NCBI RefSeq assembly: GCF_020906515.1
Contig: NC_085852.1
Coordinates: 1,426,001-1,490,000, forward strand
Source: Vanrija pseudolonga
Lineage: Eukaryota > Basidiomycota > Tremellomycetes > Trichosporonales > Trichosporonaceae
Direction: 5' to 3'
DNA: 64,000 nucleotides
Part shown: positions 1 to 64,000 of the stretch, piece by piece
How the letters are laid out: every line of letters starts with the position of its first letter
Position numbering within the stretch: the stretch's first letter is position 1
Notes under the pieces: model-generated
The model's database searches: none
What the model saw: only the letters and a program-made list of their open reading frames with translations
What the model was told of the DNA's origin: nothing
Made by a program: the position numbers and the translations under genes

Positions 1-1033
1 CCGCTCGTCCGTCTCATCCAGTGTCTGAAGCGTTATCACGACTCGGGCCTCCAGATCCATTTGGTCAACGTGAGCCAAGCGTTACCGCGGTTCCTGGACG
101 ACGCCACTGACATGTCTTAGGGTGGAAAATACTGCAGCTCGATTCTGTCCGGATGTCTCTTTATCTGGTGGCGCAGCCAGGGTATGTGGCGCGCTGAAAT
201 GACCGAACATGATGCTCATCATTCCACAGGTGAACGCCGAGCGCATACCTCCTTCGTCGTCTGGATCATTTTTGCCACCGTGTCCTCGATCTACACTTCG
301 GCATGGGTGCGTGAGCGCGCGCGGTAGTCGCGGGTAGTCGTCATGCGGTCTGTCGTACTCACACCCCCCACAGGACCTGATTGTCGACTGGAGTCTCCTG
401 CGACCGGGGTACAAGCTCCTGCGCCCGGACCTCGGGTACGCCCACCCGATCGTCTACTACTTTGCAATGGTCACCAACATTATCGTCCGCTTCATCTGGG
501 TCTGGTGAGTCGCGCGCGTGGGCGTGGGCGTGCACGGCACAGCAGGGCGGCGCACTGACAACGGACAACACAGGTACATCCCCAACACGGTCATCCACCC
601 GCGCCTCCGATCCTGGATGTTTGCGTTGTTTGAGATGCTCCGGCGCTGGCAGTGGAACTTTTGTGAGTCGCCTCGCCCACTGGCGTGGTCAGTGCTGACG
701 ACGCCAGTCCGTGTCGAGACCGAACACCTCGGTAACGCCGACGCGTACCGCGTCACGCGTGAGATTCCGCTGCCGTACCGCCGCGTCGACGACGACGGCT
801 CCGAAGACGACATTGCTGCGACCAAGAAGAGCCTTGCGCGCCGCGCCAGCACCAACCCCATCGCTGTCAAGCTTCGCAAGATGAAGCACAGCCTCGTGGG
901 CAAGGACACGTCGGGACGCGGGCCTGACGCCTTGCCTGTTGGCGCGCGCGGCAACTTTGCCCAGCGCGAGTACGAGGCTCGTCGGCCCGGCGACGGCGAC
1001 GACGACCGCGAGAGCGAGCTGAGCGCAGTGTAG
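1..1033 (+). CDS. SYG1: SYG1/XPR1-family phosphate exporter, C-terminal part (EXS domain), 5' end outside window
   Basis: This is the 3' part of an EXS-domain protein of the SYG1/XPR1 family, membrane proteins that export inorganic phosphate and sense inositol pyrophosphates. The frame opens at base 1 with PLVRLIQCLKRYHDSGLQ, the typical EXS 'RLIQCLRRY' block. It continues over short introns through GKYCSSILSG, a hydrophobic segment with SFVVWIIFATVSSIYTSAW, DLIVDWSLLRPGYKLLRP, and a Tyr/Phe-rich helix ending IIVRFIWVW. The next exon, YIPNTVIHPRLRSWMFALFE, is followed by the family block FEMLRRWQWNFFRVE. The tail is hydrophilic and acidic. At least five introns were placed from GT-AG signals and frame continuity (for example donors near 84 and 507). 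The stop is at 1031-1033. The N-terminal SPX domain is expected upstream but is not visible. The family call is secure; the phosphate role is by homology. Confidence 0.88.
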
Positions 1034-1131
1034 TCAGTCGGGAGCCATCATATCACCCTCATAGATCTTGTCATTATGGAATTTGCTGCAGCATCGATTC
1101 GACACGACAATTTGCATCAGGATCACTAGCG

Positions 1132-4100
1132 CTATTGACCACCGCCCTTGCGCAGGGAGAAGAATCGGAACGAAGGCTTGCGCTCTGGAGGCGCCCGTCC
1201 CGTCTCTCCCTCGACATCGGCGTCGGCTCCGCCGTCGTACCCGACTCCACCCTCCTCATCAACAACCGAGCGCTTCTCAAAGTAGCGCGACGACAGCCAC
1301 TGGTGACCACCGCCGCCTTGCGCTACTTCGAGCGAGTTGCCACGTTCGTTGTCATTGACCGGAGCACGGTTGAAGAGCTCCTCGGCACTGAGAAGGCCGT
1401 TTGAACCAGGGGGCGACATGCCAAAGTTGGACCCGCCGGCACCCTGGCTCTCCTTGAGGTTGGCAGCAATCTCATCGAGGCCAGAGATGGAGCGGTTACC
1501 GTTTCCAGACCAGCGCGCCTTGCCGAGAAGCGGCCACTTGAGCGCACGCTTCTCGGACGCCGAGGGAGCAAAGAGCGACTCGTACCCACCCATGGCGAGG
1601 GGGAGCGAGTCGCTCGATCCCACGTTGGCGACGCCAGACGGGAAGAGGTTGAAGCCAGACGAGACGTTTTCAGACGAGGGCGAGGACGAGAACCAGCGGC
1701 GCGAGTTGGGGAGCGCGTTGACACCGGGCAGCGTAGAGGACGAGCCACCAAGGTGGGTCGGCGGCGTAACGTTCGGGAAGCGCGAGGTCGGGGTGACACG
1801 GCGAGCGCCGGTGACAGCACTGTCATCCGAACGCTCGAAACCAGTGGACACGAAACCAGCCGACGTGGGCCAGCGGGGCGAGTCCTCGCCTGATTCCGAA
1901 CCAGAGTCACCACCGTTGGCGGGCGGACCGGTACGAAGAGCGTCGTGGATCGTCGACAGAAGGCCGTCGTCGTCATCCTCGGGTTCAGCCTCGGAGCCGG
2001 CACCGTCAAGAGGGGTGATGTCCCCCTCGAGTGAGCGCACAAGGCCCTGGGGAAGCCAGTTGTCCATGAACTCGGAGGGCGACAGCACGCTGAGGGGCGA
2101 TCCTTGGTCCTCGGGTTCGTCGCGGGTAGGCGGGGTAACCTTGCCTTGAGCGAGCGCAGCAAGAGACCTCGAGTTGCCAGGGCCAAAGTCTTCAAAGCCG
2201 GCAATGTCGGCGGCCGCAGCACCATGGCGCGCGTCGTTGAGGTTGCGGAAAGACGAACTGTTCGAGTTGCCGTGCGCAAGATGACCATAGCCACTGGCAG
2301 CGGTTTGAGCGGGACGGGCCGTGTACGACTGGTCGAGATAAGGCATGCCGGCTTCAGCCATGTAGGCTGCAGCCTGCGAAGCCCACTGGTTGTCGGCGGT
2401 CTTGTTCTGGCGCTGGCCGTGCATGTAGCCTTCAGAGGCGGCAGCTTCGTATGCAGCTGCCATGAGCATCATTTCCTCTTCGGGGGCCATCTTGCGCGAG
2501 TCTTCCAGGGCAGCTTCGGCAGTCTTGAGCTTGTCCTCTGCCTCTCGCACTTGCTTTCCTAAAATGTCGTTTGTCGCTTCGAGCTCTGAGACGGTGACTT
2601 CCATGTCACCGAGCTCTGTGATCTTGTTGGTTACTGCCTCACGTGTCTCCTTGACGTGAAGAGCGCCTTCTTCAATTACAATCTTGACGTGTTTGCCGCT
2701 GAGCTCCATGTTGCCTTTGAGGTCTTCTATTTCAGAGCGGGCAGCCGACATTTTGGACAGGAGCGTGTCACGGGCAGACTCTGCACTCTTGAGTCGTTTC
2801 TCCGACTCGCGACGTGCAGCCTCTGCCTGGCGCTTCTGGTCTTCCAATGTCTTTGCCTTGGACTTGAGGTCCTGGCGCTCGGCATCGTCCTCTTTGCGGC
2901 GTTGGCGGAGCTCATCGACGGTGGATTGAAGATGGGCCTGGGCGGTAGCGACTGACTCGTCGTGGGCCGCAAGTTGTGACTGCAACTCGGCAAGCACAGC
3001 CTGAGCGGACGAGAGTTCACCCTTGAGGGCTGTTAGAACAGGCGAAGAGATTTCAAACACTGGATCAGCCACTAGTGGTGGCGTTGGCGGAGTAGCGACC
3101 AAGCTGACAATGGACCCGCGACGAGAGCTCGCACCCAGGTTGCTTGGCGGCAACGATGCGGACTGGGAGTGGAGGGGAAGCAGGTCGGCGAGGTCCTTGC
3201 TTGACTCGCTCTTGAACAAGAGCTTGGGGACCAGGGCCGAGGGTCGGACGGCGGCTGTGCAGAGGCGTCAGCTTTAGGAGATCACAATTGCACGGGCCCT
3301 GCGCGAGTCCGTGGGGTAGCAACTAGCTACTCACAAGGGGGAGACTCGTCCTTTGCGAGCACGGCGCGCATTTCCATGACGCCTGGCTTGTCCAAGATTG
3401 ACGACTTTTTCCTCGCCTTGTCGCGACGGGACAGATGCAGGAGACGCCATGCCCACTGGAACGATGACGGCACTGGGCCGAGGACAAACCAGTGGCCCAG
3501 GACGCCGAGGTATGAGATGACGGGCTCTGGCGGGGGAGCACCAGACGATTGTTTAGAGGGCCTTGCGAGGACCGGATCCGAGAGGAAGGCAGGAGGGCCT
3601 GGCGCCGCGGAAAAGGCGAGAGCAAAGAAGAAGTATGAGCGGTAGTTGAGCGATGGGGTTCGGAGCGTGATGGCGACGTGGTTGGCGAAGCGGAACGGCG
3701 CGATCGTCGGCGTGTCGGCACCGCTGCCAGAGGGCGAGGCATTCCCCGACGAGTTTTCGGCTGACGCTGCAGTCTCGGGCTCATCCGACGAGCGGATGTG
3801 CATGAGATGGCGGCGGAAGGCGAGCTCGGTGAGGTACGAGCGGAACGACGAGTCTGTTGGCTTTGTGATGGCGACTGAGGTAACATGTTAGCAAGATTTT
3901 TGTTTGGACGTGCGTGCGTGCGTGCGCCGAGGAAGGTGGCACGACTCTGCTGCCTGAACGACTCACCAAGCGCAAGCAAACAGGCGGCGGCGACGGCGTA
4001 GAAGAAGAGGCGCCAGACATCGGTGAGCGTGTCTGGCGACCAGGCTGGGCCGTGGACGAGCGAGCTCAGTCCGTTGGGTCCAAGCCCGTTGCGCGCGTCG

Positions 4101-4225
4101 TCGCCATCGCCGCCGTCAAAGACAGCGCCCGAGGCAGCGCTACCGCCGGCGAGGAGCGCAGCCACTGCGCCGCGTGAGCGGTCGCGCAGCGCACTGAACC
4201 CTGTGCGGAGGAGCGAGGACGGCAT
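1132..4225 (-). CDS. Orphan membrane-anchored coiled-coil protein
   Basis: I do not recognise this protein. Three exons (3967-4225, 3335-3874, 1132-3254) join in frame with GT-AG introns. The N-terminus has one hydrophobic segment, VWRLFFYAVAAACLLALV. It is followed by a region with three aromatic/hydrophobic blocks (around FRFANHVAITLRTP, YRSYFFFALAFSAAPG and LGVLGHWFVLGPVP), then a basic patch and a Ser-rich stretch. A long charged coiled coil follows (roughly residues 330-500, rich in Glu, Lys, Ala and Leu). The last 400 residues are Ser/Pro/Gly-rich, probably disordered. The layout suggests a tail- or signal-anchored organelle or nuclear-envelope protein projecting a coiled coil, but this is inference only. 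It stands tail-to-tail with the SYG1 gene, with 98 bases between the stops. The start at 4225 is the first ATG before the hydrophobic segment. Confidence 0.7.
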
Positions 4226-5561
4226 CTGGGGCCGAGAGCAGCAGCCGCTAGGCTAGCGGCTGGGCGTGTTGATATGAGATGGCTTGTTGTTTGGCGAGGG
4301 TCGATGGAGCGGCGTGCGGGGCAGCAAGCAAGCGATCAATCAATGCAGCAGACGGGACGGTGTGCCGGTGCTGCTGGCCATGGGCAGACGTGGGTAGGCG
4401 GGGCGGTGGGGCGCCGGGGTTGGTTGGTTGGAAGGGGGGAGGTGAAGGGAAGGGGAAGGCCGGGAGACGCGCGCGTTGTCGTCGAGGTGAGTGATGCGCA
4501 CGGTGCAGTAGATGCCCGCGTTGTCGGTCGATGCGGCGTCGGTGTGGACTGACGCACGGTGTTCGAGGCGACGACGATGGCAGCGGCGGCGGTGGTGTGC
4601 GAGTGATAAGAAGGAGTAAGAGGAGTTGTGGTGCAAAGGTGAGTTAGAAGCGTTTAGCTAGCGTTGTGCCTTCGTCGTCGCTCTCGCCTCGTTCACTCAG
4701 ATTTGAGTTTCAAAAGCCTCTGCCTACCCGCGTCCTAATTCAACCCTTGTCCTACCAAAAAGTTAATTCAAACCACCGCAGCCAGCCAGCCAGCCAGCCA
4801 GCCAGGCGCGCCAGGCGCCAGCCAGGTGACGATCGACCGACGCCAGGGCGAGGCGCCTGGCTGGGCTCCCGGCTCCAGCGGAACCATTTCCACGTGCTAA
4901 GGGCACAACGCCGTATAACTCCGGGGGTGGTACGTACAGTGAAGGTTTGCACTGTAGCATGCACCTGTGCACAATGCATACAGTTGAGCGACTGCATGCA
5001 CAAGACACGACATGCGTCTCCCCTCGCGACTGAACGCACAGTCTCGTGACCAGTGTGCGCCAAGTGAGCACTAGCCCCAAGCCCATCCGCCCTATGGACG
5101 AGACGCGAAACGGGCCAGAAAAGTTCGGGACGGCAGGTGTGGGCAGTAGTTTCGTGTTGTGACCTCGTCGCCCCGGGCGCCGCTGGCCGGGGCGCGGGGT
5201 GCCACTTGGATACACTATGGCTCGCTCGTTGACGCGTGATCGCGCTCGTGGCTCGCGATGATCGCGCCTCGGCCACCAGCGACCGACGGGCGGCCCCACC
5301 CACGCGCCCTCCCCGAACGACGACACGATGACGCCGCGGAACACACCACCGTCCACGCCCAGCCCCACCACAGCGTCAGTGGCGCCGCCGCCGTCCCGCA
5401 CTCCCGACGGAGTGAGCCGGCCCAAAGGCCCAATGATGGTGGCAGTGGCATATGCATGATAGTACAACAGGTACAAACAACTGTGGCGGTAGCGGCAGCG
5501 GTGGTGCTCGGCGCACGCACGCACGCGCGCTGACTCGCTTGCTCGCTCGCTCCAACTCGCC
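4226..5561. other. Intergenic, 1.3 kb
   Basis: This stretch lies between two minus-strand genes and should hold the promoter of the coiled-coil gene and the 3' end of the DUF1399 gene. It is GC-rich with a perfect GCCA tetranucleotide run (six units, 4781-4804). Open frames across it have no recognisable protein signal. Confidence 0.5.
4781..4805. repeat. GCCA tetranucleotide microsatellite (6 units)
   Basis: Six perfect tandem GCCA units, read directly, lie upstream of the coiled-coil gene. Confidence 0.9.
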
Positions 5562-6857
5562 TCACAACGTCTGGCTTCGTGATGGAGCCCGCACGCCTCC
5601 GCGGGCTCCACCCCCAAGAGGCGTGCCGCCGCGCGGCTGGCTCCCGGGTCCGAGGTAGTCGTGCCGGAACCGTGTCTTCCACAGCTTTTCGGCGCGCCGC
5701 AGCCCTGCGTCGTCGAAGCGCTCGCGGTCCAAGGGAGCGCCGATGAGGCGCGCAGTCTCGGTGCGATACCGCTGCCCGCGGAGCTGGTGCGTGCGCCATG
5801 CGATCTCAATGTCGAGCGTCGGTGGGAGGAAGGGGTGGCCGTCGACTGCGGCCATGAGGTCGAGCCAGGCGTCTGGGCGTGTCAGTGTGCCGTCCTTCGC
5901 TGCGCCCTCGCTACTCACGATACCGTACAATGCAGCGCTGGAACACGGCCATCCCTTCGGCGCTGGCACTGAACCGGGGGTCGAACCACCCCTGCTCCTG
6001 GGCCGTAGCGACGATCCTCGCCTGGCGCTGGACGGCGGCCGAGATATCCGGCGGCGTCCACCCGGAGATGGAGTGCATCGTGCGGAGCTCGTTGCCGCCC
6101 CACCGCTGGTCGAGCTGTGCAGGCAGCGTGTGGTCACGTACCGCCGCTGCTGCCTCGGCAAGGGGGAATGGCACGTCGTGCAAGGCCGCATATGTGCCCT
6201 CGAGGTCGCGCGCGTACTGGGCAGGGTTGAGCAGGTGCGCGTGCCAGCACATGAGCACGTCGAGCGGGGGCAGCTCGGCGGCCGTCAGCGGGGACGAGGG
6301 CGACGCGGGGGACCCCGCGGGCGTCGACGAGCTGCCGCTGCCGCTGCTGCTGCCTGTGCTCTGGCTGCTCGCGCTCGCCACGACGCGCCCGGGCAGGATA
6401 GTCGACGCCCAGCGTTCGTACTCGAACGCCGCGTGGTCCGCTACGCGGTGGAACTCGGGCCCGGCAGAGGAAGCGAGGGCGAAGAAGGCGCCGAAGAGCG
6501 CGAGGTGGTCGCGGACTGTGTGCGGGGTGTGGTCAGCACTTGCCTCCGGTCACCTCCACCTTCCTGCCTCCCTCCGCACTCACCCTGCGCTATGCTGACG
6601 AGCGGGCGGACAGCGTACCCCCCGACCTGTATACTCGCCGGCAGCAGCGTCGCGGGGTCGTAGTCGCGCGGGCTGAGGTCGAGGACGGAGCGGTGGGCGT
6701 CTTTCGAACTGCTGCGCGACGGCGTGGGCGCCTTCTTGCGGTGTGTGCTGTCGACAGGCGAGAGCGGGCTCGGGGAGTGGGACGGAGATGGCGCGCCAGG
6801 GGACACATCGCCGCTGTGCTTGCGCGCCAGGCCCGTCTTGAGGCGGTCAAGAAACAT
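5562..6857 (-). CDS. DUF1399 / GRDP-like protein
   Basis: Exons 6584-6857, 5919-6515 and 5562-5872 join in frame and code for about 393 residues. The family signature is present twice: LPPLDVLMCWHAHLLNPAQY, and later LDIEIAWRTHQLRGQRY. These match the paired 'D..W..H.L.P..Y' blocks of DUF1399 proteins, known in plants as glycine-rich domain proteins and widespread in fungi. Between them is an alpha-helical region with DQRWGGNELRTMHSISGWTP. The N-terminal 90 residues are Ser/Pro-rich and the last 30 are Gly/Arg-rich. The molecular function of this family in fungi is not established. The upstream neighbour in transcription is MPK1, more than 1 kb away, and there is no sign of joint control. The family call rests on the two WH(A/T)H blocks. 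Confidence 0.75.
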
Positions 6858-8041
6858 TGCAGGGGCGCGGGGGGCCGCGACGAGTGAGCGAGGAGAGGAG
6901 GAGCGAGATACTAATAACTAGGTTTGTAGTGGACCGACGGCCTTGATAAGCGCTATCGTCGTGACTGATCGCCGTACAGCGTGCGCTCGCTGGGATTATA
7001 ACGCGTCGTCGTCGTGAGAACGTGAAGAAGAACAATGCAATGAAAGGAAGGAGTAAGTAAGCAAAGCAGCAGCCTGCATACGTCTCAGCAGCGTACTAGT
7101 ACACAAATATCCACCGTCCACCACCGCCGCCGCCGTCGCCACTCTGCAAAGACGTAGCCAGGCAGGCACCATCTACTTACTGCTTACTTGTGCGCTCGGC
7201 CCCGTCCCCCCGCCGGCCGACCTGACCTACGCATCCCGATCAGTCAGAGAGCCCTGCGCCGCGCTCTGTAATCATCAAATGCTTGCATTTTCGTTGGGCC
7301 TCGCCCTCGGCGAGCGCCCCTCGCCGCGCCGCGTTCCCCGTGCATCTGCAGCGGACATGCAGAGCCTCCCCCTTGCTCCGCGCCCGGGGCATGCGTAGCA
7401 CCATCAACGTTGTTGCCTCTTTTGAGCTCGGGCAATCCTCAACAAAAGCGACCGTGTCAGCTGCCGCGTGCGTGCGGCGCGCCGCACTCGCTCCCCCCAC
7501 ATGGGCAACTGCCGCAGTGCCGCAAATCTGTTCCCCGCAGCTGCTGCTGTCACGGGCCACAGAGGGCTATTTTCACGCCTGACCGAGGCACTGACCCCTG
7601 GCAATCCCCTGGCATCAATGGCTCACTAACCACGACCGGCCGACCACCTCCGCGCGTCCATACGCGCCGCAATACATCCACTTCAAGACTTTTATCCAAA
7701 CTGAAATGCAGCGCCAAACCCCGCTGCGGCGTTGTTGTCATCCCCTCTGCTCCACCTCTGCCTACGCCATGATGACAAATGCAGAAATGGACTATAGATT
7801 GGGCTACTATGATGATGATTGTATTCCTCTGTGCTCTATTTTGACGACAGTGTCCAAGCCACACAGGGTGGCCTCGGCGGCGTCGGCAACGTCGGCCTCG
7901 CTGCCGACCCAGTGTCCTGGGTCAACCACGTAGCGCGTCATTGACGGTGACTATCGACGTAGCTTGATTTAAGGAGAGAGAGCGGGCGTCTTCCACTCGC
8001 CGCCTGCCCGCGTCGACGTCGCTGGCCTACGCGCCTACACG
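6858..8041. other. Intergenic, 1.2 kb
   Basis: This holds the promoter side of the DUF1399 gene and the 3' flank of MPK1. It is partly more AT-rich than the coding DNA and has no frame with coherent protein sequence. No RNA gene was recognised. Confidence 0.5.
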
Positions 8042-11036
8042 CTATGCCACCGACCCCTCCCCCGATACCGACCGCCGCGAAGACCCCTTTGACCCCCGTC
8101 GTGATCCTCGACGTCCCTTCACATTCAGCGTGATTGGCCCGTCGCTCGGCGAGTTGGTGATCAGAGGCTCGTCGTCGGTCGCATGCAGCTCGGTCAGGTT
8201 GGCAGTGCTCAAGCGGCGAATGAGTGGTCGCAAAGAGCCCATCTCACCGCCACCAGCAGACGAGGATGGAGCGCGGCTTCGTCGGCCAGACACTGATCCA
8301 GCAGTGTACTCGCCGCTCGAGCCAGTGCCAATGGCGTTGCTGTTGGGCCCGGGGGCGTTCGGTCCAGAGGCCGCAGTCATGGACAAGCCCGTCATGCCGA
8401 GGCCGCCGCCGAAAAGGAACGACATGGATCGGCGGTGAGTGACCGAGTGGCTCGACGAGCGGCGCGCAGTGCGTCCCATGGTCGACGCGCCAGTGGGTGG
8501 GCCAGCGCTGTGCCCAAACGAGTCCTCGGAGATGCCGGTGACAGGCGTGTAGGGACTCGTGTCACGCGAGCGTCGGGTAATCGGGCTCGTGTCCCGAGAT
8601 CGCCGTGTTGTCGGCGGAAGCGCTGTACGCCGCGGCCGTGGCGACCGGCCGGCCATGGCTGCTGCACCCAGAGCCGTACGGGTGCGGTCGGGAGAAAGGG
8701 TAAGCTCTTCGGATGCGACGGGCGAGGCGATGAATGTAGAGTTACCATCCTCCGTGACGCCCGTGTTAAGAGCGGATGGCACTGCCGCCGCCTCCTTTTC
8801 CTCTTGTTCTGGCTCCTCGACGACCTCTTCCAGCTCGTCGCCGTGGTCGAGTGCCTCCTCCTCCTGCTCCTCCTCAAACTCGTCCTCGACAAAGCCCTCC
8901 TCGAGCTCGGCCAGGCCGCGGACCTCGGCGCGGTACTCGGCAATCTCGCGCGTGATGGCTTCCCGGAGCTCCTCGGTCGTCTGCAGTGACTCGACCTGCT
9001 GCCACTTTTCGAATGGGAACTCGCAGACAGGCTCATCGGCAGGGTCGTGGTACGCAGCAACGTATGGGTGTTGAAGGGCAGTGGTGACGTCGAGACGCTC
9101 GGCGGGGTCAAAGGCGAGGAGCTTGCCCAGGAGGTCGACCGCGTCCGGCTCTGCGTCCGGCAGGACGTCCTCAAACGGCACACGCTCCTTCTTTGGCAGC
9201 GACCGCACATAGTTGGCAGCCTTCTCGCTGGCGATGCGGTCGAGCGTGGGGTCATCGGGAGTGCCGAGAACGGCGAGAATGAGGTTGAGCTGGTCGACGT
9301 AGTCCTTGCCCTTGAACATTGGCTTGCCGCCGAGGAGCTCGCCAAGGATACAGCCGATAGACCAGACGTCAATGGCAGTGGTGTAGCGGCGGTTGGAGAG
9401 CATGATCTCTGGTGCGCGGTACCATCGTGTGGCAACGTCTAACCGCACTGTCAGCAAGGCGCGGCGCGCACACACAGGCACAGCCCACTCACACTCTGTC
9501 AACTTGAGCTCGTCATTCTGGCCCGCCTCTCCTTGTATTGGCACAAATCCGCGGGCGAGGCCAAAGTCACAAATCTTGAGCTCGCAGTCCGAGTTGACAA
9601 GGAGGTTACCAGGCTTGAGGTCGCGATGAATGACGTTTGCCGAGTGAATGTACTGCAGGCGTTAGGCACACCTCCAACCGTCATCAACCCACCTTCATTC
9701 CACGCAGCAGCTGGTAGAGGAAGAACTGAATGTGCAGGTTGGACAGAGGCTGGCCAGAGCGGACAATCTGGTGCAAGTCGGCTGAACGCGGATCAGTATC
9801 ACTTCTCACGCCACAAGCGTCAGCCAAGTGCGTGACTCACCCTCCATAGGTTCCATGTAAAGGTAGCTGAAAGACCCGTCAGCGCCACCGACCATTGTAA
9901 ACACCCTTAATCCGTTTCCCATTCCCAAGCCAGTAGCAGCCCGTGGCTGGCGCCGCCTGTGGCGGCCGTGTGACCGTCTTGGCAGGCAAGCTGCCAGCCA
10001 GGTCGGGTCGGGGAAACGAACACGAGCACGGGGCGGCGCCGCCGTTGCAGAGCACAGGGGCGCGCCGAGCCGCGCCGACACTGACCCCACACACGACTCA
10101 CATTTCATTGTAACCGTCCCAGACATTGTCGAGGTCGATCAGGCCGGTCAGATTTTCGTGCTCGCCAAAGTGCCTGAGCAGCGTAATCTCGCGCAATGCA
10201 CGACGCGCCAGGATCGGCTTGTCAAACACCCGTGTGATGCACTTTACAGCCACGGGCTCGCCACTGATAGAGTCCTGCACGCTGACAACGAGGCCGTAGG
10301 CGCCCTGGCCGAGTGGTCTGAGTAGGCGCCAGCGGTCGGGCACGTGGAACAGATGCTGCAGTGTATGCAGAGTGTGGTATCCTCTGTGGGTTGCGTCAGC
10401 TATCTCACCAGCACACAGCTGTGTATCCACTCACCTCGAAGCGAGCACCTTATCGGATAGGGGGTGCTCCTCGTCATTGAACAGCAGCTCCCTTCGGATC
10501 TCATCACTGCCAGCGCCGCGCTTGAGCGACGCAGCCGCTGCGGCCATCTTGCCCGCGCCAGTGAGGGGCGTGCCTTGAGTCACGGGCGCAGTCAGCGCTA
10601 GGTTGTTGATGCTAGTGCTGCTGGCCATTGTGCTAGGCTGGGTACGGGCACGCGACGGGGCGAGCGACGACCCGACGTCGGTAATGGCGTCGGGCACAGA
10701 CGTTGACGACGGGGCCGCTGCCGTATCTCCCGAGGTCTCCTCGGGCGGGGTGGGGACAGCGACGCTCGACGCCGTTGTTGCTGTTGTCAGGCCGGCCGTC
10801 GTGGCGGGCACCGAGGCGGACGACGCTGTCGTGCCCGTGTTCGACGAGTCCACCGCCGCCACCGCCGCCGCAGAAGCTGCAGCAGCGGCAGCCTGTGGTG
10901 GCATGGCCGACGCTCGGCGGGGAATAAACGGCTTTGCAGCGACTGGAGAGAGGGGTGGCGACGGCGACTGGCGGTCTACGGCGAGGAGGGATGCATGGCG
11001 CGATGGGCTCGCGGGGGCGGGTGGCACGAGGGCCAT
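8042..11036 (-). CDS. MPK1: Cell-wall-integrity MAP kinase Mpk1/Slt2
   Basis: Terminal MAP kinase of the PKC1 cell-wall-integrity pathway. Six exons were placed: 10435-11036, 10102-10383, 9841-9866 (26 nt), 9693-9781, 9493-9652 and 8042-9438, about 850 residues. Kinase motifs in order are LGQGAYGLV (glycine loop), AVKCITRVF (Lys), [12 protein letters not shown] (catalytic loop), [10 protein letters not shown], and after splicing the activation loop [14 protein letters not shown] with the TEY dual-phosphorylation site typical of ERK/Slt2 kinases. [14 protein letters not shown] is the MAPK docking region. The Tyr codon of TEY is itself split by the last intron. Two parts are unusual: a ~200-residue Ala/Ser/Thr-rich N-terminal extension ahead of the kinase, and a long Ser/Arg-rich tail, making it much longer than yeast Slt2 (about 480). 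The start is the first ATG of exon 1 in frame. Confidence 0.93.
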
Positions 11037-12450
11037 CGTGGCCTGTGCTGGTGGGTGTGAGATGCTAGGGGGTTGGTGTTGGCTGTTGTTGTCGGGTGCG
11101 ATGTGGGTGTGATGGAGGTGAGGGGTGAGTGGATGGAAGTGGGCGGAAGGAAGGAGGCAAGGGATATGGGATAGGGGCCGGGTCGGTTGGGTGCTTGGTG
11201 GCTTGGCCGTGGTGTGTCGTGTGGACGGTGACTGGCGACTGGCGGCTGTGCGTGTGCGTGCGTGCTGTGTGTGTCTAGTCACAAACGTTGTTGTTGTAAC
11301 AACAAGAGACGTTCGAAGTGGCGAGCGAGTGAGTGTTGGTTGTTGTAGTGCAGTGTAGACTAGTTTCCGAGCCAAGAGCACTTAGCTTTTGGGTGGAATG
11401 TATCGGGTGTGGTGGTGGTGGGTGCACAGTGTTGACGCCGCAAAGTTTGCCTCACACTAAGCGGTGGGTAGGTGGGTGGGTGCTGTGTGATGCCGTGGGC
11501 AATAAGGCGGCGGCGGCGGCGGCGGCGGTGGACCCCCCGTTGCGGGTCGATGGCAGGTTCAGGGTAACTAGCAAGGATCGACAGTGCAACAGCAGTCCAG
11601 CCAGGACCCCCTTCAAACACCGCGACAGTCATTGCCTCTTCTGCGACGACGGATTACTCTGCGGCCGACAATGGCCCGGCGTCACTCCGAGTGGTGCAAT
11701 TGGTTTGTCGTTTGTGCCATTTCATGACAGACAGACATACCAATGTCGAGCTCGCTCTACCTACCCAACCCACGCACACTGCACATGCCGCCGCAGATCG
11801 TATCATGTACATCATAGCTCCAACGTGCTTGCCCCTGGTTGCTTATCCCGCACCCGTGAGAATGGACCTTGATAACGCACTAGGCGCCTGTGGTCACTGT
11901 TTCCAGCAACCTTCAGTTACCTAATAGTTCATATAGACCATGACTTAGGTTTCATTTCAGATCTAGAGGGCCTCGACGTGCCCCAGCCGAGGAATACGGC
12001 AAGCACACGCTAATACCAGTCGGGGGTCATGACACATGGTATCATGGGCAACTGGCGTGTGCTGCCGTCGCGGTCATCGCCACTCTACCACTCACGCTCC
12101 CGCAGTCACGCGGATATCCACGCTGCCCACCGATAAGACTAGCAAGATTTATCACGCCTGCATAGACTCGTACACTTGGTCACGGGTATGACAAAACCAC
12201 TCTCTCTCAATGACCACCCGGCTCGGAACAGAATCACACTCGGTTGGCGGCGGCGGCGACAGCCCTCAGCCGCCTGGCCCATCTCCGCAGGGCCAACCTA
12301 CCACCCCCAGGACCTTCCACCACGGTCCACCACTACTCGACCACTCCCCGCACGCACACCCTCCTCTCTAATTTCTCGGTGCCCAGAACAACCTGGGCGG
12401 TGAAATACACACCCCGATCATTCCGGGTAAATGTACGCGGTGGTGTCCGC
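11037..12450. other. Intergenic, 1.4 kb, upstream of MPK1
   Basis: Promoter side of MPK1 and 3' flank of the PMP3-like gene. It contains a GGC-type trinucleotide run near 11509-11530 and polypyrimidine/GT-rich tracts. No gene was recognised. Confidence 0.5.
11509..11530. repeat. Short GGC trinucleotide run
   Basis: About seven uninterrupted GGC units are read directly in the MPK1 upstream region. Confidence 0.7.
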
Positions 12451-13774
12451 TTAAAACTCGTGGTTGAAGACGTCGTCGGGGTTGTTCGACTTCTTCTGTT
12501 GCTGCTGCTGCTGGCCCGACTGCTGCGACCGCTGGTCACGTGAGTCGATGCTGCTGTTGTCGTCGTAGCTGCTGCTGCTGGGCTTCTTGTTGCGGCCGGT
12601 GCTGTTCTTGCGACGACCGTAGTCGCGGCCCCACTCAGGGACGTCGTCGTCGGTCGCGGCGGTTCCACCGGGAGGGTACGAGCCGTACGAGTCCGAGTCG
12701 TTGGTCGCCGACCGCGTGCGCTCCCAGCGGTCGCCGCTCTCAACCTGCTGCCGGCGCTTTGAGCGGCCATCACCAACGGTACCCTCAAAGTTGGCAGGGT
12801 AGTGCCAGTTGCGCTGGTTCGGAGCTTCGTCTGCGTCGTCGTCAGCGCGCGATTCATTGCGACGCTCCTCGGCACGTGTGTGCGTGCCAATGCCAAGCGA
12901 ACCTGTGCGTTCGCCATCGCACAGCCACAGCCCGCTATCGCCGCACTCACCCTCCTCGTTGTAGTAGTGCTCGTCCTCGCGGTCCCAGAGACCCTCGGTA
13001 CGACGCTGGTTCTGCTTGGGCTTGGTGGCATCCCAGTTGGGGCCCTCCTCGCCATCGGCAAGCTCCTGTCCAACCAATGTCGACTCGGGCAGACGCTCAT
13101 CGTAGCGCTTTGACCACGCCGACTTTTGAGCACGGCGGTTCTGGTTGGCAGGGTCGACCAGTCCGTAGCGGATGGCCCACTTGGGGGTACGTGCTTTGTT
13201 CGAGCTGTCAAGGGTCAGCACCTCGTGTGCTAGCTTGCAGGTCTGCTTGCTCGCGTGCCTGTGCGGGCTACGTACTTGTTACGAATATTTTGGATGTAAA
13301 AGCTGTTCGTTAGTCCTTGCTCTGTGCGAGCAGTGCTCACTTGTGGCCGTGACCGGGGATATCTTGGAGGTGTCAGCGTGAACGAACAATGAACACAGCC
13401 ACTGGCACCACTCACATCCACAGAGCGTCAGAACCTTGGGCGCAAGTTAGCATGAACGATTCGGCGCGTGCTGGTTTGCTTGGCAGCAGTAGATATGAAA
13501 CTCACGATATTGATGAAGAACTACGTCGCCGTCGTCGTCAGTGTTTACAAGAACGCGTAGAGAGGAGGAACACTCACGTCTCTGCCAATACCGAAACGCG
13601 CGGCGACGGCTTCGGAGCGTGTTAGTGTCGTGTCGACGACGATCATGGCGTGTGGGTCGACTCACCAAGCGGTGGTAAGAGCCAACCAAGGAAGAAGAGG
13701 ACGACCTGGAAGCCGTGGTGTGTCTTGGGCTTGAGCGATACCTTGCCCTTGGGGAGGTAGTGGTTGTACGACAT
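12451..13774 (-). CDS. PMP3/SNA-family small membrane protein with long hydrophilic tail
   Basis: Seven exons: 13666-13774, 13578-13609, 13506-13520, 13416-13434, 13341-13362, 13276-13302 and 12451-13204, totalling 325 codons. The spliced N-terminal 90 residues read as a PMP3 (UPF0057) module: VVLFFLGWLLPPLAVAARFG, then GRDFFINIVLTLCGYIPGHG, then HNFYIQNIRNN. That gives two membrane helices, the LPPLAV turn and the GYIPGHxHxFY signature. In fungi, PMP3 is a plasma-membrane proteolipid affecting cation sensitivity, and SNA3/SNA4 are vacuolar-sorted relatives with longer tails. The rest is a ~235-residue hydrophilic, Asp/Asn/Gln/Arg-rich tail with a Q-run near the end. Frame closes exactly across all six introns. 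A 48-nt in-frame intron-like segment lies in the last exon (12903-12950). The family call is strong; localisation is by homology. Confidence 0.85.
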
Positions 13775-15362
13775 GGTGTCGTCGGAGGAGCTAGATGCTC
13801 AGGCGTGGGTGAACGTGCGGTTGTGAGACGAAGTGGGAGGGGAATGGCGATGGTGATGGGGGCTGGAGACTGCGCAACGGGGCGCGAGGCGCGTGATGTC
13901 GGCCGAGGGGCTTGCGGTGTGAATGCTAGGTTGTTGCGCGATGCACCTCTGTGCGTGCAATGCCAGGGAGAGAATGAAGATGGTCGGACTGGCTGGCTGA
14001 CTGCTATGAAATGAAACGATGAAAGTGATGAAGCTGTGTTAGAAGTAGAGATGTGCAGGAGGAGGAGGAGCAAGTGGATGGATGGATATGCGTGTGGGGT
14101 TGCCAGTTGCCAGCATGGGGCCGAGGGCCGAGGGGGAGAGAGGCAGGACGAGGCAGGAACGGCGACGACGAAGCCTCCGCTTGGCTTTGGCTTGAAGCAG
14201 TTCAGTGGCGCGCGCCGGCGGAGGCGTGGTACAGTCACAGCCAGCATCGCCCATGCGGTATGCTCTCTCACTTTCCAGGTCCGGCTCGCGGCGGCAATAG
14301 CGGGCGGAGTGAGTGGGGGGAGGGGGCTCTCGGTGAGTTAGGGAAGCGAATACCGCAACGGGGCAATGAGCGTGATACGACTCCTAATCCCGTGGCTTAT
14401 TTCGAGTTGTAATGGGCATCGACGGTGAATTTGGTCCCGCTGGTGTGGGGACCCCGCACAAAGAAGAGTGGAGGATCTCACTGTATTGTCCCTCTCGCAC
14501 ATTGTCTCGAGGTCGATTCGTCGCGCCGCGCGCCAGCAAGGAGCAGAGGGAGGGGAGCTGGTTATTAGGGGACGGCGTGTAATATGCCTAGGGACGTCGT
14601 CGTCAAACGTGGTCTCGGCGAGCCGATGGACTCGAGGGCACACACCGAGGCGACGGGCGCAGCGCACAGACCGCGTTGCTGCCTGCTGCTCAAACGCCGA
14701 GCGCTTGCTTGCTTCTCACCCAGCCCAGCCCAGCGCGCCAGCCAGCGTTATCGCACGCCAAATCCGCTGTGCGCCATTTGCCGCACCGCTTGTCCTGCCC
14801 TCCGCGCCCCCCGCCTTGCTTCTCGGTCGCCCCCCTCATCACCGCGCGCACCGCCCTGACCCGCCTGACGACGGACGGAGCGTTGCTGGCCCGGCGAGTC
14901 ATCCTGACTGGGTGCCGCTGTTTTCGCTCTCCGCATTCCCCCTCCACCGCCTTGGACCACTTTGCGGCCACAGCCTTCCTTGTTCGCCTCCACCTTGTTC
15001 ACTCATTGACCGTGCATGCAGCAGCGGCATCTCATCCACTCACTCTGCACACCCTCGCAACCCTTGTGGCCACTCACTCCCTACTCCTTGACCTCCCTGT
15101 TGTTAATGTCCCAGCTCCCAGATCTTTGGGACCAACACCTCTCCCACGACTCACACTCGAAAGGAAGGCTCGAGGCCAGGACGGACGCCCATCAAAGGAA
15201 AGAAGTCGGTGCGGTCATTCTCCGTGCTTCAAGCGGCGCAAACGCCTGACCGTGTTCTGACACCTTGCTGCAGCGCTCGAGTCAGCAGAGCACGCTCTCG
15301 CCACCACGAACTGAGGGGCGCCGATACATATACCCTACCCTCGCATCGACCCCCCCACCAAA
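13775..15362. other. Divergent intergenic region, 1.6 kb
   Basis: This is the shared upstream region of the PMP3-like gene (minus) and the UPF0658 gene (plus). It has an AGG-rich tract near 14057-14073 and pyrimidine-rich DNA close to 15363. Several open frames exist, but their composition follows base bias rather than protein sequence. Confidence 0.5.
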
Positions 15363-17006
15363 ATGTACCCCCAGCCATATCGCGAGCTGAGTAACCACGA
15401 CTTTGACATGGGCGACTCTTTGCTCTCCCCCGAGCAAGGCGAGGGCGGGGCTCGAGACATGAAGCACAGCAACTCGTTCAAGTCGACATTCTCACGCTTC
15501 TCCCGCAACTCCAAGGCGTCGGCGATGTCCAGTGCGAGCCGAACGAGGATGCTGACTCGTGCCGAGCGAGCCTACTTGATAATTGGTGAGCTTGACGATT
15601 GATGGCACTCGAGCTCATCCCGCAGCCGCACTGGAGGCTCTTATCGTCTCGGCCATCGCCTTCGCCGTGTTTGCCCTTGTCGAGGTGAGTGGCGTTCGGG
15701 GGCGACGCTGATCCCAGGCCCGGGTCACAGTGCAGAATGCAAAGGTCCGGACTGTACCAGTCTACCTGGTCATCTTCATTCTCGCAAGGTAGGATGAAGA
15801 AGACTTTGGCACATCTCACACACCCAGGCTGTTCTCATGCGTCTACTCGTTCGACGCCCTCAGCAGCCGCAACGTCATCCAGGTAGGCCGCAACCCCACC
15901 ACCCTCCTGACATGCAGCTCTGCCTGCACATCTTCTTCCAGGTGTGCATGCTCACGTATGCCATTCTCGAGATCCCCCAGACACGCAACGCCTTCAAGGG
16001 TCTGGACCTCCAGGACGGCTGTGTCATGCGCAACGGGGTCATGGTGAGTGTGGCACCAGACCTGTGCTAACCGCCCAGGACTGTGTCGGCCCAGGGTCAC
16101 TGTACAGCCTGCTCGAGAAGCTCATGATCGTGCCGCCTATTGTCATTGGCCTGGCCACCATCGCGTACGCTTTCCTCGCTCGCCACCTGTACTTTCAGTT
16201 CGGGTGGGCCCAGTTCAAGCTCGTGAACGCGTCGCTCGTCCTCAGGAAGCTACACCGTGACTACCAGCTGCAGGTTTCTCTGCTCAAACTGGTAGCGTAC
16301 TTTTCCACCGCGTTCTGCATTTCGGTAGGTCGACGACGACCCGCGTGTCGACTAACCCACCAGTACCTCATTCTCATCACCTCTGCCGAGCCCACGAGCG
16401 TCGAGTTGTAGGTCTTGGGTGTCGGAGCGCTTTCTGACATGCACAGCATCATCACCATCATCGCACTTCCACTCTCCCTCACGGCCCTGGGAGTGTGTGG
16501 TTGGGCCTTGAAGCACGAGAAGCTGTAGTGAGTGGCACTGGCTAAAGTGGCACAGCTAACCTTATAGCCCCATGGCTGCTTGCCTCATCCTGATGCTCGG
16601 TGGAGAGGCGTACTTTGTGTACAAACTTATCAGCTTGTGGATGCCCAAGACCGCTGGCCTGTACAAGAACACCAAGATCACCATGGCCGTGTTCTGTGAG
16701 TGGGGGCAGGAAGAAGCATCTAACATGCCCAGCGGTCTTCAGCGTGCTCATCTTCGCGTGCACCTTTGTCAATGGCTGCATCTGCATCAACAACTTTGGA
16801 AAAGGCCTCAAGGATGCTCATGGTGGGTGGAGGAGCCGAGGGGGGAGGACCCACTGACTCCTTGTGCAGAAGACCCGGAGAAGAACGAGGGCCTACTGGG
16901 GCTTGGACTACCTGCGATTGGACTCCCTGCGACCAATAAGACGGTCGGCTCGCCGATCGACAGCCCGTACGAGGTGGTGTCCCCTACAAAGCTTGTGATT
17001 GAATGA
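15363..17006 (+). CDS. UPF0658-type Golgi multi-pass membrane protein
   Basis: A heavily split gene with about ten exons. It opens with a hydrophilic Ser-rich N-terminus (MYPQPYRELSNHDFDMGDS). At least seven hydrophobic segments follow: ALEALIVSAIAFAVFALVE, VPVYLVIFILAR, LCLHIFFQVCMLTYAILEIP, IVPPIVIGLATIAYAFLA, LVAYFSTAFCIS, IITIIALPLSLTALGVCGW and MAACLILMLGGEAYFVYKL, then VFSVLIFACTFVNGCICINN. The block NAKVRTVPVYLVIFILAR with the downstream SFDALSSRNVIQ is what I associate with the fungal UPF0658 Golgi apparatus membrane protein family, whose biochemical function is unknown. Donors are mainly GTGAGT (15585, 15682). The stop TGA is at 17004-17006. I am sure it is a polytopic membrane protein and fairly sure of the family. 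Confidence 0.75.
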
Positions 17007-17510
17007 GAGGCGAAACGAGGCCAGGCGAGGTGGCATGTAGCGAAGGCCCAAAATATTACGACACAGATACACGGACGTTGTCAGCCTTGTGCCGCTGTGT
17101 CTATAGCGGCAGCGATGCATATGTATGATACGAGGGAGGGTGGAATGGCACAGCACGAGTACAACCAAGAGGCACATGGGTCGTCACAGGGATCTGGGGG
17201 TCGCGAATCGAGCTCGGGTCGTGAGATCGTCGGGGGTTCGTCAGCGTGTGTAACGTCGTAAGACATGTTTGTGGCGAGGTTCTTGTCGCCTTTTGCCGTG
17301 GCGAGAGTTGGCGAGATGCAGCGAAGCATTTGGCGAGGGCGAGCACGAGGCGAGCGCGCTGGGGGCGAGGGCGAGATCGCGATCGAAACGCACGAGCTCG
17401 GTGTCCCGTGCCTCGACGACGTCGACTGGCCGTAGGAGCCCAGGGAACGAACCAGAAGGTGTAGTGAAATGGCGAGGGGCGAACGCGCTCGCCAAGTCGA
17501 GTCACCCGGC
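17007..17510. other. Intergenic, 0.5 kb, convergent
   Basis: Lies between the stop of the UPF0658 gene and the stop of the weak minus-strand gene. No feature was recognised; if the weak gene has further exons they would lie here. Confidence 0.4.
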
Positions 17511-18218
17511 TCAAGCCGAGCTCCAGCCCGAGAGATCCTCTGCACGCACCCAGTCCCACCCGCCCTCGATCGTGCGGTGTTTGGTGAGCACTGCGCGACG
17601 CTTCTTCTTCTTCCGCGGGGCAGAATTGAGGGGGTCGAGCGCGGCAGCGGTGGTGCACAAGGCCGGGCCAGCGAGGAACTCGAGGGCCGAGAGGGTCGTC
17701 GCTGTCGTCGTCGACACGGTCGCGCTCTCGTGGCTCTCGTCGCTGCTTGGCCGCTTGTCGTCGTCGCCGCCGTCGTCGTCGTCATCGTCGTCGAACAGGT
17801 GCAGCCCGAGGCTCGCGGCCGGCTCCTCGCGCAGGCGCGGCAACCCGTCACCCAGCAAAGGGGGGTACGAGCGCGGCCGGGGCCGTCTCTCGCCGCGGCC
17901 CGCGCGCGAGCCTGCGCTGCGGAGCGAGAGCTGCCGCTCGGGGTGGTGGCGCGCGTCCCGGTCGTACGGGTACGCTTTGAAGCGCGCGCTTGCGCGGCGA
18001 CTCGGTGTGCGCGGGCGCGCGCGCCGTACGCTTGACGTGGAGCGAAGCAGCGTGTCGGGGCTCGCTGCGGACGCGGCGAGGCTCGCAGCGGCCAGCGGAC
18101 GCGGGTGCGAGATCACGAGCGTGCGCTGGCTCTGCGCCGGGCTCGGCGGCAGCACGGCGGGGGAGGCGCGCCGCAGCCGCCCGAGGCGGAAGTACGGGAG
18201 GGAGAGGACGGCGCCCAT
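17511..18218 (-). CDS. Uncharacterised protein with myristoylation-type N-terminus (weak)
   Basis: A single open frame of 235 codons whose product I do not recognise. It starts MGAVLSLPYF, which fits the N-myristoylation rule (Gly2, Ser6). It continues with an Arg/Ser/Ala-rich region, a short run of seven Asp, one hydrophobic-ish patch (TLSALEFLAGPALCTTAAAL), a basic cluster RKKKKRR, and ends GWDWVRAEDLSGWSSA. The basic cluster could be a nuclear or membrane-surface signal. Against it: the opposite strand is also open here (17269-18336), the region is very GC-rich, and the composition is biased. A donor-like GTGCGT follows the GWDW codons, so the C-terminus could differ. Treat it as a candidate gene only. 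Confidence 0.35.
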   Translation of the reverse strand: MGAVLSLPYFRLGRLRRASPAVLPPSPAQSQRTLVISHPRPLAAASLAASAASPDTLLRSTSSVRRARPRTPSRRASARFKAYPYDRDARHHPERQLSLRSAGSRAGRGERRPRPRSYPPLLGDGLPRLREEPAASLGLHLFDDDDDDDGGDDDKRPSSDESHESATVSTTTATTLSALEFLAGPALCTTAAALDPLNSAPRKKKKRRAVLTKHRTIEGGWDWVRAEDLSGWSSA

Positions 18219-18759
18219 TTGGCGGCTCGGCGCCAGTGAGCGCTGTCGGCGGCGAGGGGGGGATGATGGGTGGTGGGGCAGTTCGTGCCTGCGTGTTGTG
18301 TTTGTTTTGTTCAAGTTGTCAAAGGAGAGTGTGTGAATGTGTTTGTAACGTCGCAATCAATCGCTGCAGGGTGGCAACGGACGGCGTCCCTTTGAGACGC
18401 AGTGTCCAGCCACAAGGGAGGGAGGTGGGGGGAGGGAGTGGGCACGGACGAGCGGGGGGCGGGGGTGTGATCGGGGTGTGACCGGGGCGTGATGAGGTCG
18501 GTGTGGTGATCGCGGCCACGGCTGACATAGCTGCGGTGGTAGTCGTCGCTGTCGCCGCCGTCGTCGCCGAGGTGACCGACGCGACGCACCGAGACCAGAA
18601 CCAGAAGCAGAACGACACACCCACTCACCCCTTGCCCTCTTGTCAACAAACGACCCGGAGAACCCGACACTACGGCCCCCGCCACGCCCTGTGCCTGAGC
18701 CCGGCTGCGCCCCGCCCGCAGCGCCCTTAGCCGACCGAGATCCGCCGAAAGCCATCGGC
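18219..18759. other. Intergenic, 0.54 kb
   Basis: Upstream of the weak minus-strand gene and ahead of the tRNA. It is GT-rich and then GAC/GTC-rich. No recognised feature. Confidence 0.4.
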
Positions 18760-18843
18760 GGGCGTATGGTGTAGCGGTTGCATTTCTCATTTGCAGTGTC
18801 CACTTCATTGAGACGGTCCAGGGTTCAAACCCCTGTGCGTCCA
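18760..18843 (+). tRNA. tRNA-Ala(UGC) with a 12-nt intron
   Basis: Full cloverleaf by eye. The acceptor stem GGGCGTA (18760-18766) pairs with TGCGTCC (18836-18842), followed by discriminator A. It contains the G3:U70 wobble pair that identifies alanine tRNAs. The D arm is 18769-18783 (GTGT with GCAT). The anticodon stem TCTCA (18785-18789) pairs with TGAGA (18809-18813). The anticodon TGC is at 18792-18794, with a 12-nt intron (18796-18807) at the canonical 37/38 position. The variable loop is CGGTC, and the T arm is CAGGG-TTCAAAC-CCCTG (18819-18835). All arms close, so the call is strong. Confidence 0.9.
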
Positions 18844-19163
18844 CGAACGGTTGAAAATGACCAATGTTTTTGGCAGGTGTCGGTGCAGCATGAGTTGCAG
18901 CGTGAGTTGCAGCGTGGAGAGCGCAGAGCGGCATCGGCGTTCGGCGCGGATCCTTCTCGGCGTCGGGCGTCACTGCTGACGAACTCTGCTGATGAACTCT
19001 GCTGATGAACGTGCAGGGCGCTCGCTGTGTGTGTGTTCAACGAACGCGGGGCCAAATCCCTCCGCTCGCCGTCGCCACCCAAATGTCCAAAGTCGGCGTC
19101 GTCGCAACAACAGCAACTCAGTCTTGACAATCACCCTCGTCGTCTCAACCACAAGCAAGCGCG
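18844..19163. other. Intergenic, 0.32 kb
   Basis: Between the tRNA and the G-patch gene. It contains two short tandem duplications: a 12-nt 'gagttgcagcgt' unit near 18891-18914 and a repeated 'gaactctgctgat' near 18980-19006. Otherwise promoter space. Confidence 0.5.
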
Positions 19164-20261
19164 ATGGAAGCGGCTGCCGACGAAGCAGCGCCCCGACATC
19201 GCGGGCTGGGCTTCTTCCCCGAGGCCAAGGTGATCCGGGACGACAACCCTGGCTGGCGGCGAGCCGGCGTCGAGCAGCAAGCAGACGCCTGGAGCCAGTG
19301 GAAGGACTGGCACACGAACGCGTCCGGCCACGGGGGGCAGACGCGCCTCCCGCCCGTGTTTGTCCGCGCGGAGGGGAGCTACGACGAGCTCGGGCGCTCC
19401 GTCGTGGACGGGTTTGGCGTGGACGTCGACGAGGGCGAGGTCGACGCCGACGAGGGCAAGGAGAAGGGACGCGACGTCGCCGACTGGTATCGCTCCCTCT
19501 CTCGCGCGAGCAGTACCCCGAAGGGGATCTCGACGCCGCAGCCCGTAACGGCGCCCAAGCCGCCAGATCCAGTGCCGGAGGCAGCGCCGCCGCCGCCCGA
19601 CAAGCCACCACCGCCGACGGCGGCGGCCGCGCCGCTCCGCATCCACTCGTCGGAATGGTTCATCCGCCGCGCGCTGGCGTCAAAGGCCAAGTCGGCCTCG
19701 GGCTCTCCAGCACCATCTGCGCCCCCGCCGCCCCGCTCGTCAATCGGCGCACTGCTCAATATCGACGCCGCGAAGCCGCCGCCCGCGCCCAAGCCGCGAT
19801 ATGTCCTCGGGCCGGAGAACGCAGGGTATGGTCGGCTCGCGGCGCTCGGGTGGGCGGGCAGGGGGCTGGGCAAGCCTGTCGAGGGGGCGACTCCGCCGCC
19901 GGTGGAGAATAAGCGCAAGCCCGTCGTCGACGCGGACGGCACGGTCGACCTCACCGGCGTCCCGTCCGACTCCTCGGACGAGGACGACGACAGCGAGCCC
20001 GAAGCCCCCTCCGGGCCAGGCCGCACAGCACCCATCGCGACGGCGCTCAAGCTCGACCGTGCCGGCCTCGGCCGCAAGGCGCCGCCGGCAAAAGTCACCC
20101 ACTCGGCGGCGGAGATCGAGGCCGCGCAGCGGCGCGCGCGCCGGCACAAGGCGCCTGCTGCTGGCGGCGAGATGGGCAAGAAGCAGAAGGTCAAGTGGGC
20201 GCAGCGGGAGCGGCAGGAGCGCGAGAGTCGGAAACGCATCGCGGCGTTGTTGAACGGCTGA
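19164..20261 (+). CDS. G-patch domain protein
   Basis: An uninterrupted frame of 365 codons. The G-patch motif is at about residues 212-240: YVLGPENAGYGRLAALGWAG, continuing RGLGKPVEG, followed by PIATALKLDRAGLG, the usual downstream extension. The N-terminus has a conserved-looking GLGFFPEAKVIRDDNPGW segment. The middle is Pro/Ala-rich low complexity. The C-terminus is strongly basic, with KKQKVKWAQRERQERESRKR before the final residues IAALLNG. G-patch proteins usually stimulate DEAH-box RNA helicases in splicing or ribosome assembly; which helicase this one serves cannot be told. Lack of introns is unusual here, since nearly every neighbour is split. The start at 19164 is the first ATG in frame and sits 18 nt after a CTCGTCGTC tract. 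Confidence 0.8.
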   Translation: MEAAADEAAPRHRGLGFFPEAKVIRDDNPGWRRAGVEQQADAWSQWKDWHTNASGHGGQTRLPPVFVRAEGSYDELGRSVVDGFGVDVDEGEVDADEGKEKGRDVADWYRSLSRASSTPKGISTPQPVTAPKPPDPVPEAAPPPPDKPPPPTAAAAPLRIHSSEWFIRRALASKAKSASGSPAPSAPPPPRSSIGALLNIDAAKPPPAPKPRYVLGPENAGYGRLAALGWAGRGLGKPVEGATPPPVENKRKPVVDADGTVDLTGVPSDSSDEDDDSEPEAPSGPGRTAPIATALKLDRAGLGRKAPPAKVTHSAAEIEAAQRRARRHKAPAAGGEMGKKQKVKWAQRERQERESRKRIAALLNG

Positions 20262-20581
20262 GACGCCGCCCCCAGCTCCGAGACACACGCCGCGCTACAC
20301 GACGCGAGGCAGGACGACGACGACCACCACCACCACCACCACAGACACATACACCACAACACACCACAACACACCACAACACACCACAACACACCACAAC
20401 ACACCACAACACACCACAACACACCACAACACACCACAACACACCACAACACACCACAACACACCACAACACACCACAACACACCACAACACACCACAAC
20501 ACACCCCTCCCCCCCCACCCCCCCACTGTACACTACGCATTGTCCATGTCATTGTTGTTCCTACTGTCGATACGGCACACC
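20262..20581. other. Convergent intergenic spacer holding the minisatellite
   Basis: Shared 3' flank of the G-patch gene (plus) and the carboxypeptidase gene (minus). It consists of a GAC/ACC trinucleotide tract (about 20312-20341), the 10-bp minisatellite, and a C-rich tail at 20502-20525. Confidence 0.8.
20351..20500. repeat. 10-bp minisatellite, ACACCACAAC x 15
   Basis: Fifteen identical tandem copies of ACACCACAAC, read directly with no mismatch, then a partial copy. The repeat is strand-asymmetric: the plus strand has no G and the minus strand no C. On the minus strand it keeps frames open as Cys/Val/Trp-rich nonsense, which is not taken as coding. Confidence 0.98.
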
Positions 20582-22543
20582 CTAGTCAAACCGCGCCCCG
20601 GGGCGCGTGTCGCCGTCGGTATAAGCCGTCTGGTCGTTGGGGCCAAAGCCCTCGCGGTGGCCGAGGAGCCACTCGAGGTGCATGACGGATGCGCGGCCCT
20701 GCTGCTCGGGTACCGAGTGGCCCGCCTGCAGCTGGTGGACCCACACGAGGCCGCGCTCCTTTGTGTACGTGCCCATCGGGCCCTGGCCGCCGAAGAACGG
20801 CGCGGGTGGGGGGAATCCGATGGAAAAGGTGAGGTCGATAAACTGCCTCTCCATCATCTGCACGAAGAATGTGTCGGCCGGCTTGGACTGCAGGCCGAGC
20901 TGGCCGCCCCACGTCATGTTCTGGATGGCGAGGAGCGTGCCTTCAGGCGGGATGTTGCCGTCGAGGTCGCCGTTAATCATGATGACGCGCTGCGTCGCGT
21001 CGATGACCTGCGGGAGGACGTGCTGGGTCGGGGGAAGCGACTCGTCATTTCGCCAGGCGTCATCGGCACCGACCAGCACGCCTCGGGTACACATGGTGAA
21101 CCGCTTTGACGTCGGCGCATGCAGTGCCTTGACCACTTCGGGCCGCTCAAAGTAGAGCGTCTTGCCAATGTAGCTGCCCGGCACAAAGTTGTTGCCAAAG
21201 AGGCCAAAGACCTCGTCGTCTGGCACAGGGCACTGGCGGTTCTGAAATCGGTCAGCAGCCGAGCTCGTGCCTGCTTCCACTCACAATGTTGTTTTGATCA
21301 AAGCAGACGTTTCGCTTGACGGCCGAAAACATGACCTCGCCAGACAGATAGCAGGCCTGGTTGAGCCCTTCTCCCACGGGCTGGGGACCCGGGGGCGGGA
21401 AGGTCATGTACTTGTCGAACCACGCAGTAAAGCCACATCGGTCTGCCTGCGCCTGGAGCGAGGCAATCTTCTCGTCCGGGAACGCATAGTAGTCGCGCTT
21501 GCGCTTGGCAAAGGGTAGCGCGGGAAGGTTGTCTTGCTGCGAGAGTTCGTCGCCAATGGAGGCAGAATAGATGAGGCTGCCCTTGAGGTCGTATGTGGCT
21601 TTGTCCGCGCGGTTGAGGAACTCGGCAGAGATGTAGGGCACCCAGCGTCCACCGTAGCTCTCGCCTGTGACGAAAATCCTGTAGTTCTTGATTCCAAACT
21701 TGTTCTGGAACTCCTTGAACCAGTCGGCGAACTGGACCGCGACGTCGGCCGACGACTTGGCAGTGGGCGTGCCGGTCGAGAAACCGGTGCCGACGGGCTG
21801 GTCGACGCTGGGGCGTCAGGCGCGCCTCAGCAGGGCCACTCGACTCACAATAGCACGTTGGTCAACTTGCTCCAGGCATACGGGTTTTCGCGGGCCTTGA
21901 TCTGGCCCTCGGCCCACATGATGGGGCCAATCTCGCGCATGAAGCCGAACAGGGACGAGCAGCCCGGTCCGCCAGTCAGCCAGATTGTCAACTCGTCGAC
22001 CGGGGCGCCGTCCTTGGGCTTGAAGACGTAGAAGAGCGTGTCGTTGGGCTTGGAGGGGTTGATGGCAATGTTGCCAGAGTACATCTCGCCAAAGTCGTAG
22101 TCGATGTCCGGGAGGGAAGTGGTGAGGGCGTCTGGGACGGATGTCAGCCGTGCTCTAGCGTGCGGTTGCTGCGCAATCCGCCACACTGTTCCCGCCACAT
22201 GCCACCAAACCAACTCACCCTTGGTGCAGTCCTTGTAGTACCGGAAACAAGTGGTGTTGACCGGCTTCTCAGGCTTGGGCTTGCACTTGCCGTGGCCATT
22301 GCCCTTGCCTTTACCGTGCTTTTCCTTGCCCTTGCCCTTGCCGTGGCCCTTGCCATGGCCATAGTCACCACCGCGGCGCTCGAGGCTCGGCGGGGCAGCG
22401 TTGTTCTCCTCCACCGTCGGCCACGACCACAGCGGGTCGATGGGGAACTTCCACTCGGTAGCGGCGTCGGTGGAGGCCTGCGCGCCCGTGAGGGGGCCGA
22501 GGGCCGCGATGCCCAGTGCGGCGAGGAGCGCGACGGGCTTCAT
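20582..22543 (-). CDS. Secreted/vacuolar serine carboxypeptidase (S10 family)
   Basis: An S10 serine carboxypeptidase, which removes C-terminal residues from peptides at acid pH in the vacuole or outside the cell. The start is at 22543, giving a signal peptide (MKPVALLAALGIAALGPLTG, cut near AQA-S). Four exons. Motifs in order: LTIWLTGGPGCSSLFGF, VTGESYGGRWVPYISAEFLN with the nucleophile Ser, MINGDLDGNIPPEGT with the catalytic Asp region, and WVHQLQAGHSVPEQQ with the catalytic His. Several Cys follow the expected pattern. A stretch of Gly, Lys and His repeats (residues 61-90) follows a dibasic ERR site, so it may be a propeptide; this is unusual for S10 enzymes. Stop at 20582-20584. Confidence 0.92.
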
Positions 22544-23853
22544 GTGTCAAAAGAGTGTGGTTAACGAGTGTGGGGTGCGCAGAGGCGCAATGAGTGGAGT
22601 GGGAGGGTCAAGGGGAGAGAGAGCTGGGGGCGGCCCTGCTTGTGACCTCGTACGCATGTTATACCCCTCGCCCCGACTCGACCCCCACCCACCCCCGCGA
22701 GGTGACGGTGAAGAGCAACAGAGGTAGGTGGACCCCAACACCGGAACACGGGGCCGACCGCCGAGACGCGCGCGCGCTGTGAGTGTGGTGCGGTACGCGC
22801 CGCGCTCTCGGCATGCGGTCAGGTTAAGGTTCGTACCGCAACGCGAGGCCCCCTGGCAATGCGACACACCCGCCGGCGGGGGACAACTCTAACGTCGGCG
22901 CACGGCAGATGCGTGCGGTCATGTTGTGACAGCTCCAGGGGGAAGAAGCGGCGGGAGTTGCCGATTCCAGAGAGGGTGGGTGGAGGAGGAGGTTGTCTTG
23001 GCGCGCCCGCGGCGCGATGCCGACCCGCGCCTGACTTCTTCCGCACCTCGGCCTCTTGACGCACGCACGCACGCACGCACGCACGACGCCTCGACACCAC
23101 CCGTTCCCCACAAACGCACATTCCGCGCGTGATCTCCCTGTGGGCAGATTACCTTCCCATCTGGCCGACAGAGTTTGGACGAGATGTTTGGAGACGCGTG
23201 CCTGCCGGCGTGGCACTGCTGCCTGCCTCGCGCCTCGCTCCCCTCGTTGTTTGCGGTCGCGTCGAACGTGCCGGGAAGTCACCTGCCTATTATGCCAGGG
23301 TTTCGCTGGCAAGGTTGCCTCCGACGACGAGGTGGAGAGGGTCGAGGTGGAGGCGGTGGCCTTGGTTGCCGTGCCCGCCGAGTGCAGGTGAAGATCAGGC
23401 AGACGGGTGGAAGGGGTGGGAGCTCAAGGAGGGAAGGAAAAGAGGAGGTCATCGTCGCGGTTCCCTGCAAAGAGTTGCCGTTGAGCCGCTGGTGGCCTCG
23501 AACCGAGGAGGGCCAAGGAGGACAACGAGACAGACGGCAGCCTGTGAGCCCCGAAGTTGTCACCGAGGTTGCTTGTTTGTGACTCTGCTGAACCGAGGGT
23601 AAGAGACGAGGACCGTAGGAGGAGCGACTCAGTTGCGGGTTGCGCACGAAGTCAGCACCGGCGAGGAGACTCGGCGCGCCGTAGGTGTGCCGTTAGTTAC
23701 ACAGAGGGGCAGGTGAGTGCGTAGTTGTCAGGACCCCCCGCCCAGGGGACCGCCGCCACGCCCGCACCTCTATATGTTCCATGCTTGGCTGGTCTACAAG
23801 TTACAACAGTAGATTGACGTGATGACACTTTATGTGTGAGGTTTCGTGTATGT
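22544..23853. other. Intergenic, 1.3 kb
   Basis: Promoter side of the carboxypeptidase gene and 3' flank of the DENN gene. A short GCAC run lies near 23058-23082. No gene was recognised. Confidence 0.5.
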
Positions 23854-26540
23854 CTATCGCCCGAGCTTGAGCTTGGCCACGCCCGCCGCGACGCCTTGGC
23901 TCGCGCTCAGCCGCCGCTGCTCGAGCACGGGGCCGAAGACGTCGTCGCCGCCGCCGCCGCCGCCGTGGCGCTGTATGTCGGCGCTGACGCGGATAGACGC
24001 CCGCGCAGACGCCGGGCCGCTCTTCCCGCTCCCTTCCTGGCTCGAGCGCGTCGATGTGCTCGCCATGTCGCTCGGGGCGGGTGACAGCCGCCGAGGAATC
24101 GCACTGGGCACTCCTTCCACACCCATCGCCTTGAGGTTGGACGCGACAGCAATGCCGAGGCTCTCGACCCTTGCGCTCAGCCAGCTGGCAAAGCACGGCG
24201 ACATGCAGAATGACGAGTAAAAGTCGGACTCGACGCGCGACTTGGTACTCAGACCCTTTGTTTTGAAGGACAGCGGGTTCGGGCCCTTCGTCTTGAGGTG
24301 GCTCACGAATGCCGGAAGTGAGAACGGCTTGAGTGTGGATAGCGAGAGTGCCGGTGGTGGAGGGGGCACTGCGCTGCGACCCGGCTGAGGCGACGATGGG
24401 ACCGGCGTCCGAGGAGGCACCAGCGTCTGGAAGTACCGGTTGAGGGGTACCAGCATCTTCTCGGTAAGCTGGCGGAAGTGCGCCCGGAGAGCATCGTTGC
24501 CTTCCGGATCTGCAAGGTTAGGGCCGCCCGTGCACCCGTTACTCACCATCAAACTTCCCCTCCGCAACCAAACCTTCCAGTCGCTTAAGCAGCGCACGGT
24601 CCTTCTGCACGCTGCGATGGCGACGCGAGATGAAGCCCTCGGGAGTCTCGGTTCGGGGGCCTCCCGGAACCTGGGGCCGTGGTCTGTCACTCGGGACCGA
24701 GATAACGTTGGGCCAGTGCGACGCGGCGTTGCGGAAGAATGGGTTCTGGGGTGTGAGTGGGTGCAGACAGCAAGAAGAACCCACCGTTACGCCAACAACT
24801 ACACCAGCCTGGGGCTTGCTTGCGTTGACCAGGAGCGAAAAGTCGTGGTCATGGATGTGGAGGTAAGGACGGAAGTCTCCAGCCAGCGGGATGGGGCGGA
24901 CAATCTCCCGGAGCCACCACACAATCTCAGAGCACGTCCTCGGGTCGGGGGCAATGACGAGCACCGGCTCGGCGAGAACCAGGCATTCCCATATTGACCA
25001 GAGAGATGGGAGGAAAGATGCGAGCGTGCGCAAGGGCGACGACGATGGTAGCGAGGCCAGGAGCTGAGGGAGGAGTTAGAACCGCGACATGCGTGCAACT
25101 CACCGGTCCAGGCTCGTTTCGGTTGACTCGAATGTCCACCTGAGGGTTGTCCGTTGAGTCGGGGAGCTTGACGGTGAGTACTTCTGAGAGGAGAGGAAGT
25201 TCGAGCTGCGCGTCGGGCACGGGGTCGGGCCAGCTCGCGATAGCGTGGCACGCAACCTCGAGCGCTGAGTAGCCGTACTGGAAGAAAGATGGCGCTACGC
25301 GTCCGAGAACGGCAGAGAAGAGCTGGGGGAAGGGGAGGTGGGTGAGGATGACGACGGATTTCTGGGGTCAGCTGCTGCTCTAGAGGAGCTAGCTCACCTG
25401 CATGAATCCACGAGCGATGCCCCTATCGCGCCGCTGGTGGAACCACACAAAGCCGTACAGCCACTCGCGGCCCCGCTCGTCCCAGTTGCGGTACTCTGCC
25501 GCCTTCTCTCTCGACAAGCTCACCCCCCGCGCATGGCCTGGTCTTCTGCCGAGGACTGGCTCGTCGGTGCGATCAGGCAGTGGCGATGGCGGCTCGGGGA
25601 AGGCCAGGGACGACGGATCAGGCGGCAGGTGTCTGATCTTGAACGAGAACTGGATACTCCCCTCGGTGAAGAGTGACGTGTCGGGGAAGGACGAGAAGGC
25701 GCTGGTAGGTGAGCTTGAATCGGCTAACGGCACCTACACATTCTCCTTCTCGCCCGTGCCCCATCTCCGGCCGACTGCGCGGCGCTCCACCACGGGCCCA
25801 CGCTCGAGATCAAAGTTGCACACGACAATCTCCTTGACCCATCGGCTCATTTTCTGCGCGCAGTCGTCATCAACAAGGGGCGGGGGTCGTGGGCTTGCGA
25901 CAAGAGGCGACGACGTGTTCGGGTCGAGGAGTTTCTTGGCGAACGGCCCTGCCGACGTCGTCGCCGAGCTCGTGACTGTCGCCGACGCCGGGTCGTTTCC
26001 CCGCGACGCGAGGTCCACGGTCGGGATTTTGACGCTCAGACTCCGCGAGCGGGTGACGCCGGGTCTGCGGGACGCCAGTGAGGACGGGGTATTGATGCTG
26101 ATGGTTGGGGTGGATGGAAGATCGGCAGATGACGTTGTTGATGTTGACGACGGATGCCGTGTGCCGTTCTGCATCGCAGAAAGCGGCCTCTCTACACCGC
26201 CGCTGGCTTCACCGCGTTGCGGTGTCGACGGCGCTGCACTGGCAGACCGTTGTGGAACGCCGCTGGCGTGTGGGTCAAGCAGCCCCTTACCGAGAAGCCT
26301 TTGTGGGGCTGGCGTGCTCACATCGCGCGGGCGGGGCGGTAGTCTGTCTGCCGCTGCGATGGGGAATCCGAGGCCAGAGCGAGGGCCAAGAGATAGCGAA
26401 ATGTCGCCAGTGTCCTCTCCAAAGTCGGTGTCATCATTCCACAGCTTGTGGCCGTTACCGTTTCCTGTTCGAGAGTGGGTACTGGTCGTGGAGTAGTAGC
26501 TGGCGCTACCACGGCCGTTGTTGGCCGTGGGAGCAGTCAT
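23854..26540 (-). CDS. DENND6 (FAM116)-type DENN-domain protein
   Basis: DENN proteins are Rab guanine-nucleotide exchange factors or related trafficking proteins; DENND6 acts on endosomal recycling in animals. About six exons. After a ~190-residue Ser/Thr/Pro-rich N-terminus comes the uDENN block, WVKEIVVCNFDLERGPVVER. The next exon restores NVAFSSFPDTSLFTEGS, a DENND6 hallmark. Then come IQFSFKIRHLPP, WLYGFVWFHQRRDRGIARGF, KSVVILTHLPFPQLFSAV, and the central DENN block FLPSLWSIWECLVLAEPVLV with IAPDPRTCSEIVWWLREIV. FRPYLHIHDHDFSLL and GVTNPFFRN follow. The C-terminal part contains PLNRYFQTLVP, then a low-complexity tail with a Gly run. The start is the first ATG at 26540. The family assignment is firm; the Rab partner is unknown. 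Confidence 0.85.
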
Positions 26541-28254
26541 GACATGGACGAGGGGGGCGGCGGGCTGAGCGGGGTCAAGGGCGTCGGTGGCCTAGTTGTC
26601 TATAATGTTGATGAGGGACAATGTAGCCATGTAAGGTGAGTGTGCAGTAAAGAGGGTGAAGTCTGACGGGAGGTGAGATGGGCTAGAGTCTTGTTGCTGC
26701 CAAAAGCGTTCGTCGAACCGAGTGCTCGTGCACTTCGACCCGAGTAGCCTGCCTGCCTGGCTGCTGGCTGTTGGTGGAAACGGACGTCATTACACGCGGA
26801 ACTTTATTGTCACATGCGCGCGCGATCTCGTCTCAATGGCAGGCACACCGCCGCCAGCCTGTCTGCCTGCCTAGTGCCCGCCATCAGTGAATTGTCACAA
26901 TAAAGGAATCGCGGGAAGTGCGGCATGCATATCCCATTGTTCATCATCGGCCACTTGAAGTAGACTCGAGACAAGGGGACACAAGCGAGCAGGGGGCAGG
27001 GGAAACCTCTACGAACCAGCCCACTTTCCTCCGGGGGGTTGGTTGGCTGCGGATATCTGGGCAGCACACACACACACACAGCACACAGAGCGCGAGCTGT
27101 GTATACTCTGCCTCGGATTCATTTCCCCTCTTCGCTTCACGATCAACCAACATGCCACTCCGATTCCCCCCTCTACTCACCCGTTCACTCCCTCCGCCTC
27201 CGTAGATGGCTACTGGACACACCCGCCTACCTGCTCCGCCTCCCCCACATCTAGGATAACCATCGGCCAGTTGATGTCAGCAACCGAGCATGGTCGTTGA
27301 CTGTCGAGGTGAAACGACCACTCAACGTAGCGGCGGATGTATCCGCACTGCTGCAAGATTACTAGTGACGTGAACCATGACCAGTAGTTACCGTGACGTC
27401 TCTCCTTCCTCGCATGCCACATTGCGCGTTGCCGAGGTGCCTTGTCACTGTGTCAGTCACGACTCGACAACAAAGCAAGTGACAATGGGTCGCCCCCGCA
27501 TGGAGTTCTCCGCGGGTCTATGCCGCATCGGCGTTGCATCTCGCTCTTCCGAGGTTGAGAGAGCTTGTGCAAGGCGCCGTTGCATCTTGAAGCCGTCGCT
27601 GCGTGGCTTCGATGGCTTGTGACGTTGTGACGACGCGGTGGTGGCCCCCAAAGCCTTTGGCGGCGTGTGCCCCGATGTTAACGAGAGTCGACGAGGGCGT
27701 CTAATCAATCCAAATAAATGTTAATGCGCTAACAGGCTAATCCAAATACAAGGGAATGCGTCCCAACGGCCGGCTTGTTATGCCGATGTCTGCCGGGATA
27801 CGCACGGCCCGGAGAGCTCCTTCGCAGCGCGGAGCGCTTGTAGCCCTCCTCGTCTGACTCGCATATACTCGCCAGGTCGGTTCCCCAATCACGCCATCAA
27901 ACTCACCGCCCTTACCGGCCAATCGTCGAATCCTAATTGGCTACAGGGCGCATATTTCACTTTCGGAATACTCCATCACTATAGCCACGTGGCGAATCCC
28001 TACTATTCGGCCGACCCGATTCGTGCACCATTCGAGATTTACGACTCGAGAATGTGTGGAGAGTAGTAGTCAGGCAGGCAGACGTCGAGCCGTGAGCCGC
28101 ATCACACTGCCGAAGTCTGTTCTGGCCTGCTACAGACTAGCCGCGTCCCTCCTACCTACTCCACACACGTTGAATGTCCTCCTCATCTCCTCATCTTGCA
28201 AGAAATCAAAAACCTATAAAAACAAACAAGCCAAGGTTGCGACTAGACAGCAAC
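26541..28254. other. Divergent intergenic region, 1.7 kb
   Basis: Shared upstream region of the DENN gene (minus) and the aspartokinase fusion (plus). It contains a CA-dinucleotide run (27065-27079), AT-richer DNA at 27640-27760, and a TATA-like element CCTATAAAAAC at 28213-28223, 32 nt before the chosen ATG. No other gene was recognised. Confidence 0.5.
28213..28223 (+). promoter_or_regulatory. TATA-like element upstream of the aspartokinase fusion
   Basis: CCTATAAAAAC lies 32 nt ahead of the chosen ATG and downstream of the alternative ATG at 28174. If used, it would favour the downstream start, though the spacing to any transcription start would be short. Confidence 0.3.
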
Positions 28255-31200
28255 ATGGTCTCGTTCGCATCCCCAGTATCCTCGGGATTAGCCACCCCCA
28301 GATCCTACTATGGCGATGTCGACGAGTCGCTCCTCCACAACAATGTCGAAGCAAACCTCCCATGGGTTATTCAGAAGTATGGCGGCACCTCTGTCGGCAA
28401 GTCGCTCGACTCGATCACCCAGATTGTAGAGTGAGTGTGGAGCCAGCCTTAGACACGTTCATCGCACACACACAGACACCAGCTCACGCCACCACCCCCA
28501 GGTCATATCTCAAGACAAATCGCGTCGCTATTGTCTGCTCGGCGCGCTCGACCCAGACCAAGGCCCTCGGCACGACCAACCTCCTCCTCCAGGCGTCTCG
28601 TGAGGCCCTCGAGCCGTCAAAGTCGCGCCCCGACGCCTCGGGCTACCAGACGCCATTGTACCCCAAGCGGGTCGGCAGTGGCTTCTTCAGCGGCTCGATG
28701 ATCTCTTCCTTCTCCTCATTGAAGGACGACACCCCCGCCCGCTCTTCCTCTCCTTCCCCCTTCCACCCCGTTGCTGGCAAGAAGGAGGACAAGAGCAGGT
28801 CGCACTCGCCGACCGACTCGTCGGGCCCGACTACCCCGACGGGCTCCGAGCCGCTCGAGCCTCGCTTCCACACGACTGTCGACACGATCAAGCGGTCACA
28901 TCTGGACGCTGCCCGCGCCACGCTCAAGGAGGGCGCATTGCGCGACGAGCTCGAGGAGGAGATTGAGCGCGACTGTGAGGTCCTCCGCTCATTCTTGAAT
29001 GCCGCGCACGTAAGTGGCAGTGATGGTGGCGATGACACGATCTGTTCACCGATCTCGCGCTAACCAAACCAGATCATCGACGAGATCTCGCCAAGGTCAC
29101 AGGATTCCATCATCGGCACCGGTGAGCGACTGGCATGCAAGATCGTCGCCGCGGCTTTGAGGGATCGTGTAAGTGCCGAGGCGTTGTGTTTCTCCCACAC
29201 CACACACCTGGCTGACAAACAATAGGGCGTCGACTCTGAGCTCGTTGTCCTTGACAACATTGTTGACGCGGCTATGACCGCTGCGACCGACGCCGCTCTC
29301 ACTGCCTCTGGAGACCAGGGCGTCGCCCAACTTGGCCAGTCTTTCTACGACGAGCTCGCTGTGAGGCTTGGTGAGAGATTGAGAGAGTGCGGTCACCGCG
29401 TTCCCGTCATCACCGGATACTTTGGCGCCGTCCCTGGCTCGCTCCTCGCACAGATCGGCCGTGGTTACACCGATCTGTGTGCCGCGCTGTGTGCTGTCGG
29501 TGTGGCCGCGTCTGAGCTCCAGGTCTGGAAGGAGGTCGACGGCATCTTCACTGCCGACCCCCGCAAGGTGCCCACCGCCCGCCTCGTGCCCTCTATTACG
29601 CCCGACGAGGCCGCTGAGCTTACCTACTACGGCTCTGAAGTTATCCACCCCTTCACCATGGAGCAGGTCATCCGCGCAAAGATCCCCATTCGCATCAAGA
29701 ATGTTGACAACCCCGGAGGTCCTGGCACCATCATTCTCCCCGATCAGGACTTCCCCGTCGGCCTCAACGTGCCCCCTCCGGCGCACCTCCCGAACGGTTT
29801 GCTCGACCGCATGCCGACGGCCGTTACCATCAAGGACCAGATCATTGTCCTCAACATCCACTCGAACCGCAAGACCATCTCGCACGGCTTCCTTGCGCGC
29901 ATCTTCGGCACCCTCGACCGCGCTGGTGTCGTCGTCGACCTCATCTCGACGTCCGAGGTGCACGTCTCGATGGCGATGCAGCACTTTTTGAACCCTCGCC
30001 GCTTGGAGCGCCTCATCCGGGACCTCGAGAAGATTGGCGACATTACCGTGTCGAACGACATGGCCATTCTCTCGCTCGTCGGCCGCAACATGCGCAACGC
30101 CATTGGTTCGGCCGGCCTCATGTTCGCCTCGCTCGCCAAGGCCGAGGTCAACATCGAGATGATCTCGCAGGGTGCGAGCGAGATCAACATTTCGTGTGTG
30201 ATTGAGAACAAGGACGCCATCAAGGCCTTGAACATCATCCACGACTCGTGCCTGGCCGTCCCCGCGGCCCCGGCTACCAACGGCGACGCCAACGGTGGTG
30301 CCAATGGCTACGTCCACTCCAAGGCGCTCACGGTCGACACGGTCAACCCTGCAGTCCTGAACGTCGAGTACGCCGTCCGTGGCGAGCTCAACGCCAAGGC
30401 CGAGGTCCTCGCTACCAAGCTCGCCGAGGGAGCAAAGCTGCCCTTTGACCACATCACCTACGCCAACATTGGCAACCCGCAGGAGAAGGAGCTCAAGCAG
30501 AAGCCCCTCACCTACTGGCGCCAGGTTACCTCGTTGGTCGAGTACCCCGACCTTCTTACCCACCCATTGGCCAACGAGCTGTTCCCTGCCGACGTGCTCG
30601 CCAAGGCGACCGAGCTCAACGCCGAGTTTGGTTCGATCGGCGCTTACACTGGCTCCAAGGGTTCGCTGCCGATTCGCCAACGCGTCGCCAAGTTCATCGA
30701 GGCTCGTGATGGCTTCCCTGCCGACCCCGAGCACATTTACCTCACTGGCGGTGCCACCCCTGGCGTGTGGATGATCCTCGGTCTCGCTCTCCGCCCTGGA
30801 GACGCTGCTCTCATCCCCCGCCCCCAGTACCCAGTGTACACTGCCTGCCTCGCCCACCTGCACGCAGTCCCCGTCTCGTACAGCCTGAATGAGTCGGAGG
30901 GCTGGGCGCTCGACCTCACGTCATTGAAGAAGGCCATTGCCCGCGGCCGCAACGACCTGTCGATCAAGACGCTCAAGGCATTGGTGGTTATCAACCCCGG
31001 CAACCCCACCGGCTCGTGCCTTTCTGAGGAGAACATGCGCGAGATTGTGCAGATCGCCTACGACGAGTCGCTTCTGCTTCTGGCCGACGAGGTGTACCAG
31101 ACCAACATTTACGAGCCCGAGCGCAAGCCGTTCATCTCGTTCAAGCAGGTCCTGCGCTCGATGCCCGAGCCGATTGCGTCGTCGGTCGAGCTCGTCTCTT

Positions 31201-31760
31201 TCCACTCGATCTCCAAGGGTGTGAGTGGCGAGTGCGGCCGCCGCGGCGGATACATTGAGACTGTCAACCTCGACTCTGGTGTCGAGGAGCTCCTTCTCAA
31301 GATGGCCTCGATCTCGCTCTGTGCGCCAGTGTCGGGCCAGATTGGCGTCGACCTGCTCGTCTCGCCTCCCAAGGCTGGCTCGCCATCATACGAGCTCTTC
31401 CAGAAGGAGTCTCGCGAGATCCACGAGGGTATGCGCGACCGCTCGGCATACATGCGCGAGCAGTTCAACGCGCTCGAAGGCGTGTCGTGCCAGCCGGCCG
31501 AGGGCGCCATGTACCTCTTCCCGCAGCTCACGCTTCCCCCGCGCGCGATTGAGGCCGCCAAGAAGGCCGGCAAGGAGGCCGACGTGTTCTACGCCCTCGC
31601 TCTGCTCGACGCCACGGGTATCTGCACCGTCGCCGGCTCGGGCTTTGGCCAGGAGGACGGCACGTACCACCTGCGCGTGACCACACTCGCCCCCAACGTC
31701 GAGGACATGATGGCACGCATCACAAAGTTCCACAACGAGTTCTTGTCACAATATGCTTGA
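28255..31760 (+). CDS. HOM3: Aspartate kinase fused to an alanine-aminotransferase-like domain
   Basis: Four exons (28255-28430, 28502-29009, 29073-29168, 29226-31760), exact frame, 1104 residues. Aspartate kinase starts the Met/Thr/Ile branch: Asp + ATP gives aspartyl phosphate. Its motifs are WVIQKYGGTSVGKS (38-50), VAIVCSARSTQTKALGTTNLL, a Ser/Pro-rich insert, GYFGAVPGSLLAQIGRGYTD, WKEVDGIFTADPRK and YYGSEVIHPF. Two ACT domains follow, at about 463-530 and 535-602. A 23-residue Ala/Gly/Asn linker (604-626) leads without any stop into a full class-I aminotransferase. The latter has LTVDTVNPAVLNVEYAVRG, VVINPGNPTGSC, LADEVYQTNIY and SFHSISKGVSGECGRRGGY with PLP lysine K924, all typical of alanine aminotransferase. 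The start at 28255 has a CAACATGG context; an in-frame ATG lies 27 codons upstream (28174). The fusion architecture is not one I know. Confidence 0.93.
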
Positions 31761-32184
31761 GCTTGCTTTGGGGGACGACAAACGACGGAAAACGACACAT
31801 TTCAATGTGTTTCGACATCCAACTGTTGTAACACGTCTTGATCATACGGTTAGTGTTTCACGCTCTATGCGTGGTCGACATCCAACTGTTGTAGCACGCA
31901 TCACACAAAAGTAGTTTCTGGCAGCGCTGCTGCTGCTGGATAATCAAACCCATTATGCATTCATTACCCACGGCGAGCAGCGAGCACGAGCGGAGCGAGT
32001 GCGGGGGCGGCGCGATGGGCAGTCATCTTGGCGGGCGTAGAATGTCTGAGTACGCTCTCCTCTCTCCCTCTCTCCCTCTCACGCCCCTCATGTCCACCGC
32101 GTACGTCGTGCGTCCAAAATGCATTGAGCCAGTACAAACATCGCAAGAGGGTATCGAAATCTATGCAGCAGTCGCGATCACCAC
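31761..32184. other. Convergent 3' flank, 0.42 kb
   Basis: Between the stops of the aspartokinase fusion and the SRP40-like gene. It holds a 24-nt near-perfect direct repeat (31812-31835 and 31875-31898). Confidence 0.7.
31812..31898. repeat. Direct repeat, two 24-nt copies 63 nt apart, in the fusion gene 3' flank
   Basis: Copies at 31812-31835 and 31875-31898 share 23 of 24 bases; the common core is TCGACATCCAACTGTTGTA, followed by A/G and CACG. They lie 52 and 115 nt after the stop codon, so probably in the 3' UTR. Confidence 0.9.
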
Positions 32185-33535
32185 CTAGTCGTCAAACTTG
32201 ATCGAGTGGGACGCGAGGGTGATATCTCCGCCAGCGTACGACCCGCGCTTCTTCTTGTTCTTCTCCTTGCGGAAGCCGTCGCCGCGCGTCACGATGAGGT
32301 CGCGCGAGGCGCGGGCGCCAAAGTCGTTCGGGTTGGCGCCGTTACGGATGTGCGACTCGAAGCTGTTGTCCATCAGGCGGAAGTCGTGGAACGTCACGTT
32401 CTCCTGCTTGATGCGCTCGAAGCGCTGGCCCTGCCCGCGCGCGGGTTTGCCGTTGCTGCCGCGGGGCGTCGAGCTGCCCGAAGCCGAGGCCGCGTTGAAC
32501 TCTGGCGCGGGGGACGCGACGGACGAGGTGTTGGCGGAAGAAGAAGACGAGGAGGTAGGCGCCGAGGACGGGACCGAGGACGACTCGTCGACCTTGCGCT
32601 TCTTGGCCGGCTCGTCGTCAGAGTCGGAGGACGACGAGGTAGACGGGCTGCGCGCGCGCTTGGCGCCCAGGCCGAGCTTGGGCTTGTCCTCCTCCTCGGA
32701 CTCTGATGACGAGGATGACGAGGACGACGAAGAGGAGGACGAGGAGGAAGATGACGACGACGACGAGTCGCTCTCGCTGTCACTGTCGCTCTCAGAGTCA
32801 GAGCTGCTCGACGAGTCCGAGTCGCTGCTGGAGCTGGACGACGACGACGAGCTGCTGCTGCTGCTGGACGACTCCTTCGCGTTGGCGGGGTCAGGCAGCG
32901 TCTCGCTGCTGCTGCTCGACGCCTTCTTCTTGCCGTCATCGGACGAGTCCGAGTCGGAGTCAGAGCTGGAGTCGGAGTCGGAGCTTGAGTCAGAGCTCGA
33001 GTCAGAGCTGCTGCCGCTCGAGCTCGAGTCAGACTCGGGGAGGGGGACGTCCTTGGGCTCGGTGGGCTTGGAGACTGGGGCGTTAGCTACCTCTCGAGGG
33101 CCCTTGTAGCTCACCAGCCGCCTCCACCTTCTTGGCGTCGTCGCTCTCGTCGTCCGAGCTGCTGTCCGAGTCGCTCGAGCTGTCGCTGGAGTCGCTCTCG
33201 TCGTCCGAGTCCGAGTCCGAGTCGCTGTCGCTCGAGCTGCTGTCCGAGTCCGAGTCCGAGCTCTCGCTGTCGCTCTCGTCGCCGCTGTCCATGTCGACGT
33301 CGTTGTCGGTGGCGGCGGCGGCCTTGGCCGTCAATCCCGCCGCCGCCCAAGCCTTGAGCAGCTGCCCCTCAGCCTCGGGGGCGACGGCGACGCCGGCCTC
33401 CTTCTCAAAGGCCTTGGTCGAGCGCGTAAAGCCGCGCGCGACGAGGTACGAGAGCACCGCGGTGTCGAGGGCTGCGGTGGCGTGAGCTGCTGTGGCACGC
33501 CGGGAGGAAGCCTACGCACCCTTGTTCTCTGCCAT
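32185..33535 (-). CDS. SRP40: SRP40/Nopp140-like nucleolar phosphoprotein with LisH motif
   Basis: Nopp140/SRP40 is a nucleolar chaperone of box C/D and H/ACA snoRNPs. Three exons; the first codes only MAENK plus one base. Spliced, the N-terminus reads LDTAVLSYLVARGFTRSTKAFEKEAG, a LisH-type dimerisation helix pair. The centre is long Ser/Asp/Glu tracts, the usual casein kinase 2 substrate repeats. The C-terminus is the diagnostic SRP40 domain: QRFERIKQENVTFHDFRLMD, then NSFESHIRNGANPNDFGARA, RDLIVTRGDGFRKEKNKKKR and GSYAGGDITLASHSIKFDD. The stop is at 32185. It is convergent with the fusion gene and divergent from the acyltransferase gene. The ATG at 33535 is the only one that joins the LisH exon. 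Confidence 0.93.
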
Positions 33536-34030
33536 TGTGTGTGTGCTCGTGTGAGGTCACTTGTTGCCCTCAAAATGCTCGCCATCGACACAATAGGCAT
33601 CGTGAGGGGGCTCTCAAAGTGGAGGTTGGAGTGGAAATTTCTTTATCTTGTGGGTGTTTTTGCTGTTTTATCCCATCGGGGATGGGATCTGCACGTGACT
33701 CATCACCCAGCCAGGCAAGGCACGGCCCCATCACCGGGGCCTGGTGATGCACCTCGATCCATCGGCCGTCCATGGCGGCCCGCATCCACGAAGTCTTGGC
33801 CCGCCGCCGCATTCAGCGTCACTCACTCAACCAACAGTGCACCCAGTCACACCACACGGTCCACAAAGCAGACACTCTGCAAGCTACTCACTCACAGAGA
33901 GCAACGCCTGCATCTTCCCCCCACATCGCATCCACATCTGTCCCTCGCGGCGTGCGCCACCGACCACTTGGGCATACCATCACCCCCCTCTCCCCAAAAG
34001 TCGGAACACCCAACCCCCACCTCCGTCGTC
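33536..34030. other. Divergent promoter region, 0.5 kb (SRP40 / acyltransferase)
   Basis: Shared upstream region. It contains a C-rich, CACA-rich stretch just before the acyltransferase ATG. No other feature was recognised. Confidence 0.5.
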
Positions 34031-36159
34031 ATGACTTTTGGCTTCTCGCACAAGCCGCTCGTCCAGCTCGCCGGCAGCGCAATCACCTCGTTCTACCGCA
34101 AGATCGAGGTATATGGCGCCGAGAATGTGCCCGACGAGGGCCCGATCATCTTGTGCGTATGCAGCGCTGTGGCGCCCCGGTGGTAACGCGTCGTCACGGC
34201 CCGTATATGTGCGATGGAGCTGAGCTGACGCGTCCAGCGCGTGCACCCACACCAACATGGCTATTGACGTGAGGACGAGCCTGGGAGCCCTGCTGACCTG
34301 TAGCCTGCGATCCTGTCCAACACGATCCCCCACAAGCATCGCCTCCACTACTGGGTATGTGGAGATTGTGGGGCGAGAGTTCGCGCCGCTGACATACCGC
34401 CCCAGGTCAAGGACTCGCTGTTCAAGAACCCGGCCATGAAGGCCATGCTCACGAATGCGGGCAACATCCGTGCGTTGGCCCTCTTGGCGCTGTTCACTGA
34501 CCACCTGCAGCGGTCGACCGCAAGACCAAGAACAACCAGCTCTTGTTCCGCGGAACATTTGAGGGTGAGTGAGCTAAAGTCAGACACCGGGTAGCTGACC
34601 CGACCCCAGCCCTCGCCCAGGACGAGTGCATCGGAGTGTTCCCAGAAGGAACATCACATACCGAGCCCCACCTCATCCCCCTCAAGGACGGCACGTCGTG
34701 GACCGCCCTCGAGTACCTCGTCTACCTCAATGGTTCGCCTGAGACCGGCGGCCCCCACAAGGGCAAGCCGGCTATCATTGTGCCTGTTGGTATCGCATAC
34801 TGCGACAAGACAAAGTACCGGAGCCGCCTTGCTGTCACGTGAGTTGTGGAGCGAGAAGAAGAAGCATGCTGACGTTGTAGCTATGGCCCGGCCCTCTCGA
34901 TGGACGCGTACCGGGAGGAGTTCTTGAGCACGCAGGAGGGCGCCAGCAAGTCTGCTGTTAAGCGCCTCACTGCCGACACCGCCCTGGAGCTGCACAAGAT
35001 GACGGTCAACGCGCCCGACTGGGACACTGCGTTCGCCGCGCAGATGGCCCGCCAGCTGCTGTGGAAGTATGAGGATGACCTCGCGCTGGCCGACTATGTC
35101 GACGTCGCACAAACCCTCGTCGATCTCTTCTCGACAAAGGACAACGACCGCATCGACCGGCTCAAGGGCTTGCTGGTTACCTACCGTGACCTGTTGTTCT
35201 CGTCCAGACTGTCAAACTATGACCTCACCGACCTGCCCCTGCCCAAGTCGCTGGACCCATCGCGCCCCACGCCTCTTCCTGGACGATTGAGAACCCTCGC
35301 CATTCTCATCAAGGACACAATTGTCTGCCTGTTCCAGTTCCCGCTGTTCATCGCCCCATTTATCTTCAACCTGCCCATCTACGCCATCGGCATCTGGGGC
35401 GCCAGCCTCGCAGAGGACGAGATCGAGTCGCAGGCGCAGAACAAGATCTTCCTGGGTCTTTTCCTCAGCTTTTTGACCTTCCCCATTGCCTTCTTCATCT
35501 TCTTCTACCTCTTCTGGTCGGTTCCGTTCGGGTTTGTGTTTGCAGCTGGCTCTGTCTGGCTCCTGTCGCGGTACCACGCTGCGTTGATCGACTCCAACTA
35601 CAATGCGTGAGTGTGTAAACCCCTGAACTGTCGCTGATCTTGCAGGCTCAAGAAGCTTATTGCCGCATGGCGAGTTCTTGTCGGCGTGTGGCTCGGCCCT
35701 GGTGTTGAGATGTCGCTCAACAAGTTTGTGGACAGCGCCGCCTCGTTTGCGCCCAACCCTCCGGCTGTGGCTGGCCTCCCGCCGGGAACACCCAAGGAGA
35801 AGTACACCAAGCCCCAGCACCTGCCATCGCGCGTGCTTGTGCGCCACGTTCTCCGCACGCGTGTGCAGGCTGCACGCGAGCTGTCGGACGTGCTGCTCGA
35901 GCTCGAGGACCAGGATGCGCGCCTCAAGGCAAAGTACTGGCTTGCGGAGCGGTACGGCGGCGAGGTGACCAACATCGACCACACGGACAATGTGCCCGAG
36001 TATGAGCGCCACTGGCCCCAGCGCGTGCGTGGTGCCCGCGAGGTTATCGCCTTCCTCCGTGGTCGCGGTGCGCGCTTCGCCTCTGCTGGGCGGGAAGAGC
36101 ACTGGGCTGCCGCGTCGAGCGGCGACGAGGGGGACGGCAAGAACGGCAAGACAGAGTAG
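34031..36159 (+). CDS. SCT1: Glycerol-3-phosphate/DHAP sn-1 acyltransferase, SCT1/GPT2-like
   Basis: Catalyses the first acylation of glycerolipid synthesis in the ER membrane. About nine exons. After splicing, block I reads PIIFACTHTNMAIDPAILSN with the catalytic His and Asp; next come HYWVKDSLFKNPAMKAMLTNA and PVDRKTKNNQLLFRGTFE. The substrate-binding block is CIGVFPEGTSHTEPHLIPLK, followed by KPAIIVPVGIAYCDKTKYRS. Two or three membrane helices lie near FQFPLFIAPFIFNLPIYAIG and FPIAFFIFFYLFW, as in SCT1/GPT2. The C-terminal region (roughly 120 residues) is helical and charged. The start 34031 precedes the hydrophobic FSHKPLVQLAG segment. The acyltransferase family is certain; the choice between glycerol-3-phosphate and related acceptors follows overall likeness to SCT1 and is less sure. 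Confidence 0.85.
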
Positions 36160-36319
36160 AAGCAGCAGCAGCAGGAGCAGAGTAGAAGCAGCAGCAGCAG
36201 GAGCAGCAGCAGCGTGTGGCGTGTGCAGTGGTCGGCGTGGTCGTGTAGCAGCTAGATGTCGCTCGTCCGTGTTAATCTTGATGCATCTGGCATATGTGGC
36301 GCTCTAGTCCCTCTCTTCC

Positions 36320-38082
36320 CTACTGTGAAGTCGCGACGCCATCGTCGAGCTTCAACACCCGCCCATGCTTCCATGGCACCTCGTCCTCGTAATGCGAGAC
36401 CACGACCACGGCCTGCTCCTTGCCCTCCTTCTTCATCTCGGCCCACTCCTGGACCAAGAAGGCGCGGCACGCCTCCCAGATCTCCTCGTCCATACCCTGC
36501 GTCGGCTCGTCAAGCACAAGCAGCGGCGGGCGCGAGACCACCGCGCGGAGGAAGAGCAGGAGTGCCTGCTGCGGGGGCGTGTAGTGCGCGAACATCTGTC
36601 TGCTGAGCTGCTTGGCCGTCGCGTCCGTTGGGCGGCCAGTACGGCTCTTGGCCAAGAAGGGCCGGAACGCCTCGAGCAGGTACAACACGCGCTCCTTCTG
36701 CCCCGGCGTCAACTTGCGCCGCGAAAACACCCCCTCGTACCCGCTCCCCACGGCGTCCTCGGCGTCCAGGCTCATGTTGCGCGGGAACGCGGCGAACACC
36801 TCGGGGCTGGTATGTCCGATCAGCGCGCGGAGTACCGGCGTCGGCGTCTCGCGGCGCGGCTTGCCGAACAGCGTGAGCGCCGACGCGGGGAGCGCGAACG
36901 AGCGCGGGTGGTGCCCTAGCAGCACGGAGAGGAGCGTCGTCTTGCCGGATCCTGCGGGGTCAGCTGTGACGAAGGTACGCGAGCTGGGACTCGAACCCAC
37001 CGTTAGACCCCTGCAGGTGCCACCTGTCGCCCGGCCGAATGGCCCAGTCGACGTCCTTGAGGACGCGGCGCGCGCCCTCGGCATAGGCCACATTGACGCC
37101 CTGGAGCTGGACGATCGGCTCGGCGGCCGACGTGTCCTCCGCCTCGGGGACAGCAGCGTGGTGTTCCTCTCCCCTTGCGGCCCGCCTTGCCTCCCACTCG
37201 GCCCTAGGGCCGACCCACACGTCGCCGCCGCGCACCTCGACCACGTCGGACACCCAGCTCGCGAGCGTCTCGTCGCCCTTGTCGCGGAGCACGACGACGA
37301 TGCGCGGCTCGTCCGCGGCGGCATTCAGCTCGCCGAGGAGCTTGTCGACGCGTATGCGGCTTGGCGCGTCCAGGCCCGCCATGGGGTCCTCGAGGATCAG
37401 GAGCGCAGGCCGCGTCATGAGCGCCTGGGCTATGCGGGCGCGCCGGGTCTGGCCTGAGGACAGCGCGATCGCCGGCATGTCGACCAGCCGCCCGAGGTCC
37501 ATGTACGCGACTGCTGCGGCGATGTTTTCTTCTGCCTGCGCCGACGTGCCGAACGCCGCGGACAGCTTCTCGCGTAGCGTGAGCTTGTCCTCCTCCTGCA
37601 GGGCGCCATAGCGCGCCGTGTAGTCTGTAAACTCGCCGGTGGTCGACGGGCGCGCGAACGCGAGGTATCGCACCGCGCGCCAGTCCTCCGAGCTCGCGCG
37701 CGGCGGCACGGGCAGCTCGTTGACCGGCAGCGCGGGCGAGGGCGGCAGGATACGGTGCCGGCCTAGGATTGTCTGGCGAGCGTGGGTCAGCGGGGTTGAA
37801 CAGTCGATGCGTGCTCACCTCGACGGCGAGCCTGCGGCCCTCGGCGTCCCCGACAATCGCCCACCCCTCGCTCCCGTCCCCGCTCACCCGCCACCCCGCC
37901 TCCGGAAAGCGCAGCAGCGCGTCCTTGGCCTCTGCCGCCTGCGCCGAGCCGAAAGGGTGCACCGTGGCGGCGGGGGGCAGCTGGACGTGGGGCTTGGCCG
38001 CAGCCGTGGCGAGCCAGCGCACCGCGGCGCGCGGCATCGTGCGCGCGAGGGGGCGTATCTGTCGCAGTATTGTCGTGCGCAT
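36320..38082 (-). CDS. Twin-domain ABC ATPase, mitochondrial type (YDR061W-like)
   Basis: A soluble ABC protein with two nucleotide-binding domains and no membrane segments, resembling yeast YDR061W and bacterial ModF. Three exons; the start at 38082 gives a mitochondrial-type presequence (MRTTILRQIRPLARTMPRAA, Arg-rich, no acid). Domain 1 lacks a usable Walker A (WAIVGDAEGRR, residues 74-84, no Lys-Ser/Thr) but has the signature LSSGQ (192-196) and a changed Walker B (LLILEDP). Domain 2 has an intact Walker A, GSNGSGKTT (343-351, across an intron), Walker B LLVLDEPTQGMD (489-500) and the switch His (VVVSHYEDE), but its signature is YTPPQQ. Only one composite ATP site should work. Convergent with the acyltransferase (160 bases between stops) and divergent from CutC. 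The substrate process is unknown. Confidence 0.85.
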
Positions 38083-38608
38083 GGTTGTGGGGCGCAACGT
38101 GCTTGCGCTCGGAAGCCAAGCAGGTTATGTACAGTTGCAGCAGAGCTGCACACTCGGAAGTCGATTCAACTCGACATCTCTGGCCCGACGTCGGCGGGCG
38201 AGCGCGGCGGCCGAGATGAGATTATCGCCCCCGCGCCGAACATAGCGAGCAGCGATGATGATGCACATGACATCCGGCGCCGTGGCCGCTTTTGGCTCGT
38301 GGGCGTGTCGCGCCGCGCGCCGCGCCGAGCTTGGCGCGGTGTCTTGGTATAAGTACACCGGGTGTTCCGGTCGTCGATGCGCGTTGCGGCGGATAGATGA
38401 CGGCGCGGCTGGAACTATCCAGGCTGGGTGTGGCCGGCGCGACGGCTTTGTCGGGCCGCCCGCGGTCAACTTAGCGGCCGCACAGTGACGCCGTTGCGGG
38501 GAAGGAAACGCGAGCAAGCAACGACGACGACGACTGAACAGACAACCAAACTACTAAACATTGAAAACACTTTGCATCAACCACACACCTCGGCTCAACG
38601 CACAAACC
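38083..38608. other. Divergent promoter region, 0.53 kb (ABC ATPase / CutC)
   Basis: Shared upstream region; the AC/GAC-rich stretch next to CutC (38515-38600) may be 5' UTR. No separate gene was recognised. Confidence 0.5.
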
Positions 38609-39888
38609 ATGCCGCGCCGCATACCGCTCGAAGTGTGCATCGACTCGCTCGACTCGGCCAATGCGTACGTGGTGCGCGAGCGTCGTGCTAGCTAGCTGAC
38701 ATTTGCCAGCGCCGCGCCGCTCCTCTCCCCAGGCGACAGGTTCGAGGTGTGCTCGAGTCTCCTCGCCGGCGGCGGCTTGACGCCCAGCATCGGGCTGGTG
38801 CTAGTGCTCAAGGAGCTGTATCCCGACATTGCGCTGTTTGTGAGTGCTACTGCGCCAAGCTACAAGCTGGGCTCCCGCTGACGCGATCGCGTCGCGCAGG
38901 TCATGATCCGTCCGCGTCCCGGCTCGTTTGTCTACACTCACGCCGAGGTCGAGATCATGGCCGCGGACATCAAGGCGTTCCGCTCGGCGGGCGTAGACGG
39001 TATCGTCGTTGGCTGCCTCCACCCCGACGGCGAGGTGGACATCGAGACGACCCAGCTGTGAGTGGCTTTGGGCACGCGTTGGCGAGCGAGGCTACGACAC
39101 TTCTTTTGCCGGAAGTTCGGCGCCGCGCCGCGCTGTACGCGGCCAGGCGCCGCAGCGGGCAACGACGACGAGATGACCCGCGACGAGCACGAGCTGACCC
39201 GACCCCCCAGGTTGGCCGACGTCGCTGAGCCTCTGCCAGGTGAGTTGTTGGCGGACAAGGCCGGGCCAGCAACGCCAAGATGCATGCTGCGCATGGCGAC
39301 CGTTTGCGCGACTGCGTGCGTGCGCCACCACTCGCTCACACCACAGTAACGTTCCACCGCGCATTCGACGTCACGCCAGACTGGCAGCGAGGTGGGTTGC
39401 GCCGCTGTGTGCATCGCTGACTTTGGCAGCTGCCGACGACATCTCGTCCATCCGCGGCATCACGCGCATCCTCACCAGGTGAGTGACCAAAAGGCCGCCG
39501 CAGCCACATCCCCAGTGCAAACCCCGCTCCCCAATGAGCCCCGCCGCCCCGCGCCACTGCTAACACACACCCCAGCGGCCACTCTGCAACTGCCATCCAG
39601 GGCGCAGCCGAGCTCGACGAACTCTTCCGCTACGTCCCACGGCACATCACCGTCATCCCCGCGTCCGGCCTGAATGCCGACACGCTCGCCGAGCTGTGGC
39701 GCCGCGCGCCGCTGATATCCGAGGCCCACCTCTCCGCCAGCGCGCCATATAACCCCGGTCCGACGCCGACCCTCGCGCGCGGCGTCGCCCTCGGCTTTGG
39801 ATCCGGCGACGAGTGGCGCTTGAATCCCCACAAGCTCGAGGCGGTTGTCGACCTCGCGGAGCGCTACGCCGAGCGCCACGCGCCATAA
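38609..39888 (+). CDS. cutC: CutC-family copper homeostasis protein
   Basis: A TIM-barrel protein of the CutC family, linked to copper handling in bacteria and animals. About seven exons. Motifs after splicing: IPLEVCIDSLDSA at the start, DRFEVCSSLLAGGGLTPSIG, VMIRPRPGSFVYTHAEVEIM, FRSAGVDGIVVGCLHPDGEV, VTFHRAFDVT, ITRILTSGHSATAIQGAAEL and ITVIPASGLNADT. All are standard CutC blocks, including the MIRPR and FHRAFD motifs. The stop TAA is at 39886-39888. Its short 3' flank faces the RBM18-like gene (120 bases between stops). In fungi the physiological role is little tested; the family call is secure. Confidence 0.93.
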
Positions 39889-40008
39889 CACTGTGTTCAG
39901 ACGTTGCATTTTGGGCCAGCGCCGTGGTAATACTAGTGTACAATGACAACATTATGCAGGGGTTTTTGGATTTGGGGTGGATCATGCGATGATGGAGAGA
40001 AAAGTGGT

Positions 40009-40935
40009 CTATGAGAAGGTCGGCTTCTTGGGAAGCGACGCGAGCCCGCGCTGGAATGCCGCACTTTGGAACGGCTCGGTCCGTGCGCCACCTGCACGGC
40101 TGCTGCTCGTGTCGGGTGCCGAGCGTGGGGGAGGGGAAGTAGATGTAGATTTGGGTGGTGCAGCGCCGTCCGTGTCCGGCTTGTCCGGGTTATCGGCCGG
40201 AAGTCGTGCATCGTCTGGCAGAGGGCTCGGCTCCGCACTAGTCTCCGCACTCGCCCCCGCGCTCGCAGACGCCGCAGCCTCAGCGCCGAGGGCGAGCTCG
40301 CGCTGGATCTCAGCTTCGAGGGCTTCGGCCTCGGCGCGCTCTGGCGTCGGTGAGCGTCCCGGGCGCTGGGCCATGGTCGCGAGCTTGGCCTCCATGGCTG
40401 CGATCTGGGCCGCGGCACTGGGACGTCAGCTGGGTGGTCCTCACTGTGCCTCCACCGAACGCACCTCTGAGGCCGTTGCCGCGACTTGAGCAGCGACAAC
40501 GTCGTTGGCTTCGCCGCCTCGCCGACTCTCCGGCTCTTGGGGTACGCCAAGTCCTCTGGCGGCGCGGCGTTGGCGTACGTGACCACGAGCTTGCGTCCGC
40601 GGAGGAGCCGGTCATGCAGCTTGACGAGGGCTTTGAGGGCCGCCTGCAATGTCAGCTCATTGTGTACGTACTGCGGAGCTTACATCCTGCGAGGCAAACT
40701 CGATGAACGCATACCCCCGCGGCTTGCCCTTGAGCGGGCCCGACTTGTGGATCATGAGATCGAGCTTTGTGATCTTTCCAAACTTGGAGAAGACCTGCAC
40801 GAGCGTGTACTCGTCGACCGCGGGCGCGAGGTTGCCGACGAACAGGCGCTCGGGCTTGCCTGATCCCGATGCGGCGGGCTGTGATGCCGACGCCGACGCC
40901 GACGGCCGCGACAACGACGACGAGGGCAGGGACAT
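40009..40935 (-). CDS. RBM18-like RNA-binding protein (one RRM)
   Basis: A single RNA-recognition motif near the N-terminus: RLFVGNLAPAVDEYTLVQVF (RNP2), SKFGKITKLDLMIHKSGPLK, GKPRGYAFIEFASQ (RNP1), and after an intron AALKALVKLHDRLLRGRKLV with VTYANA. The 'HKSGPLKGKPRGYAF' spacing is typical of vertebrate RBM18 and its fungal relatives, whose function is unknown. A helical segment (AAAQIAAMEAKLATMAQRPG) and an acidic/Ser-Pro tail follow, ending GLASLPKKPTFS. Three exons. The start at 40935 is chosen because it is the first ATG directly ahead of the Ser-rich leader; earlier in-frame sequence is open but unlikely. It is divergent from STT4 over 267 bases. Confidence 0.83.
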
Positions 40936-41202
40936 GGTGGTGGTGGGGATGTTGTTTCCGAGATGTTGTTGTACCAGAAAGTTGCCACCTAAAGTCAAGC
41001 AACCCAGACAGGTCGGAGGATCTTGACCGATTTGGTTCCGCCGGCGACTTGTTGTTCGGGGTGGGTGCCTGATGCGGCGGCGAGCGTCGACTGCGATGAT
41101 GGCCGACGGGGAAAGGTGACGACGACGAGCTACTTGTTGCAACCCACGACACATTGACTTTGGCCACTTCTCTCACACCCTTCGCGGCTGCGTCCAGACA
41201 CA

Positions 41203-44200
41203 ATGGACTGGTGAGTGCTTGCTACTGGGAGCTGAGACGGCACTGACCTACGCCCAGCCTCGACCAGCCTCTCCATCTCGAGATTCTGAGCTCGCTCGCG
41301 TCCAACCTCGCCAAGAGCGGCGGGGTTGAAGGCGGAGCTGATATCAGCGTCCTCACTGCCGGCCTGCCCATCGACGGCCAGCATGCCCACCACAACGGCA
41401 CCTCGTCCGACGACGAGGACGACGACGAGGACTCATGGGTGCGTGTGGAGCTCAAACGCCACTGACACCTCTAGGACGAGTATGAGCTCAACCACGCCAT
41501 CTCGTACGCCCACTACGTGACCTCGCTCGACGCCTCGTCGCCCTATCTTGACGTCGCGCTCCCGCGCATCCGCGAGCTCCTGTCCGGCGTGATCGCCAAC
41601 GCCGTCCCGCGCCGCGATGACCCGAGCTCGTCGGCCCAGAACAACGACATTGCCTCCTCGTCAACGCAGCACGCCGTCCTCCTCGAGGCTCTCCTCAAGG
41701 CCACCCTCTGGGTCGGCTGGAGCCGCGCCGAGCTTGCTGGCGAGGCCGGCGAGGTGATCGCCAACCTCCTCGAGAACGTCCAGCGCTTCATGGGCCGCGC
41801 GCTCACGTTCTCCGGTGTGGTCCTCGCCACCATCCACGCCGTGCTCTCCCACGTGCCTCTCCCTGCGCTGCCTGCGTCGGTCGTTTCGCGTATCCTCACG
41901 GCCGTGACGACCATTGGGACCCCGGACAACCTCGCCAAGGCTGTCCGCGAGGCGTCAGGCTCCTCCCCCACTCCCCCGATGCGGGCGCCTGCCTTCAACA
42001 CGGCGCCGCACCCCACCACGCCCGCGGGCGTCGCCCTGCTCGTGTCCGAGATCTGCAACATTGTGCTTGCGCGCGTGCTGACTCCGACTCCCGAGATCCA
42101 CCAGTCAGTCTTTGCCAACGAACACCAGCCCGCCTCGATCGACTCGCAGTCGTCGTCGGTGTGGAAGAACCAGACCAAGGCGCTCCTCGCTGAGCCGGTC
42201 GAGCTGAGCTTCCTTGAAGCCGATCCGGAGGGCCACTCAGCCCTCGAAGAGGCTGGTAAACTGGCGCTTCGCTGGTGGGCCGATCTCAACGATAACGAGG
42301 GTGACACCTCGCCTACCTCGGGTATCCGGAACCGCCACAGCCGGCTTACGGTCAACGACGGCCAGGCCGAGGACGAGGTCTACCTCACTGTGGCTGTGCT
42401 GCACATGCTCAACCTTGTCAGCCTGCACAATGCGACTGCCAACGAGGGCCAGCTCGCGAGGCTCAAGCATCTTCTGTCCGAGAACTCGACCGTCTCGGAC
42501 GCCAGAGTGCTCCAGGCATCGTTCATCTGTCTGGCGATCGTTGTTCGCAACTACCCGGCACTCGGCGCTTCCTTGACCCACCACCTTCGCCGTCTGCTCA
42601 TGAGCCCGCTGCCGGCGCTCGAGAGCGAGGTCACGTCGTCTGGCATGGAGCTCTCGCCGACAATCACGGCTGCGTCGACCTGTCTGGCCATGTGTATTGA
42701 AATGTCGGCCAACGACGACTTGGTCTCGTCGACGCTGTACTCTCTTCTCGGTGTGCTCAGCCATGGTACGACAGTTGGCCCTGGCGCAATGTCGGTCCGC
42801 TCGCTGCCGCTTAACCAGGCCACGCTTGGCATCCCTGTCACGTCTGCCAAGCGTTCCGAGCAGCAGCGCCAGTTGATCAGCACGACGGCTGTCGAGATCG
42901 TCTCGCGCCTCGCTCTTGACACTGGCAGAGACGACATTATCCACCTTAGCATCTCGATGCTGCTCCAGCGTCTCCGTGGCGTGGACATTGCGACCGAGTC
43001 AGCCATCGTTACCAACCTCGTGCCCCTCGCCCTCTCCGCCACGAACGAGGACCTTGTCGAGGTCTACCGTGCCTTCTCCCAGATCTCGCGTTCATCGCAC
43101 CCCGAGAACCCGAGCCTGTCGTCCAATGCTTGCCTGTCGGCGCAGACCCTTCTTGCCAAGGGCCTTGGCTCGCGCATCAGCACCCTCGACGGGTACCTCT
43201 CAGAGCTCCTCAGCCTCTTTGCTGACCGCGGCGTCGACACTCAGGCGGCGCATATGGCTGCCACCAAGGAGAGCAACAACCGCGAGAAGGAGAAGAAGCT
43301 GAGCGCCATGCGCCCCGACAACGAACGGCGCGCGGCGGACATGAAGGCATCGCTGTCAGCCCTCCTCTTGCCCATTGCCGAGGTGTTGGCCCACAAGGAC
43401 TACCACCCCGGTGTCAACCCCACGCCCGAGTTTGTGTCCCAGTTCCGTAACCTGTGGATCTTATGCGCAGTCTTCGGCCTCAGTGGCAATGCTGGCCGCT
43501 CGCAGCTGTCTGACCACGAGCAAGACGCGCTTGCCACCATTGCTGTGAAGACCCCGCCGCTCGTTCTCGAGACGGCGACCGACTTTGTTGGCAGCGACCT
43601 CGAGTACAACACGGTCTTGCGCAAGGACTTTGCCTCGTCCATTCACCACAAGATGCGCGTCACTCTCCAGGAGCTGATCCCTTCCAACAAGTACACGTCT
43701 GACATTCGCAACATGTCGACGCCTCAGCTCACTCTGCTCATCGCCATCCACGACCTCGAGCAGACGCGCACGCTTCGTAACCAACCCTCGGTCATGCTCA
43801 GCTACTTCTGCAACGAGTCGATCAACAAGAGCCCGCCTATCGTTGGCTGTCTCTCGGGTATCGCGAACAAGCAGACCCAGGTCTTCCTCAAGGGTCTCAG
43901 CAAGGAGGTCGTGGTTCACAACCTCCCTCCCAACATCAGCGACGAGGTGTGCAAGATTCTCGTGCTGTCTACGCATCGCATGAGAAAGGTCCGCGAGATG
44001 GCCCTCAGCTATGCCCGCTCGATCATTGAGACCTTCTCGGCGCTGATGTGCGACCGCAAGATTGTGTTCACTCTCCTCGAGATCCTGACCCTCCTGCGCC
44101 GCAGCTGCGAGATGCAGTTCACCGACGAATACTCGCCAACCCACCACTTCAAGTCGGACAAGATCAAGCTCACGCTTGAGCTCACCGACGACTACTCGGC

Positions 44201-47200
44201 TCGTAACGAGATTACCACTTCGCTCCACTCTGTCTCGCAGAGATGGTTCACCATGGCCATCTCCAGGGCTCCGATTGAGGTGCAGAGCACTCTGCAGTCG
44301 TACCTCAAGGAGTCGCGTGATGTCCTGCTGCTCGACAGCGTCGAGCTTGGTGCCGGCGTGGCGCTGCACTTCGCGAAAGCCGTCTCCCGCCTCGACCGCC
44401 AGGAGTCGATCATGCCCCAGATTGGCGGCTGGCAGTCCGACTACTCGAACCTCCTCTCGAGCGAGTTCGCTTCCAAGAACTACTACGAGGGTGAGCTCTC
44501 GGGCGCCAGACACGTGCTGCGGGCTGGTCTCGGCCAGATGGAGAAGGGTGCCCCCTCCGAATCCACATACGAGGTCCGCCAGGCGTTCAAGCAGCAGATG
44601 GCCGACGCTGTGGCCAAGGTTCCGACCAAGGAAGCCCTCCGGGCGACTGAAATCCGTCGTCTGCTCTACCGAGCCGTCAACGTCCTCATCGCTTCGCCTC
44701 AGCTCGATGCCGATATTCTGCACTTCCTCGTCGCCCTCCCCATGGCCACCTTTACGCCGCTGTCCATCGCGGCCGGTGTGGATGCCTGGACGTGGCTTGT
44801 GCGCCAGCGCCCCGATGCCGAGGTGGCACTGCTCGGTGAGATCTCGAACGGCTGGTTGACCACGGTCAAGCTCGGCAAGGGCATGTTCAGCACCCGCATG
44901 AACTACCACGACCCCTTCGTCCAGCCTCTCGAGTACGCTCCGAGTGACAAGAAGGTCATGGACGCCGAGATGGCCAAGGCGAGGCGCCTGCTCAAGCCGC
45001 ATCTCCTCCTTATCCAGATCTTGTCCAGTCAGTTCCAGGCTGTCAAGTACCGTGCCCCTGGTATCATGGTGTCGATTGCGCGTCTCATGCTCCGCTCACT
45101 GGGAGCTTACCGCAAGATGAGCACCCACCCTCTCGCCCGTGAGGTGCGCTTCTCGCTCCTGCTCTTCGGCTTCCAGGTCCTCGCCAGCACGAGAGTCGAG
45201 ACCACTCTCGAGCTTCGCTTCCGCGATGCTCTGTACAATGCCGCCTTTGGCTGGTTCGCCGTCCGCCCGCAGTGGTCGTTTGGCAGTAACCGTATCCAGG
45301 TCGGCGCCGAGATCAAGCTGCTGCAGGACTTTGCGACTGCCATCCAGGAGGACCAGGTCAGAGCGGATCACTCGACGACGTCTCTTCCTGACCGCGACCC
45401 CGCATGGCTCATCCCAGGTGGGCTGAGGATAGTGCTCGATAGCTGACATTACAGGCTCCACGTCGCTTCAAGACTACGTCGCTCAGCACCGCGAGCGTGT
45501 CCGGCTTCTCCAGCTTCTCGTCGAGAATGAGATTAACCGCCTGGCGGTTTGGAGCAACCCGGCTAACGACCGCAACCGTGCGCAGGCGCCGTCGGTTGTT
45601 GTGGAAGGCGCAATTGGGGCCGAGGAGTGGCCCATGCTTGTCCGCAAGGCGTGGAGGCTCAATCCCGCAGTTGCCGTCCAGATGGGCGAGCGCTTCAAGC
45701 AGCCGCAGGTGCACTCGGAGATCACCCGCCTTGTTCGCTCCAACCCCAGACGTGTTCTGGGTGTGCCCGAGGCACTCGAGTTCCTGCTCGGTGACAAGCT
45801 CGAGGCTACCTCCAGAAGCCTGCTGCAGTGGGTGCTCGTGTGGGACCCTGTGCCGCCTGTGGAAGCCCTCAACTACTTCCAGCCGCGGTACGGCAACCAC
45901 CCCATCTTGCTCCAATACGCCATGCGTGTACTCGAACAGCACCCAGTCGACCTCACCTTCTTCTTTGTTCCTCAGGTCGTCCAGGCGCTGCGTTCGGACG
46001 CCCTGGGCTACGTCGAGAGCTTCATCTTCGAGACGTCCAAGATCTCGCAGCTGTTCTGCCACCAGATCATCTGGAACATGAAGGCAAACACCTACAAGGA
46101 CGACAATGGCGAGGAGCCCGACAGCCTCAAGCCCGTACTCGACAGAATGGTGGACAACATTGTCGCTTCGCTCTCCGGCCCCGCCAAGGAGTTCTACGAG
46201 CGCGAGTTTGGCTTTTTCGGCGAGGTCACGGCCATCTCAGGCAAGCTCAAGCCGTACATCAAGAAGACCAAGCCCGAGAAGAAGGCCAAGATTGACGAGG
46301 AGATGGCCAAGATCAAGCTCGAGGTCGGCGTGTACCTGCCGTCGAACCCCGACGGTGTGGTCATTGACCTTGACCGCAAGTCTGGCCGCCCTCTCCAGAG
46401 TCACGCCAAGGCGCCGTTCATGGCCACGTTCAAGGTCCAGAAGGAGAAGATTGACCTCGATTCTGCCGACCTCGACATTGAGACGCAGACTGACGAGGTC
46501 ACCAAGCGCTCGTATGATGTCTGGCAGTCGGCCATCTTCAAGGTTGGCGACGACTGTCGCCAGGACGTGCTCGCGCTGCAGCTCATCGCCATGTTCAAGA
46601 ACGTCTTCACTCAGCTTGGCCTGACGCTCTACCTCTTCCCGTACCGTGTCACTGCGACCGCCCCTGGTTGTGGTGTCATCGACGTCGTGCCCAACGCCAC
46701 CTCGCGTGACGAGATGGGCCGTGCGCAGATCAACGATCTGGTTGAGTACTTTGTCGACAAGTATGGCGGTGTCGACACGGTCGCGTTCCAGAAGGCGCGC
46801 CTCAACTTTGTGCAGTCCATGGCTGCGTACTCTGTCGCGTGTTACATTCTGCAGATCAAGGACCGCCACAACGGCAACATCATGATCGACGCCGAGGGCC
46901 ACATTGTGCACATTGACTTTGGCTTCCTCTTCGACATTGGACCCGGAGGCATCAAGTTCGAGGCGGGCAGTTTCAAGCTCAACCGCGAGATGGTCGCGCT
47001 CATGGGCGGTGCCGACTCGCAAGGCTACAAGATGTTCGTCGACCTGACGGTCAAGGCGTTCCTCGCCATTCGCCCGCACGCCGACCAGCTTGTCGACGCG
47101 GTCAATCTCATGCTGGGCACCGGGCTGCCGAGTTTCAAGGGCGAGGGCACGATCCACCGCCTGCGTGAGCGCTTCGCGCTGCACCTCAACGAGAAGGCCG

Positions 47201-47339
47201 CGGCGGACTTCATGTTAGGTGTTATCCACAATGCGCACCAGAACATGCGCAGTGATCTCTACGACGGTTTCCAGAAGCTTCAGAAGTGGGTGGTCTGTGG
47301 TCGGATTGAGCTAACTCGCGCAGCGGCATTCCCTACTAG
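41203..47339 (+). CDS. STT4: Phosphatidylinositol 4-kinase STT4 (type III alpha)
   Basis: Makes the plasma-membrane pool of PI4P and feeds the PKC1-MPK1 wall pathway. Five exons: the first has only 8 coding bases (ATGGACTG, 41203-41210), then MDCLDQPLHLEILSSLASN. A 1300-codon exon follows, with helical scaffold sequence (for example IRNMSTPQLTLLIAIHDLEQ and YVRQRP-like helices). After the intron near 45420 come the PIK accessory helices, WPMLVRKAWRLNPAVAVQMG and LLQWVLVWDPVPPVEALNYF. The catalytic domain has FKVGDDCRQDVLALQLI, LYLFPYRVTATAPGCGVIDV, KDRHNGNIMIDAEGHIVHID and FGFLFDIGPGGIKFE. The last intron restores the STT4 C-terminus LQNGIPY, stop at 47337-47339. About 1,930 residues, the normal size. 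Very secure. Confidence 0.96.
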
Positions 47340-47590
47340 AGGAGTGGCGGATTCGACAGTGTCAGTGTTTCCTTCTGTAGTGCTTTATCTTTGGTTTGAT
47401 GAATCTCTTGCACTGCAGACCACTATTGTCTAGATGTCGGTGTTGTGCCGTGGCCTGTTGTCAAATGCCGCCCCAAGGTCAACACACCTATAGGCCAGCC
47501 TTCACGCCACCTTCGCGGCTCGTCGCCGCCCACGACCGTGATATACTGTACATCATGCAATGCTAATACTACACACCCGTGCGCGGCACT

Positions 47591-48146
47591 CTACTTGCGC
47601 ATGAGGAGGTAGACGTTTTCGCCGACGACGACGTTGGCGAGGTGGCGGTACGAGCCGCGAAGGGCCATGAGGAGGCCGCCAAAGGAAAAGTAGGCCGTGG
47701 TCATGTTGTCGCCCTTTTGCGAGTCGTCAAACTTGTAGATCTTGCCGTGCATGACATAGTCGTAGTCGTTGGCGAGGCCCTGGTCGGGGGCGCGCCACAG
47801 CTCGCGGCGGACCTTGCGGTTGCCCTCGTCGTCGGCGCCGTCGCCGTTCTCGTCGGCCGCGGCGTCCTTGGCGTCCTGGTCCGGCGTGAGGGAGCGCACA
47901 ACGGCCAGCGCGAACGCCTCGCCCTCCGCCACGGGGTACAGCTCGGACGCGATGTCGAGCGTCAGGTGCATGTTGAGCTCGCGGCTGGTCGCGACGATGC
48001 GCGACACGCGGTCAAACTTCTTGCCGTCCTTGTCGACGTCCTGCGGGGTGGTGGGTGAGCTGCGTTCGTGGCCGCGGTCAGACAGCGGGCCGACTTACCG
48101 ACACGGTGAACCGGTCCTCGAAGATGATGTTTGAGCGCTCGTCCAT
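47591..48146 (-). CDS. RPB8: RNA polymerase I/II/III shared subunit RPB8
   Basis: The ABC14.5 subunit common to all three nuclear RNA polymerases. Two exons (48099-48146, 47591-48040), 165 residues. The sequence begins MDERSNIIFEDRFTVSDVDK, the conserved N-terminus. It continues RVSRIVATSRELNMHLTLDI, ASELYPVAEGEAFALAVVRS, and ends DYVMHGKIYKF, YFSFGGLLMALRGSYRHLAN and VVVGENVYLLMRK, matching RPB8 throughout. An acidic Asp/Ala-rich insert sits in the middle (after SLTPDQDAKD) and makes it slightly longer than the yeast protein. Divergent from TIM17 over about 400 bases. Confidence 0.95.
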
Positions 48147-48553
48147 AGTGCTTGCTCTGTTTTGGCTGCCGCGCGGCGGGTATCGATAGACAAAGCAAGA
48201 GAGTTCGTTGTTGCTCGTTGTGGCTCGGTCGACGAAATCTCACCAACATGACGCTCGGGACGTATTCGGCCCCTCCCTTTTATCTTCGCCGCCCAGCAAG
48301 CTCCGACCATCCGTGCTCGACTTTTCGCCCGCGAGTCGTTGGCTGCCTGGGTGCCCGTCTGTCCGCTTGCCGCAGGCCGAAGACAAACGACCGACAAGAC
48401 ATCTGTTCGCTTCCATCAGCATCATCACCACAAGTAATCAGCAGCGACAGCACACCAGCGCAAAAGCACACGACGAGCGCCGCACCGACGTCCTCGAACA
48501 CAGCCTAATCCCCCACCTCCCTACCCCACACCCCACGTTCCTCGTTCTTCAAA
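48147..48553. other. Divergent promoter region, 0.41 kb (RPB8 / TIM17)
   Basis: Shared upstream region of two housekeeping genes; it is more AT-rich toward TIM17. No separate gene was recognised. Confidence 0.5.
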
Positions 48554-49422
48554 ATGTCGCACGCCGACCACACCCGTGACCCATGGTGCGTTGCGCGCGC
48601 GCCGAGCGCCGACGCCGAGACAAGCAGCGAGCTAACCACCCCAGCCCGTACGTCATCCTCAACGACTTTGGCGGAGCGTTCGCCATGGGCGCTATCGGTG
48701 GTGGTATCTGGCACGGTATCAAGGGTGCACGGAATAGCCCGAGGGTGAGTGCCGAGCGCGAGCGGAGCGAGCTGGCGCGGGTCGCGCAATCCGATCTGTC
48801 AAAGGCATAGCGCCCAGCTCCAGCTCCAGCTCCAGTTCTCGACAAGTCCACACCGCTGACACCCCACCCCAGGGCGAGCGCCTCGTCGGCTCCCTCTCGG
48901 CCATCAAGGCCCGCGCCCCCGTCCTCGGCGGCAACTTTGGTATCTGGGGTGGTCTCTTCTCGACGTTTGACTGCGCCGTCAAGGGATACAGGCAGAAGGA
49001 GGACCCGTGGAACGCTATTATCTCGGGTTTCATGACTGGTGGTACTCTGGCCTTCCGTGGTGAGTAAGGAAGGCGGTGGGGCGCCGCGCCAGCGGCTGCC
49101 GAGTGTGGCGCGGTAGCGTGCCGTGCAAGGAGGGCCCTATCGCCTCCGACACTGGACGCTGCCAGCGCATCTGTTCACCTTGCTAACTCTCCCAGCCGGC
49201 CCCAGGGCAGCGCTCGGCGGTGCCATCGGCTGTGGTATCCTTCTCGGTGTCTTCGAGGGTGAGCTGTCCGTTTCTCCCATCAGCTGACAACCCAGGCGTC
49301 GGTGTCCTCATGAGCCGCGTGTTCGCGCAGCCCGTCCCCGCCATGCAATGTGAGCTGCCTTCCTCGACGCTAGCTGACCCGCAGTACCCGAGCAGGCCGG
49401 ACCCGCACCCGCCGTCGCCTAA
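48554..49422 (+). CDS. TIM17: Mitochondrial inner membrane translocase subunit TIM17
   Basis: Core channel subunit of the TIM23 presequence translocase. Six exons. It starts [20 protein letters not shown], with the conserved RDPCP start motif split by the first intron. It continues [80 protein letters not shown], then [20 protein letters not shown] and [14 protein letters not shown]. Four membrane helices with Gly-rich packing motifs are as expected. The last exon adds only [12 protein letters not shown], stop TAA at 49420-49422. Full-length and secure. Confidence 0.96.
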
Positions 49423-49782
49423 GTGGCAGATATCCGCCCGCCCCACTCACTCACTTGGCGTCCACCTACCTACACGCCAGCCAGCCGGCGCTTGTACACT
49501 GCCAACCCACTTGTACCCCGCCCGTCGTCGTCATATACACTTCTCTGCATGCATTCCCGTTGGTGCTGTGTCGGGTGGCGGTAGCGCTTGGCTGATGGCT
49601 GTTGACCGACTTTTTTGCCGCCGCCCCCGGCGGCGCTGGTGGAACGAGGTCGAATCGGCCGGCCGATGGGCCGAAAGCCAACTGCGGGTGGAGGTTGGCC
49701 AAACGCAGCCAGGCAGCTGACAGGCGAGATTGGCCCCCACGGCAATGTCGTCGTCACCATCTCACTCATCACGGCAGTTACA
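49423..49782. other. Intergenic, 0.36 kb (TIM17 / JAC1)
   Basis: 3' flank of TIM17 and promoter of JAC1. A frame stays open upstream of the JAC1 ATG, but it lacks protein-like conservation. No other feature was seen. Confidence 0.5.
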
Positions 49783-50880
49783 ATGGCCACGACACAAGCA
49801 AAGAGACTAGCGGTGCGCGCTGTTCGCGGGGTGGCGAGCACGGCGCCGCGCCACGCATCGCGGGGCATCGCCACGGCCACGGCTGCGCGGCCTGTCCTCG
49901 CCCTCGCAGGCTCCACCATCGCACCAGCACCCACCCTCCGCAGGGCGTACTCGTCCCCCTCGGCGCCGACGCGCCCGTGCCCCAAGTGCGCGGCGCCCAT
50001 CCCGCTGCCCGCGTCCCCGTGCCCCGCGTGCGGCGGCCTCGTGCCCATCCCGTCCGGGCTGTCACTGCACTCGCTGCTCGATGTCTCGACCCCGCTCCCG
50101 GCGTCCAGCGGCAACGGCTTCGACATCGTCGGCGAGCTGGGCAGGCTCCCGGCACACGGGTACGCGCTCGACGCGCGCGACTTGCGTAACCGCATGCTGC
50201 GGCGCCAGCGGGACCTCCACCCCGACAAGCAGGCGGCGGACGTCGACCTCGCTGCTGATCTGAGCGGCAGGGTGAACAAGGCGTATGAGACGCTCGCTAG
50301 TCCCCTCCGGAGGGCCGAGTACATTGTGAGTTCGGTGGGTGGGGTAGAGAAGCTTGGGCTGGAAGAGCGCCGGCTGACCCCCCGCCCAGCTCAAGATCCT
50401 CGGAAAGGGCACCGAGGAAACCGACGCCGTGACCGACCACGACCTCTTGATGGAGATCCTCGAGGCGCGCGAGACGCTCGAGGAGGCGGAAGAGGCGAGC
50501 GAGGTCGAGGAGATGCGGGACTCGAACCATGGTGAGTGTGAGGCCGGCGTAGCCGGCCGACCGGCGGAGCTGGGCTGTATTGAGGGCATGGGGCGTGAGG
50601 GGGAGTGAGACTGGCGCATTCAGGCCGTAGCGCAGACTGCGCACCCGCGCGTCTTACGCCGTCGCCCCGCTGTCCCCTCGTCCCCGCTGCCACCCTACGA
50701 TACCTACTGACCCCCTCCCCAGACAAGGTCGTCAACCTCGTCCGCCGCCTCACCGAGGCATTCTCGCAGACCCCCGTCGACCTGCACGCTACCAAAGCCC
50801 TCGCCGTGGAGCTCAAGTACTGGGTTGGGCTGGAGGAGGCGGCCAAAGAGAAGCTGGGGAGGTTGGGCGAGGGGCGCTGA
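49783..50880 (+). CDS. JAC1: HSC20/JAC1 mitochondrial J-protein for Fe-S cluster transfer
   Basis: Co-chaperone that brings the Isu scaffold to the mitochondrial Hsp70 for Fe-S cluster release. Three exons. The start 49783 gives a long Arg/Ala-rich presequence ending near LRRAYSSPSAPTR. A tetracysteine motif follows: CPKC (66-69) and CPAC (80-83). The J domain contains LRNRMLRRQRDLHPDKQAAD (HPD at 146-148) and RVNKAYETLASPLRRAEYIL, and the C-terminal helical Isu-binding domain LLMEILEARETLEEAEEASE, and then LRR-less helices ending ALAVELKYWVGLEEAAKEKL. The tetracysteine resembles that of animal HSCB and is absent from S. cerevisiae Jac1. Stop TGA at 50878-50880. Confidence 0.92.
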
Positions 50881-50981
50881 GTAGCGTGCGGCAGGAGTAT
50901 GCATCTTGTGCTGTTGTGTGGTGTGTGTGTGGCCTGTGGCCTTTGTGGCGCCTGCATGGGGATACAACATCTGGTGACAAC

Positions 50982-51867
50982 CTACGCCGCCGCCCCCGCA
51001 GCCGCGACCAACGCCCACTCGTCCCCCGCCACGGCGTCGACCGTGCGCTGTCCATCCCGCGCACACCATACCCTCCGTAATCGGCAGTTGGCATACACGC
51101 GGACATACGAGATGGACGCGAGCGCGCCCTGCGGGAGGGCGGCGTGCGCCGTGGTCGACAGGCGGGGTTTCTTCCTCTCCCGGCCGTCGTCGGCGTCATC
51201 GTCGTCGCTCGGTATTGACCTGAACAGGGGTATCAACGGCGCTAGGTTGACGCACACCTCCACCCAGTCCGTCAGCCGTGCGGCGTCGGTAGGCAGCGCG
51301 AGCGGGAGATGGAGCAGCGGCGGGGTCGAGCTCGTCCGCAGTCTCGGGTGCTCCTGTACAGTGTCAGCTGGTCCAGCTAAGTGGCACAACACACCAGCCA
51401 AGACGAGAGACGGATCGCGCCCTCCCGTCCGCGCGAGTCAAGCACGCCGACCTCGACGCTCAGCCCGCGCCGGCCAAGAGGCTTGATCTGCAACCCAAGC
51501 CAGGGGAGCTCGACCCCGAGCGGCGCCGAAGCCGGCGCCTTGCCCTTGGCTTTACGGCTCACGCTGGCCCCGGCCTGGAGGTACGTGTCCCCGATATCGG
51601 CGCTCTGGAGGTGCACGACGCGTCCGGCGACGCTTCCCCGCTGAGCGTGTTTCGGGACGTGCGTGGCTGCGGACGAGCTGCCCTCGGCGCGGGGGTACTC
51701 GCTGTCCTCGAGCACCTCGACCAGCGAGCGGGGGTCAGCTCCGACGTGCGCGTGCCACAAGGGCGAGAGCCCGCCGGCCGTGTTGAGCAGCGTGAGCAGC
51801 GGCGGCTGGGGTCAGCTCTGGTACCTATTGGTGAGCTCACCTGCACGGTGCCGGAGAGGAGGGACAT
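50982..51867 (-). CDS. CFAP20-domain protein (BUG22/GTL3 family), divergent
   Basis: Three exons (51841-51867, 51395-51805, 50982-51353) code for 269 residues: MSLLSGTVQ, then PPLLTLLNTAGGLSPLWHA. It parallels CFAP20 throughout: VVHLQSADIGDTYLQAG against its strand-turn-strand core, LGVELPWLGLQIKPLGRRGL against LGIKLPFLVMIIKNL, SVEVGVLDSRGREGAIRLSS, then after a 41-nt intron RLRTSSTPPLLHLPLALP, LTDWVEVCVNLAPLIP and ISYVRVYANCRLRRVWC, the last being the CFAP20 signature 'V.I.ANCR.RR'. Two inserts (an Ala/Ser/Lys loop and an acidic DDDDADDGRERKK loop) make it longer than CFAP20 (193). CFAP20 is a ciliary doublet inner-junction protein in animals and algae, with nuclear roles also reported. It is tail-to-tail with JAC1, 100 bases apart. 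Confidence 0.8.
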
Positions 51868-52102
51868 GGCGCTGGGGAAGGATGGCAACAACAGTCGCGG
51901 ACTGATCTGGTGGAGGTGGGGTCGACGGGCATTAGAATGTGTTTCCTAATCCCCCGTCCTCCATTACGACTTTTCCCTAATGCCATTTTTTTCCACATTC
52001 ACTCGATTTTCTCCGACAATGTCTGGCTGCAGCCAGACACCATCTCGAAGTGCAAAACGGACATCTCGGCCCTTGCACCTTGTGTACACCACTCCACGCG
52101 CC

Positions 52103-53385
52103 ATGTCCGTCCCCCGGCTCGTCCGCAGCCTGCACACGACGGCCCGCGTCGCCGACGCAGCAGCAGCGGTCGCGACGACGTCTGCGGCTGTCGCCCCGCC
52201 GCGCTTCACTCCCAAGGGCCGCCCGATCCCGACCCGCCCGCCGCGCACGACACGGGTCAACCTCCCCTCTGGCCTGCCCGAGCCGCCGAGCTACCCGCCG
52301 CCAGCGAGCTACTTCACCGAGCTGACCGAGCTCGAGGCCAAGCTGTCGGCCGAGCAGCGCAGCCCCAAGCCCCACCCCCTGTGGGCGTTCTTCCACGTCC
52401 CGCCCGCGGCCATGCGCAAGATCGGCGCAAAGACGCAGTTCCCGCCTGATATGGGCAGTCTGGAGCGGCTCGACGACGAGGCGGCTGCTATTGCTTCTGG
52501 TGGGTTGTCCGAGCGCCGAGCGCCGAGCGCAGCGAGGCGCGAGGTGCCGGGGATGCAAGGAGGATCGCGAGGAGATGGGCAGCGGCGAACGGCGAAGTGT
52601 CGGAGCTGCTCTGCTCCCAGCTCGCGCGACCGACGCCGACGCCGGCTGTCCCCTCCCCCCCTCCCCCCTGCCCCCTCACGGCCCAGCCTGACAGCCTGAC
52701 ACCGTACTAACCCACACCCCCAGGCCGCTCGTGGACCGCCGCCGAGCTCCGACACAAGTCGTTCGAGGACCTCCACACGCTGTGGTACGTCCTCGTGCGC
52801 GAGCGCAACGTTCTCGCCACGCAGCGCGAGGAGCGGAGGCACCAGGGCATCCCGCCCGGGTACGGAGGCGAGGTGTTGACCAAGCGCGGATATCGGGTGG
52901 GTTGTGTGTGAGGGGTGTGGTGTGGTGTGGCTCGGCAGCGGCAGCTGTCGACTGAGGCGTCACGTCCCGCATCGCACCCCCAGCGAGCTCGCTGCGCTCG
53001 CTGACTAACGCCCCAGTGCCGCAAAACCATGGCCCGCATCAAGTACGTCCTCAACGAGCGCCGTCTCGCCCTCATCGCCGCTGGTGGCCCCGAGCTGGGT
53101 CCCGCCGAGCCCCACCACGACGTCCTCGCTGCGTCTGCCGCCATTGACGGCTCGGCCCCCGTGCCCAGCCTTCAGTCGCTCATGAGGCCCAAGCGGACCA
53201 AGAAGGCCAAGAAGGTCAAGCCTGAGCTCATCGAGGCTGCCAAGGCCGAGGTCGCTGCCGAGATCGCGGCTCAGGCTGCCGTCGAGGACGCTGAGGTCGC
53301 TGCCGAGGTCGCTGCGGAGGCCGCCGCTGAGGTCGCTGCAGAGAAGGTGGCCGAAGTCGAGGCCGACGCCGCGAAGAAGCAGTAG
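52103..53385 (+). CDS. MRPL4: Mitochondrial large-subunit ribosomal protein uL29m (MRPL4/MRPL47)
   Basis: Three exons. The start [19 protein letters not shown] is a classic mitochondrial presequence with the HTTAR cut-site context. In-frame upstream ATGs at 51980 and 52019 are thought less likely. The MRP-L47 block is split by an intron: [20 protein letters not shown], then [40 protein letters not shown] and [20 protein letters not shown]. All are diagnostic for fungal mitochondrial uL29. The C-terminus ends in a ~70-residue helical extension made almost entirely of Ala, Glu, Val and Lys, with EVAAE repeats. Stop at 53383-53385. Confidence 0.93.
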
Positions 53386-53653
53386 TAGTGCGGCCTAGTT
53401 TCTCGTCCAGTTCTCTCCCCCATGCATGGCATCATACAGTTCAGACTTGACACTGGCACCAGCGCGGCTTGACACTGCCACTGCCACTCATACCCGCGCG
53501 GCTGCTGATGCGTTGCATACAGCTCGTCTTCTCCTGCGTCTACTACGCATATCATCTCGGCGTCGACATGGCGCGCCCGGGCTCAACTATTGCTTGGTTG
53601 GCACCATGTGCCCAGCCCTACGCGTTGGACGGCTCTCTCGCACAGTGCGGTAC

Positions 53654-55161
53654 CTAGGCCTCAGCCTTGGACTCGTCAGCAGCCTCGGGTGCGGCCGCAG
53701 CGGCGGCCGCAGCGGCTTCGGGCGCCTCGGCGGCGGCAGGAGCAGAGGCCTCCTGCGCATCAGCAGCCTTCTCCTCGGTCGAGCCGTTCGTCTCGGGCTT
53801 GGTCCCAGACTCGGCCGACTTCTTGAGCGCGGTCCACTGGTGGATGCGTGAGCATGGTTGTGGGAAGGTGTGAGTGATGAAGGCAACCCACGTCATTGTA
53901 GAGCTTGTCTGCACGCTCCGTAATCTTGAGCTCCTCGTTGCGGGCGACATTGTCGAGGGCGGCAATCATCTTCATAACTGTGGGGTCAGACTCGTTACTC
54001 GCGCCAGACCCACCCTTGTCAATCTTGGAGTAGAGGATGGCATCCACGGAAATGTCGTTGGCCTCCTCAATCGTCTTGAAGAGCTCGTCCCAAGAGTCCA
54101 TCTCTGACGCCTCGGGCAGGGGCTTGCCCTTGGTGAGGAACGCGCGCTGCAGCTTGTGTCGCCAGTCCCGGACCTTGACAGATTGGGGGGATGCGGCTGA
54201 GATGTCAGTGGGGATCGCCCGCGGGGGTGTAGTGGGCCACCACACCATACCACACCACTCACAGTCATCAGCATTAGGCGCGGGCTCGGAGCCGCTCTCC
54301 TTCTTCTGCGCCTTGGGCTTCTCGGCCTTGGCCTTGGGCTTCTCCTCACTAGCAGCCTGTACCAGTCAGCACTTGCAGCATCACCCCAACCCACCTTCTT
54401 GGCCGTCTTGGCCTTCTTCGAGTCCTTCTTCACGGGAGCAGAAGCGCGCTTCCTCTTGCCCTTGGGCTCGTCTCCCTCCTCCTCGAGCTCGTCGACATCG
54501 TCGTCGGCGTCGTCGGCTTCTTCGAGTGCGCGGCGCTTGTCGGCCTGCTGGGCGTCCCACTCGGTGGGGTCCAGCGCCGTCTTGTACGCTTCACGAAGGG
54601 CACCCGACGCCTTGCGGTGGGTCTCGCTCAAGAAGGCCTCGATCTGATGCTTTGGCAGAGACTGAACATCCTTGGGAGGGAGCCAGGAGCTGCACCGGGG
54701 TGTCAGCTAGGGTGCGGGACGCGTCGTAGGGTGGATGGGCTCACAAGTCGCCAACGGGGAAAAATTGAGTGCAGTACACCTGCGAGCTCTTTGGGCGCTG
54801 GGCGAGAACGTTGGCAGGGAGGTCGTCGGGGTTGGTAATCTGCGAGGGTTAGATGGCGTCACAGCGTGAGGCCACGCCTTCTCTCACCCTCGCAGCTGGG
54901 GGGGTGTCAGCACAGCCCACCGTCAATCAACCCGCCGGCGGCCACGGGCGCCGCGCGGTCGCGCGTCCATCATCACTCACGCCAGGCTGGGTATCCACGG
55001 AGGCGCGCGAGCACAATCTCGCCGTACGTGAAGGTCGCGTCGGCGCCGGGTGCAGCCTTCTTGGGCTTGGCTCCCTTGACCACCTTGGACTTGGGCTTGT
55101 CGGCGGTGGGTAGTGAGACGTCCTCTGTGATCAGGACGGCCTTGTCGGCGTCCTCGGACAT
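53654..55161 (-). CDS. PWWP-domain chromatin protein with LEDGF/HRP2-like helical domain
   Basis: About six exons. The N-terminus contains a PWWP-domain core: FTYGEIVLARLRGYPAW, continued in the next exon with ITNPDDLPANVLAQRP and VYCTQFFPVGDLSWLP. PWWP domains bind methylated histone H3K36 on transcribed genes. A basic/acidic linker with KGKRKRASAPVKKDSKKAKT suggests nuclear localisation. It is followed by a helical domain: VRDWRHKLQRAFL, MDSWDELFKTIEEANDISVD, ILYSKIDKGG and MKMIAALDNVARNEELKITE, with RADKLYNDWTALK. This resembles the TFIIS/LEDGF-type bundle that binds elongation factors. The tail is Ala/Glu-rich with an Ala run. Start at 55161; an alternative in-frame ATG at 55179 lies near a likely 5' UTR intron acceptor (CTAAT...GCAG). 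Confidence 0.8.
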
Positions 55162-56122
55162 GGTACTGGCTGCAAGCATTAGTGAGTTGTGTCGTGGATG
55201 TTAGCAATGGATGGACCAACCTGTAAAGTCAGTCAAGTGTTAAAAGACAAAGGGGATTAGGTGTGATGTCGCGTTTGTTGACGCGTAGTGGAGGATGGAG
55301 AGGAAAAGAAATGTTGTTGACAAGATTGAGACGCGTGTGGAGTTTAGGCCGTTCGCGCCGTGGGTGGGTGGCCTCGTCGGGGACTTGATTGTCGCGCGTG
55401 CAGGGGTGCGAAGTGTGTGATGGGCGGCGTGGCGTGGCACAGTGGAGGGAGGGAGGGGGGGAAGCTTACTTTGTGTTTGTTGTTGCTCGATTCCTTTGAT
55501 GGATGGATGGATTGGAAACAAGTCGAGCAAAGGCGACGACGACAAGCGAGGAGGAGGTGAGAGGGGGAGCGACGATGTGGAGAGAATGGAGTGGAAGCAA
55601 GATGACGGTGGTAGGTGGGGTGGGGTGGGTGCTGCCGCCTGCCTCCTGCTGCCTGGGCTGTCGGCTGCTTGCTTGCTTGAGCCTGAGTGGGTGAGCCCTC
55701 ACTCTTGTTCGTGTTGACTGACCTGCCGCCTGACTGGTTTGGCCTGGCTCTGCTCGTCTGCCTTGGCTTGGTGTCATGGTCGTCCCTGCCTCCTCCCTCT
55801 CCCTGCAAAAGTTCCCACCTCAGGCCGCCATGGTGCTGCTGCTGTTACGCCGCCGCGGCCCTCGTGCGCCGCCCAAACAAACACTTTTAGGCCCGCAATC
55901 GAATGCCTCCTTGGGCTAAAGGGGCTACCCCGTGACTTGGGCGGTAGTTAGGCGGGCGTCGTTATAGGTGCGCCATGTATGCACGCCTTTCACATCAGCC
56001 AACCTCGTGCCGATACCTGCCTGCCTGACGGCGATGACACCTGCAGCATCCAAGTCGACCACCATCGACGCCGACAACGTCCAGCACCCACTGCACCAAC
56101 CCACCCACCAGCAGCACTCGCC
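55162..56122. other. Divergent intergenic region, 0.95 kb (PWWP / BIG1-like)
   Basis: Shared upstream region. It contains GGA-rich tracts near 55440-55460 and C-rich tracts near 55790. No separate gene was recognised. Confidence 0.5.
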
Positions 56123-57134
56123 ATGCGCTTCTCGCCATCTGTCGGTGCGGCCACGGCCCTTGTCCTCGCCGCCTCGGCACGCGCATTCCGCGACTCGTCG
56201 CCCCTCTTCGTTTGGTCCTCTACACCGTGCGTTCGAGGTGACAACCCCTGCGCGGCGTCCAGCTAACGTGCGCACAGTAACGACGCATTGCTAGAGGCCG
56301 CCAACGAGGTCAGCTCGGGTGTCATCAATGCCGACTCGGTGTTCAACACGCTCAAGACGATCGGCTGTGACTGGGACGCCATTGTCGTCGCGCACCAGGA
56401 CGAGGTGAGCCGTATGCTGGGCTACTCGATGGCTTCTGTCGCGAGCTCTTCTAGGCCCTGCCACGCCGCTGGCACTGGCCATTGAACCCGGACCCTACTA
56501 ACACTCCCAGCTGCACCAGTCCCACATTGAGAAGATCAGCCTCCCCTACGCGCCGGCCCACGCCGACCTGCACATTCCCTACCTCATCCGCCCAACACGC
56601 GAGGGACTCGACGAGGCCGTCACCTCGTGGGCGGCCGAGTGCGGCGCCGAGCTCATTGACGAGTACAAGCGGCCAGCGGACGGCGAGCGCGTCATGGTCT
56701 ACTTCAACGCCGAGCACGGCAGTGGTGAGTGGTACAAGTGGCGTGTTACTGCCACCCACGTTGCTGACTGCCGCGTCTCAGACGTCACCCTCCCCACCGA
56801 CCTGCCCAAGCGCCACCTCGTCGTGGTCACGGGCACGCGTGACCTCAGCAAGCGCCAGAACGACGAGAAGCCCTTCATGTCCGAGGCACCCACATCTTCA
56901 CACACCGCGACTCTGGCCGACGAGGCCGCCGCGCCGGGCAACGGAACCAAGCCGGGCCGCGACGAGACGGCCTACCTGACGACGCCCATCATTGTCGGCC
57001 TGCTCCTGTCGTTTGGTGTCCTCCTCCCCATCCTCCTCGTCGGCATCTCGCAGCTCGCAGCCATCCAGGTGCCTCCGCGCATGCTCGAGATTAGCAAGAC
57101 GCTCTCTGTGAACAAGGACCGCAAGGACCAATAG
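56123..57134 (+). CDS. BIG1/VOA1-like ER membrane protein
   Basis: Three exons. The start gives a signal peptide (MRFSPSVGAATALVLAASAR, cut at ARA-F) followed at once by FRDSSPLFVWSST, typical of BIG1, VOA1 and V-ATPase S1 proteins. The lumenal part has INADSVFNTLKTIGCDWDAI and ends in a single membrane helix, TPIIVGLLLSFGVLLPILLV. The segment after it, GISQLAAIQVPPRMLEISKT, matches the conserved Ac45/VOA1-type transmembrane tail. A short cytosolic tail ending KDRKDQ is not a canonical KKXX signal. In yeast, BIG1 is needed for beta-1,6-glucan synthesis and VOA1 for V-ATPase assembly; the two cannot be told apart here. Two Asn-X-Thr sites occur. Stop 57132-57134. Confidence 0.78.
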
Positions 57135-59139
57135 GCGGCGAGTCGGCCGCGGTAGACTGTGCCGTCGTGCGGCGCAGTGGGCGTATACTGGGCGCCCAGC
57201 GAGAAATAGATCACCAGTGGGAAAGGTTCAAGTGTATACGATGCGATGTAGATCGTATGATATAGCTGGGGTGGGAACTGGGCCCTGGGTTGGTGGTTAC
57301 AGCCTACGGCCTGCGACGCGCCGCCCGCGTGTCCGGCACGGACAAACGCGTGGCCTGTCCAGGTTATTATCTGCCACCATGCTGCAGCCGTGGGAGTGTA
57401 ATGTCGCGGACGGCTGTGAAGCGGTGATGCGGGGGTGATGTGGTGGTGCTGCGCCGATGGCACGCAGCGCGGCGGTGGCTACGGCTTGATGACGACGAGG
57501 GCGACACTGTGCTTTGTCTGATGGGGCGACGCCAAGCCGTGCGTAACCGAACCGTGCGTCGCCAAGGTGCGTTCCTCTGTCCCTGCCGCCGCCGCCGTCG
57601 TCCACTTGCCGCAGTCACACGCATTAAAAGTGGAGCGTGCGCGCAGTGTGCTGTGCGCGGTGCTCGAGCTGCGAAGGGCGAGCTGGGGGTTGTAGCGCAG
57701 CGCGGGCCGGCGGGCTCAGGCGATGGATGGCGAAGCCAACGCCAAAGCCAGTGCAGCGAGCCGAGCGCAGTGGCAGGGCAGTGTGTACTTTGCTGATGCA
57801 GCAGCAACGCCCAAGCAAAGCAACACAAGGCAAAGGAAGGCGACACGCCTCGCGCTGACCTCATTGGGACGGTGAAACGCCCGTGCTCTCTCGACATGGT
57901 CAGTCGCTCTTCGTTGTCTGTCGCTGCCTCTCTCCACTTTGCCCGTACCCTAATCCCACGGGCGCTATGCATCTTGCCAAGCCAACGTCATGGAGTGAGT
58001 GGGAGTGGCGTGGCGTGTGTGAGTTGCACGTTGCACCTCGTGTGCATGCATGCAGCAGAGCTATGCACACCAGGCAATGTACCTTTCTTTATGGATCGCT
58101 CCAAGCCGACTGATGCCGCAATCCACGTCATCGGCCGATGTGGCTCTCTGACTTGCCCACCAAACGACGGCGGCAGCGGAGGCAGCCGTCCAGCCGTGCC
58201 GCAGTCGTGCCAGCCGCAGCCACAGCAGCAGCAGTAGCATGAGAGAGTGGCCAGACCCCGACGTCGGTCCCGATGGTGCTCAGGTTCTCTTGGTCGCCAG
58301 CCCGCCAGTGGACGTCACTTTGGTGGAGCGGCGCGGCGCAGAGAACAGACAGGAGACAGGATACTTAAGACGATGGACATTGCAGTTGGTGATGTGCACC
58401 CCTTGGTTGCTCCTCTTTTTGCTCGGCCACCTTACCTCTGACGACGCTCGCCTCTACCGGCGGCATTGTTCCCGTGTGACTTTTCAAAGGTTGTCCGAGG
58501 TGCTCATTACAGTGCCTAAGTAGCAGCAACAGCCTTTGTGCACTCTAGAGATCCCCGCGCTTGTCGCCCTTCCCTGAAGATCTTCTGATAGCGGACGGCG
58601 GCGCAAGAAGGGCCACGACTACCATAACGACCACCACAGACATTTCGGGCCAGCGACAAGTCAGGCATCCCCGAGCACACAATAAGGCCGGCATTGTGTC
58701 CAGCAAGCACAAGCACAATCAGCACACGCACTGCAAGCGCACATCACTCGCATCGCACCCATTGCCATTGTCGTCGACAATACAACACTGCTAGCTTGCT
58801 AGAGCACAAAAGCCCGCTTTAAACGCTCTCGACACGCACCGCCCAGGGATTGTCACTGCTCCCCTTTGAAGCGAGCCCTGCGCTGCGACACAACTTCCCT
58901 AGGACAGACACCGCGACGACCGCCGGCTTCGAGCTCGCTCGCAGCCACCTAGGCTGCTACTGCTGCACTGCATCTGTCTGAACACTCAAGTAGGTCTTGG
59001 TTGTAACTCTCTCCACTTCCAACTACCCCACACTCTCTCAATGCTTACTCTTTGCTGTTAGACACTTCAGACACACACATACGACGACGCACATCCTCGA
59101 TAACTCACTCCCCCCTCCCCCCTCCAAACCTCCACCACC
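57135..59139. other. Long upstream region of the FLC-like gene, 2.0 kb
   Basis: The longest gene-free stretch of the window. Open frames on both strands (for example 57872-58237) lack protein-like sequence. The last 300 bases are C- and A-rich with many CT/CA steps, as expected of a 5' UTR. A CAG run lies near 58221-58237. No RNA gene was recognised. Confidence 0.5.
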
Positions 59140-61407
59140 ATGCGGTGGTCCGCCACCGCCGCCCTCGCGCTGGCACTCGCACCCCTCGCCTTGGCCGACT
59201 CGAACGACGGGGCAAAGCCCGGCACCTCACTCTACACCAACAGTGTGACCTACTGCGCCGAGGCCAAGGCCGTCCTCGTCGACGACTTTGACATTGCCTA
59301 CTGGAAGGCCAACAACAGTGTCACATTCTCCTTCTCGTTTGCCTCGGTCGAGCCAAATCTAAACGTGCGGGCAAACCTCTTCCTCAATGCCTATGGCAAC
59401 GTTATTTTCAATGAGACGATCAACATCTGCGACCTTGTCTCGGGCGTCCTGTGCCCACTGCCCATGATCAACTTTACCGGTACGTGGCAGTGGCTCTATC
59501 GATGACGACTTTGTCAGCCATGGGCGGCGGGCGGCAGCGGTGAATGCCGTCTCCGCCGCCTTGTGGCCGTCATTCCGCACCACCGCAGTGCTGCTACCCT
59601 CGATGACGCTGACTCGCCCGCAGGCTACGGCACGTATCCCCTCCCCAAGAACATCGAGGAGAAGGTCCCCGGCATCGCATGGAACGTGCCCAACCTCGAA
59701 GCATATGCACGCGTCGAGCTCTGGAATCAGGCCACAAACGAGACGGCAGCATGCCTCCAGGCTACGCTGTCAAACGGCTGGTCGACAAAGTACAAGGGCG
59801 TCATGATCGGTACGGGCATGCTCACGCTCGCTGCCGTCGTCGCCATGCTCGTCCATTCCTTGTTCCTCAACTCCCCATCCCCGGTCATCTACCGATGGTT
59901 CGACATCCTCTTCCTGTACCAGTCGACTGCGGCAAGTGGCCTCCTCCACCTCAACTATCCGCTGGCATACTCGAACTTTGTGCAAAACTTCCGATGGTCC
60001 CTCGGATTGCTCTTCTCCGAGTCGATGCAAAGGAGCATCAGCAAGATGCGCAACAAGACAGGCGGGCACATGGACGACACGGCATACAGCGCGTCGCAGT
60101 ACATCAACCGCAAGCTGTCCCCGTACAACATTCTCGCTGCCGTCAACATCACCGACCCCGTGTCGACGCCAGAGAAGTTCAAGATTTTCATGCAGGAGCA
60201 CTCGGCCGACTATGCGCTCAAACACGCCAAGCGCGTCCAGATCCCGTCGACCGTGAGCCAGAACGCGGCCAACGACCTCACGACCGGTATCCCCGTTTAT
60301 GTCAACACGGCCGGAATTCCCCAGGCCAACGCGTACGACACAATCTTCTTCTTCCTCCTGGCGGTCATCGCCATGGTCCTGGCGCTTCATGCTGTGCTCG
60401 GGCTGTTCACTCTCATCCTGAAATGCGTGACTTCGAACCGCAAGGGCCGCAGCTGGTCCGACCGCTTCCAGCGTTCATGGTTTGACCAGCTCGTGGCAAA
60501 CCTCCTCCGCGTGGCTCTGGCCTTTGCGCTGCCAATCGCCATCTTTGCATTCTACCAGTTCGTCCTCGGCAGGCGTGACTCGGGGCTGTCCATCTTCTTC
60601 GCCGTCCTCGGTATCATCGTGATCTTTGCACCCCTCCTTGCCGCCTTCGTCTGGCAGATCTTGAAGAGGCGTAATCCCGAGTCGGGCATTTCCAAGCGGT
60701 ACACCGACTTCCACGTCTTCCACTCGATCGGCGCTGCCCTGTACAGGCAGTACAACGAGCGCAACCACCTCTTCTGGTTTATCCCCATCCTCTTCGCATC
60801 CGTGCTGCGCGCCATGTTCATCGGCTTTGGCCAGAGGAGTGGCTGGGCGCAGGTGATTGGCAGTCTGGTGGCCGAGTTTATCGTCTTCGTCTCGCTCCTC
60901 ATCCGCCGACCCCACAAGACGCGCGGGAGTGACTGGCTCTCTCCCATCCTCAGTTTCTTCCGTCTGGCCCTGGCCGGCCTCATGGTCTGCTTCTTGGAAA
61001 GCATCAAACTCAAGGCGATCCCGCGTACCGTCGTGGGCATTGTCTGCATCGCCCTGGTTGGCATCCCCACCGTCATTCTCCTCTTGAGTTTGATCTGGAA
61101 CATTGGCTACGGCTGGCTGTGGCGCCGCAACACGGACCGTGTCGTCGACGGTGCCGACGTCGAGCACCGCCTCTCTCGTGGTGACTACCGCGAAGACGGA
61201 TCGCAGGTCGGGTTCCAGGAGGACCCAAAGCTTAACGGCGACTCCCCGGCGCAGCGCACCCAAACGGCCCACAGCCACGACGAGACGTCGTCACACACGC
61301 AATCGACGACTGTCGACTACACCAACGACAAGACTCCCCTGGAGTCGCAAGTCGCATTCAACGAAAAGGCGTCTCCCACAGAGCAGCGGCCACCAGTCTT
61401 GCATTAA
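59140..61407 (+). CDS. FLC-family TRP-like channel protein (ML-like domain + TRP-like membrane domain)
   Basis: Fungal FLC proteins act in ER heme/FAD transport, wall maintenance and calcium leak; homologous Pkd2 is essential in fission yeast. Two exons. The signal peptide is MRWSATAALALALAPLALAD. The ML-like lumenal domain has SVTYCAEAKAVLVDDFDIAY, Asn-glycosylation sites, and FNETINICDLVSGVLCPLPM. The intron (donor near 59479) interrupts after INFT and resumes GYGTYPLPKNIEEKVPGIAW. At least eight membrane helices follow, starting at GTGMLTLAAVVAMLVHSLFL and including FRWSLGLLFSESMQRS, YDTIFFFLLAVIAMVLALHA, IIVIFAPLLAAFVWQIL and VVGIVCIALVGIPTVILLLS. The cytosolic tail is Ser/Thr/His-rich. 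Stop near 61407. The family call is strong; the transport role is unresolved. Confidence 0.92.
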
Positions 61408-61972
61408 AGCTGGCACACGGCGCACACGACCATAGACATCTAGCATTACGACTCTTCCCCCCCCCACCTCGTCTTTAGAAATAGACTGTGTATTACAACC
61501 TCGCTTTTACCATCACCACCACGCCCTCAACGCACATCACAACACCACCACCACCATACCTTGTACGAGCTGTAGCGTCACTCATGATCATGTCATTCGC
61601 CTTGTGCAGTGTTGTTTGCTTGCAGTCGTGCGTGGCGTTGCCATTGTGGGTCGTTTTGAGTCATCGCACGCCATGCTGCATGCAGGGTGGCAGCACGTGA
61701 CGCAGTGTGGGGCTATTGGCCGGATGCAGCCTGGCTCGGCTTGGCCCACTCTGGGTCCACACGGTGTGGCCCTGGCCAGCCCCGCTGGCACTGGCACCTC
61801 CCTCCATCTCGCTCGACTTCGACTTTGTTCTCTTCTCCAAGGCAAATCACTCTAGCCCCCCTATCACACAACACTACAGGTACCTGCGTACACAGTATAC
61901 GCTCTTCGGTCCCCGTCGGTCTTTGGTCTTTGGTTAAACCGGTTACAACGCGCTCCCCACACGGCATCCACA
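61408..61972. other. Intergenic, 0.57 kb (FLC-like / SCP160)
   Basis: 3' flank of the FLC-like gene with an AC/CCA-rich stretch (61500-61560), and the SCP160 promoter. No gene was recognised. Confidence 0.5.
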
Positions 61973-64000
61973 ATGGCTCTTTCCGCAGCTGAACTTCAGA
62001 AGGTAGGTCAGGCGAGGAGGGAGGGGTGTGGAGCTGTCTAAGAACGAAGACGGCTGTGCCCCAATGCCAAATGAGTGCCGCTGACACCGACGCCAGCGTC
62101 ACCAGCTCGAGGGTGCCCCGGACCCGTTCCCGTCCCTCGGCGGTGCTCCGTCGCCGGCTCGTCCCGCTGTCGCTCCTGCTGCCTCCAAGGGCAACGGTAC
62201 CGCTCCTGCTGCCGGCTTTGACGCCGCGTCCGAGGATGCGTTCCCCTCGCTCGGCGCGTCGGCCGCTGCTCCCGTCAACATCTCGAAGCCTGCCATCTCG
62301 GCGTGGTCGGCCAAGCCTGCCGCTGTCAAGGCTGGCGCCGCGAAGAAGGGCTGGGCTTCCGGCGGCCTCGGCCGCGCTGGCCAGGCCACGTCTGCTTCCC
62401 ACCCGTACTCTGAGACCTTTTCGATCCCCGCCGCCGAGCTCGCTACCGGCAAGGCTGCGCAGGACACTATGAAGAAGGTCCAGGAGCAGACTGGCGCCGT
62501 CGTCGAGTCGTCCACCCAGTTGAGCACAGGCCTCAAGCAGTTCCACGTCAAGGCCGCCGACCCCAAGCGTCTTGCGCTGGCCCGCCAGCTCATCGAGCGC
62601 GGTCTCAGCAAGCCTGTCGTGCTCGAGGTCGAGGTCCCTATCACTACTATCGGCACTATTATCGGTCCCAAGGGCGCGACGCTCAAGTCGATCACGGACG
62701 CGACCAGCACCAAGATTGACATTCCCCGCCGCGACTCGCTCCCCGAGTGGAACCCCACCTCCCAGGCCAACGGCGGCGCTGCCGACAGCGACGACGAGGA
62801 CGAGGGACCCGAGGAGCCCCAGGTCACCATCACCATCTCGGGAACGTCGGCTGCTGCCGCCGACGCCCGTGAGCGTCTTCTTGGCCTCATTTCGCACAAG
62901 ATCTCGCAGGGTTCGGCTTCGATTAAGAATATTCCGTCCAAGTACTACCCCTTCATCTCTGGCCCCCGCCGCGCCAACATCAAGAAGCTCGAGGAGGGCC
63001 TCGGCGGTGGCGAGGTTACGATCCACGTTCCCCCTCCCTCGGTCTGGCGTGCTATCCAGAACGACGACGAGGACGACGACGAGGCGCCCAAGGACCGCGA
63101 CCTGACCATCAAGCTCAAGGGCAACAAGGAAAAGATCAAGCTTATCCAGGCCGAGATTCAGCGTCAGTTTGAGGACCTCGTCGTCAGCCTCAAGGAGTTT
63201 GGCATTGTCGTCCCCAAGCGCCAGCACCGTTACCTCATTGGCGACGCTGCCGACGACATTCTCGAGCAGACTGGTTGTATCATTGACCTCCCTCCCGCCA
63301 ACGACCCCAACGAGCAGGTCACCATGCGTGGTCCCCAGGCTGGCCTCCTCAAGGCCATCGAGCTCGCCATGTCCAAGGCTTCCGCTGTCGCCGTTGAGAC
63401 TGTCGATGTCGTTGCCGTTTCGCGCCTCAACTCGTCCGACCCCGTGCCTCACGCCAAGAAGGTCGCCCGCTTCCTCCAGCGTTCGGGCCGCCTCAAGGCC
63501 ATTGCTGCCAACCACGGTGTCCAGGTCTACGCTCCCCGTGCCAGCGTTCTCGCGACTTCTGACAAGGTTGTCATCGAGGCTGTTGGCGAGGACCAGGCCG
63601 CTGTCACCAAGGCCCGCGACGAGGTTGCCAACGCTATCAAGGCTGTGCCCCCCGCCGGTATTGCTACTGTTCAGATCGACCCCGCTGTCCACAGCATCCT
63701 GATTGGTAAGAAGGCTGCCCGCATTGGTCAGTTCGAGACGGCCAACAAGGTCACCACCGTCTTCCCTTCGGCCGACGAGGACTCTTCGGACGTGCACATC
63801 ATCTACTCGGGCACGGACGCTCTTCCTGGTGACAAGAAGGGTCGTGACGCCAAGCTCAAGGAGGTTGTTGGTGCCGCTTCCGAGGCTCTTCTTGGCCTCG
63901 CCAAGTCGGCTGCCGATGTCAAGACTGAGACCCTCGAGGTTGACAAGAAGTGGCACCGCGCTGTTATCGGCCAGGGCGGCTCGGTCCTCAACGCTCTTAT
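61973..64000 (+). CDS. SCP160: Vigilin-type multi-KH RNA-binding protein SCP160, 3' end outside window
   Basis: Vigilin binds mRNA on ER-bound polysomes through many KH domains. Exon 1 codes MALSAAELQK; after an intron (donor GTAGGT at 62003, acceptor near 62096) the frame runs to the window edge. The opening RHQLEGAPDPFPSLGGAP matches the vigilin N-terminus. KH-domain cores seen: VPITTIGTIIGPKGATLKSI (GxxG as GPKG), ASIKNIPSKYYPFISGPRRA, EFGIVVPKRQHRYLIGDAAD, VQIDPAVHSILIGKKAARIG (GKKA) and VDKKWHRAVIGQGGSVLNAL (GQGG). Some KH units lack a clear GxxG, as is normal in vigilin. A highly biased, C-ending codon usage suggests strong expression. The last two thirds of the gene are expected downstream. 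Confidence 0.93.

What the first reader, a model, noticed from the sequence alone, without database searches (positions are those of the whole stretch)
28255..31760. Aspartate kinase fused in frame to a full alanine-aminotransferase-like enzyme
One continuous frame runs from a complete aspartokinase with both ACT domains, across a short Ala/Gly/Asn linker (residues 604-626), into a complete class-I aminotransferase with the alanine-aminotransferase motif SFHSISKG and PLP Lys924. No stop, intron or frame change lies at the joint; the last exon (29226-31760) spans it. In fungi I know, HOM3 and ALT1 are separate genes. A fused enzyme would tie the committed step of Met/Thr/Ile synthesis to pyruvate/alanine-glutamate exchange. 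The aminotransferase may also have gained another specificity, or sit under ACT-domain control by threonine. The catalytic residues look intact in both halves.
Basis: partly seen in the sequence, partly recalled or inferred. Interest (0 to 1): 0.87.

Follow-up and report, generated by a model that had tools for sequence, protein, structure and literature searches.

The report
Aspartate kinase–alanine transaminase fusion enzyme
In some yeasts related to Cryptococcus, the enzyme that starts methionine, threonine and isoleucine synthesis is built as one protein with a second, complete enzyme of the alanine-transaminase family, a pairing shared by several species and not found described in the papers searched.

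Summary
One gene with three short introns encodes a 1104-residue protein: aspartate kinase (AK) with both ACT domains, a 22-residue linker, then a complete alanine-transaminase (ALT)-type enzyme. The genome is Vanrija pseudolonga, judged from a contig-length match. No other AK was found in it; one close free ALT was. The fusion is not peculiar to this assembly: ten further database proteins carry both enzymes, from V. albida, V. humicola, Cutaneotrichosporon sp. HIS471 and seven unnamed sources. The 11 linkers differ in length (12-38 aa) and sequence. Each half forms one clade. Cryptotrichosporon argae (same order), Cryptococcus and Kwoniella have free AKs. So it is a conserved fusion of at least part of the Trichosporonaceae. 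Cofactor and catalytic residues are kept, but activity is untested; yeast Alt2 shows that kept residues do not prove activity (PMC5960717, passages). Most likely it is a cytosolic bifunctional enzyme holding AK and an ALT-type transaminase at 1:1. Bifunctional AKs are known; this partner was not found in the paper searches made. New variant of a known kind.

The parts
28255..31760 (+). Whole fused gene: 4 exons (28255-28430, 28502-29009, 29073-29168, 29226-31760), 1104 aa, stop 31758-31760
   Evidence: Splicing enumeration, one terminal stop; DNA
28255..30254 (+). Aspartate kinase half, residues 1-603 (spliced); KYGGTSVGK motif at residues 41-49 (28375-28401)
   Evidence: Pfam AA_kinase, NCBIfam TIGR00657 over its cut-off, PDB aspartokinases, motif position
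29883..30038 (+). ACT domain 1, residues 480-531
   Evidence: Pfam PF01842
30069..30245 (+). ACT domain 2, residues 542-600; Gly and Ala ten residues apart in SLVGRNMRNAIGSA
   Evidence: Pfam PF22468; same motif in 11 of 11 fused proteins
30255..30320 (+). Linker, residues 604-625 (Ala/Gly/Asn-rich)
   Evidence: Mean pairwise identity 30.6% against 87.4% (last 320 aa of AK) and 75.8% (ALT) over 55 pairs; low-confidence stretches 330-336 and 338-347 of the model
30321..31757 (+). Alanine-transaminase-type half, residues 626-1104, full length without a presequence
   Evidence: Pfam Aminotran_1_2; 3tcm E 2.6e-127, 3ihj E 1.2e-120; Foldseek 3tcm_A rank 1, TMt 0.94
31215..31217 (+). PLP-binding lysine codon, Lys924 in SFHSISKG
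   Evidence: Invariant in the 11 fused and 42 free ALTs aligned, gaps set aside; motif position

Best explanation
A genuine bifunctional cytosolic enzyme. The N-terminal half is the only aspartate kinase detected in the genome; it makes aspartyl phosphate for Met/Thr/Ile, is expected to dimerise through its ACT domains and to be inhibited by threonine. The C-terminal half is an alanine-transaminase-type PLP enzyme, also expected to be a dimer, that exchanges amino groups between glutamate and alanine (pyruvate/2-oxoglutarate). A paralogous ALT gene lost its start codon and was joined to the end of the AK gene once, before Vanrija and Cutaneotrichosporon separated. The fusion fixes the expression and place of the two activities at 1:1; the free ALT probably serves mitochondria. 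Shown: the fused frame, its conservation, kept residues, a single detected AK. Inferred: both activities, dimerisation, threonine inhibition, location, the way of joining, and the benefit of co-regulating aspartate-pathway entry with cytosolic amino-nitrogen exchange.
For: Continuous frame. Ten of the 120 listed hits carry AA_kinase, ACT and Aminotran_1_2. Linkers of 12-38 aa, none with a Met; the first Met after ACT2 lies 79-239 aa into the ALT part in all 11, so AUG initiation could not yield a full-length separate ALT. Fused ALT halves form one clade (100/100), fused AK halves one clade (100/99). One AK in the genome means this protein must supply AK activity if the yeast makes its own Met/Thr/Ile. 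110 ALT positions are invariant across fused and free rows, including Lys924, Asp881, Tyr884, Asn853 and Arg1077. Vanrija against Cutaneotrichosporon: fused ALT 72.2%, free ALT 76.0%, fused AK 79.0% identity, so the fused ALT is held almost as tightly as the free one. The free ALT begins with 6 K/R and 0 D/E in 29 residues, the fusion with 1 K/R and 3 D/E in 30. The model has a low-confidence joint and retrieves AlaAT and AK structures.
Against: No expression, protein or assay data. Eight of the 11 fused entries lack the N-terminal part of AK in the database record (P0002 and P0003-P0009), so a full-length AK half was seen in three (window, P0001, P0010). S. cerevisiae Alt2 keeps the catalytic residues and PLP binding yet has no alanine transaminase activity (PMC5960717, passages). 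The fused ALT clade has a long stem (0.49, 0.82) and four fixed differences, one (S771T) beside the presumed PLP-phosphate loop (recalled), so specificity may have moved. AK and ALT share no metabolite directly, so the benefit is a guess. Location is judged from N-terminal charge alone. The AK part of the model has modest confidence.
Confidence: 0.62

Rival explanations
1. The fusion is real but the transaminase half has changed or broadened specificity, for example towards oxaloacetate/aspartate, 2-oxobutyrate or glyoxylate, so that it works inside the aspartate-derived pathway.
For: Long stem before the fused ALT clade; fixed changes R720K, I728F, S771T, L996M. Barley AlaAT can make aspartate at 10% of its efficiency for alanine (statement in PMC5960717, passage). 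Aspartate is AK's own substrate, so such an activity would feed the fused partner.
Against: Only four fixed differences under the rule used, mostly conservative; the AlaAT motif and 110 positions are unchanged; best structural match is AlaAT at 46% identity.
Confidence: 0.2
2. The transaminase half is catalytically dead or marginal and serves as a dimerising or stabilising appendage of AK.
For: Precedent of ScAlt2: catalytic residues kept, no alanine transaminase activity (PMC5960717, passages). A free ALT remains in the genome.
Against: In 11 sequences the residues named stay invariant although the halves have diverged to 75.8% mean identity, which fits kept catalysis. ScAlt2 also keeps them, so this is not decisive.
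Confidence: 0.1
3. One gene, two products: the polypeptide is cut in the linker, or a shorter transcript makes AK alone.
For: The linker is variable and of low predicted order, as a cut site could be.
Against: No stop, no GTRNGT donor and no Met at the joint; no NPGP 2A-type motif in any of the 11 proteins; linker sequence not conserved, so no shared protease site is apparent.
Confidence: 0.06
4. Assembly or gene-model artefact joining two neighbours.
For: Gene models do err here: the V. humicola entry P0002 lacks the N-terminal part and other pieces present in the window protein.
Against: The joint lies inside one open frame of raw DNA and recurs with different linkers in ten other database proteins.
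Confidence: 0.01

Closest known systems
Fungal aspartate kinase (Hom3 type), free, as in Cryptococcus P0121, P0122 and Kwoniella P0123, P0124
   Same: Kinase and ACT domains; 72-75% identity over 96-98% of the AK half in these four
   Different: Nine free AKs inspected end 7-19 residues after the ACT2 end; here a whole enzyme follows
Alanine transaminase (ALT; barley 3tcm, human 3ihj, fungal ALTs)
   Same: Full-length alignment, PLP lysine, AlaAT motif, fold
   Different: No start codon or presequence of its own; a separate deep clade beside the free Tremellomycete ALTs
Bifunctional aspartate kinase/homoserine dehydrogenase (ThrA/MetL, plant AK-HSDH; recalled; NCBIfam NF006959 matched far below its cut-off, 199.1 against 726)
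   Same: AK with a second enzyme fused after the ACT domains
   Different: Partner is a transaminase; homoserine dehydrogenase is a separate locus, C2:964914-965522
Bifunctional aspartate kinase/diaminopimelate decarboxylase (NCBIfam NF006515, 162 against cut-off 802)
   Same: AK joined to a PLP enzyme (recalled)
   Different: That PLP enzyme is a decarboxylase of lysine synthesis (recalled); Pfam finds Aminotran_1_2 here
Spermidine synthase-saccharopine reductase fusion of basidiomycetes (PMC10051792; title and start of abstract only)
   Same: Basidiomycete fusion of two metabolic enzymes that are separate in ascomycetes
   Different: Unrelated enzymes

Membership tests
Aspartate kinase (Hom3 type) | AA_kinase domain above the curated cut-off with the KYGGTS motif | tested here: met
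   110.8 bits against 24.9, profile positions 74-234; KYGGTSVGK at residue 41; TIGR00657 257.1 bits against 208.7. Motif seen in 3 of 11 fused entries, the other 8 being cut short at the N-terminus
Aspartate kinase (Hom3 type) | Two C-terminal ACT domains | tested here: met
   PF01842 480-531 and PF22468 542-600
Aspartate kinase (Hom3 type) | Gly and Ala of ACT2 ten residues apart (Hom3 Gly452/Ala462, PMC11022571, passages) | tested here: met
   SLVGRNMRNAIGSA in 11 of 11 fused proteins; matching it to Hom3 positions rests on spacing and on a recalled Hom3 motif
Aspartate kinase (Hom3 type) | AK activity inhibited by threonine | not testable with these tools
   Needs enzyme assay
Alanine transaminase | Full-length alignment to solved AlaATs | tested here: met
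   Query 2-475 of 476 to 3tcm 25-498; 1-476 to 3ihj 24-498
Alanine transaminase | PLP lysine and cofactor/substrate residues | tested here: met
   K924, D881, Y884, N853, R1077 invariant in 11 fused and 42 free rows, gaps set aside; their roles are recalled from class-I aminotransferases
Alanine transaminase | Falls within fungal ALTs in a tree | tested here: met
   Among basidiomycete ALTs, next to 27 free rows whose named members are Tremellomycetes
Alanine transaminase | Alanine:2-oxoglutarate activity | not testable with these tools
   ScAlt2 shows residues do not settle it (PMC5960717)
Bifunctional AK-homoserine dehydrogenase | C-terminal homoserine dehydrogenase | tested here: not met
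   No such domain in the protein; found on C2 instead
Bifunctional AK-diaminopimelate decarboxylase | Decarboxylase domain fused to AK | tested here: not met
   No such Pfam domain; Aminotran_1_2 instead

The most novel reading that the evidence does not exclude
The transaminase half makes aspartate from oxaloacetate and hands it to the kinase half, or accepts a downstream oxo-acid, so that threonine bound to the ACT domains controls both aspartate supply and its phosphorylation in one machine: a self-feeding, feedback-controlled entry to the aspartate pathway.
Probability: 0.1. Interest if true: 0.78.

Novelty: new variant of a known kind. Interest (0 to 1): 0.52.

Why it matters
Fusions often join enzymes that act together (general knowledge), so this one suggests that entry to Met/Thr/Ile synthesis and an alanine-type transaminase are used together in these yeasts, a link the standard pathway map does not show. 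It may serve as a clade marker within Trichosporonales and is a natural test of whether ACT-domain control can spread to a fused PLP enzyme. Databases name the protein 'Aspartokinase' (P0001), 'alanine transaminase' (P0004, P0008) or 'hypothetical protein' (P0002, P0010), so half of it is missed each time.

Tried and rejected
Assembly or model artefact: rejected. Strict intron donor, stop or internal start at the joint: none found. 2A-type peptide (NPGP): absent from the 11 proteins. A second AK that would make the fusion dispensable: not found by AK protein, AA_kinase or ACT_9 searches; the other AA_kinase matches, two at C3:1210703-1211418 and one at C6:1774320-1775060, were not matched by the AK query; these searches work exon by exon and the assembly may be incomplete. 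Recent copy of the Trichosporonaceae free ALT: rejected with outgroups (p-AU 2.9e-5; 1.3e-5 with all Trichosporonales-type free rows). Without 15 rows (14 non-Tremellomycetes and Mrakia) p was 0.015 and 0.09, so the second version is not rejected there and the age of the duplication stays open; a long stem may pull the clade to the base. Cryptotrichosporon AK as sister of the fused AKs: unresolved. Trichosporon asahii and Apiotrichum: no AK entry named for them among the 120 rows listed, so their state is unknown. Paper searches showed no description of this fusion; several list only part of what they found (20 of 589; 20 of 21; 20 of 48; 8 of 13), and subscription papers and preprints are mostly not held.

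Full report
What is there. The finding's coordinates are right. The gene runs 28255-31760 on the + strand with introns at 28431-28501, 29010-29072 and 29169-29225; enumeration of GT/AG choices gave a 1104-aa product, and a 1100-aa variant that differs only at the start of exon 3. The last exon carries the rest of the kinase, both ACT domains, the linker and the whole transaminase without an internal stop; from its first ATG it is an 828-aa ORF. Pfam finds AA_kinase, ACT, ACT_9 (with overlapping ACT_7) and Aminotran_1_2 over their cut-offs. The AA_kinase match covers profile positions 74-234; the N-terminal kinase part with KYGGTSVGK at residue 41 is recognised by motif and by a weak 3.8-bit stretch to 3c1m. 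The kinase half matches aspartokinase structures 3c1m, 2hmf and 2cdq, the transaminase half barley 3tcm and human 3ihj alanine aminotransferases nearly from end to end. A model of the 828-aa frame (59-row alignment, mean pLDDT 80, pTM 0.61) has low confidence at model residues 330-336 and 338-347, the joint; Foldseek puts 3tcm_A first (TMt 0.94) and an aspartate kinase, 2cdq_A, at rank 9. The AK part of that model is of modest confidence.

Which organism. Contig C1 of the window's genome is 4,733,269 bases, the length given for the contig of the Vanrija pseudolonga ALT protein P0252. I take the genome as V. pseudolonga, Trichosporonaceae, Trichosporonales. Cutaneotrichosporon is in the same family.

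Gene content. The AK half has one match in the genome, itself; ACT_9 also occurs only here. AA_kinase gave four matches: this gene, two at C3:1210703-1211418 and one at C6:1774320-1775060; the last three were not matched by the AK query. The ALT half has one close free paralogue in three exons at C1:1635703-1637321, 54-67% identical by exon, and three weak matches (26-29% identity, E about 1e-5 to 1e-4) elsewhere; Aminotran_1_2 as a family gave nine matches. Homoserine dehydrogenase is elsewhere, C2:964914-965522.

How widespread. A search with residues 600-1104, limited by the tool to proteins of about 607-1932 aa, gave 181 hits among 7997 scored candidates; 120 were listed and 10 of those 120 carry AK, ACT and transaminase domains: P0001 V. 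albida, P0002 V. humicola, P0010 Cutaneotrichosporon sp. HIS471 and P0003-P0009 from unnamed sources labelled lgn or jgi. Eight of these ten records lack the N-terminal part of AK. With the AK half, 669 hits among 8000 candidates, 120 listed: 5 of 120 carry the transaminase domain (P0001, P0002, P0010, P0009, P0004); the other 115 do not, including Cryptococcus, Kwoniella, Naganishia and Cryptotrichosporon argae (P0136), which belongs to the same order but to Tetragoniomycetaceae. With the ALT half, 7641 hits of 8000, 120 listed, length limit about 833 aa: 2 of 120 are fused (P0006, P0007); free ALTs include Cutaneotrichosporon P0246, Trichosporon asahii P0251, V. pseudolonga P0252 and two of C. 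argae, P0254 and P0257. So two genera carry both the fusion and a free ALT. No AK entry named for T. asahii or Apiotrichum appeared in these lists, so nothing is claimed for them.

The joint. The 11 linkers (window plus ten) are 12-38 aa, dissimilar (mean pairwise identity 30.6% against 87.4% for the last 320 aa of AK and 75.8% for ALT, 55 pairs), and the first Met after ACT2 lies 79-239 residues into the transaminase. Nine free AKs inspected end 7-19 residues after the same ACT2 end, and eleven free ALTs inspected start before the same motif with their own Met or presequence. The simplest origin is loss of the AK stop and of the ALT start; that is inference.

Trees. ALT tree: 11 fused halves and 42 of the 118 free ALTs listed. 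Fused halves are one clade, 100/100, sister to 27 free rows whose named members are Tremellomycetes; Mrakia, also a Tremellomycete (recalled), lies outside with a long branch. Joining the fused halves with four Trichosporonaceae-type free ALTs (three named plus the unnamed P0241) is rejected, p-AU 2.9e-5; with all six Trichosporonales-type free rows, 1.3e-5. Leaving out 15 rows (14 non-Tremellomycetes and Mrakia) weakens this to 0.015 and 0.09. The duplication may therefore predate most of the class, with loss elsewhere, or be younger and fast-evolving. AK tree: 11 fused and 29 of the 115 free AKs; fused ones are one clade, 100/99, and the place of C. argae is unresolved. One origin of the fusion fits both trees.

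Is the transaminase half working? Of aligned columns, 110 are invariant in fused and free rows (gaps set aside), including Lys924 and other recalled class-I active-site residues; only four positions are fixed differently (R720K, I728F, S771T, L996M) under the rule fused invariant, free at least 90%. Between Vanrija and Cutaneotrichosporon the fused ALT is 72.2% identical, the free ALT 76.0%. That favours activity. Against a firm claim stands S. cerevisiae Alt2, which keeps the catalytic residues and PLP binding but has no alanine transaminase activity (PMC5960717, passages). The same paper states that barley AlaAT can synthesise aspartate with 10% efficiency compared with alanine; this makes a link to AK's substrate thinkable.

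Regulation. AKs bind regulators between ACT domains of two monomers, and yeast AK is allosterically regulated by threonine (PMC11022571, passages). The ACT2 Gly/Ala pair that the paper discusses appears with the same spacing in all 11 fused proteins. Whether threonine also alters the transaminase is unknown.

Location. The fused protein starts without a basic stretch (1 K/R, 3 D/E in 30), while the free ALT starts with 6 K/R and no D/E in 29 residues, with a second Met at residue 18. I infer a cytosolic fusion and a mitochondrial or dual free ALT; no targeting program was run.

Literature. Ten searches of the held open library showed no description; two searches sought background, and four of the ten list only part of what they found. 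I saw search listings, and passages of PMC11022571 and PMC5960717 only. The proteins themselves are in public databases under half-names.

Verdict. Real, conserved and, as far as searched, undescribed; a new pairing within the known kind of bifunctional aspartate kinases. Interest is moderate: the architecture is firm, the biochemical meaning is open and easily tested.

Noticed in passing
P0002 (V. humicola VHUM_01311): The deposited model lacks the N-terminal part of AK and short pieces present in the other Vanrija proteins, which looks like gene-model error.
   Followed up: partly
L020:1114-2825 (G000 C1): Free ALT gene: arginine-rich start and a second in-frame Met at residue 18, as for one gene giving mitochondrial and cytosolic forms.
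   Followed up: partly
   Followed up: partly
32185-33457 (-): Downstream gene: serine-rich protein with an SRP40 C-terminal domain, and a weak LisH match (below cut-off) in the next ORF upstream on that strand; probably one split gene.
   Followed up: partly
30756-30758 (fused ALT residue 771): Thr in the fused ALTs where all 42 free ones aligned have Ser, next to the presumed PLP-phosphate loop.
   Followed up: no
P0212 (Phenoliferia psychrophenolica, 1034 aa): An AK entry nearly as long as the fusion but with only AK and ACT domains listed; the extra length was not examined.
   Followed up: no
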